Assembly (NCBI GenBank): GCA_031261805.1
Contig: JAISIX010000044.1
Span: 1 to 38,250 of the forward strand
DNA from: Mediterranea sp. (in: CFB group bacteria)
GTDB taxonomy: Bacteria; Bacteroidota; Bacteroidia; Bacteroidales; Bacteroidaceae
DNA: 38,250 nt
Direction of reading: 5' to 3'
Shown: piece after piece, positions 1 through 38,250 of the stretch
Layout: each line of letters opens with the position of its first letter
How positions within the stretch are numbered: the stretch's first letter is position 1
Translations under genes and position numbers: made by a program
Notes under the pieces: generated by a model
What the model was told of the DNA's origin: nothing
The model's database searches: none
What the model saw: only the letters and a program-made list of their open reading frames with translations

Positions 1-116
1 TTGCGAAACACTTTGGGGTAGAACTCCAGCTTCTCCAGCGCGTCGAGCTGGTAGTCGACGGGCGGTTCGATGACAATCGTCCCGTCGCGGTCTATGAATA
101 GTACTTTCTTTTTCAT
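1..116 (-). CDS. hisB: Bifunctional histidinol-phosphatase / imidazoleglycerol-phosphate dehydratase, N-terminal fragment
   Basis: Only the first 38 codons lie in the window; the gene runs off the left edge. The visible start reads [13 protein letters not shown], the DxD signature of the HAD-type histidinol-phosphate phosphatase domain, with Asp9 as the expected nucleophile and Asp11 as the acid/base. In bifunctional HisB this N-terminal domain dephosphorylates histidinol phosphate and a C-terminal domain dehydrates imidazoleglycerol phosphate. The second domain cannot be seen here, so bifunctionality is inferred from the family. It is the fourth gene of the minus-strand his operon and starts 18 bp after the hisC stop, which supports co-transcription. 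Confidence 0.9.
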
Positions 117-134
117 CGGTGTGTAAGGAAGGGG

Positions 135-1175
135 TTATGCTTGGTAGAGTTGGAGGGCCTGCAGCAGCTTATCATTCTCGAGGCGGGTGCCCACGGTGAC
201 CCGCAGGCAGTTGCAGCAGAGCGACACGGTGTGCCGGTTGCGCACGATGATGCCTTTGCCCACCAAGTAGTTGTAGATGCCTACCGCGTCGGTCATCCGG
301 GCGAGGAAGAAGTTAGCGTTGGAGGGGAAAAGCTCCACCGTGCAAGGCAGCTCTCGAAACTTCTGTTCGAGGCGTTCACGTTCGGTCTTCAGCGTCGTCA
401 CCCAACGTTCTATCTCGTAGTACTTATGCAACATGCCGATAGCCTCGTTCTGCGTCAGCTGATTCACGTTGTAGGGGTACTTGATTTTGCTCAGCAGTCC
501 GATGATGTCGGCCGAGGCAAAAGCCATGCCCAACCGGATGCCGGCGCAGCCCCACGCCTTGGAGAAGGTCTGCAGGACGATGAGGTTGGGATAGCGGTCG
601 AGCTGCCGCAGGAAGGAGGGTTGCTCGGAGAAGTCGTTGTAGGCCTCATCCAGGATGACCAACCCCTCGAAGGAAGTGATGAGCTTCTCTATCTCGGCGC
701 GGTCGAGGTCATTGCCGGTAGGATTGTTGGGCGAGCAGACGAAGATGAGCTTGGTACGCTCGTCGGCGGCGGCCAGCAACTTGTCGGCGGAGAACTGGAA
801 GTGTTCGTCGAGCAACACCTTGCGGTACTCCACGTCGTTGACATCGGCACATACTTGGTACATGCCGTAGGTAGGGTCGATGGCCACCACGTTGTCGCGT
901 CCCGGCTCACAGAAGGCACGGAAGACGAGGTCGATGGCCTCGTCGCTGCCGTTGCCGAGGAAGATGCGTTCGGGAGCCACTCCCTTGACCTTGGCCAGCA
1001 GCCCCTTCAGCTCCCACTGCATAGGGTCGGGGTAGCGGTTGTGCGGGGTATTGTAAGGGTTCTCGTTGGCATCCAGAAAGACGGAGGCCGTCACTCCTTT
1101 ATATTCGTCGCGCGCCGAAGAGTAGGGTTTCAGCCTCCAGATGTTCGGGCGGGTAAGTTCCTGCAATGTTTTCAT
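135..1175 (-). CDS. hisC: Histidinol-phosphate aminotransferase
   Basis: This 346-residue class I/II PLP aminotransferase converts imidazole-acetol phosphate and glutamate to histidinol phosphate and 2-oxoglutarate, in the cytoplasm. Visible motifs are the N-terminal LDANENP segment (about 34-40), the SPNNPTG loop (148-154), Asp176 in LDEAY (pairs with the pyridine nitrogen of PLP) and the Schiff-base Lys206 in TFSKAWG. Arg213 onward (GIRLG) is the usual phosphate-binding stretch. Length is normal for HisC. It lies 20 bp downstream of hisD and 18 bp upstream of hisB on the same strand, so it is the third gene of the operon controlled by the His leader. Nothing is broken or unusual. Confidence 0.96.
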
Positions 1176-1195
1176 ATCGTTGATGGGTATGAGGG

Positions 1196-2488
1196 TTATT
1201 CTGACTGACGGATGGCTTTGAGGCGTACGGTGACGGCGTTCTTGTGCGCGTCGAGGTGTTCGCCCGCCGCCATGGTCTCAATGGCGGGACCGATGGCTTC
1301 TATCCCTTCCTTACGTATCTCCTGGAAGGTGATTTTACGGATGAAGCTATCCAGACTCACGCCGCTGTACGCCCGGGCATAGCCGTTGGTGGGCAGGGTG
1401 TGATTGGTACCCGAGGCGTAGTCGCCTGCGCTCTCGGGCGAGAGGGAGCCGAGAAAGACAGAGCCGGCGTTGACCACACCTTCGGCCACCTCCAGGTAGT
1501 TCTCCGTCTCTATGATGAGATGTTCGGGGGCGTAGGCGTTGCTTAGCTCCAGCGCCTCCTCCATGGAGCGCACCACGATAAGCTTGCTGTTCTCCAGCGA
1601 GCGGGCGGCAATCTCCCGGCGGGGCAGCTCAGCCAACTGGCGTTCCACTTCCACGCGCACCTCCTCCAGCAGCCGTTCCGAGGTGGTAACCAGCATCACT
1701 TGGCTGTCTACCCCATGCTCGGCTTGCGAGAGCAGGTCGGCGGCCACGAAGGCCGGACAGGCCGACGCATCGGCCAGCACCTCTACCTCGGACGGGCCGG
1801 CGGGCATGTCGATGGCCACATCGCGCAAGCTGACCAACTGCTTGGCGGTGGTGACATACTGGTTGCCCGGCCCGAAGACTTTGTAGACCTTGGGGATGCT
1901 CTCCGTGCCGTAGGCCATGGCTGCGATGGCTTGCACACCGCCGGCTTTGAAGATACGGGTGACACCGGCCAATCGGGCCGCCACGAGGATGGCGGGATGG
2001 ATACGCCCCTCTTTGTTGGGCGGGGTGCAGAGCACTACCTCCTTGCAACCGGCTATCCGCGCGGGGATGGCCAGCATCAGCACGGTGGAGAAGAGCGGGG
2101 CGGTGCCACCGGGGATGTAGAGCCCTACCTTCTCGATGGCTACGGCTTTCTGCCAGCAGGTCACCCCGGGACGGGTCTCTACCTTCGGCCCCGTGAAACG
2201 CTGGGCGGCATGAAAGGTCTCGATGTTCTCCTTGGCCAGCGTGAGGGCGGCTTTCAGCTCTTCGCTGACCAGGTTCTCGGCTTCGTCCACCTCTTCATCG
2301 CTAACGATGAGCGACGACAGCGTAGCCTTGTCGAAGGCTTGTTCGTACTCCAGCACAGCTTGGTCGCCTTCGGCCTTTACCCGGTCTATAATGGTACGGA
2401 CGGTACCAAACAGTTCTTCTGTATTCAAGGCCGGACGTTTCAGCAGCTCCGGCCACTCCTCGCGGGAGGGATATTTTATCAGTTTCAT
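1196..2488 (-). CDS. hisD: Histidinol dehydrogenase
   Basis: HisD performs the last two steps of histidine synthesis, oxidising L-histidinol to L-histidine with two NAD+. The product is 430 residues from the ATG at 2488 ([12 protein letters not shown]). The open frame extends much further upstream, but that part is hisG read out of frame, so 2488 is chosen; it matches the normal family length. Zn ligands by family alignment are Gln255 and His258 (in LLSQAEHG), Asp356 (SAGDY) and His411 (GEHLDAHK). The catalytic Glu322-His323 pair is in APEHL. The gene starts 35 bp after the hisG stop and ends 20 bp before hisC, inside the his operon. Confidence 0.96.
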
Positions 2489-2523
2489 CTCTTCAATGCT
2501 TATCTTCGGGCTACATACGCACA

Positions 2524-3375
2524 CTATACAATCATCTTCTCGATGGGCAACACAAGGATGCCTTCGGCACCCAAGCCCTTCAGTTTGCCGATGATTTCCC
2601 AGAAACGCTGCTCGTCGAGCACGGTGTGGACGGAGCACCATCCCTCCTGTGCCAACGGCATCACCGTAGGGCTTTTCATACCCGGCAGCACGGCGATAAT
2701 CTCGTTCAGCTTCTCCTTGGGGGCGTTCATCAGCACGTACTTCTTGTCCTCGGCGGTCTTCACGGCGTTCATGCGGAAGAGCAGCTCCTCGAGCACCTCC
2801 TTCTTGTCGTCGTCCATCTGCTTGTTGCCGATGAGCAATGCTTCCGACCGCATCACTACCTCCACCTCCTTGAGGCGGTTGCTCACCAACGTGGAGCCGG
2901 AGCTTACGATGTCGAAGATGGCGTCGGCCAACCCGATGCCCGGCGATACCTCCACGGAGCCTGTGATGACGTGAATCTCCGCTTGCACCCCCTTCTGCTG
3001 TAAGAACTTGCGCAGAATGACGGGATAGGAGGTGGCTATCTTCTTGCCGTTGAACCACTGCAAGCCGGGATACTCTATATCTTTGGGCATGGCCAGCGAC
3101 AGGCGGCACTTGCTGAAGCCGAGGCGTTTCACGATTTCGGCGTCCTCCTCCTTCTCCACAAACTCATTCTCGCCCACGATGCCGAGGTCGGCTACGCCGG
3201 TGGCTACCGTCTGCGGGATGTCGTCGTCGCGGAGGAACAACACCTCGATGGGAAAATTGGGTGACTGCACCAGCAAGGTGCGCTTGGTGGTGCTCAGCTT
3301 GATGTCCGACTCTTCCAGAAGAGCCATGGTCTCTTCGAAAAGGCGTCCTTTGGCCTGTACTGCGATTCTTAACAT
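2524..3375 (-). CDS. hisG: ATP phosphoribosyltransferase, long form
   Basis: HisG commits ATP and PRPP to the histidine pathway. At 283 residues this is the long, homomeric form: an N-terminal phosphoribosyltransferase domain plus a C-terminal ACT-like domain (about 215-283) that in characterised long-form enzymes binds histidine for feedback inhibition. The start MLRIAVQAKGRL is typical. The PRPP-binding segment lies around 150-170, where SVEVSPGIGLADAIFD and SSGSTL are recognisable. As the long form needs no HisZ, the operon is self-sufficient at this step. It is the first structural gene, 48 bp after a strong attenuator hairpin, so it is expected to be controlled by enzyme feedback and by attenuation. 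Confidence 0.96.
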   Translation of the reverse strand: MLRIAVQAKGRLFEETMALLEESDIKLSTTKRTLLVQSPNFPIEVLFLRDDDIPQTVATGVADLGIVGENEFVEKEEDAEIVKRLGFSKCRLSLAMPKDIEYPGLQWFNGKKIATSYPVILRKFLQQKGVQAEIHVITGSVEVSPGIGLADAIFDIVSSGSTLVSNRLKEVEVVMRSEALLIGNKQMDDDKKEVLEELLFRMNAVKTAEDKKYVLMNAPKEKLNEIIAVLPGMKSPTVMPLAQEGWCSVHTVLDEQRFWEIIGKLKGLGAEGILVLPIEKMIV

Positions 3376-3423
3376 AGTTCTTTATCTAAATTAAATGAGT
3401 AATCTTACGGTATGCGAACAACA

Positions 3424-3454
3424 AAAAAGGCTCACCTCATCGGCAAGCCTTTTT
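3424..3454 (-). terminator. Attenuator (intrinsic terminator) in the his operon leader
   Basis: On the minus strand the arm 3454-3442 (AAAAAGGCTTGCC) pairs with 3436-3424 (GGTGAGCCTTTTT) through 13 bp, two of them G-U, around a 5-nt loop (3441-3437). A T-rich tail (TGTTGTT) follows. It lies between the leader peptide and hisG, so it would stop transcription before the structural genes. Its left arm can alternatively pair with 3503-3493, directly after the leader stop codon: four pairs, a 3-nt bulge, then seven pairs including three wobbles. That is the expected layout of an antiterminator. The hairpin is seen directly; the switch is inferred. Confidence 0.85.
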
Positions 3455-3503
3455 GTTATCGTTTATATGTGGATATACACAATATCATCCGCGCCCACCG
3501 AGG

Positions 3504-3548
3504 TTATTCGTTAGGTGAATGATGATGATGTGTAACCGCATATTTCAT
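3504..3548 (-). CDS. hisL: His operon leader peptide (14 aa, four consecutive His)
   Basis: The reading frame ATG AAA TAT GCG GTT ACA CAT CAT CAT CAT TCA CCT AAC GAA TAA encodes MKYAVTHHHHSPNE. It starts about 24 nt downstream of the -7 box of a consensus promoter and ends 50 nt before the terminator stem. Four successive His codons (3530-3519) in a 14-codon frame upstream of hisG fit the classical attenuation leader known from proteobacterial his operons. A ribosome stalled there would leave the antiterminator strand (3503-3493) free. A ribosome reaching the stop codon would cover it and allow the terminator. Translation itself cannot be shown from sequence, and no strong Shine-Dalgarno is seen, as is usual in this phylum. 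Confidence 0.82.
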   Translation of the reverse strand: MKYAVTHHHHSPNE

Positions 3549-3571
3549 ACTTCTGTCCTTTTAAACTGCGA

Positions 3572-3603
3572 CAAAAGTAAAGCTTCTCTTCCATACAGCC
3601 AAA
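3572..3603 (-). promoter_or_regulatory. his operon promoter (Bacteroidota -33/-7 type)
   Basis: On the minus strand TTTG (3603-3600) is followed after exactly 20 bp by TACTTTTG (3579-3572). This matches the TTTG / TAnnTTTG consensus with 19-21 bp spacing used by the Bacteroides housekeeping sigma factor. Transcription would start near 3565, about 17 nt before the leader peptide ATG. Confidence 0.8.
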
Positions 3604-3632
3604 CATTTATCGCTAAAAGTTGCGCTTTCGTA

Positions 3633-4124
3633 TCAAATTAACGGGAGAATCTCTTCCGGCTCCACATCGCATCGCTGGAAGTGCATCTCTTCCCTGGCCT
3701 TCTCGGGCGGGAAGGTGAAGTAGGTACAGAGGGCCTCGGTACACAGCTCGCCGTCCTGGTTGTAGAGGCGTGCTTCGATGAACACGATGTTCCGTTTCCG
3801 CTCTTTGAGTGAGGCGCGTAGCACCACGTGCGAGTCGCGGGTGTCGACCGGCTTGCGGTAGCGGGTCTCCATCTTCGAGGTCACGCCGGTGGTCTGCAAC
3901 TTTCGGAGTACCACCCATGCACAAATCTCGTCGAGCAGCACCGCCTGTATGCCGCCATGCAGGGTGTCTATCCAACCTTGATACTCGGGGCGGGGTTTCC
4001 AGATGCTGACAATCTCGTCGCCATCCTCATAGAATTCCATCTTCACCCCCGCTTCGTTGCCCGGAGCACAGCCGAAACAGCAGTACCCCTCTTCCTCTTT
4101 CCACGGATTAATAATCTTCTTCAT
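3633..4124 (-). CDS. PaaI-like hotdog thioesterase
   Basis: This 163-residue single-domain protein belongs to the 4HBT/PaaI hotdog-fold family, probably an acyl-CoA thioesterase; its substrate cannot be told from sequence. An N-terminal CCFGC...GNEAGVKMEF stretch is common in this subgroup. The central helix carries the signature DTLHGGIQAVLLDE (about 78-91), with the HGG turn and an acidic residue at the expected active-site position. ATG 4124 (MKKIINPWKEEEG) is chosen over longer options because the protein is then colinear with the family. It also sits just below a good promoter (4161-4192). It is monocistronic: his genes lie downstream behind their own promoter, and the upstream fimbrillin gene ends at a hairpin. 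Confidence 0.85.
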   Translation of the reverse strand: MKKIINPWKEEEGYCCFGCAPGNEAGVKMEFYEDGDEIVSIWKPRPEYQGWIDTLHGGIQAVLLDEICAWVVLRKLQTTGVTSKMETRYRKPVDTRDSHVVLRASLKERKRNIVFIEARLYNQDGELCTEALCTYFTFPPEKAREEMHFQRCDVEPEEILPLI

Positions 4125-4160
4125 AATGCTGGGTCTTTTTTGAGGTCGTTTTAGATGGGC

Positions 4161-4192
4161 CAAATATAAGCAAAGGGTTGATTCTTCGCAAA
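4161..4192 (-). promoter_or_regulatory. Promoter of the thioesterase gene
   Basis: On the minus strand TTTG (4192-4189) lies 20 bp before TATATTTG (4168-4161), a full match to the Bacteroidota consensus, about 37 bp from the ATG at 4124. The -33 element sits in the loop of the preceding terminator hairpin. Confidence 0.75.
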
Positions 4193-4207
4193 AAGAATCA
4201 ACCCTTT
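4172..4207 (-). terminator. Terminator hairpin after the fimbrillin-like gene
   Basis: AAAGGGTTGATTCTT (4172-4186) and its exact reverse complement (4193-4207) form a 15-bp perfect stem with a 6-nt loop, 68 bp beyond the stop of the minus-strand lipoprotein gene. On the minus strand it is followed by TTTGC, a short T tract. The plus strand has a longer one (CCCTTTTTC), so it could act in both directions. Confidence 0.7.
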
Positions 4208-4274
4208 TTCTTACCTGAAAGGATTTTATCCACACTATGTGATTTTAGGGAAGCGGGCTTTCAGTCGATTTATG

Positions 4275-6197
4275 CTATTCACTGGCAGGCTTACGGATGG
4301 CGCGAATGGAATACGCCGTGGGGTCATCCTTCATATTTATCTCCCCCTTGGTGTTACTCTTGCTGGTCAGTCCCATCGCTATAGCGTCGGTAGCGGTATG
4401 CGATTTGTTGAGCGTCCAGTAGGCAACGTATTTCCCTTCGTAGGTAGAAAGGAAGACCGCGCCTTTACTTTCCACACACATCCCTACCGGAAAGCCATCG
4501 AAACCACTCTCATTGGTGGCCGGTGGTACTTTCGAGTTATCGCTGACGGGCTTCCAGGTACCGGCCTTGAGTGGCGCGACCTCGTCCTTCAGGTAGGCGA
4601 GCAGGATGTTCCAGTCCTCCCAATCGGGCACCTCCCACGACGGAGGCAACAACAGAGGTGAACAGGCCACATCGGAAGTATAGAAGTAGTTGCCACCTGC
4701 CCGTATATAACCCGACCGGTCTTTGAGGACCGTTGTCTGTTGCGTCAGTTCTGTGCCATCGGTCAAGAGTGGCGTTGACAAATTCTCACGCATCCAGTAC
4801 TGTGTACCTATCTTCACCAATGGGTAGTCGTGCTCCGTTCCTCCACGCACATCACGCACCACCTCGGGCATGGCGAGCAACGTCAGTATATCTTCCGAGT
4901 TCTTGACGGAAAGGGCAAGTTGCCCGTCGGCCTTTACGTAGAGGTACTTCTTGGACGGCAACGTACCTGGAGTATAGGCGAGCAAGTGCTCTGCCAAGTT
5001 CCAAGCTACCGTCCCTCCATGCACATCGCCCGGTTGTCCTATCAGTTGCATGACGACTCCTTTTGACAAATCCGTCTTTCCTGCATCGGTCATCGGGTAG
5101 GCCACGATGGCCGGCGAGGAAAACGCCGGAGTGACAAGATACTCCTTGCACACCTCCGCCACCTGCTTGTCGGCATGGAACACCTTATATATATTAGATG
5201 CTTCGAAAGAGAGTTTCGAGACATTGACGTAGGGATGGAGAGTCTCGGAAGGAGCCGTGCTGCTGCCCGTATGGTCCCAGTCGCCTATCTCGCCTGTCAC
5301 ATGTCCCATCAGGATGTCGCTCGAAGCGTTGTAGTCGATGGTAAAATCCCGTTGCTTGCCGCTTAGCATCTGCACATCGGCCGTAAGGAAAGCCCTATGC
5401 TCCTCGCCGCCAACATTCACCAGGATGTATTGCAGTTTAGGGTTTGTCTCTTGAGGGATGAGGATAACCCCTTCGCCCACGAGCTGTCCTTGTTCTACCC
5501 GCCATGTCCCCGCCAAGTCAATCTTCTGCTCCGCCGCATAATCCACGAACTTGTCTTTGGCAAAATCATAGAACGCCTTCGTGAAGCATCCGTGGAGTGT
5601 AAGCTGCGGATTAGCCGCCAGTAAGGCATCTATATCTTCACCGTCATCGGGCTTCAAGAAGATATTCAGACGGAAGAATTTGTGCCCATACTCCAGCCTA
5701 ACAGGGTTTTTGCTGGGCAATACCTCTTCTTTGGAGGCCACGAGAAAGTCGGAGAGGGCATAGTTGGTGGCCGAGCTTTGCTGGGCCTGCACCGAGACCG
5801 GCATCCGACATTTCCCCACAGCTATGCCTTCCTTTTGGTAAGGGAAATAGCTGATGAGGTGCAGTGCCACTCCGTCGTCCGGGTAGAAGATGGCCTCGTC
5901 GGGCACAAACTCGTCGTTGCCCGAACGTAAAAAACGGATATTGTCGACATAACGTTCTTCCTGCAAGGAAGTAGAGCCGGCCAAGGCGAATAGGCCCACC
6001 GCGTCGTCTATCTCAAATTGATTGTTTGCAACGCGTGTATAGCCTGCTTCGGTGATGCTCGGCATAATCTTTAGAGGGAGAACCGGAAGATTCTCTTCAT
6101 CCTCTTGCGGAGAGATGCGGTTGGTACACGCTGATAAGAAAGAAAACAGAAGGAGGATGACACCTCCTCCTTTTAAGGAAATAGGGCTTGTCTTCAT
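4275..6197 (-). CDS. Fimbrillin-like lipoprotein with C-terminal FISUMP domain
   Basis: The product is 640 residues from ATG 6197 (MKTSPISLKGGGVILLLFSF), with a lipobox LSAC and lipidation at Cys24, so it should be exported and anchored in the outer membrane. Residues about 60-330 resemble Mfa-like fimbrillins of Bacteroidales: a beta-rich domain with the FALAGS, IFYPDDG, LISYFPYQ and LEYGHKFFRLNIFL landmarks. The last 185 residues (456-640) resemble the FISUMP domain (KIGTQYWMRENL, then PPSWEVPDWEDW and FDGFPVG). The role may be a surface or fimbrial-tip component; this is inferred from family resemblance only. It is alone on the minus strand, with its own promoter (6277-6309) and terminator. 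The frame is open 15 codons further up, but the lipoprotein signal fixes the start. Confidence 0.8.
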   Translation of the reverse strand: MKTSPISLKGGGVILLLFSFLSACTNRISPQEDEENLPVLPLKIMPSITEAGYTRVANNQFEIDDAVGLFALAGSTSLQEERYVDNIRFLRSGNDEFVPDEAIFYPDDGVALHLISYFPYQKEGIAVGKCRMPVSVQAQQSSATNYALSDFLVASKEEVLPSKNPVRLEYGHKFFRLNIFLKPDDGEDIDALLAANPQLTLHGCFTKAFYDFAKDKFVDYAAEQKIDLAGTWRVEQGQLVGEGVILIPQETNPKLQYILVNVGGEEHRAFLTADVQMLSGKQRDFTIDYNASSDILMGHVTGEIGDWDHTGSSTAPSETLHPYVNVSKLSFEASNIYKVFHADKQVAEVCKEYLVTPAFSSPAIVAYPMTDAGKTDLSKGVVMQLIGQPGDVHGGTVAWNLAEHLLAYTPGTLPSKKYLYVKADGQLALSVKNSEDILTLLAMPEVVRDVRGGTEHDYPLVKIGTQYWMRENLSTPLLTDGTELTQQTTVLKDRSGYIRAGGNYFYTSDVACSPLLLPPSWEVPDWEDWNILLAYLKDEVAPLKAGTWKPVSDNSKVPPATNESGFDGFPVGMCVESKGAVFLSTYEGKYVAYWTLNKSHTATDAIAMGLTSKSNTKGEINMKDDPTAYSIRAIRKPASE

Positions 6198-6276
6198 AGT
6201 TGCTAAGCCTGTTTTTATGATGTTTATACTAAGGAATAGCAAGGCTACTCCTACATTCCGCCTTGGTATGCGGGAG

Positions 6277-6309
6277 CAAATATATCAAATTGCAACTATA
6301 CGACCCAAT
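6277..6309 (-). promoter_or_regulatory. Probable promoter of the fimbrillin-like gene
   Basis: On the minus strand ATTG (6309-6306, one mismatch to TTTG) is followed after 21 bp by TATATTTG (6284-6277), an exact -7 match. This implies a leader of roughly 75 nt before the ATG at 6197. Confidence 0.6.
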
Positions 6310-6445
6310 TACCGACTAAAAATCTTTGCCCGCAGGGCTACTTTTATACTTTTTGAGCTTCTTTTCCCAATTTTACGTGAGACAGATGCAATATAAGCCC
6401 TCCCTTTTTGTTTATAAGAGCAGAAACTGAAAAAAGTATCATCTT

Positions 6446-7270
6446 ATGGGAAAGTTAAAATGGATTTTGGGACTTTGCATGCTGACCCTTATGTCGGCAC
6501 TGCAATCGTGTGATGATGACGGCTACTCCATTGGAGACTTCAGCTGGGACTGGGCTACGGTACGCACTACCGGCAGTGGCGGATATTACTTGGAAGGCGA
6601 CAATTGGGGGATGATTGAGCCGGTGGCGACCTCCATTCCTTGGTACAAGCCGGTGGATGGCGAACGGGTATCGGTCTTTTTCAACCCGCTGGCCGACATG
6701 ACCGACAAAAAGGGTGTGCAGGCAAAGATGGAAGGCATCGAACGGTTGCTCACCAAGAATGTAGAAGTGGTGGCCAACAAGGAGGACTCACTCAAATATG
6801 GCAACGACCCCATCACCATCTACGAAGGTGACATGTGGTTGGGCGGCAAGTTCTTGAACGTCGTCTTCCGGCAGAACCTGCCAAGGAGCGAGAAACACCT
6901 CATCAGCCTCGTGCAGGACAAGACCCAAGCGAGCGCAGGAGGTGAGACCACAAGCAGTGTGGTATCGCAAAGCGACACAGAGACCCCGACCGCAGAGGTT
7001 GGCGACGACGGCTACGTGCACTTGGAATTGCGCTATAACACCTACGGAGACGAGACAAAATACCAAGGCTGGGGAAAGGTGTCGTTCAACCTCGACAGCG
7101 TTTACCCTTCAATAGCCTCAACGACCGACAAGCCTGCCTTCAAAGGGTTCAAGGTGACCATCCACTCAAGGACAAACGGCGAAGGCGTGGTAGTGACGCT
7201 TGATATAGACCAACCTGTCGGCGTACCTACGGTGGCGAAAGAGGTACATACAGGCGCTGCCGTCCAATAG
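6446..7270 (+). CDS. NigD-like lipoprotein
   Basis: This is a 274-residue exported protein with signal peptide MGKLKWILGLCMLTLMSALQ and lipobox LQSC (Cys22), followed by Asp residues that often mark surface exposure or outer-membrane retention in Bacteroidota. The body resembles the NigD-like family of Bacteroides (named from the nig locus; biochemical role unknown). It has an N-terminal beta-barrel-like part (about 35-130) and a C-terminal immunoglobulin-like part (about 150-265, YVHLELRYNTYGDE). It is divergent from the fimbrillin-like gene and ends at a bidirectional terminator. No clear TAnnTTTG box was found upstream, so its promoter is unassigned. The family call is from memory of sequence features, so it is moderate. 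Confidence 0.72.
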   Translation: MGKLKWILGLCMLTLMSALQSCDDDGYSIGDFSWDWATVRTTGSGGYYLEGDNWGMIEPVATSIPWYKPVDGERVSVFFNPLADMTDKKGVQAKMEGIERLLTKNVEVVANKEDSLKYGNDPITIYEGDMWLGGKFLNVVFRQNLPRSEKHLISLVQDKTQASAGGETTSSVVSQSDTETPTAEVGDDGYVHLELRYNTYGDETKYQGWGKVSFNLDSVYPSIASTTDKPAFKGFKVTIHSRTNGEGVVVTLDIDQPVGVPTVAKEVHTGAAVQ

Positions 7271-7320
7271 GGAAAAAGAGGGACTCCCCTCTACCACATA
7301 CCGACAACCTAACTATGTAG

Positions 7321-7370
7321 AAAAAGGGCCGGACGTTCCTCTTCTTGATGAAGAGGACGCCGGCCTTTTT
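7321..7370. terminator. Bidirectional terminator between the NigD-like gene and cdsA
   Basis: The segment begins AAAAAGGGCCGG and ends CCGGCCTTTTT, with inner arms CCTCTTC (7338-7344) and GAAGAGG (7350-7356). Together they give a long stem of about 20 bp with small bulges. A-tracts and T-tracts flank it on both sides, so it can serve both convergent genes. Confidence 0.85.
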
Positions 7371-7417
7371 AATTTCTATAATAGGATGCTCTTTAGAGCC
7401 TTCTGCGAGGATTTGCT

Positions 7418-8257
7418 TTAGAACCAGGTCAGTGCATAGAGGTAGACCACGGCTGCCGGTATGGCCATCAGCGCGCTGTCGAAACGGTCGAGCATCCCGC
7501 CATGTCCAGGGAGGATGTTGCCGGAGTCCTTGACACCCAACTGCCGTTTCAGCAGCGACTCGGTGAGGTCGCCCCAAGTGCCGAAAACGACTACCGTGAG
7601 TGCCAACCCCACCCAAGCGGGCACGGACATAAAGGGAAAGAAGTACGCCAGCACGAACGAGACAACGATGGCTACGACACCACCACCGATAGAACCTTCC
7701 CACGATTTCTTGGGCGAGATGCGTTCGAACAGGCGATGTTTACCCAAGAGCGAACCGAAGCAGTAGGCTCCCGTATCGTTCAGCCAAAGGAAGATAAAGA
7801 TGGAAAGCGGCAGGATGGGATTATAGCTAACCTCGCCTGCTTCCACGTCGGCATGAAAGGCCAGCACGTTGAGCAACGCGAACGGCAAGCCCACGTAGAG
7901 CTGGCTTAGCATGGAATAGGCCCAGTTGAGCACGGGGCTTTCCTTCTTGAGGTAGAGTTCGCTGATGAACAGATACATCAGCAGCAACAGGTAGGGGATG
8001 AAAACCTTGGAACCGGCCGTGTCGATGCAGAAAGCCATCACGGCAAGAAAGAGGTAAGCACTCCCCAACATCGTAATCGGCCTGTTGACATTGGCACCTG
8101 CCACCCGCTTGTTGACCAACAAGCCAAGTTCGTAGGTAGTAAGGGCGCTCACGGCCAGAAACAAGGTACCAAAGCTGATAGGGGCATAAAGGATACACCC
8201 CACCACGAGAACGACAAAGAGCACCCCCGTGATGGTGCGTTGGGCCAAGTTATTCAT
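7418..8257 (-). CDS. cdsA: Phosphatidate cytidylyltransferase
   Basis: CdsA makes CDP-diacylglycerol from phosphatidate and CTP in the inner membrane, the branch point of phospholipid synthesis. The product is 279 residues from ATG 8257, with about eight hydrophobic segments. The family signature near the C-terminus is intact: SLLKRQLGVKDSGNILPGHG followed by GMLDRFDS, including the paired Asp residues and HGG. The start overlaps the ftsH stop by 8 nt (ATGAATAA), suggesting translational coupling. Longer readings of the frame extend into ftsH and are not plausible. It is the last gene of rsfS-ftsH-cdsA and ends at the shared terminator 7321-7370. Confidence 0.95.
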   Translation of the reverse strand: MNNLAQRTITGVLFVVLVVGCILYAPISFGTLFLAVSALTTYELGLLVNKRVAGANVNRPITMLGSAYLFLAVMAFCIDTAGSKVFIPYLLLLMYLFISELYLKKESPVLNWAYSMLSQLYVGLPFALLNVLAFHADVEAGEVSYNPILPLSIFIFLWLNDTGAYCFGSLLGKHRLFERISPKKSWEGSIGGGVVAIVVSFVLAYFFPFMSVPAWVGLALTVVVFGTWGDLTESLLKRQLGVKDSGNILPGHGGMLDRFDSALMAIPAAVVYLYALTWF

Positions 8258-10274
8258 TGTTGTCCTTTCCAGTTGTCTTAGGGGTTGCCGACTCTTTTTC
8301 TTCGGATACAGCCGTCTTTCTACTTTCTGCCTCGTGGGCGGCTTTCTCTTTGGAAGCCTCCTTGGCGGCCATAATCTCTTCCGAGCGCGAAGCCCACGGA
8401 CGCTTGCCAAAGATGCGTTCTACGTCTTCGGCGTAAATCACCTCCTTGTCTATCAGCAGCTGCGTCAGCTCTCGGTGGCCGTCCTTATGCTCGGTGAGTA
8501 TCTGCTTGGCACGGGCGTACTGCTCGTTAATCATCTCCTTCACCTCAGCATCTATCAGCTCGGCGGTCTTTTCACTATAGGGCTTATTGAAAGAGTACTC
8601 GTTGTTGTCGTAATAGCAGAGGTTGGGCAGCTTCTCGCTCATGCCGAGGTAAGCTATCATGCCGTACGATTGCTTGGTCACCCGTTCCAGGTCGTTCATA
8701 GCTCCCGAAGAGATATGGCCGAGGAAAAGGTCTTCGGCAGCCCGTCCGCCCAAGGTAGCGCACATCTCGTCGAGCATCTGCTCCTTGGTGGTGATTTGGC
8801 GTTCTTCGGGCAGGTACCACGCCGCACCGAGGGCACGTCCACGGGGAACAATCGTCACCTTGATGAGCGGGCTGGCATACTCCAGCAACCACGAGATGGT
8901 GGCATGTCCTGCCTCGTGCAAGGCGATGGAGCGACGCTCCTCTTCGGTAGTAATCTTAGTTTTTTTCTCCAATCCGCCGATGATACGGTCCACCGCGTCG
9001 AGGAAGTCCTGCTTCCCCACGAACCTCTTGCCGTGGCGAGCAGCTATCAGCGCGGCCTCGTTACATACGTTGGCAATGTCGGCACCCGAGAATCCCGGAG
9101 TCTGGCGTGCCAGCAGGTCCACGTCTACGGTGTCGTCTATCTTGATGGGGCGCAAATGAACGCCAAATACTTCTTTACGCTCGTTCAGGTCGGGCAGGTC
9201 CACGTGTATCTGTCGGTCGAAACGTCCGGCACGAAGCAACGCCTTGTCCAGCACATCGACCCGGTTGGTGGCGGCAAGGATGATGACACCACTATTGGAG
9301 CCGAAACCATCCATCTCGGTGAGCAGCTGGTTGAGGGTATTCTCGCGCTCATCGTTTCCACCCATGGCGGGATTCTTGCCACGGGCACGACCCACGGCAT
9401 CAATCTCGTCGATGAAGACGATGCAGGGTGCCTTCTCCTTGGCTTGCTTGAAGAGGTCGCGAACACGCGAGGCTCCTACCCCGACGAACATCTCCACAAA
9501 GTCCGACCCTGCCAATGAGAAGAACGGGACGTTGGCTTCGCCCGCCACAGCTTTGGCCAGCAATGTCTTACCTGTTCCCGGAGGGCCTACCAGCAAGGCG
9601 CCCTTGGGTATCTTACCTCCCAGGTCCGTATATTTCTGCGGTTCCTTGAGGAACTCCACAATCTCCTCCACCTCTTGCTTGGCCTCGGCCAGTCCGGCCA
9701 CGTCCTTGAAGGTTACTTTGATAGTACTTCCTTTCTCGAAGAGCTGCGCTTTCGACTTTCCTACGCTGAACACGCCTCCTGCGCTACCGGCGGCCGAGCC
9801 ACTCATGCGACGCATAAAGAAGAGCCAGATGGCTACTATCACGATGAAGGGTAGCAACTGTACGATGATGGCAGGGAAGAAGTCGGACTTGGGAGGATAG
9901 TCGGCCGTGCCGTCGAAATGCCCGGCACTCCTTTCCGACTCCAAGAACTCGTCGAGCTTGTCGGTCGACGGGCCACGGCTGGTGATGATGGGGTCGCGCC
10001 CCACCTTGCTCGAGTCGGCACCAAACACGGCGGCTACGGCATTCGGCTTGAGGTGGGCTTCGATGGATTTATCTTCGTTGCCCGACACCCGGCTAATGTA
10101 TCCGCTGCGCACATACTCTTGAAACTGACTGTAGCTCACGGCTTTATTCCCGGGGGTGTGCGAGTCGCTACCCCACCACAAGCCGAAAAGCATGAGCGCG
10201 ATAATCATGTACATCCAGTTCAAGTTGAACTTGGGCATGTTCACTTTATTGTTGTTGGTATTCTTATTATCCAT
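8250..10274 (-). CDS. ftsH: ATP-dependent zinc metalloprotease FtsH
   Basis: FtsH is a membrane-anchored hexameric AAA+ protease that degrades misfolded membrane proteins and short-lived regulators. The 674-residue product has two transmembrane segments (about 18-34 and 132-153) flanking a periplasmic domain. The AAA+ module follows: Walker A GPPGTGKT (230-237), Walker [10 protein letters not shown] (284-292) and the second region of homology [20 protein letters not shown] (about 335-354). The zinc site HEAGH is at 453-457, with a downstream acidic ligand region ([10 protein letters not shown]). The C-terminal tail is Lys/Glu rich, as in many Bacteroidota copies. It is preceded by rsfS (9 bp gap) and overlaps cdsA, forming a three-gene operon. 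Confidence 0.97.
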
Positions 10275-10283
10275 AAAATAGGG

Positions 10284-10643
10284 TTAGTCTAAATTGGGTA
10301 TCTGGGTTAATTTGGCATCTTCCCAAAGGTGCTCAAGGTCATAGAAGGCACGAGGTTCGGGCAAAAAGACATGAACCAGCACGTCGGCATAATCCATGGC
10401 CACCCACTCGGCATTGCGCAAACCATCCACCGCAAAAGGCTTGCTCCCGGCCCCTTTGCGGGTAAACTCCTTAATAGAGTCCACGATAGCCCCTACCTGC
10501 GTAGGAGTATTTCCTTGACAGATAATGAAATATTTGCAAATCGTATCTTCGATGCCAGTCAAATCGGCGATTACGATATCCTTGCCTTTCTTCTCTTGTA
10601 TTCCTTCTTTTATTTGCTCTATCAATGTATTGGTATCGCTCAT
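10284..10643 (-). CDS. rsfS: Ribosomal silencing factor RsfS (Iojap)
   Basis: RsfS binds ribosomal protein L14 on the 50S subunit and blocks joining to the 30S when nutrients are short. The product is 119 residues, a full-length Iojap/RsfS domain. Recognisable segments are KGKDIVIADL, CKYFIICQGNTPTQV, the core GLRNAEWVAMDYADVLVHVF and the end EHLWEDAK. It is the first gene of rsfS-ftsH-cdsA. A -7 box (TATCTTTG, 10740-10733 on the minus strand) lies about 90 bp upstream. No -33 match accompanies it. Confidence 0.95.
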   Translation of the reverse strand: MSDTNTLIEQIKEGIQEKKGKDIVIADLTGIEDTICKYFIICQGNTPTQVGAIVDSIKEFTRKGAGSKPFAVDGLRNAEWVAMDYADVLVHVFLPEPRAFYDLEHLWEDAKLTQIPNLD

Positions 10644-10732
10644 CCTTTTATTTGTGATTAATAATAGAACCTTTTGCGGTATAACAAACAGGACACAGCC
10701 TTTGTTTCTGATTATAAACGCAATATTGCGGG

Positions 10733-10740
10733 CAAAGATA
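10733..10740 (-). promoter_or_regulatory. Candidate -7 element for rsfS-ftsH-cdsA
   Basis: TATCTTTG on the minus strand fits TAnnTTTG. No TTTG is found 19-21 bp further upstream, so this is a partial match only. Confidence 0.45.
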
Positions 10741-10774
10741 CGCCGTTTTGTCGGATATGGGTGAACGTTTAGTG

Positions 10775-11560
10775 CTATTTTTTTTCTTTTTTATCAATAC
10801 GTTTGCCCTCGCCGGCATCGCCGTGCACGTAGGCCGCCAATGCCGGCACCTCTCGGGCCACGGCATGGGCCGCCAGTTTGGCCACCGCGCTGGCGCCTTC
10901 TTCATTGAGGTGGGTATCGTCCTCACGCCCTTGAGGATAGAGGGGCACAGTGTTGGGAGCCACCCACATAAAGAGTTTTTTGGAGGCATCGGGACCGAGT
11001 GGCTCTACCAAGTCGTGGGTGAGCTTGTTCAGGTCGACAAACGGCACATCCATCTCGCGGGCCACATTGCGAGGCGAGTCGAGGTAGGCGCCATGCGTAT
11101 CCACCAGTTTGCCAGCCACAAAGTGTCGTCGCACGATGGAGTTGAAGAGTACGGGTATGCCTCCTCGCTCGCGTGTTTCCCTGACATAACGGCGCAGGTT
11201 GGCGTCGAAAGTAGTTCCCGGGTCGGTATGGCGGGCAGTGTCGGGTTTCTCGTCATTGTGTCCAAACTGGATAAAGACGTAGTCGCCCCGTTGGATGGAA
11301 GAGCGCACCTGCTCCCATAACCCCTCGTCTATAAAACTCTTGGAGCTACGCCCGTTGCGGGCATGGTTGTCTATGCGCAACTCTCCACAGAGGTAGTGGG
11401 GCAACATCTGTCCCCAACCTCGTTCGGGGTTGCCACCGGCCAAGTCTTTGTTGGCCATGGTCGAGTCGCCAATCAGGAAGATGGTGATGGGACGCTGGCG
11501 GCCTACCTGAAAGGCCGACAGGAAGAGGAACAGGCAAAAAAGCGAAAAGGTATGTCTCAT
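10775..11560 (-). CDS. SGNH hydrolase, rhamnogalacturonan acetylesterase-like
   Basis: This is a 261-residue secreted esterase with a hydrophobic N-terminal signal (FSLFCLFLFLSAFQV). The SGNH blocks are in order: block I IFLIGDSTM with nucleophile Ser33; the Gly in HARNGRSSKSF (about 66-76); block III FGHNDEKPD (G100-H101-N102-D103); and block V DDTHLNEEG with Asp214 and His217. The spacing and the FIQFGHND form resemble rhamnogalacturonan acetylesterases (YesT/RhgT group, CE12), which remove acetyl groups from pectin backbones. The substrate is inferred from the family and from the divergent KdgF-like gene. The C-terminus ends in a Lys/Glu-rich tail (KRIDKKEKK). It appears monocistronic. Confidence 0.82.
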   Translation of the reverse strand: MRHTFSLFCLFLFLSAFQVGRQRPITIFLIGDSTMANKDLAGGNPERGWGQMLPHYLCGELRIDNHARNGRSSKSFIDEGLWEQVRSSIQRGDYVFIQFGHNDEKPDTARHTDPGTTFDANLRRYVRETRERGGIPVLFNSIVRRHFVAGKLVDTHGAYLDSPRNVAREMDVPFVDLNKLTHDLVEPLGPDASKKLFMWVAPNTVPLYPQGREDDTHLNEEGASAVAKLAAHAVAREVPALAAYVHGDAGEGKRIDKKEKK

Positions 11561-11652
11561 AGAACGTATATTTATAGCGGCGAAGGTATGGAGAAACGGC
11601 AGGCTTGGTGTGCAAAAACTGCCGCAAAGAGTGGAATAATTGATATAAGTTG

Positions 11653-11660
11653 TACCTTTG
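11653..11660 (+). promoter_or_regulatory. Candidate -7 element for the KdgF-like gene
   Basis: TACCTTTG matches TAnnTTTG, 34 bp before the ATG at 11694. No convincing TTTG lies 19-21 bp upstream. On the other strand the esterase gene shows only a one-mismatch box (TACCTTCG). Confidence 0.45.
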
Positions 11661-11693
11661 CCGCCCTAAAGTGTAACGTAAGGACAACGCGAT

Positions 11694-12035
11694 ATGGAAA
11701 CAAAAAGCAACACCTTCCTTTTCGAGAAAGACAAAGAGTGGGAACCCGCCGGCGAAGGTGCCGTACGGCAGATAATGGGATACGACGGACAAGTGATGCT
11801 CGTCAAGGTAAGGTTTGAGCAAGGGGCGGTAGGCTCCCTGCATACGCACCCCCACACACAAACCACTTATGTGGCGAGCGGCAAGTTCAGGTTTACGGTG
11901 GATGGCAAAGCACAAACTGTCTCGGCCGGCGACGGCATCTACATCGCCCCCAACGCTTTGCATGGTTGCACCTGCCTCGAGGCCGGGGTGTTGATTGACT
12001 GTTTCAGCCCGATGCGAGAGGACTTCTTGAAGTAA
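11694..12035 (+). CDS. kdgF: KdgF-like cupin (uronate ring-opening protein family)
   Basis: This is a 113-residue single-domain cupin. The metal-binding motifs are visible: His50, His52 and Gln56 in LHTHPHTQ, and His90 in PNALHGC. The start (EWEPAGEGAVRQIMGYDGQV) and end (GVLIDCFSPMREDFLK) strongly resemble KdgF. In other bacteria KdgF linearises the unsaturated galacturonate and other 4,5-unsaturated uronates released by pectate and alginate lyases. It is transcribed away from a pectin-type acetylesterase across a 133-bp gap, which fits pectin metabolism. No other pectin genes are nearby, so its substrates must be made by enzymes encoded elsewhere. Symbol given on sequence resemblance only. 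Confidence 0.75.
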   Translation: METKSNTFLFEKDKEWEPAGEGAVRQIMGYDGQVMLVKVRFEQGAVGSLHTHPHTQTTYVASGKFRFTVDGKAQTVSAGDGIYIAPNALHGCTCLEAGVLIDCFSPMREDFLK

Positions 12036-12105
12036 CCAACCCGTCGAAAAGCGCCTCCCGCCGAAAAAAAAGCGCATGAACTGTTTTGGGTTATCGAATT
12101 ATTTG

Positions 12106-12113
12106 TAATTTTG
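12106..12113 (+). promoter_or_regulatory. Candidate -7 element for tRNA-Gln
   Basis: TAATTTTG matches TAnnTTTG and lies 33 bp before the tRNA. A TTTG is present at 12085-12088, but the spacing is 17 bp, slightly short of 19-21. Confidence 0.5.
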
Positions 12114-12145
12114 CACCCGCAAACAGCTTTGGCGCGTTTTTACAT

Positions 12146-12216
12146 TGGGCTATGGTGTAATGGTAACACTACAGATTCTGGTCCTGTCATTCCTGGTTCG
12201 AATCCAGGTAGCCCAA
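12146..12216 (+). tRNA. tRNA-Gln (anticodon CTG)
   Basis: A 71-nt cloverleaf: acceptor TGGGCTA (12146-12152) pairs with TAGCCCA (12209-12215); D stem GTGT/ACAC; anticodon stem 12171-12175 / 12183-12187; T arm CCTGG-TTCGAAT-CCAGG. The anticodon loop is TTCTGGT, with CTG at 12178-12180, reading CAG (Gln). CCA follows the discriminator A at 12217-12219. The first acceptor pair is U-A, as in glutamine tRNAs of other bacteria. The innermost anticodon-stem pair is A-C (12175/12183), a mismatch. It has its own terminator 25 bp downstream. Confidence 0.93.
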
Positions 12217-12240
12217 CCAGATCAAGCCTGTTTGCAGGAT

Positions 12241-12277
12241 AAAGCCCGCACGAATCGTTTCGTGCGGGCTTTTTTTC
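12241..12277 (+). terminator. Terminator of tRNA-Gln
   Basis: The arm AAAGCCCGCACGAA pairs with TTCGTGCGGGCTTT across a 4-nt loop and is followed by a run of T. It is a strong intrinsic terminator 25 bp after the tRNA. Confidence 0.9.
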
Positions 12278-12322
12278 GCGACCAAACATCATGCCGATTT
12301 CTCAAAGAGAACAATCTGATGG

Positions 12323-12624
12323 TACGCCGAAGGGCATCAACGTTTGGGCGCATGCCCTTCGGCGTACGAGCGCATGCCCATCCGCCCACGAGCGGATGGG
12401 CATGCGCCCAAACCTCCCCTACGCACTCCTACATCCATTTTCTCATCGTACTTTGCGTGCGCAAGGGGGTGTTGCACAAACTCCCTATAGGGGAGGTAAA
12501 GGACGTACCCCAAACAACCCGTAGCTTGCTTCCAATCTACGGGCACATTGACCCCCAATCTACCCGTTGTTTGGGGGTCAATGTACACGTCGTTTGGGGA
12601 GCAATGTACACGTAGATTGGAAGC
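12323..12624. repeat. Intergenic repeat block A: four perfect hairpins plus a module shared with block B
   Basis: This fills most of the 500-bp gap between tRNA-Gln and the PgpH-like gene. In order: hairpin 1, a 15-bp perfect stem 12323-12337 / 12352-12366; hairpin 2, a 16-bp perfect stem 12370-12385 / 12392-12407 built from 22-bp units beginning GAGCG; a 53-bp module 12416-12468 with complementary ends (CCCCTACGCA / TGCGCAAGGGG); TTGCACAAACTCCC (12472-12485) running into CTCCC-TATAG-GGGAG; and a nested pair, a 14-bp outer stem 12528-12541 / 12611-12624 enclosing a 14-bp stem 12545-12558 / 12571-12584. Open frames across it are not gene-like. The rest of the gap (12625-12721) shows nothing recognisable. 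Confidence 0.85.
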
Positions 12625-12721
12625 GACTCTCCTGTATATTGAGGTGGGAGGTTGTCATTCCTCATAAACATACATCGGGAATCAAAGCCATGGCCGTGTA
12701 AGAGCGGAAAGCGAATGCCTT

Positions 12722-14791
12722 CTATTGCTTCAATTCGGGATAACTGATACGTGTGTGGTGGGTGATTTTCAGTTTCTCCTTGAAGACGCTCTTCACCGTG
12801 GCGATGTCTTTGAAGGTGATGGGGCAGTCCTTGAAGAAACCTTCTTCTACCTGCCCGTCAATCATCTTGTCAACCAGGTTGTTGATGCACTCTTCCGTGT
12901 ACTCGGGCAGGCTACGCGAAGCAGCCTCCACGCCGTCGGCCATCATAAGGATGGCTTGCTCGCGGGTGAAGGGGTTTGGCCCGGGATAGGTAAAGAGTTT
13001 GTCATCCGGGGTTTCGCCGGGATGCTCGTTCTTCCACGATATATAGAAATACTTCGTCTTTCCGCAGCCGTGATGGGTGCTGATGAAATCTTTGATAGCC
13101 TTGGGCAGATTGTGTTTGTCGGCCAGCTTCAGCCCGTCGGTGACGTGCCGGATGACAACCTGCGCGCTCTGCTCGTAGCTCAGGTTCTTGTGCGGGTTGA
13201 CACCGCCCGACTGGTTCTCGGTGAAGAAGGCGGGGTTGAGCATCTTGCCGATGTCGTGGTAGAAGGCGCCGGTACGCACCAACTGGCTCTTGGCTCCCAC
13301 CCGATTGGCGGCCTCGGCGGCGAGGTTGCCCACCTGCATGGAGTGCTGGAAGGTGCCGGGAGCCGTCTCCGAAAGGCGGCGTAGCAGGGAGCTGTTGATG
13401 TTCGACAGCTCCACCAGGGTGACGTTGGAGGTGAAGCCAAACGTTTTTTCGAGCAAGAACAGCAGCGGGTAGGTGAACAGCAACAGAATGCCGCTAATAA
13501 TAAAATAGGTATATACATGGATGTTCAGCGTCGAAAAGTCGTTGGCCAACCGCGCCTCCGTCATCAGCTCGTAAGCAAAGTACATCGCGGCATAAGTGAG
13601 GGTAACCCACAACGCCGTGCGGAAGAGCTGCGAACGCTGCGACAGCTCGCGCAGGCTGAAGATGGCCACCAGCCCGGCCGCCACCTGCGTGAGGATAAAC
13701 TCGTGGGGGAAGCGTATGGAGACAGAGCAGATGAGGATGGTGACGACGTGGGTGATGAAGGCCGTGCGCGAGTCGAGGAAGAGCCGGATGGTGATGGGCA
13801 GCATGGCGTAGGGAATGATGTAGACATCGAACAGTTCCTGCGAGGTGGCGAACTCCGTGACGACGCAAAAGAACACCACCAGCGCATAGAGCAGGGCGAG
13901 GCTGTTCTTCTGCTTGTAGTAGTCGACACGGAAAAGGTCGAGGTAGAGCATAAAGAAGAGCAGCAACATGGCCACGAAGAGCACCTGCCCGGCGGTCATG
14001 AGCCGGCTTTGCCCAGCCGACTCGTTGCGTTTGGCCGACTCCTTGCGCAACGACTCCAGGATGTTGTAAATTCCCCTATTGACGATTTCGCCCCGGTCCA
14101 CAATCTTTTGCCCGCTCACCACCATGCCGTTGGCCCAGGAGTAGTTGTCCAGCAGGTCGGTCTTTGCGGCCTCGGTGCGTTCTTTGTCGAAGGTGAGGTT
14201 GGGGCTGATATAGTCATTCAGGTCGAACTTGCGCAGGCTCTCGCGGCTGAAGTGGAGTGTGTCGGCCGAGAGCAACTGTTCGTAGGCGCTCTTTACGGTG
14301 TAGAGGCTTTGTACGGGATGCGAGCCGGCCAGTTTATCGTCAACCACCATCAGGTCGGTGGTACCGTCTTTCTGCAGTTCCTGCATGGTTTCGGAAGAGA
14401 TGATGCCTGCCATGTAGATGGTTTGCAGCGTGCGGGCTATGTGGCGTGTGTACTCGGCCGAGGGAAGTGTCGGGCCGCTTGCCGCATGGCTCTTCTGCCA
14501 ACGGTCCAAGGCGTTTTTGCCCACGGCCTTGTCGAGAGTATAGTAGGGCTGGAAGCTGCGCATCAGGCTGTCTTGTTCCTTCTTCACCACAGCGTCGTCT
14601 TTGTAGATGGGAAAGTCGAATGAGGCAATGAGCTGTCCGTAGCGCCAAGGCTTGTTGATGTCGAACTGGTAGTTGAACTTCCCGTTGCGCGGCATGAAGT
14701 AGACGATGAGCGCCAAAGTGCCCACGAACAACAGCGCCTTATAGAGCAAGTCTCTTTTAGAGAGGCTATTACTTCCTTTTGAGTGCTTCAT
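12722..14791 (-). CDS. PgpH-like 7TM-HD phosphodiesterase (probable c-di-AMP hydrolase)
   Basis: This is a 689-residue inner-membrane protein from ATG 14791 (MKHSKGSNSLSKRDLLYKAL); the 24-codon upstream extension is rejected as not family-like. The order is one N-terminal membrane helix (about 17-34), an extracytoplasmic 7TMR-HDED domain (about 35-290), a run of roughly seven membrane helices (about 300-470), and a cytoplasmic HD domain with HSMQVGNLA, GAFYHDIGK (His512-Asp513), STHHG and ILMMADGVEAASR. This is the architecture of PgpH, which hydrolyses cyclic di-AMP to pApA in Firmicutes. The metal-binding residues are intact, so activity is likely. It is divergent from gltX. Only a one-mismatch -7 box (TACTTTTC, 14817-14810) was seen upstream. 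Confidence 0.88.
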   Translation of the reverse strand: MKHSKGSNSLSKRDLLYKALLFVGTLALIVYFMPRNGKFNYQFDINKPWRYGQLIASFDFPIYKDDAVVKKEQDSLMRSFQPYYTLDKAVGKNALDRWQKSHAASGPTLPSAEYTRHIARTLQTIYMAGIISSETMQELQKDGTTDLMVVDDKLAGSHPVQSLYTVKSAYEQLLSADTLHFSRESLRKFDLNDYISPNLTFDKERTEAAKTDLLDNYSWANGMVVSGQKIVDRGEIVNRGIYNILESLRKESAKRNESAGQSRLMTAGQVLFVAMLLLFFMLYLDLFRVDYYKQKNSLALLYALVVFFCVVTEFATSQELFDVYIIPYAMLPITIRLFLDSRTAFITHVVTILICSVSIRFPHEFILTQVAAGLVAIFSLRELSQRSQLFRTALWVTLTYAAMYFAYELMTEARLANDFSTLNIHVYTYFIISGILLLFTYPLLFLLEKTFGFTSNVTLVELSNINSSLLRRLSETAPGTFQHSMQVGNLAAEAANRVGAKSQLVRTGAFYHDIGKMLNPAFFTENQSGGVNPHKNLSYEQSAQVVIRHVTDGLKLADKHNLPKAIKDFISTHHGCGKTKYFYISWKNEHPGETPDDKLFTYPGPNPFTREQAILMMADGVEAASRSLPEYTEECINNLVDKMIDGQVEEGFFKDCPITFKDIATVKSVFKEKLKITHHTRISYPELKQ

Positions 14792-14848
14792 ATCTCTTGA
14801 ATTTTGAGCGAAAAGTACGAAAAAAAACGTTAGTGTGGAAAAAAAGGC

Positions 14849-14856
14849 GTAATTTT
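14849..14856 (+). promoter_or_regulatory. Candidate -7 element for gltX-waaA
   Basis: TAATTTTG matches TAnnTTTG, 36 bp before the gltX ATG. No clear -33 TTTG is present. Confidence 0.5.
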
Positions 14857-14891
14857 GCCGCAATTAACGTATTATTACACTAACTCCGGTC

Positions 14892-16409
14892 ATGACAAAA
14901 AGAAGAGTGAGAGTCCGCTTTGCCCCCAGTCCCACGGGAGCGTTGCACATCGGCGGTGTGCGCACTGCTTTGTTCAATTACTTATTCGCCCGCCAACATG
15001 GGGGCGAGATGATATTCCGTATCGAAGATACCGATTCGAATCGGTTTGTGCCGGGAGCAGAGGAGTATATCCTCGAGTCATTCAAGTGGTTGGGCATCCC
15101 TTTCGACGAGGGGGTGAGCTTCGGTGGTGAGTACGGTCCGTACCGCCAGTCCGAACGGCGAGACATCTACAAGAAGTACGCCCGACAGCTGCTCGACGAG
15201 GGCAAAGCCTACATCGCCTTCGACACGCCCGAGGAGCTGGAGGCCAAACGCCATGAGATTCCCAACTTTCAATACGACGCCTCCACCCGCGGCATGATGC
15301 GCAACTCGCTCACGCTGCCACAAGAGGAGGTAGACCGGCTGATGGCCGCAGGCACACAGGCCGTACTCCGCTTCAAGATAGAACCCGGACAAGAGGTGCG
15401 CGTACACGACATCATCCGAGGCGAGGTCACCGTCAACTCTTCCATCCTCGACGACAAGGTGCTCTATAAGACAGTCGACGAGCTGCCTACCTACCACCTG
15501 GCCAACATCGTGGACGACCACCTGATGGAAATCTCACACGTCATCCGCGGCGAGGAGTGGTTACCATCGGCCCCCCTGCACGTACTGCTCTACCGCGCCT
15601 TCGGCTGGGAGGAGAGCATGCCGCTCTTTGCCCACCTTCCCTTGTTGCTCAAGCCCGAGGGAAACGGCAAGCTGAGCAAGCGCGACGGCGACCGGTTGGG
15701 CTTCCCCGTCTTCCCGCTCGAATGGCACGACCCCAAGACCGGCGAGGTATCGTCGGGATTCCGCGAGGCAGGCTACTTGCCCGAGGCGGTGGTCAATTTC
15801 TTGGCACTGCTGGGCTGGAACCCGGGCAACGACCAGGAGATTATGTCCATGGACGAGATGGTGCAACTCTTCGACCTGAGCCGTTGCAGCAAGTCGGGAG
15901 CGAAGTTCGACAACAAGAAAATCGTATGGTTCAACCACCAATATATCCAACGCACGCCCAATGAGGAGATTGCCCGGATGTTCCTCCCCACGCTGAAAGA
16001 GCATGGCGTAGAGGCACCTATCGAGAAGGTAGCCACCGTGGTGGGAATGATGAAAGACCGCGTCAGCTTCGTGCACGAGCTATGGGACGTTTGCGGGTTC
16101 TTCTTCGTGGCCCCCACCTCCTACGACGAGAAGACGACGAAGAAACGCTGGAAAGAAGACTCGGCCCAATGCATGGCCGAACTGGCCGACGTGCTGGCCG
16201 GCATCGACGACTTCAGCATCGAAGGACAGGAGAAGGTGGTGATGGCTTGGATTGCCGAGAAAGGTTACCACACCGGCAACATCATGAACGCTTTCCGCCT
16301 CACACTGGTGGGCGAGGGGAAAGGTCCTCACATGTTCGACATCTCGTGGGTGCTGGGCAAAGAGGAGACCTTGGCACGCATGAAGCGTGCGATAGAGGTA
16401 CTGGGGTGA
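14892..16409 (+). CDS. gltX: Glutamyl-tRNA synthetase
   Basis: GltX charges tRNA-Glu. The 505-residue class I synthetase has the HIGH-type motif [11 protein letters not shown] (12-22) at the start of the Rossmann fold and the KMSKS-type motif KLSKR (260-264). [11 protein letters not shown] (219-228) and the C-terminal anticodon-binding helical region (about 330-505, ending [13 protein letters not shown]) are normal. Length and start agree with the family. It is the first gene of a likely two-gene unit with waaA, 39 bp downstream. No gatCAB genes are nearby, so whether it also charges tRNA-Gln cannot be judged. Confidence 0.97.
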
Positions 16410-16448
16410 ATTAAAAGTTGAGAATTAAGTATTAAAAAACAAGAGAGG

Positions 16449-17684
16449 GTGAAGGTAGGCTTACTCTACAATCTGGCTATCGTACTATACGACTTTGCCA
16501 TTCATCTGGCGGCTCCGTTCAGCCGCAAGCCCCGGAAGATGATGAAAGGGCACTGGGTGGTGTATCAACTCCTGCGGCAGCAAGTGGAGCCGGGAGCGAA
16601 GTACATCTGGTTTCATGCAGCCTCGCTGGGAGAGTTTGAGCAAGGCCGGCCGTTGATAGAGAAAATACGAGCCACACATCCGACCTACAAGATTCTGCTG
16701 ACGTTCTTCTCCCCCTCGGGCTACGAGGTGCGGAAGAACTACCGGGGAGCCGACATCGTGTGCTACCTGCCATTCGACAAGCCTCGCAACGTGCGCAAGT
16801 TTTTGGGTATCACCAGCCCTTGCATGGCTTTCTTCATCAAGTACGAGTTCTGGAAGAACTACTTGGATGAGCTGCGCCGCCGGCGTATCCCCGTCTACAG
16901 CGTCTCCTCCATCTTCCGCCGCGACCAGATTTTCTTCAAGTGGTATGGTGGCACCTATCGCAACGTGCTGAAGGACTTCGACTGCCTCTTCGTGCAGAAC
17001 GAGGCCTCCAAACGTTACCTCGCCAAGCTCGGCATCAGCCGGGTGAAGGTAGTGGGCGACACCCGCTTCGACCGGGTGCTGCAAATTCGCAGCGAGGCGA
17101 AAGCGTTGCCGTTGGTCGAACGATTCAAAGGCGACAATCGCTTCACCTTCGTGGCCGGCAGTTCGTGGGGTCCCGACGAGGACCTCTTCCTGGAGTATTT
17201 CAACACGCATCCCGAGATGAAACTAATCATCGCCCCGCATGTCATCGACGAGAATCATTTGGTGGAAATCGTGAGCAAGCTGAAACGCCCCTACGTGCGC
17301 TACACCCGTGCAGACGAACAGAACGTGGCCCGGGCCGACTGCCTCATCATCGACTGCTTCGGCCTGCTCTCCTCCATCTATCGCTACGGCGAAGTGGCTT
17401 ATATCGGCGGCGGGTTCGGCGTGGGCATCCACAATACGCTGGAGGCTGCCGTCTATGGCATCCCTGTCATCTTCGGTCCTAAGTACCAAAAGTTCCAAGA
17501 GGCTGTACAGCTGATAGAGACTGGCGGAGCCTACTCCATCAACACCTACGAGGAGCTACACGCCCTCCTCGACCGCCTGCATACCGACACCGCTTTTCTG
17601 CAAGCGACGGGTACCCATGCGAGCCGCTACGTCACCGACAACTCCGGAGCTACGGAACGGGTGATGGAGATGATAAACTTCTGA
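16449..17684 (+). CDS. waaA: 3-deoxy-D-manno-octulosonic acid transferase (GTG start)
   Basis: WaaA (KdtA, family GT30) transfers Kdo from CMP-Kdo to the lipid A precursor in the inner membrane. The 411-residue product has an N-terminal hydrophobic anchor (VGLLYNLAIVLYDFAIHLAA), the GT30 N-domain with IWFHAASLGEFEQGRPLIE (about 53-71, Glu in GEFEQ being the expected catalytic base) and TFFSPSGYE. The C-domain carries VAGSSWGPDE and YIGGGFGVGIHNTLEAAVYG. The start codon is GTG; no in-frame ATG lies upstream in the 39-bp gap from gltX, and the preceding AGAGAGG is purine-rich. It converges on the FecR gene with only 6 bp between stops. With lpxB at 33555 it shows a Gram-negative lipid A pathway. 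Confidence 0.94.
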   Translation: MKVGLLYNLAIVLYDFAIHLAAPFSRKPRKMMKGHWVVYQLLRQQVEPGAKYIWFHAASLGEFEQGRPLIEKIRATHPTYKILLTFFSPSGYEVRKNYRGADIVCYLPFDKPRNVRKFLGITSPCMAFFIKYEFWKNYLDELRRRRIPVYSVSSIFRRDQIFFKWYGGTYRNVLKDFDCLFVQNEASKRYLAKLGISRVKVVGDTRFDRVLQIRSEAKALPLVERFKGDNRFTFVAGSSWGPDEDLFLEYFNTHPEMKLIIAPHVIDENHLVEIVSKLKRPYVRYTRADEQNVARADCLIIDCFGLLSSIYRYGEVAYIGGGFGVGIHNTLEAAVYGIPVIFGPKYQKFQEAVQLIETGGAYSINTYEELHALLDRLHTDTAFLQATGTHASRYVTDNSGATERVMEMINF

Positions 17685-17690
17685 CGCTTT

Positions 17691-18692
17691 TTAGTCTTTG
17701 GACGGCGAGATGAATATGCTGTCCTTTCCGATTTGCTTGAATTGGACATGCATCGTGTTCCGTAGCAGGTTGAGCGTGGAGGTGATGTCGGACTTCCTTT
17801 TCAGCATACCCGAGTAAGTCATTTGGCCGGTGATGTCCGGTGAGATGATAATCTTGACGTTATAGAGCTGTTCCAAGGCCTTGGCAATGGTGAAGATGGT
17901 GGCCTTATCGAAAGGAATAAGGTCATTGTGCCACACCGCATCAAGCCGGGCGTTGACTTGCTTCACCGTCAGCAGATGGCTCTCTTTATCCAATTCGGCC
18001 CGTTGGCCGGGAGCGAGCACTATTTGTCCTTCGCTCCGGTTGCCCCGCACCTCCACCGCACCCTCGATGAGGGTTGTTTCGGCTATGTGCGAGTGGGCGT
18101 CGTTCTTGATGTTGAACTTGGTTCCCAGCACACGTACTTGCAAGGCATTGCTCTTCACGATGAAAGGGCAACGCGGATTCTTACTCACCTCGAAATAAGC
18201 TTCGCCGGTAAGGAAGACGTTGCGTTCTTCTTTGCTGAAAGTCGTGGGATAAGTGAGGGAGGAACCCGCATTGAGCCACACCTTGCTGCTATCGGGGAGA
18301 ATGACTTGCAGCACCTGCCCATTGGTAGCAGTGGCGGTGAGTTGTTGTGTTTCCGACTGGTACCGCAGGAAGAGGTAGGTAGAAGTGCCACCTATCAGCG
18401 TAGCTATCACAAGGATGGCGGCATAGCGCATCCAATGCTGGCGACGCATCTGCCGGCTCTGTATAGCTTGTTCGGCAGCGATACGTTTCCTAAGTCGTTT
18501 CTCTGCCTGCTCCACTCGTCGGGCGTCGGCATAGCGGTCGAACTGTCCCAAGTGATAGACTTCCTCCATGCGGAAGAGACGCTCGGCATTCTCCTCCGAC
18601 TCTTGGATGTAAGCGTTCACTTCGTCCAACTCGGTTTGAGAGCATTTCCCGGTAAGGAAACGGTATGTTGTTTTATCATTTAGATCGGTCAT
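17691..18692 (-). CDS. FecR-family anti-sigma factor (pair with ECF sigma at 18737)
   Basis: This is a 333-residue inner-membrane regulator. The N-terminal cytoplasmic part (about 1-88, TYRFLTGKCSQTELDEVNAY) would hold the sigma factor. One membrane helix follows (about 90-108, YAAILVIATLIGGTSTYLFL). The periplasmic FecR domain (about 120-220) has ILPDSSKVWLNAGSSLTYP, LTGEAYFEV and VRVLGTKFNI, and a C-terminal DUF4974 segment (about 250-330) is present. In the Bacteroides paradigm such proteins receive a signal from a TonB-dependent transporter of the SusC type, but none is adjacent here. It starts 44 bp after the sigma gene; a TAnnTTTG-like box lies in the gap. Downstream it faces waaA. Confidence 0.93.
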   Translation of the reverse strand: MTDLNDKTTYRFLTGKCSQTELDEVNAYIQESEENAERLFRMEEVYHLGQFDRYADARRVEQAEKRLRKRIAAEQAIQSRQMRRQHWMRYAAILVIATLIGGTSTYLFLRYQSETQQLTATATNGQVLQVILPDSSKVWLNAGSSLTYPTTFSKEERNVFLTGEAYFEVSKNPRCPFIVKSNALQVRVLGTKFNIKNDAHSHIAETTLIEGAVEVRGNRSEGQIVLAPGQRAELDKESHLLTVKQVNARLDAVWHNDLIPFDKATIFTIAKALEQLYNVKIIISPDITGQMTYSGMLKRKSDITSTLNLLRNTMHVQFKQIGKDSIFISPSKD

Positions 18693-18719
18693 AGTGCTAT
18701 TCTATGTGTATAAGACAAT

Positions 18720-18727
18720 CAAAGGTA
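18720..18727 (-). promoter_or_regulatory. Candidate -7 element between ECF sigma and FecR genes
   Basis: TACCTTTG on the minus strand, 9 bp beyond the sigma stop and 27 bp before the FecR ATG, matches TAnnTTTG. No -33 element at 19-21 bp. It could give the anti-sigma gene separate transcription. Confidence 0.35.
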
Positions 18728-18736
18728 CGAAAATAC

Positions 18737-19297
18737 TTATCGCAAGTCGAAGAAAAACAGGAAAAACAAGAGGTAAAGATGTCCTAAGCGCCCTCGGAGG
18801 AACTTGAGCGCCTTGTAGATGTGTGCCTCCACGGTGCGGAGCGAGACGCAGAGCGTGTCGGCAATCTCCTTGTTGCGCATGTCGTGCAGGTAGCTGAGCT
18901 TAAACACTTCCCGGCACTTCTCAGGCAGTTCGTTGATGGCGGCATTGATTTCTTGCCTCAACTCCTGGTTCTCAATGCGACGGATTACATCGTTATGATC
19001 GGGTTGGTAATACTCCGCCCGAGAACGGTTGATTTCCTCCTGCATGGCACTGTATTCGCCTTCGATGCTCCGATGTTTCAGCACATTGAGCGCACGGGTA
19101 TAGACGGAGCGATAGAGATAGGCCTGTATCTGCGGGCCTATCTCTAAGGTATCCTGTCGTTTCCACAATTCTACAAACACCTCCTGCACTACGTCTTCGG
19201 CCGTCTCGCCGCCTACAAGGCGGGTGGCGTAGAACAGCAGCGCGGGATAATACTTGCGAAACAGCTCTTTATAAGTTTGCTGGAACGGTTCGTTCAT
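18737..19297 (-). CDS. ECF-type RNA polymerase sigma-70 factor
   Basis: The product is 186 residues from ATG 19297 (MNEPFQQTYKELFRKYYPAL); an ATG six codons up (19315) is also possible. Region 2 carries ETAEDVVQEVFVELWKR (about 32-48). Region 4 carries LPEKCREVFKLSYLHDMRNK and a helix-turn-helix ending VSLRTVEAHIYKALKFLR. This is the Bacteroides-type ECF family that works with FecR-type anti-sigma factors, and a FecR gene follows. The start codon lies inside the 3' end of the GH92 gene (overlap 29 nt), and no promoter-like box was found just upstream. Co-transcription and translational coupling with the GH92 gene are therefore likely. The tail is Phe/Leu-rich (HLYLLFFLFFF). Confidence 0.93.
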   Translation of the reverse strand: MNEPFQQTYKELFRKYYPALLFYATRLVGGETAEDVVQEVFVELWKRQDTLEIGPQIQAYLYRSVYTRALNVLKHRSIEGEYSAMQEEINRSRAEYYQPDHNDVIRRIENQELRQEINAAINELPEKCREVFKLSYLHDMRNKEIADTLCVSLRTVEAHIYKALKFLRGRLGHLYLLFFLFFFDLR

Positions 19298-21500
19298 TCT
19301 TGTCGTACATTTCAAACTCTACGGTTGCCCCGCTCATGATTTGCTGGTGGGTGAGGTATGTCTTCTCATAAGGTTTCCCGTCTACCCTGACGGAGCGAAT
19401 ATAGATATTCTTCTTGCTCAACCCGGGCGCCAGCACGGTGAAGGTCTTGCCGTTGGCCAAGTGCAGGCGTGTTTTGGGGAAGAGAGGCGTCCCTATTTCG
19501 TACTGTCCGCTCACAGGGTCGACAGGGTAGAAGCCCATGGCGCTGAAGACGTACCAGGCGGACATCTGCCCACAATCTTCGTTGCCACAAAGTCCGGCCG
19601 GCTCATCCTTATAGAACTGGCTCATCACCTCGGCCACATACTCTTGTGTGCGCCAAGGCTGGCCGACAGCGTTGAAGAGGTAGATGACGTGATGACTTGG
19701 TTCGTTGCCGTGAGCGTATTGGCCTATCATACCGGTGCTGAAGATAGGCAGTTCGTCGTCCGCTGCGGGATGGTAGGTGAACATGCTGTCGAGCTTCTGG
19801 GCAAAATGCTCCTTGCCGCCCATGAGGCCAACGAGGCCATCCACGTCGTGCTGTACCGACCAGAGGTATTGCCAGCCATTGCTCTCGCAGATGTGGGCCG
19901 TATAGGCATCGGGACTGAAGGGCGTGATGAACTCGCCTTTGTCGTCGCGAGGCTGCATGAAGCCGGTAGCGGGGTTGAATACATTGCGGTAGTTTTGTGC
20001 CCGGCGGTCGAAGGCCCCGGCAATGTCAGCCCGTCCCATCTTCTCGGCCATGCGGGCAATGCAGTAGTCGTCGAAGGCATATTCGAGGGTCTTGGAGAGC
20101 GACCAGTCATCGCCCTCGTGCGGAACGGCAGCGTTGTAGGGTACATAACCCAACTTCTTATAGAGTCCTATCTCCCGGTAGCTGTCCATATTGGCTGTAG
20201 CCACGCAAGCATCGAGGGCTTTCTCCGTGTCGAAGTTACCGATACCTTTCAGATAAGCATCGACAATGACAGGCACGGAGTGATAGCCTATCATCATATC
20301 GGTTTCGCTACCCCATAGGTTCCATACCGGCAAACGCCCGTTTTGGTCGTAGAAGGCGAGGAAAGACTTCACCATATCGTTTACCCGCTCGGGCTGGGTG
20401 TAGGTAAAGAGAGGGTGTGCCGCCCGATAGGTATCCCACAATGAGAAGGTACTATAGTTCTGCCAGCCGTTGGCTTGGTGCACTTTCTTGTCGGGGCCGT
20501 AGTAAGCTCCGTCTACGTCACAAAAGAGGGTGGGAGCCAACATGGAGTGATAGAGGGCGGTATAGAAGTTCACTTGGTCGTCGTGGTTGTTGCTGGTCAC
20601 CTCAATTTTACCAAGCTGGCTGTTCCAGTTGGCTTTGGCCTCAGCCAAGTATTTGTCGAAGTCATCTTCGGGCACCTCGGTTCGCAAGTTGCGGGCAGCC
20701 CCCTCCACGCTGGTAGCAGAGATGCCGGTGCTTACGGTAATCTGCTCTCCCTCCTTGGTATGGAAGATGAAGCGGCCTACAGCCGAACGTCCCACCTCTT
20801 TGCCATCCTTGAGGATGGGAGTGTGATCAATATGCGCCTCGGCAATGGGACGAGAGAAACGGGTACAGAAGAAAACACGCTGATCTCGTGCCCATCCGTC
20901 GGAACAGCGGTATCCTTGGATGGTGACGGAATCCACCTGCTCCATGTCAGAGCCGGTTGTCTTGTCCCAGTTCATGGCTTTCTGCAGATTGAGGAGAACG
21001 GCGGCTTCGCCTCCGGGAAAGGTATAGCGCTGGATGCCGCAACGTTCGGTGGCAGTCAGCTCTACGTTGATATCATAATCCGTCAGGCGTACTTGGTAGT
21101 AGCCAGCCGAGGCCTTCTCGTCGTTGTGGGAAAACTTGGAGTAGATGCCCAGCGGAGCGGGTGCCTCTTTGTAAGGCAGGGTGACGGGCATAAAAGAGAT
21201 GTCGTATAGATCGCCCGCCCCAGTGCCAGAGAGGTGGGTATGGCTGAAACCGGCAATGGTACTGTCGGGATAGAAATATCCGGCGATACGGTCCCAACCG
21301 GGCAAGCCGTTGTCGGGGCTGAGCTGTACCATGCCAAAGGGCGCTTGTGCGCCGGGATAGGTATTACCAGTGAAATCTGTACCAATAAAGGGATTCACAT
21401 AAGAAGTATAATCTACCTGGTTCTTCTCTTGCCGCGGCGCACAGGCAGCCACCAAGCAGAAAGACAGCATAGGTAGTAAGTAATAATAGAGTTTTCTCAT
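19269..21500 (-). CDS. GH92 alpha-mannosidase lipoprotein
   Basis: This is a 743-residue exported glycoside hydrolase with signal peptide and lipobox LVAAC (Cys20), so probably a periplasm-facing or surface lipoprotein. GH92 enzymes are Ca2+-dependent exo-alpha-mannosidases trimming mannans and N-glycans. Family landmarks are YVNPFIGTDFTGNTYPGA (about 35-52), FSHTHLSGTGAGDLYD (about 84-99), GDDWSLSKTLEYAFDDYCIA, GNEPSHHVIYLFNAVGQPWR (598-617) and CGNEDCGQMSAWYVFSAMGF (638-657), which includes the conserved metal and catalytic region. Linkage preference (1,2, 1,3 or others) cannot be told. Its end overlaps the ECF sigma gene, tying glycan degradation to that regulator. No SusC/SusD genes are present. 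No clear promoter box was found in the 100 bp upstream. Confidence 0.94.
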   Translation of the reverse strand: MRKLYYYLLPMLSFCLVAACAPRQEKNQVDYTSYVNPFIGTDFTGNTYPGAQAPFGMVQLSPDNGLPGWDRIAGYFYPDSTIAGFSHTHLSGTGAGDLYDISFMPVTLPYKEAPAPLGIYSKFSHNDEKASAGYYQVRLTDYDINVELTATERCGIQRYTFPGGEAAVLLNLQKAMNWDKTTGSDMEQVDSVTIQGYRCSDGWARDQRVFFCTRFSRPIAEAHIDHTPILKDGKEVGRSAVGRFIFHTKEGEQITVSTGISATSVEGAARNLRTEVPEDDFDKYLAEAKANWNSQLGKIEVTSNNHDDQVNFYTALYHSMLAPTLFCDVDGAYYGPDKKVHQANGWQNYSTFSLWDTYRAAHPLFTYTQPERVNDMVKSFLAFYDQNGRLPVWNLWGSETDMMIGYHSVPVIVDAYLKGIGNFDTEKALDACVATANMDSYREIGLYKKLGYVPYNAAVPHEGDDWSLSKTLEYAFDDYCIARMAEKMGRADIAGAFDRRAQNYRNVFNPATGFMQPRDDKGEFITPFSPDAYTAHICESNGWQYLWSVQHDVDGLVGLMGGKEHFAQKLDSMFTYHPAADDELPIFSTGMIGQYAHGNEPSHHVIYLFNAVGQPWRTQEYVAEVMSQFYKDEPAGLCGNEDCGQMSAWYVFSAMGFYPVDPVSGQYEIGTPLFPKTRLHLANGKTFTVLAPGLSKKNIYIRSVRVDGKPYEKTYLTHQQIMSGATVEFEMYDKNERTVPANL

Positions 21501-21597
21501 TGAGTCGTTGTATGTTGCTAACTATTTATTCTTTTTCTCGTTTTGTTGTTGGTTATAGATTGGGATTGCTGGCTTCGAAACCTTGAAAAGGAGGACG

Positions 21598-21912
21598 CTA
21601 CTCTTTAAGCCTCTTCTCCAAGTCCATGCTTTCGTGAAGGATTCTGTGAATTTCTATATCACTACCTACAAAATTGTAGAAGACAAGATGTTTATTGACC
21701 TTCGCATAAAGTTCATATTCTCCATTGGACTTTAGGAACTTACGACCGACCTGTGGATTCCCAACAATCTTTTTACAAGATTCCAATAGTAGCTGGTAGT
21801 ATTCGTTCGCCTTACGACGCGACCAAGTACGCGCCGTATATCGCCAAATAGAGTCAAGGTCTTTGTATGCTTGGTTACTAAGACGAAATCCTGTCACCGG
21901 CATATTCCTCAT
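21598..21912 (-). CDS. parE: ParE/RelE-family toxin
   Basis: The product is 104 residues (95-100 is usual). The ParE-like pattern is visible: VTGFRLSNQAYKDLDSIWRYTARTWS at the N-terminus, then YYQLLLESCKKIVGNPQVGR, ELYAKVNKHLVFYNF and the C-terminal IEIHRILHESMD. ParE toxins inhibit DNA gyrase; RelE relatives cut mRNA on the ribosome. The ParD-type antitoxin partner favours ParE, but the target is not proven. The start may be 21912 or the ATG at 21903 (MPVTGF). Either overlaps the antitoxin stop (21878), which indicates translational coupling. The gene is more AT-rich than its neighbours, which hints at horizontal acquisition. Confidence 0.88.
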   Translation of the reverse strand: MRNMPVTGFRLSNQAYKDLDSIWRYTARTWSRRKANEYYQLLLESCKKIVGNPQVGRKFLKSNGEYELYAKVNKHLVFYNFVGSDIEIHRILHESMDLEKRLKE

Positions 21913-22135
21913 TTAGCTTTCTAAGGTGCTCTTGGGGGTCGAAATCTTCCATAATGCCACTGTTGATGCCCTCTTCTATGAGTTCATCCAATGTCTTATG
22001 CCGGTCTTCCTCTTCTTGGAGAAGCATTAGGCCCGCACGTATCACGTCGTTAGCAGTTCGGTAACGACCTTGTTCTACTCTTTCTTTGATAAACTCCTCA
22101 AAGTAGGAACCGAGGGATAGCGTTGTTGTCTCCAT
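21878..22135 (-). CDS. parD: ParD-like antitoxin
   Basis: This is an 85-residue type II antitoxin. The N-terminus METTTLSLGSYFEEFIKERV fits the ribbon-helix-helix DNA-binding fold (strand TTLSL, helix 1, then a turn and helix 2 RTANDVIRAGLMLLQEEED). The acidic C-terminal half (about 45-85) would wrap the toxin. It is upstream of and overlaps the toxin gene, the usual order. A 12-bp perfect inverted repeat lies over its promoter (22154-22182). That fits autorepression by the antitoxin or the toxin-antitoxin complex. Confidence 0.9.
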   Translation of the reverse strand: METTTLSLGSYFEEFIKERVEQGRYRTANDVIRAGLMLLQEEEDRHKTLDELIEEGINSGIMEDFDPQEHLRKLNEEYAGDRISS

Positions 22136-22153
22136 ATCACATAACCTTTTGGC

Positions 22154-22185
22154 GCAAAGTTACCAATAACTGGTAACTTTGCAAT
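22154..22185 (-). promoter_or_regulatory. parDE promoter with overlapping palindromic operator
   Basis: GCAAAGTTACCA (22154-22165), 5 bp, then TGGTAACTTTGC (22171-22182) form a perfect 12-bp inverted repeat. Inside it, on the minus strand, TAACTTTG (22162-22155) is a consensus -7 box. ATTG (22185-22182) lies 19 bp upstream as a near-consensus -33. A protein bound to the palindrome would block RNA polymerase. The antitoxin ATG is 19 bp downstream. Confidence 0.8.
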
Positions 22186-22217
22186 CCTTTTTAAGAGCTT
22201 TTAGCTGAAAGCCAATT

Positions 22218-24836
22218 CTACAAACCTGCCAACTCCAGCACTTTGTCTACGGCAGTTTTTAGCCCGTCGGGGTTCTTGCCGCCTGCCGTGGCGAAGTGAG
22301 GCTGTCCGCCGCCACCACCTTGTATCAGCTTGGCAGCCTCTTTCACCAAGTTGCCGGCTTTTAGTCCGGTGGCTACGAGGTTGTCGCTAAGCATCACGGT
22401 GAGCATAGGCTTGCCACTGTCGACGCTTCCGGCCACAAAGAAGAGGTTCTCGGTCATCTCGCCACGCAGCTGGAAAGCGATATTCTTCACCACCTCGGCG
22501 GGTAGAGGGGCACAGAACTTGATGACTTTTACGCCATTCACCTCCTGCACGTTCTTGAGCAGTTTCTCCTTCAGGAGACTCTCTTTCTCCTTCATAAACG
22601 TCTCTACCTGCTTCTTCAGCCCGGCATTCTCGTCGATGTAACGACGGATGACTGCACCCAAGTCGGGAGCGTTGTTGAAGAGAGAACGCAGGTCGGCAAG
22701 GGTATCTTGCACGGCGTCGAGCAACTCTTCTACCTTTGCGCCGGTATAGGCTTCAATACGGCGTACGCCGGCAGCCACAGAGCTTTCGGATACAATCTTC
22801 ATCATACCGATGTGTCCGGTAGCGGCCACATGCGTACCTCCACAGAACTCGATGGAAGAGCCGAACTGGATGACACGCACACGGTCACCATACTTCTCTC
22901 CAAACAAGGCGATAGCCCCCAATTCCTTGGCATCCTCAATGGGGATATTCCGGTACTCCTTCAGCGGGATGTCGGCGCGTATCTTCTCGTTGACGATGTG
23001 CTCTACCTGACGAATTTCGGCATCGGTCACCTTCTGGAAGTGCGAGAAGTCGAAACGAAGAGAGTCCGGCGTAACCAATGAGCCTTTCTGCTCCACGTGC
23101 GTACCCAGCACTTCGCGCAGGGCGGCATCAAGCAGGTGAGTAGCCGAGTGGTTGGCGGCACAGGCGGCACGCTTCTCGGTATCCACACAGGCCATAAAGG
23201 AGGCATCGGGATGCTCGGGCAATTTCTTGGTGATATGGATAGGGAGGTTGTTCTCCTTCTTGGTATCAATGATTTCGATGGTCTCGCCCTCGCGAACCAA
23301 CACGCCGGTGTCGCCCACCTGCCCGCCGCTTTCGGCATAGAACGGGGTGTAGTCGAGCACAATCTGGTAGAGCGTTTGGTTTTTCTGCTTCACTTGGCGA
23401 TAGCGGAGGATAGAGGCTTCGTACTCCGTATAGTCGTAGCCCACAAACTCGGTGGTGCCCTCTTTCAGCGTAATCCAGTCACCCGTTTCCACGGCGGCCG
23501 CGTTGCGGGCACGCTGTTTCTGTTGCTGCATCTCTGCATCAAACTCTTCGAGGTTAACGGTCATCTCGTTCTCACGAAGAATCAGCTCCGTGAGGTCGAT
23601 GGGGAAACCGAAAGTATCGTAGAGCGTAAAGGCGTCTTTGCCGCTAATTTCGCTCTTGCCGGCAGCTTTGGCATCCACCATAGTCTTGTCAAGCAGACGA
23701 ATACCAGTCTCCAAAGTGCGCAGGAAAGCGTCTTCTTCTTCCTTGATGACTTTCTCTATCAGCTCTTTCTGTGCGATGAGTTCAGGGTAAGCGTCGCCCA
23801 TGTCAGCAATCAGCACGGGGAGCAGCCGATACATAAAAGCTTGCTTCTGTCCGAGGAAGGTATAGCCGTAGCGCACGGCACGACGCAGGATGCGGCGGAT
23901 GACGTAACCCGCCTTGGCGTTGGAGGGTAGCTGTCCGTCGGTGATGGAAAAGGCGATGGTGCGGATGTGGTCGGCGATGACACGCATGGCCACGTCTTTC
24001 TGCTTATCCTTGCCGTACTCCGTACCCGACATATTGGCAATGGCCTTGATGATAGGCTGGAACACATCGGTGTCGTAGTTCGACGTTTTACCTTGCAGGG
24101 CCATGCAGAGGCGTTCGAAGCCCATGCCAGTGTCGATGACCTTGGCGGGCAGCGGCTCCAAGCTACTGTCGGCCTTGCGGTTATATTGCATGAAGACAAG
24201 ATTCCAAATCTCAATCACCTGCGGATGGTCGTGGTTCACAAGGTCGCGGCCAGAAACCTTGGCACGTTCTTCGGCCGGACGGAGGTCGATATGAATCTCC
24301 GAGCAAGGTCCACAAGGACCGGTGTCACCCATCTCCCAAAAGTTATCGTGCTTGTTACCATTGATGATATGCTCTTTCGGTAAGAATTGCTCCCAGTAGG
24401 AAGCCGCTTCGTCGTCGCGGCTCAGCCCCTCTTCGGGACTACCTTCGAAGACGGTGGCATATAGGTTGTCTGGATTGAGTTTCAGCACTTCTACCAAGTA
24501 CTCCCATGCCCAATCGATGGCCTCCTTCTTGAAGTAATCGCCAAACGACCAGTTGCCAAGCATTTCGAACATAGTGTGATGGTAGGTATCGTGTCCCACT
24601 TCTTCCAAGTCGTTGTGCTTACCGCTCACACGGAGGCATTTCTGCGAATCGGCTACCCGCTTATATTGCGCCGGATGGTTGCCAAGGATAATATCCTTAA
24701 ACTGGTTCATACCGGCATTGGTAAACATCAGGGTGGGGTCGTCTTTAATCACCATCGGAGCCGAGGGAACGATGTGGTGCCCTTTCGACTCAAAGAAACT
24801 CTTGAAAGAATCTCTGATTTCTCTTGCAGTCAACAT
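22218..24836 (-). CDS. alaS: Alanyl-tRNA synthetase
   Basis: AlaS charges tRNA-Ala and clears mischarged Ser and Gly. The 872-residue protein is full length. It has the class II catalytic domain ([12 protein letters not shown] about 37-48, [20 protein letters not shown] 81-100, DTGMGFERL 235-243), a tRNA-recognition helical region with [19 protein letters not shown] (288-306), the editing domain with zinc ligands His563 and His567 ([12 protein letters not shown]) plus Cys665 and His669 (FCGGTHV), and a C-terminal C-Ala/DHHA1 domain ending in the [14 protein letters not shown] motif. It has its own -7 box (24893-24886) and is divergent from the M23 peptidase gene. It is unrelated to the downstream parDE. 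Confidence 0.97.
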
Positions 24837-24885
24837 ACTTGTATCTATCTAAACATGTGTGGTTAATATTCTCAAAAAAACTGTG

Positions 24886-24893
24886 CAAAGATA
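24886..24893 (-). promoter_or_regulatory. Candidate -7 element for alaS
   Basis: TATCTTTG on the minus strand matches TAnnTTTG, about 50 bp before the alaS ATG. No -33 match. Confidence 0.45.
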
Positions 24894-24905
24894 GCTCGTT
24901 TTTAT

Positions 24906-24913
24906 TACTTTTG
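24906..24913 (+). promoter_or_regulatory. Candidate -7 element for the M23 peptidase gene
   Basis: TACTTTTG matches TAnnTTTG, 30 bp before the ATG at 24944. TGTG (24882-24885) sits 20 bp upstream, a 3/4 match to TTTG. The divergent alaS box partly overlaps this promoter region. Confidence 0.5.
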
Positions 24914-24943
24914 CCCCATTAACCCGCGAATATTTGCTAAAAG

Positions 24944-25912
24944 ATGCGCAAGGTATACTATATCTATAACCCACAGACCCAGACTTATGACCGCATTTAT
25001 CCTACGGTGCGGCAACGTGCGCTGAGCTATCTGCGCCGGCTCTTCATTGGCATGGGGTTGGGTGCGGGAGCATTTATCGTGCTCTTGCTCATCTTCGGCT
25101 CCCCCTCCGAGAAGGAACTCCGCATTGAGAACAGTCGCCTCTTGGCGCAATACAACGTGCTCTCCCGTAGGCTCGACGATGCCATGGGAGTGCTCCAAGA
25201 CATCCAGCAGCGCGACGACAACCTCTATCGGGTTGTCTTGCAGGCCGACCCCATCTCGCCCGCTATCCGACAGGGGGGATATACAGGTACCAACCGCTAC
25301 GAAGACTTGATGAACCTGGCCAATGCCAACTTGGTGGTGAACACTACCCGCAAGCTCGACGTACTAACCAAACAACTGTACATCCAGTCCAAGTCGTTCG
25401 ACGATGTAGTGGAGATGTGTAAGAACCACGACGAAATGCTAAAGTGTATCCCAGCCATTCAACCCATCTCCAACAAAGACCTGAAGAAGACAGCCTCAGG
25501 TTATGGGGTCCGCATCGACCCCATCTACGGCACGCAAAAGTTTCATGCAGGCATGGACTTCTCCGCCTCACCCGGCACCGACGTGTACGCCACCGGCAAC
25601 GGCACCGTAGTAAAGGCTGGTTGGGAGACGGGGTATGGCAACTGCGTGGAGATTAACCACGGATTCGGCTACCTCACTCGATATGCCCACCTGCAACGAG
25701 CCACGGTGCGTGTAGGGCAGAAGGTAGTACGCGGCGAAGTGATAGGCAAGGTAGGCAGTACCGGAAAGAGCACCGGCCCACACTTGCACTACGAGGTGCA
25801 CGTGAGGGGACAGGTAGTGAATCCCGTCAACTATTACTTTATGGACCTCGATGCCAACGATTACGAACGGATGATTCAGATAGCTGCCAACCATGGTAAT
25901 GTATATGATTAG
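24944..25912 (+). CDS. M23 family metallopeptidase (membrane-anchored)
   Basis: This is a 322-residue cell-wall hydrolase or envelope factor. It has a cytoplasmic N-terminus, one membrane helix (about 36-51, GMGLGAGAFIVLLLIF), a periplasmic coiled-coil-like region (about 55-180) and a C-terminal LytM/M23 domain (about 185-300). The zinc ligands His201, Asp205 (HAGMDF) and His282 (PHLHYE) and the catalytic His249 (YAHLQ) are all present, so it should be an active peptidoglycan endopeptidase rather than a degenerate activator. MerR is the next gene, 51 bp downstream on the same strand. The same layout is common in Bacteroidales. Confidence 0.92.
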   Translation: MRKVYYIYNPQTQTYDRIYPTVRQRALSYLRRLFIGMGLGAGAFIVLLLIFGSPSEKELRIENSRLLAQYNVLSRRLDDAMGVLQDIQQRDDNLYRVVLQADPISPAIRQGGYTGTNRYEDLMNLANANLVVNTTRKLDVLTKQLYIQSKSFDDVVEMCKNHDEMLKCIPAIQPISNKDLKKTASGYGVRIDPIYGTQKFHAGMDFSASPGTDVYATGNGTVVKAGWETGYGNCVEINHGFGYLTRYAHLQRATVRVGQKVVRGEVIGKVGSTGKSTGPHLHYEVHVRGQVVNPVNYYFMDLDANDYERMIQIAANHGNVYD

Positions 25913-25963
25913 AGTAGTCGAAGTAGTAAGTAGTCAAACAGCAAGAATAATAGAACAGGTGTC

Positions 25964-26308
25964 ATGCTCAATACGGATAAAGAACTGAAATTGTATTATT
26001 CCATCGGGGAGGTTGCCGAGAAATTCGGGGTCAAGCCTTCCCTTCTCCGCTTTTGGGAGAAGCAATTCCCCGAAATCAGTCCCAAGACTGCCGGCCGTGG
26101 CATCCGCCAATACCGAAAGGAGGACGTAGAGACCATAGGCCTCATCTTCCATTTAGTGAAGGAACGGGGCATGACCATACAAGGTGCCCGCCAACGATTG
26201 AAGGACAACCGGGAGAACACCGTCCGCAACTACGAGATAGTAAACCGGCTACAGGCCATCAAGGCAGAGTTACTGGCCATCAAAGGAGAACTGGACGGGG
26301 CAGAATAA
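25964..26308 (+). CDS. MerR-family transcriptional regulator
   Basis: The 114-residue product has a MerR-type winged helix at the N-terminus. LYYSIGEVAEKFGVKPSLLR (about 9-28) is the helix-turn-helix, followed by the wing with RQYRKEDVETIGLI. The helical tail MTIQGARQRLKDN leads into a short coiled coil. There is no C-terminal ligand or metal-binding domain and no cysteine cluster, so no inducer can be proposed. It follows the M23 gene by 51 bp and may be co-transcribed with it. It converges on spoT with 10 bp between stops. Confidence 0.9.
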   Translation: MLNTDKELKLYYSIGEVAEKFGVKPSLLRFWEKQFPEISPKTAGRGIRQYRKEDVETIGLIFHLVKERGMTIQGARQRLKDNRENTVRNYEIVNRLQAIKAELLAIKGELDGAE

Positions 26309-26318
26309 ACGTATCCCC

Positions 26319-28583
26319 CTACCCCTCCACACGCGTAGCCACCTGTATCTTCTTATTCTTCTTCAAGTTGTTGCAGATGGTTTTCACGTCGTTCACGTCG
26401 TGTACCCATAGCTGTATCTTACCTTCAAAAATGCCGTCGTCCGTTTCGATGTTCAGCTTGCGGATATTAACGTTGAGTTGACGGGAGATGACTTGGGTGA
26501 TGTCATTGAGTATGCCCACGTCGTCTATACCTTTTATATAGATATAGACCAGGAAGGAAAGTTGCTTATGGGTATCCCACACGGTGGCGATGATACGGTT
26601 GCCATAACTGCTCTTCAGCTTGGCAGCCACGGGGCATTGGCGCTTGTGTATGATGATTTGCCCGTTCTCGTCGGTATAGCCCAACACGTCGTCGCCGGGA
26701 ATGGGGTGGCAACAGTCGGCCATCGTGTATTTCGTCTGCAGGTCTTCCTCGGTAAGTTTAATCACCTCTTGGGTATCTATCTTCTCTTTCTCCTGAGGCT
26801 GACCGGCATTCTTGCTTTCCTCTTCCGTCTTCTCCTTGCTGCCGCCTCCGAAGGGGAAGCTAAGGTAGCGTTTCCAAGTGCCAGGTCGTTTTTCTTTCAG
26901 CTCGTTCTTCTCGGCGTCACCCAGCACGAGGCTCTTGTCGCCAATGGCTACCAACAGTTCGTCGGGAGTGTGGAAGTTGTGCATCTTGCGTAGCTTCTCT
27001 ATGCAAATGGCGGGGCTGAGGGCTATCTCTTCTTTCTGCAGGAAGTCGTTCAGCATCTCCTCGCCCAGTTTCTGGTTAGCCTTACGCTCTTTGCGGAGGA
27101 TGGCCGCTATCTTGGCGCGGGCGCTGGCAGTAGTGGCAAAGAGTTCCCATTGCGGCTGTACGCGTTGCGACTTGGAGGTGAGTATCTCTACTTGGTCGCC
27201 ACTCTGCAGCTTGTGGCTCAGGGGCACGAGACGATGGTTCACCTTGGCGCCGATGCAGTGGCTGCCAATATCGGTATGAAGTGAGAAGGCAAAGTCGAGT
27301 GCCGTCGAGTTCTGCGGCATGGTCTTCAGGTCACCTTTGGGGGTGAAGACGAATATCTCCGAAGCGAAGAGGTTGAGCTTGATGGTGTCGAGGAAGTCGA
27401 TGGCATCCGGCTGCGGGTCGTCCAGTATCTCCTTGATGGTCTTCAGCCACTTGTCCAGCTCGCCCTCATCCTCGCTGCCTCCACCCTCTTTGTATTTCCA
27501 GTGGGCGGCAAAGCCTTGTTCGGCCACCTCGTTCATCCGTTCGCTGCGTATCTGCACCTCTATCCACTGCCCGTTGGCAGCCATCAAGGTGACATGCAAC
27601 GCCTGGTAGCCATTGGCCTTGGGGTGGCTCACCCAATCGCGCAAGCGGTCGGGATGTGGCTTGTATATCTTGGAGATGGTAACGTAGATGTCGAAACAGT
27701 CGTTCAGTTCCTCTTCGGGGTCGTGAGGGTCAAAGATGATACGCACGGCCAACAGATCGTATATCTCCTCGAAAGGCACGTGCTTGGTCTGCATCTTGTT
27801 CCAGATGGAGTAGACGGACTTCACACGGGCTATGATGCGATATTTCAGGCCCATCTTGTCCAGCTGGGTGTGGATAGGTGTGGTGAAATCGTTGAAGAGC
27901 TTGTCACGCTCGGCAGCGGTCTCGCTTAGCTTCGCTTCTATCTCCGCATACTCTTCAGGGTGTTCGTATTTGAAGCTGAGGTCTTCCAGTTCGGTCTTTA
28001 TCTTGTACAGTCCCAAGCGATTGGCCAGAGGGGCGTAGATATAGAGCGTCTCGCCCGCTATCTTGTACTGCTTGTTGGGGAGCATGGAGCCGAGGGTACG
28101 CATGTTGTGCAGGCGGTCGGCTATCTTGATAAGGATAACGCGTATATCATCGTTCATCGTGAGCAGCAGCTTCTTGAAGTTCTCGGCCTGTGCCGAAGCG
28201 TGGTCGCCAAAGATGCCTCCCGAGATTTTTGTCAGCCCGTCTACGATTTGTGCAATCTTAGGGCCGAAGATGTTCTCGATGTCTTCTACCGTATAATCCG
28301 TATCTTCCACCACATCGTGCAGCAAGGCGGAACAGATGGAGGTAGACCCCAGACCAATCTCATTACAGACTATTTTGGCCACAGCAATGGGGTGCATGAT
28401 ATAAGGCTCTCCCGAACGCCGTTTGATGCCTTTGTGTGCTTGGTTGGCAAAGTTGAATGCTTTGGTGATGATTTCAACTCGCTTGCGGTGTTTGGTATGG
28501 AGGTAGTCGTCCAAGAGTTCTTGAAACGCTTGGTTAATCATCTCCTCCTCATTTATCTCTTTGGTGTTCAATTCGTCCATCAT
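26319..28583 (-). CDS. spoT: Bifunctional (p)ppGpp synthetase/hydrolase (RelA/SpoT family)
   Basis: This stringent-response enzyme of 754 residues has the full long-RSH layout. The N-terminal HD hydrolase has His64, the HDxxED motif (His89-Asp90, Glu93-Asp94) and KIADRLHNMRTL. The synthetase domain (about 215-345) has VKSVYSIWNKMQ and YDLLAVRIIFD. A TGS domain is next (about 405-465, VFTPKGDLKTMPQNSTALDF), then a C-terminal ACT domain (about 680-754). The intact hydrolase motif indicates it can degrade (p)ppGpp. The start may be either of two adjacent ATGs (28583 or 28580). It ends the parA-parB-DUF5683-mltD-spoT series but has a separate promoter candidate (28608-28638). Confidence 0.95.
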   Translation of the reverse strand: MMDELNTKEINEEEMINQAFQELLDDYLHTKHRKRVEIITKAFNFANQAHKGIKRRSGEPYIMHPIAVAKIVCNEIGLGSTSICSALLHDVVEDTDYTVEDIENIFGPKIAQIVDGLTKISGGIFGDHASAQAENFKKLLLTMNDDIRVILIKIADRLHNMRTLGSMLPNKQYKIAGETLYIYAPLANRLGLYKIKTELEDLSFKYEHPEEYAEIEAKLSETAAERDKLFNDFTTPIHTQLDKMGLKYRIIARVKSVYSIWNKMQTKHVPFEEIYDLLAVRIIFDPHDPEEELNDCFDIYVTISKIYKPHPDRLRDWVSHPKANGYQALHVTLMAANGQWIEVQIRSERMNEVAEQGFAAHWKYKEGGGSEDEGELDKWLKTIKEILDDPQPDAIDFLDTIKLNLFASEIFVFTPKGDLKTMPQNSTALDFAFSLHTDIGSHCIGAKVNHRLVPLSHKLQSGDQVEILTSKSQRVQPQWELFATTASARAKIAAILRKERKANQKLGEEMLNDFLQKEEIALSPAICIEKLRKMHNFHTPDELLVAIGDKSLVLGDAEKNELKEKRPGTWKRYLSFPFGGGSKEKTEEESKNAGQPQEKEKIDTQEVIKLTEEDLQTKYTMADCCHPIPGDDVLGYTDENGQIIIHKRQCPVAAKLKSSYGNRIIATVWDTHKQLSFLVYIYIKGIDDVGILNDITQVISRQLNVNIRKLNIETDDGIFEGKIQLWVHDVNDVKTICNNLKKNKKIQVATRVEG

Positions 28584-28607
28584 TTATTCTTCACTTGCTA
28601 ACTTCTG

Positions 28608-28638
28608 CAAAAATAGTCAAATTCCCCAACGAAGCAAG
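28608..28638 (-). promoter_or_regulatory. Probable promoter of spoT
   Basis: On the minus strand CTTG (28638-28635, 3/4 match to TTTG) is followed after 19 bp by TATTTTTG (28615-28608), an exact -7 match, 24 bp before the ATG. spoT can thus be expressed independently of the par operon. Confidence 0.6.
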
Positions 28639-28649
28639 CGTCTCCTTTC

Positions 28650-29924
28650 TTATTTATATATATTGAGATGTTTGCCGGCCGACAGTCGTGTGTTCGACAT
28701 GCCGTTCCAACGTTGTATATCGGATACTCGCACGCCGAATTTGCCGGCTATAGTAGAGAGTGTATCCCCGTTCTTTATCTTGTAGCGGATAGGAGTCCCC
28801 TTACCGGCTATAGCTCCATGACGGTGTCGTCTCGTCGTTGCCTGTTCTTCCACCTGCACGGTGCGGCGGCGATTGAGCAGCTCATCGGCATGATAGGCGT
28901 AGATGCTGTCCTCCCGGTCGATGAATCCGCTTACGGCATCAAGGGGCAGGCGCAAAGCATAAGGATGGTTGTTGCCAGGTATGATTTCTTTCTTGTACTG
29001 TGGGTTGAGGCTCCTAATCTCTTCTATCGGCACATGGCAGAGGTCGGCCACTTGGCGGAAGTGCAGGGGACGGTTCACCTGTACGGTGTCGGTAGCGGCG
29101 GGTATATTGGTCACCATGGGGCAGATGTTGTGGTCGCAATAATAGTTCATTACGTAGTTGGCCGCTATAAAGGCGGGGACGTAGCCCCTTGTCTCCCGGG
29201 GCAGGTAGTTGAATATCTTCCAATAGTCAGTCTCACCATTGGCCCGACGGATGGCTTTGTTGATGGTTCCCGGCCCACAGTTGTAGGCAGCTATGACGAG
29301 GTTCCAGTCGCCGTAGATATCGTACATTTCCTTGAGATAGCGGGCGGCGGCCCATGTCGACTTGATAGGGTCGCGACGCTCGTCCACGAGGCTGTTGCTC
29401 TCCAGCCCGTATATCTTTCCGGTGCCTATCATGAATTGCCACAGCCCGGAGGCACCTGCACGCGACACGGCGTTGGGGTTCAAGGCCGACTCTATGACAG
29501 GGAGGTATTTCAGTTCCAGGGGGAGACCATACGCGTCGAGCGCCTCTTCGAAAGTGGGCATATAGAAATTGGCGGCGCTCAGCATAAACGACACCTGGTT
29601 GCGCAGGCGGCCGGTGTACATGTCAATGAACTTGCGTACGATGTCGTTGTAGGGCATCTCGATGATGGCCGGTATACGTGCCAGCCGGTCCATATACACC
29701 GAGTCGCTAAAGGTGGGGTTCACCTCGGAGGTGCTACAGTCTTTCCCTATTTGCAGATAACTCTTCGCTTTCCAGTCGCTTAGCAAGCTATCCAGCGGAT
29801 AAGTCATACTGGGAGGCAGGTCAATGCTGTCTTGCGCCACTACGATTTGGGCATCCATCCGGGGTGCGCTCATCCATAGCAATAGTGCCAAGACACCAAT
29901 CTCTCGTACTCTTTTCATTCTCAT
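28650..29924 (-). CDS. Membrane-bound lytic murein transglycosylase D-like, with LysM
   Basis: This 424-residue exported enzyme cleaves glycan strands of peptidoglycan to anhydro-muropeptides. It has a signal peptide (REIGVLALLLWMSAPRMDA), an SLT domain (about 128-260) with catalytic Glu145 in LPVIESALNP and the family motifs GASGLWQFM and AYNCGPGTI, and one LysM peptidoglycan-binding repeat (380-424, YKIKNGDTLSTIAGKFGV). MltD relatives often carry several LysM repeats; only one clear repeat is visible here. It follows the DUF5683 gene by 32 bp and precedes spoT. The start could be 29924 or the ATG two codons in (29918). Confidence 0.92.
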   Translation of the reverse strand: MRMKRVREIGVLALLLWMSAPRMDAQIVVAQDSIDLPPSMTYPLDSLLSDWKAKSYLQIGKDCSTSEVNPTFSDSVYMDRLARIPAIIEMPYNDIVRKFIDMYTGRLRNQVSFMLSAANFYMPTFEEALDAYGLPLELKYLPVIESALNPNAVSRAGASGLWQFMIGTGKIYGLESNSLVDERRDPIKSTWAAARYLKEMYDIYGDWNLVIAAYNCGPGTINKAIRRANGETDYWKIFNYLPRETRGYVPAFIAANYVMNYYCDHNICPMVTNIPAATDTVQVNRPLHFRQVADLCHVPIEEIRSLNPQYKKEIIPGNNHPYALRLPLDAVSGFIDREDSIYAYHADELLNRRRTVQVEEQATTRRHRHGAIAGKGTPIRYKIKNGDTLSTIAGKFGVRVSDIQRWNGMSNTRLSAGKHLNIYK

Positions 29925-29956
29925 TCTTCTCTATTCCTTTATCTTACTATTATCTT

Positions 29957-30844
29957 TTAGAATCGTAGCGCACACTGTACGCCTACCGATTTGTTTTTCA
30001 ACCCGCCCGAGCGGTAGATTTGGCCGGTGTTGTTATCGTCTATCACCGCCGGCCCTACTTTCATGCTCAGGTCGGGGCTGATGTCAAAGTTAGACAGTTC
30101 GGCATCCACATAAGCATCGATGATGGAGATGAGGTAGACGCCGATGAAGGCGAAGATGCTCCAGTCGCGATAGCGGCGGAACATGTCCTTGCGCCGTTTC
30201 AGCGTACTCTTCAGCTGTTCCACGTTGTAGGTGTACCCCGGAGGTAGCAAGTCCTCGTAGCTGTGGGTGTTGGGGTTGTTGTCCATGATGTCGAGGTAGG
30301 CCTGCGAGTAGTCCTTGTACATCTTCCCGTTCCAGCTCAAGGCGTAGGCGCATCCGGCAAAACCGCCGTAGATGATGGGGAGCTTCCAATACTTGCGGTT
30401 GTATATCTGCCCCCCTCCCGGAAACACCACGGCCAGCCAAGTGGCTTTGGTGGGGTTGGGCACGAATACTTTCCTGTTCAGGTTCTGCGCGGGCGGTAGG
30501 CTGTCAGTCTTCACCACGATCGGTTTCTCTATCTTCTGCAACTCCTGGCGGTTGGCATCGTTGAGGCTATCGGATATTTGTATGCGGGCAGCCGTCAAGC
30601 TGTCCAAGGGTTGCAACTGTCGCATGGTCCAGGTAGCCGAATCCTTGCGCAGGGAGTCCTGCCCGGCTTCCGGCCCATGATGCCTCCGGGCACGTGCCTT
30701 GGGCGGCTCACGTTTTTGCAGCAAGCTATCTCTTTGCGCGGGTGCGAGGGGTGTTTGTGCAGAAACATCAAGCCCTGCCACTTGCAGCAGGATGCAGAGC
30801 AGGGTCGCGATGAATAGTTGATATGTTCGGGTTGTTCCTCTCAT
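29957..30844 (-). CDS. DUF5683 domain protein, probable membrane/envelope protein
   Basis: This 295-residue protein is of unknown function. It has a signal-like N-terminus (YQLFIATLLCILLQVAGLDVSAQ), a Lys/Arg- and Pro-rich linker (about 35-140) and a conserved C-terminal half (about 148-295). That half starts PNPTKATWLAVVFPGGGQIY and continues KLPIIYGGFAGCAYAL; it contains hydrophobic stretches and ends in a beta-like segment. It resembles the DUF5683 family of Bacteroidota. It begins directly after the parB stop (no gap) and sits between chromosome-partition and murein genes. The order suggests an envelope role coordinated with growth, but no function is shown. Confidence 0.75.
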   Translation of the reverse strand: MRGTTRTYQLFIATLLCILLQVAGLDVSAQTPLAPAQRDSLLQKREPPKARARRHHGPEAGQDSLRKDSATWTMRQLQPLDSLTAARIQISDSLNDANRQELQKIEKPIVVKTDSLPPAQNLNRKVFVPNPTKATWLAVVFPGGGQIYNRKYWKLPIIYGGFAGCAYALSWNGKMYKDYSQAYLDIMDNNPNTHSYEDLLPPGYTYNVEQLKSTLKRRKDMFRRYRDWSIFAFIGVYLISIIDAYVDAELSNFDISPDLSMKVGPAVIDDNNTGQIYRSGGLKNKSVGVQCALRF

Positions 30845-31735
30845 TTATTTCTTTAGCATGTCGAATATTTCCATGATGCGTTCCAGCTCCTCCTCGTTGC
30901 CGAAAGGGATGCTTATCTTCCCCTTCCCTTTGTCGGAACAGGTAAGCTGCACCTTGGTGTGGAAGAATCCGGAAAGTTGTTGTTTCAACGCGCTGAACTC
31001 CTCGGGGAGCTTGGCACGCTTGGGTGCTATCTTTCGGGAGCCTATCTTCACGGCCTCTCCTTGACTGAGCGACTTGACGATTTCCTCCACCTTACGCACT
31101 GAGTAGTTGTGCTCCAACGTCTCCTCAAACACCTTTACCTGTAGCTTGGGGTCGCCCAAGGTAAGGAGTGCCCGGGCGTGGCCCATGTCTATCTGCTTGT
31201 TCTGCAAGGCCATCTGTATGGGGGCAGGCAGTTTGAGCAGGCGTAGGTAGTTGGCAATGGTAGCTCGGTTCTTTCCGATGCGTTCGCTCAGCCGTTCCTG
31301 CGTCAGCTCGTATTGGTCGAGCAGGTGCTGGTAAGCGAGGGCTATCTCTACGGCGTTGAGGTCTTCGCGCTGGATGTTCTCTATCAGCGCCATCTCCATC
31401 ATGTTCTCATCGTCGGCCGTGCGGATGTAGGCCGGTATGGTCTTCAGCCCAGCCTTCTGCGAGGCGCGGTAACGTCGTTCGCCCGCGATGATTTGATACT
31501 CTTCATCGGAGAGCTTGCGCAGGGTAATGGGTTGTATGATGCCTATCTCGGCGATAGAGTCGGCCAGCTCTTGCAGGGCCGTCGGGTCGAACTCCCGCCG
31601 GGGTTGGTTGGGGTTGACGCTTATCTTGGATAGTTCTATCTCACTGATGGAAGAAGAACCTTCGGTTCTCACGTCGTCCATGGAGAGCAGGGCGTCGAGT
31701 CCGCGTCCTAAGGCATTTCTCTTGTGGGTAGTCAT
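30845..31735 (-). CDS. parB: Chromosome-partitioning protein ParB
   Basis: The 296-residue ParB/Spo0J CTP-dependent DNA clamp loads at parS sites. It starts with the typical RNALGRGLDALLS. The ParB nuclease-like domain (about 40-130) holds NPNQPRREFD, the GERRYRASQKAGL motif used for CTP binding and clamp closure, and ENIQREDLNAVEIALAY. A helix-turn-helix follows (about 150-175, QERLSERIGKNRATIANYLR), then a C-terminal dimerisation segment. It is co-transcribed with parA (16 bp gap). No sequence close to the usual parS palindrome was noticed in the window. Confidence 0.96.
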   Translation of the reverse strand: MTTHKRNALGRGLDALLSMDDVRTEGSSSISEIELSKISVNPNQPRREFDPTALQELADSIAEIGIIQPITLRKLSDEEYQIIAGERRYRASQKAGLKTIPAYIRTADDENMMEMALIENIQREDLNAVEIALAYQHLLDQYELTQERLSERIGKNRATIANYLRLLKLPAPIQMALQNKQIDMGHARALLTLGDPKLQVKVFEETLEHNYSVRKVEEIVKSLSQGEAVKIGSRKIAPKRAKLPEEFSALKQQLSGFFHTKVQLTCSDKGKGKISIPFGNEEELERIMEIFDMLKK

Positions 31736-31751
31736 AATCTGTCTTCTTCGT

Positions 31752-32516
31752 TTATTTATTCTTGGCTATCAGTTCCTTGGCCAGCGCCAAGTGGTTCTTC
31801 GCCCCGGTAGAGTCGGCGTCGTAGAGTATGGCAGGTATGCCGTAGCTGGGCGCTTCGCTCAGCTTCACGTTGCGCTGTATCACGGTGTTGAACACCAGCT
31901 CCTGGAAGTGGCGTTTCACCTCGTCGTATATCTGTCCGGCTTGCCGCAGGCGCGAGTCGTACATGGTGAGCAGGAATCCTTCTATCTCAAGGTGTGGGTT
32001 GAGCTTGGACTTGATAATCTTGATGGTGTTGAGTAGCTTGCTGATGCCTTCGAGGGCAAAGTACTCGGCCTGCACGGGGATGATGACAGAGTCGGCGGCC
32101 GTGAGGGCGTTGACGGTTATCAGCCCAAGCGAGGGGGAGCAGTCGATGAGGATGAAGTCGTACTCCGTCTTGAGCGGGGTAAGCACCTCTTTAAGGATCT
32201 TCTCCCGATTGGGTAGGTTGAGCATCTCAATCTCCGCACCCACCAGGTTGATGTGCGAGGAGATGACTTTCAGGGAGTCGATATCGGTGTCATGGATGGC
32301 GTCACGCACGTCGGCGCGGTCTATCATGCACTCGTAGATGGTGCATTCCGACTGCTTGATGTCCACCCCCAAACCGGAGGAGGCATTGGCTTGCGGATCG
32401 GCATCTACCACCAGTACCCTCTTTTCGAGGGTGGCGAGCGATGCGGCCAAGTTGATGGTCGTGGTCGTTTTCCCCACGCCACCTTTCTGGTTAGCCAGAG
32501 CTATGATTTTTCCCAT
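31752..32516 (-). CDS. parA: Chromosome-partitioning ATPase ParA (Soj)
   Basis: The 254-residue MinD/ParA-type ATPase drives segregation with ParB. It has the deviant Walker [10 protein letters not shown] (about 11-19) with the signature Lys, Walker A' [14 protein letters not shown] (about 36-49) and Walker [19 protein letters not shown]. Length is standard for chromosomal ParA without an N-terminal DNA-binding extension. It is the first gene of the five-gene minus-strand series. A -7 box at 32659-32652 would give a leader of roughly 130 nt. The gene is divergent from surE-lpxB. Confidence 0.96.
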
Positions 32517-32651
32517 ATTCCTTTAAATTTAACGGCAGCGAAATAACTGATAATTCCGTAGACCGCCTACGCAAACCGCCAAACTTTGCATTTTTTGTTG
32601 ATAAGTCACCCTTTTTGTTAATAACTAATAGGTGAAGCGGTTATACGCTTG

Positions 32652-32659
32652 CAAATATA
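32652..32659 (-). promoter_or_regulatory. Candidate -7 element for parA-parB
   Basis: TATATTTG on the minus strand matches TAnnTTTG, 136 bp before the parA ATG. There is no -33 match. The implied long leader contains two AACAAAAA repeats and no recognised riboswitch. Confidence 0.4.
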
Positions 32660-32732
32660 CGTTTTTATCTTGGAAATAGTCTTTTTCTTCGCATTCGCTT
32701 GCGTAAGATTAAGAATTCTGTGGTGGATTTCG

Positions 32733-32740
32733 TACATTTG
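32733..32740 (+). promoter_or_regulatory. Candidate -7 element for surE-lpxB
   Basis: TACATTTG matches TAnnTTTG, 28 bp before the ATG at 32769. No TTTG at the proper upstream distance. Confidence 0.5.
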
Positions 32741-32768
32741 CACACTTATTAAAGTTAAGATAAAGCAG

Positions 32769-34697
32769 ATGGAAGAAAATAAAAGGCCCCTGATACTCGT
32801 CTCCAACGACGATGGGCTGATGGCCAAAGGCATTAATGAACTTGTGAAATTCTTGCGCCCACTGGGCGAAATCGTAGTAATGGCTCCCGACTCACCCCGT
32901 TCCGGCAGTGGCTGCGCCCTTACGGCGACACGACCCGTGCACTACCAGCTGGTACGCCAAGAGGTCGGGCTGACAGTGTACAAATGCTCGGGCACCCCCA
33001 CCGACTGCATCAAGCTGGCGCGCCACACCGTGCTCGACCGCGTGCCCGACCTCGTGGTGGGCGGCATCAACCACGGCGACAACTCCGCCACCAACGTACA
33101 CTACTCGGGTACCATGGGCGTGGTCATCGAAGGTTGTCTCAACGGCATACCTTCCATTGGCTTCTCTCTCTGCGACCACGCGCCCGATGCCGATTTCTCG
33201 CCCACTGAACTCTACATACGCGCCATCAGCACCATGGTGCTCGACAAGGGACTCCCTCCCCTCACCTGCCTCAACGTCAACTTCCCCGCCACCCCCAACA
33301 TCAAAGGTGTGCAAGTGTGCCAGCAGGCCAAAGGGCACTGGGTGAACGAGTGGGCACCCTGCCCCCGGCAGAACGACCCCAACTACTTCTGGCTCACCGG
33401 CGAGTTTACCGACCACGAGTCCGACAATGAGAAGGACGACCACTGGGCACTGAACCACGACTGCGTAGCCATCACCCCCGTCACCGTCGACGTGACGGCC
33501 TACAACTTTATCGATACCCTGAACGAGTATTGCCGCCAAGCGGGCCTGAAACCCATGTCGTACTCCCGCCTCGGAGGCGAAGCCTCCGGCGACCTGCTCG
33601 CCGCCGGACTGTGGCGTGCCCTCAAGCTGGGAGACCCCCGCGCGGAGTTCCGCTTCTTCGGCGGCGACCTGATGTCCGCCGTGGGTGGCACCCGCGTAAA
33701 GCATTACCGCGAGTTGGCCTACATGGGCTTTATCCCCGTACTGTTGCACCTGCGCACCATCTTCGCCAACATGAAACGTTGCAAGGCCGACATCGTGGCT
33801 TGGCAGCCCGACGTGCTGATACTGGTCGACTATCCCGGCTTCAACCTCAGCATTGCCAAGTTCGTCCGTGCCCACACACGCATCCCCGTCTACTATTACA
33901 TCTCGCCCAAGGTATGGGCCTGGAAAGAGTACCGGGTGGAGAGCATCAAGCGCGATGTTGCCCACCTCTTCTCCATCCTCCCCTTCGAGGTGGAGTTCTT
34001 CGAGCAGAAGCACCACTACCCCATCCACTACGTAGGCAACCCCACAGTAGACGAGGTCGACGCCTACCAGCGAACCCATCCACAGGACTTGGACGCCTTC
34101 CTCACCGACAACCACCTCACGGATCACCGCCCGGTGATAGCCCTACTGGCCGGTAGCCGTAAGCAAGAGATTAAAGACAACCTGCCCGACATGATTCGTG
34201 CCGCCTCCGCCTATTCCGGGCATCAGTTGATAGTGGCAGGTGCCCCCTCCATTCCCCCCGAATACTACAGGCAGTACATCGGCTCCGCCCCCGTGCAAAT
34301 CCTCTTCGGCCAGACCTACCGCCTGTTGCAACATGCCGACGCGGCATTGGTCACCTCAGGCACCGCCACTCTCGAGGCCGCCCTCTTCCGAGTGCCACAA
34401 GTGGTATGCTACCACACCCCCATCGGCAAGGTCATCTCCTTCCTGCGCCGACACATCCTCAAGGTGAAGTACATCTCATTGGTCAACCTCATTGCCGACC
34501 GTGAAGTGGTACGCGAGCTGGTAGCCGACACCATGACGGTAGCGAACATGCGCACAGAGCTTTCCCGCCTTCTGAACGATCAGACCTACCGCGACCAGAT
34601 GCTCGCCGGCTACGAAGAGGTAGCCCGCCGCCTGGGACCGGCCGGAGCACCCCAACATGCGGCGAAGATAATGCGGGAGCTGCTGACGGAGAGATAA
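32769..34697 (+). CDS. SurE-LpxB fusion: 5'/3'-nucleotidase plus lipid-A-disaccharide synthase
   Basis: One uninterrupted frame of 642 residues from ATG 32769. Residues 1 to about 258 are SurE, a metal-dependent nucleoside monophosphatase: VSNDDG (11-16, metal-binding Asp pair), SPRSGSG (42-48) and GGINHGDN (about 97-104). Residues 263-642 are LpxB (GT19), which joins UDP-diacylglucosamine and lipid X into the lipid A disaccharide. Landmarks are GEASGD (270-275), [53 protein letters not shown] and [11 protein letters not shown]. The join is only AGLKP. An ATG at 33555 (Met263) sits where LpxB normally starts, so separate LpxB could also be made. The 40-codon upstream extension is rejected because SurE begins at MEENKRP. 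From memory these are separate adjacent genes in other Bacteroides. Confidence 0.85.
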
Positions 34698-34842
34698 GTC
34701 TGCAAGGCCTAAGTTACCTTCACAGAAGAGCTACCTATCTTAGGACGAGACCAGTCAACCAAAATCAGGACGAGACACTACCCCGAGTACAGTATAAAGC
34801 ATGAATTGGTGTATGAATAATCTGTCTTTTTACTTTCGTGTC
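34698..34842. other. Unassigned intergenic stretch after surE-lpxB
   Basis: No gene or terminator is recognised. The only structure is a direct repeat of AGGACGAGAC (34742-34751 and 34767-34776), 25 bp apart. Confidence 0.4.
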
Positions 34843-34850
34843 GCAGCCGC

Positions 34851-34965
34851 GGTGGCTGCGAGGGAACCACTGCGGTAGCTCCAAGGGAACCACCACGGTG
34901 GCTGCGAGGGAACCACTGCGGTGGCTACAAGGGAGCTACCGCGGTGGTAGTGAGGGAGCTACGCC
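34851..34965. repeat. Five tandem 23-bp repeats
   Basis: Units begin at 34851, 34874, 34897, 34920 and 34943, an exact 23-bp period. Each starts GGTGG or GGTAG and contains AGGGA followed by ACCAC or GCTAC. Units 1 and 3 are identical; the others differ by a few bases. Each unit is itself an imperfect palindrome, clearest in unit 4 (GGTGGCT ... AGCTACC). The period is not a multiple of three, and no gene runs through it. Confidence 0.9.
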
Positions 34966-34982
34966 GATGGGCACGCTCTCGT

Positions 34983-35048
34983 GAGCGGATGGGCATGCGC
35001 GTACGAGCGGATGCCCATCCGCCCACGAGCCGATGGGCATCCGCCCAA
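34983..35048. repeat. Three tandem 22-bp units related to hairpin 2 of block A
   Basis: Units begin at 34983, 35005 and 35027, each starting GAGCGG or GAGCCG. They carry GATGGGCAT or its reverse complement ATGCCCATC, so neighbouring units can pair. Block A has the same unit at 12368 and 12390, also 22 bp apart. Confidence 0.88.
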
Positions 35049-35052
35049 ACCT

Positions 35053-35222
35053 TCCCCAGAGGATGTTTGCAATCCCCCCTACGCGCTCCTGGATCCACCT
35101 CCTCGTCGGGCTTTGCTTGCGCAAGGGGTATCCCTTTACCCCCTTACGCAAGCAAGGACCGATGAATAAAGGAGTGTACGGATGCGTAAGGGGAGGCTTG
35201 CACAAACTCCCGGATAGGGGAG
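35053..35222. repeat. Large imperfect inverted repeat with two copies of the 53-bp module
   Basis: A 53-bp module (35076-35128, CCCCTACGCG ... TGCGCAAGGGG) is followed by an inverted relative (35140-35193). Each has self-complementary ends. The module matches block A 12416-12468 at 43 of 53 positions by my count, with no gaps. It is followed by TTGCACAAACTCCC (35198-35211) and ATAGGGGAG, exactly as in block A. A degenerate reverse copy of that tail precedes the module (35053-35071), so the whole is a near-palindrome of about 170 bp. Positions 35223-35282 show nothing recognised. Confidence 0.85.
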
Positions 35223-35282
35223 ACAATGCAGGGTAGACTATGCACGGAAGTTGGCAGGTGCCTCAAGATAATCTCCTCCTTG

Positions 35283-35314
35283 TTTGCGTCTTCTGTTTTC
35301 AATACCTATTTTTG
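35283..35314 (+). promoter_or_regulatory. Promoter of the second ECF sigma gene
   Basis: TTTG (35283-35286), exactly 20 bp, then TATTTTTG (35307-35314): a full match to the Bacteroidota consensus, 51 bp before the ATG at 35366. The sigma gene thus appears to be read by the housekeeping holoenzyme. Confidence 0.8.
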
Positions 35315-35365
35315 TGCATCCATTCAGAAGATGAGATGTGACAGGCAGAATCAAAAGGCAGTAAG

Positions 35366-35950
35366 ATGCAGTCGGAAAGAGAAGACATAGAGCAGCTGCG
35401 CGAAGGCTCGTCAGCGGCCTTTGAGCGCCTGTTCGACCAATACAGCGGGAAGCTCTACAACTTCATGCTGCGATTGGCCGCCGGAAATACGTATCTCGCC
35501 GAGGAGATGACACAACGCGCGTTCGTCAAGGTATGGGAGACACGCACGGCCGTCAACCCCGAAAGGTCGTTCCTCTCCTACCTCTGCACCATCGCCAAAA
35601 ACATGCTGATAAACGAATATGAACACCAGACCGTCGAACGGCTCTACCAAGAGCACGTGTTAGCACATACCCCCATGGCCGAGGTCACTACCGAGCAGCA
35701 AGTCTGCTACCGTCTCTTAGACGAATACATCACCCATCTCACCGAGCAACTACCACCCGCACGCAGACAAGTGTTCGTACTCTCCAAACGCGAGATGCTC
35801 TCCAACCGCGAGATAGCCCAACAACTCCACATCACCGAAAGTACGGTGCAGACGCAGCTATCGAAAGCCCTGGCCTTCATGAAGGAACAGTTGGCCAAGC
35901 ACTATCCACAGCTCCTCTGCCTGCTCCTCTACTACACTTTCCCACCATAG
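35366..35950 (+). CDS. ECF-type RNA polymerase sigma factor (second copy)
   Basis: The 194-residue ECF sigma has region 2 visible in FERLFDQYSGKLYNFMLRLA (about 19-38) and LAEEMTQRAFVKVWETR (about 44-60). Region 4 has LPPARRQVFVLSKREMLSNR and the helix-turn-helix ending HITESTVQTQLSKALAFMKE. It is clearly divergent from the sigma at 18737. A FecR-type anti-sigma gene follows after 69 bp, the standard pair. It has a consensus promoter. Its regulon is unknown; no SusC/SusD genes are next to it in the window. Confidence 0.93.
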   Translation: MQSEREDIEQLREGSSAAFERLFDQYSGKLYNFMLRLAAGNTYLAEEMTQRAFVKVWETRTAVNPERSFLSYLCTIAKNMLINEYEHQTVERLYQEHVLAHTPMAEVTTEQQVCYRLLDEYITHLTEQLPPARRQVFVLSKREMLSNREIAQQLHITESTVQTQLSKALAFMKEQLAKHYPQLLCLLLYYTFPP

Positions 35951-36019
35951 AAAAGACAACGAGTAGCGAAATCAATCCATTCAACTGTATAAAAAGAGTA
36001 GTAACAACAGATAAAACCC

Positions 36020-36910
36020 ATGAGGAAAGAAGAAACGAATTTCGACCAATGGCTGGAGGAGCAGGTAACCGCTTCGCCTAACCGGATAGACCCTGAGAGG
36101 CAACGGCGGATGTGGACACACGTCCGCCAAGAGGCAGGCTTGCCTCATACCTCCGAACATCGTCCGCTACGCCTTTGGCACAACATAGCCAACGTGGCCG
36201 CCATCCTGTTGCCCGTGACCATCGCCCTCTGCCTCTACCTATACCTCACGCCGACAAAGGGCGAGAGGTTTGTGGTAGCCGCCGAAAAGGGCGAGAAGGC
36301 AAGCGTTACGCTTCCCGACGGCAGCAAGGTGACGCTCAACTCGGGCACCACTATGGCTTACTATTCTGACTATAGCCGGAAGAGACGTTTGGTAGAGCTA
36401 AGCGGCGAAGCCTATTTTGAGGTGACGCACCAGCCCTCCAAACCGTTCCAAGTCTCTTGCGCAGGCGATGTCACGGTGACGGTCTTGGGAACAACCTTCG
36501 GTGTCGAAGCTTACCCCGACGAACCCAATGTGTCTGTGGTGCTGAACACAGGCAAGATAAAGCTTTCTACTCCCCGACAGACCCTTTTCCTGAAACCCGA
36601 CGAACGTGTGGTGTACAACAAGCGCTCCAAGCTTGCCCAAGTAGAGAACGTCACCGCCTCCGACTACACCGACTGGCGGAAGAACCGACTACGCTTCGAG
36701 AACGAGTCGTTGGCAAACATCATCAAAGTCCTCGCACGCATGCACAATGCCGACATACGCCTCGACGACCCACAGATAGCCCACATCCGATATACCGGCA
36801 CAATGAACAACACCAACATCGAGGCTGCCCTCCATTTCCTAACGCTCACCTCACCACTGGAGTACCAAGTAAAAGACGGCATCATCTACCTATCCATCAA
36901 AAAAGAGTAA
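36020..36910 (+). CDS. FecR-family anti-sigma factor (second copy)
   Basis: The 296-residue product has a cytoplasmic N-terminal segment (about 1-50), one membrane helix (about 57-75, ANVAAILLPVTIALCLYLYL), and a periplasmic FecR domain with TLPDGSKVTLNSGTTMAYYS (about 94-113), LSGEAYFEV and VTVLGTTFGVEAYP. A C-terminal DUF4974 (about 225-296) begins RFENESLANIIKVLARMH. It pairs with the sigma gene upstream and would sequester it until signalled, normally through a TonB-dependent receptor. The next gene has its own promoter, so the pair is a two-gene unit here. Confidence 0.93.
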   Translation: MRKEETNFDQWLEEQVTASPNRIDPERQRRMWTHVRQEAGLPHTSEHRPLRLWHNIANVAAILLPVTIALCLYLYLTPTKGERFVVAAEKGEKASVTLPDGSKVTLNSGTTMAYYSDYSRKRRLVELSGEAYFEVTHQPSKPFQVSCAGDVTVTVLGTTFGVEAYPDEPNVSVVLNTGKIKLSTPRQTLFLKPDERVVYNKRSKLAQVENVTASDYTDWRKNRLRFENESLANIIKVLARMHNADIRLDDPQIAHIRYTGTMNNTNIEAALHFLTLTSPLEYQVKDGIIYLSIKKE

Positions 36911-36978
36911 AATAGCGAACGGCGAGTAGCGAAACGGGGGATGAGCACCAAGGAGAAGAGGAGAAACCCTTCTCCAGA

Positions 36979-37010
36979 TTTGGATGCTAATGGCAAACTG
37001 CCTACATTTG
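36979..37010 (+). promoter_or_regulatory. Promoter of the AAA-ATPase-like gene
   Basis: TTTG (36979-36982), 20 bp, then TACATTTG (37003-37010): exact consensus, 29 bp before the ATG at 37040. Confidence 0.8.
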
Positions 37011-37039
37011 TATCGTAACTCACTTAGATATTGAAAAGT

Positions 37040-38250
37040 ATGCAAGCAGAAATCACCATACCTTATGCCATCGCCGACTTTGCCGAGTTGCGCGAGCAAG
37101 GCTTTTACTACGTGGATAAGACGCGACACATTCCTCTCTTGGAGAGGTATAAAGCGCCTGTCTTCCTGCGCCCCCGCCGGTTCGGTAAGAGCTTGTTGGT
37201 ATCCACTCTGGCGTACTACTACGACATCAACGAGGCCGACCGTTTCGAGACCTTGTTTGGAGGAACCTATATCGGCAGCCACCCCACGGCAGGGCATAAC
37301 CAGTATATGGTGTTGAGGTTCGACTTCTCCACCTTGGCGATGGCCGACGACATGAAGGGGTTAGAGGCGAGTTTTAATAATATGGCACGCCCTATCATAA
37401 AGGATTTTGTCTATACATACCGCCATCTCTTCAAGGACTTTGAATTTGAAGACACGCAAGTAGCCTCCGACATGCTGGGCGAGATATTGAGCCGGGTACG
37501 TAGCAGGCGACTTCCCCCTCTTTATATCCTCATTGACGAGTACGACAACTTCACCAACCAGCTGCTCACCGCCTATAAAGATTCGCTCTATGAAGAGGTG
37601 ACCACGAAGGACAGCTTCCTGCGCACCTTCTTCAAGACCATTAAAGGGGGATTAGGACAGAGGACTGTCCGCACCTGCTTCTGTACGGGGGTGCTACCCG
37701 TCACCATGGACGACCTCACGAGTGGCTACAACGTGGCGGAGATACTGACCTTGGAACCTGAGTTCCTCGAGATGCTCGGCTTTAACCACGAGGAGGCTGC
37801 TACTTATTTGCGTTACGTGATAGACAAATACGGTGAAGACAAAGGTGCGTTTGACGAGCTGTGGACACTCATCCTCAACAATTACGACGGTTATCGGTTC
37901 TTGCCGAATGCGCATCCCTTGTTCAATTCCACCATCCTCACCTACTTCCTGAAGAAGTATGCCGTCAACCATGGTGACATCCCCGACGAGCTGATAGACG
38001 AAAACCTCCGCACCGACATTGGGTGGATACGGCGGCTCACACTCACACTTGAGAACGCCAAGGGGATGCTCGACAAGCTGGTGGTGGACGACGAGCTGGG
38101 CTACTCCACCAGCGACCTGCGCAGCAAGTTTAACAAGCAGAAGTTCTTCGACAAAAACTTCTACCCCGTCAGCCTCTACTACCTCGGCATGACGACATTG
38201 AAGGACTCCTTCAAGATGACCCTGCCCAACCTGACGATGCGCAGCATCTA
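37040..38250 (+). CDS. AAA-ATPase-like / PD-(D/E)XK family protein, 3' end outside the window
   Basis: The first 403 codons of an open frame that runs off the right edge. It starts MQAEITIPYAIADFAELREQ and resembles the AAA-ATPase-like (PF09820) proteins with a C-terminal PD-(D/E)XK nuclease-like domain that are multi-copy in Bacteroides and other anaerobes. FYYVDKTRHIPLLE (22-35) is a hallmark, followed by the Walker A RPRRFGKSLL (44-53), Walker B LYILIDEYDN (161-170, Asp166-Glu167) and GVLPVTMDDLTSGYNVAE. The nuclease-like part is not reached. Function is unknown; such genes are often strain-variable. It has its own consensus promoter and is not part of the sigma/FecR unit. Confidence 0.88.
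   Translation, partial: MQAEITIPYAIADFAELREQGFYYVDKTRHIPLLERYKAPVFLRPRRFGKSLLVSTLAYYYDINEADRFETLFGGTYIGSHPTAGHNQYMVLRFDFSTLAMADDMKGLEASFNNMARPIIKDFVYTYRHLFKDFEFEDTQVASDMLGEILSRVRSRRLPPLYILIDEYDNFTNQLLTAYKDSLYEEVTTKDSFLRTFFKTIKGGLGQRTVRTCFCTGVLPVTMDDLTSGYNVAEILTLEPEFLEMLGFNHEEAATYLRYVIDKYGEDKGAFDELWTLILNNYDGYRFLPNAHPLFNSTILTYFLKKYAVNHGDIPDELIDENLRTDIGWIRRLTLTLENAKGMLDKLVVDDELGYSTSDLRSKFNKQKFFDKNFYPVSLYYLGMTTLKDSFKMTLPNLTMRSI

Follow-up and report, generated by a model that had tools for sequence, protein, structure and literature searches.

A putative SurE–LpxB fusion in a single Bacteroides assembly, with an altered N-terminus in its LpxB half

When two normally separate enzymes appear as one continuous reading frame in a single assembly, does the frame record a genuine fusion, and by which route and with what consequence might it have arisen? 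The window, by which we mean the whole stretch of 38,250 nucleotides analysed, raises this question for the 5'/3'-nucleotidase SurE and the lipid A disaccharide synthase LpxB. As the initial annotation had proposed, an uninterrupted open reading frame on the forward strand runs from an ATG at 32769 to a stop codon ending at 34697 and encodes 642 amino acids, with an estimated mass of about 72 kDa and no internal stop, and both of its parts exceed the cut-offs of their family profiles. The features of the locus are as follows.

32749..32788, forward strand: surE start region, with a normal Bacteroides start context (GC 0.30, minimum free energy 0.0)
32769..33548, forward strand: SurE (5'/3'-nucleotidase) part, residues 1–260, over cut-off for PF01975 and NF001492
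33549..33554, forward strand: junction codons K261-P262 (AAA CCC), the junction DNA being compared with that of 35 other loci
33555..34697, forward strand: LpxB (lipid A disaccharide synthase) part, residues 263–642 with the stop codon, over cut-off for PF02684 and TIGR00215
33555..33626, forward strand: rewritten LpxB N-terminus, residues 263–286, with changed genus-invariant positions and a lost start context
33555–33557, forward strand: relict lpxB start codon (Met263), within the rewritten N-terminus

Pfam places SurE at residues 9–192 and LpxB at residues 270–608 of the fused protein. The SurE half scores 186.1 bits against PF01975 (curated cut-off 22.1) and 321.3 bits against the NCBIfam equivalog NF001492 (cut-off 271), and the LpxB half 237.6 bits against PF02684 (curated cut-off 22.6) and 215.4 bits against the equivalog TIGR00215 (cut-off 190.25). 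No second SurE or LpxB match was found in the source genome assembly, which comprises 3,435,339 bases in 268 contigs, is 83.51% complete and contains the window as contig 95.

Both halves look under selection, since the SurE half agrees at every one of the 58 columns that are at least 95% conserved across 105 other SurE rows, and the LpxB half at 111 of 113 strongly conserved columns. The SurE family is described as carrying an N-terminal Asp-Asp motif and a metal-coordinating Asn (PMC8475336); N13-D14-D15 and N101 are invariant in our alignment, and the conserved setting of N101 suggests that it is the reported metal ligand. Residues S17, D98, R201, E281 and N316 of Escherichia coli LpxB, reported for activity or UDP binding (PMC5785501), correspond in a hand-counted alignment to S273, D354, R464, E536 and N573, all of which are kept. 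On these residues, both enzymes look functional. The expectation that both domains would be complete holds for SurE, whereas the first 24 residues of LpxB are abnormal.

In an AlphaFold2 monomer model (mean pLDDT 87.0, pTM 0.59), which does not fix the placement of one domain relative to the other, the part aligning with SurE structures begins near residue 7 and ends between 240 and 265, and residues 260–565 align with E. coli LpxB structures. Around the junction, mean pLDDT was 74 and 68 for residues 241–260, as against 60 and 54 in a relative that served as control and was translated past its stop, and 74 and 79 for residues 261–280, as against 90 and 90 in the control. The first LpxB strand is drawn in both window and control models.

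How the two genes came to share a frame is best judged against the nearest relative, the sister genome G005. There SurE ends CREAGL at the equivalent of L260, directly followed by TAA, and lpxB begins 11 nt later in a different frame with MKYYLIAGEASGD. The junction therefore lies at the usual SurE end, as had been predicted, and the linker is indeed very short; it is shorter than the five or so residues first estimated, since nothing but K261-P262 stands between the residue at which SurE usually ends and M263, the LpxB methionine. Loss of one stop codon, originally offered as the whole explanation, would be enough where the genes share a frame, as surE and lpxB do in many other relatives. Because the two are in different frames in G005, it is insufficient from a G005-like ancestor, from which the join would require that the stop region be shortened by a net 8 bases or, alternatively, that a different ancestral spacer be combined with loss of the stop.

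Maximum-likelihood trees of 48 genus rows group the window with G005 for both SurE (support 100/99) and LpxB (99/94). As both domain trees give the same sister, a chimeric join is unlikely, and both a chimeric assembly and the transfer of a single half were rejected. We likewise rejected a second copy as donor of the junction DNA, which occurs once in the source assembly. Over the 20,000 bases of the G005 contig that were compared, only window positions 32727–34678 match, so the flanking genes differ. The flanking neighbours of surE-lpxB on G005 contig 54 (L116), identified by eye from translations, are genes for a subtilisin-like protease and a TonB-type receptor, and the parA-parB pair of the window is absent from the 20,000 bases compared.

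If the join is genuine, lpxB might be expected to have lost its own start signal. Bacteroidetes generally lack Shine-Dalgarno sequences and have start regions of low GC and little structure, and in Prevotella a structure of -5.2 kcal/mol in the start region cut reporter expression fivefold (PMC3155529, PMC6847099). The 40 bases around Met263 have a GC of 0.675 and a folding energy of -8.1 kcal/mol. None of the 17 gene starts taken in the window (mean GC 0.33, mean fold -1.84) is as structured and none as GC-rich, the closest in folding being a doubtful TTG start at -7.8. The structure of the Met263 context is equalled or exceeded by 57 of 166 internal in-frame ATGs and its GC by seven; of 112 other distinct lpxB start contexts, not one attains its values. 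With G005 as the separate-gene control (lpxB start with fold -0.3 and GC 0.525, in a gene of GC 0.64), the computation thus indicates that the downstream gene's own start signal has been lost.

Lacking the AT-rich, unstructured setting of a Bacteroides start, Met263 is a poor candidate for initiation, and LpxB is probably produced solely as part of the fused protein. The alternative, that the frame is fused in the DNA and free LpxB is also or mainly made from Met263, giving a partial fusion, appears improbable to us: an ATG is kept at the old start with an A at -6, but its surroundings are more structured and GC-rich than all 17 gene starts of the window, the doubtful TTG start coming close. 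The absence of an A at -3 also speaks against it, weakly, since the G005 lpxB start has no A at -3 either.

The altered context coincides with an altered protein. Using 49 other distinct genus rows to define genus-invariant positions, we found 5 of 16 changed within LpxB residues 2–24 (K2S, Y4S, L5R, H15L and M20W) versus 0 of 124 in the remainder (Fisher p = 1e-5, with a boundary picked after inspection of the data), and no other genus row has more than one such change in residues 2–24. Against 12 closer relatives the contrast is weaker, with 12 of 215 invariant positions differing, six in the first 20 residues and six elsewhere. The N-terminus reads MSYSRLGG, whose S2, S4, R5, L6 and G7 are each confined to the window among 134 ATG-started loci. 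Y4S and L5R fall in the first strand of LpxB; the N-terminal strand as it stands in other Bacteroidales LpxB is not found here, a trait of the lineage rather than one that defines the family. GEASGD, whose serine matches E. coli S17, is intact amid the changed residues.

Release from the constraints of a start site would explain K2S and the rise in GC, and accounts less readily for H15L and M20W. Were there instead a local fault in the sequence, the metagenome-assembled genome would be in error over about 70 bases spanning the stop of surE and the start of lpxB, and the living cell would have two ordinary genes; such a fault would explain all changes at once, supplying a single cause for the loss of both the stop and the start context and for five residues unseen in other loci. 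The base changes also fit it: the six changed codons in the first 20 carry 10 base differences, all 10 transversions, an odd pattern, noticed after the fact, as against 237 transversions and 174 transitions (237/411, 58% transversions) summed over ten other genes; the six changed codons elsewhere in LpxB show three of each. A fault of this kind would, however, need a frame-keeping cluster of substitutions in mid-contig, one that left GEASGDL intact and created no stop. The end of the contig is 4.7 kb away from the junction, whose neighbouring frames (spoT, mltD, parB and parA) are uninterrupted, and the shared phylogeny of the halves argues against a chimeric join. Assembly faults are, moreover, more commonly breaks or indels than clusters of substitutions. 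On balance we regard a fault as unlikely, and a fusion real in the genome, taking all other readings together, as probable.

Two specific origins of the rewritten stretch were also considered. A special hairpin origin was not supported: the stretch folds no better than shuffles (z -0.59), and its folding is matched or bettered by 42 of 312 stretches from this gene and by 72% of randomised synonymous versions. A template-switch origin, compared by eye only, was not supported either.

How widely the join occurs bears on the same choice. Across 24 order-level genomes, surE and lpxB are adjacent in 17, apart or on different contigs in five, and without a match in two; at eight class-level loci they are neighbours 255 to 441 bases apart. 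With the pair adjacent in most order-level genomes, the raw material for a fusion is common. The fusion itself is seen in one lineage only, in a single assembly. Junction DNA was read at 140 loci, some of them places fetched repeatedly, and the frame is fused at one, the window alone; at the 139 unfused loci the gap between the genes ranges from -4 to 435 nt. Twenty further loci from wider panels contained no fusion. Relatives read at the junction have separate genes, which bears out the description of the join as one between normally separate proteins. The initial annotation had also named, as jointly telling against the fusion, separate genes in all relatives and failure to find a fused peptide; the first of these is what every relative read at the junction displays, but no sign of a sequencing fault was seen. 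The single assembly and the lack of a fused relative among the matches listed speak for such a fault.

In the genus panel, 157 of 158 genomes gave a match (G131 gave none). Thirty-five other genomes had full-length matches, each with at least one stop, and in the remainder matches were split, partial or, for G010, G097, G102, G125, G151, G154 and G157, outside those listed. No other stop-free full-length match occurred among the matches listed in overlapping panels of 61, 158, 399, 393 and 395 genomes, the lists for the 158 and the 399 genomes covering the stronger matches; under strict E-value cut-offs 186 of 399, 13 of 393 and 54 of 395 genomes matched and the others gave no row, so that a close fusion would rank at the top and a distant one could escape. 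Frames in G076, G132 and G371 reach up to 508 amino acids, too short for the fusion. Several relatives with an apparent open frame above 650 amino acids were rejected as further cases, a stop being present in each one whose DNA was read. The 80 loci kept from 591 favour same-frame pairs, and no frequency is derived from them. Within the parts of the literature covered by our search, no report of a SurE–LpxB fusion was found.

Two relatives show irregularities of their own at this locus. At L076 (4001–4813) and L128, both Bacteroides reticulotermitis, surE is apparently broken by a frame change, the SurE frame ending about 344 bases before lpxB, which may be a draft error. At L037 (around 4886) and L125, both Bacteroides faecichinchillae, the beginning of lpxB stands in a different frame from the remainder, the LpxB match at L037 beginning at residue 34; this is either a disrupted lpxB or an indel in the draft.

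What the join might do is constrained by the chemistry of the two enzymes. LpxH removes UMP from UDP-diacylglucosamine, and an LpxH-like hydrolase is encoded elsewhere in the source genome at a score below the cut-off (88.4 versus 190.35 bits), with the control Bacteroides ihuae also matching. LpxI likewise removes UMP from this substrate, in the step that precedes LpxB, and UDP is the product of LpxB itself (PMC5785501). Substrates listed for E. coli SurE are nucleoside monophosphates, 3'-AMP and polyphosphate (PMC8475336). The earlier suggestion that SurE pulls the LpxB reaction by way of UDP is accordingly left unsupported, and a direct pull is unlikely. In a variant of the idea, SurE would remove the UMP of the preceding lipid A step beside LpxB and so link nucleotide salvage to lipid A synthesis. 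The participation of E. coli SurE (UmpG) in UMP homeostasis (PMC8475336) agrees with this, as does the adjacency of the pair in 17 of 24 order-level genomes and at the eight class-level loci. Against it, LpxB yields UDP and not UMP, the genes were not found side by side in five of the 24 order-level genomes, and the fusion occurs in one genome only, with no sign of channelling; we consider such an adaptation very improbable. The simplest account is that the covalent join replaces translational coupling, which the short spacers lead us to assume, and brings little if any new function; neutrality of the fusion is the default reading.

The explanation that we prefer, with a probability of roughly two in three, is that a change at the end of surE after the split from G005 made one 642-residue polypeptide carrying both enzymes. 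On the branch to this Bacteroides species, a small change would have removed the surE stop and brought lpxB, the gene immediately downstream, into the reading frame of surE. The fused polypeptide would then be the only source of both enzymes, because Met263 lies in GC-rich, foldable RNA of a kind rarely used by Bacteroidetes ribosomes. The first lpxB codons, freed from start-site constraint, may subsequently have drifted. Each half would still dimerise and work, and the covalent join would replace the translational coupling of the ancestral pair and hold the enzymes at a 1:1 ratio, without any need for new chemistry between their active sites. Several points weigh against this explanation: only one assembly carries the fusion, and no second genome with it appeared in the panels listed; a separate lpxB may be present in the sixth of the genome that the assembly lacks; the changed residues sit exactly at the junction, where the first LpxB strand is modelled with less confidence than in the control, and their all-transversion pattern is odd for ordinary drift; and H15L and M20W lie beyond the start region, where start-site release would not account for them.

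Only tentatively do we go further and describe the locus as a fixed, natural bifunctional nucleotidase–lipid A disaccharide synthase, a private fusion that released the lpxB start and let the first strand be rewritten while the catalytic motif was kept. If true, it would constitute a recent natural experiment on the roles of the LpxB N-terminus in translation and in folding. The near-invariant Bacteroidales lpxB start (mostly ATG-AAR-TAY-TAY) is disrupted solely where initiation seems unneeded, which makes it testable whether its conservation serves translation initiation or LpxB folding. Since LpxB is essential in E. coli (PMC5785501), an LpxB that works despite its rewritten first strand would be informative about the structure of the enzyme too. 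Fusion of neighbouring genes is a known route to bifunctional proteins, and a recent case beside a close unfused relative is useful in that cause and effect can be told apart. Should the stretch be an assembly fault, it would be an example of a single metagenome-assembled genome suggesting a bifunctional enzyme.

Among known systems, the separate surE-lpxB pair of Bacteroidales (for example in G005 and Bacteroides heparinolyticus) is closest, with the same proteins, order and strand and, in many cases, almost no gap. It differs in having a stop between the genes and an lpxB start of its own, mostly AT-rich; at ATG-started loci the separate LpxB begins M[KRN]Y[YF][LIF][IV][VA]G, unlike the window. 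Long LpxB proteins of NCBIfam NF002173 (610 positions) resemble the fusion in having an N-terminal extension before LpxB, judging from profile length and match position; however, the match covers the LpxB part only (profile positions 232–552), at 126.9 versus a cut-off of 1033, and to our knowledge this family carries no SurE. E. coli LpxB (PDB 5w8n, 5w8s, 5w8x), unlike the fusion, is a free protein with no SurE in front; it is a C-terminally swapped dimer (PMC5785501), whereas the fusion was modelled as a monomer. SurE nucleotidases (PDB 3ty2, 2wqk, 1ilv and others) are also free proteins, whereas in the fusion the SurE end runs straight into LpxB; the SurE C-terminal domain is reported to serve mainly in the oligomer (PMC8475336).

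Other features of the window were recorded. Two GC-rich tandem arrays lie just downstream of the fused gene, at 34847–34947 (23- or 46-base unit) and 34983–35047 (22-base unit). A tRNA-Gln (CTG) is present at 12146–12219, of which the 76 bases at 12142–12217 are identical in the relative L118. The two-box pattern TTTG-N18-22-TAnnTTTG, which we take to be the Bacteroides promoter consensus, has six strict matches in the window (0.32 expected), for example at 35283–35314 and 36979–37010. None of the six lies upstream of surE, and one is 52 bases before the sigma-factor gene at 35366.
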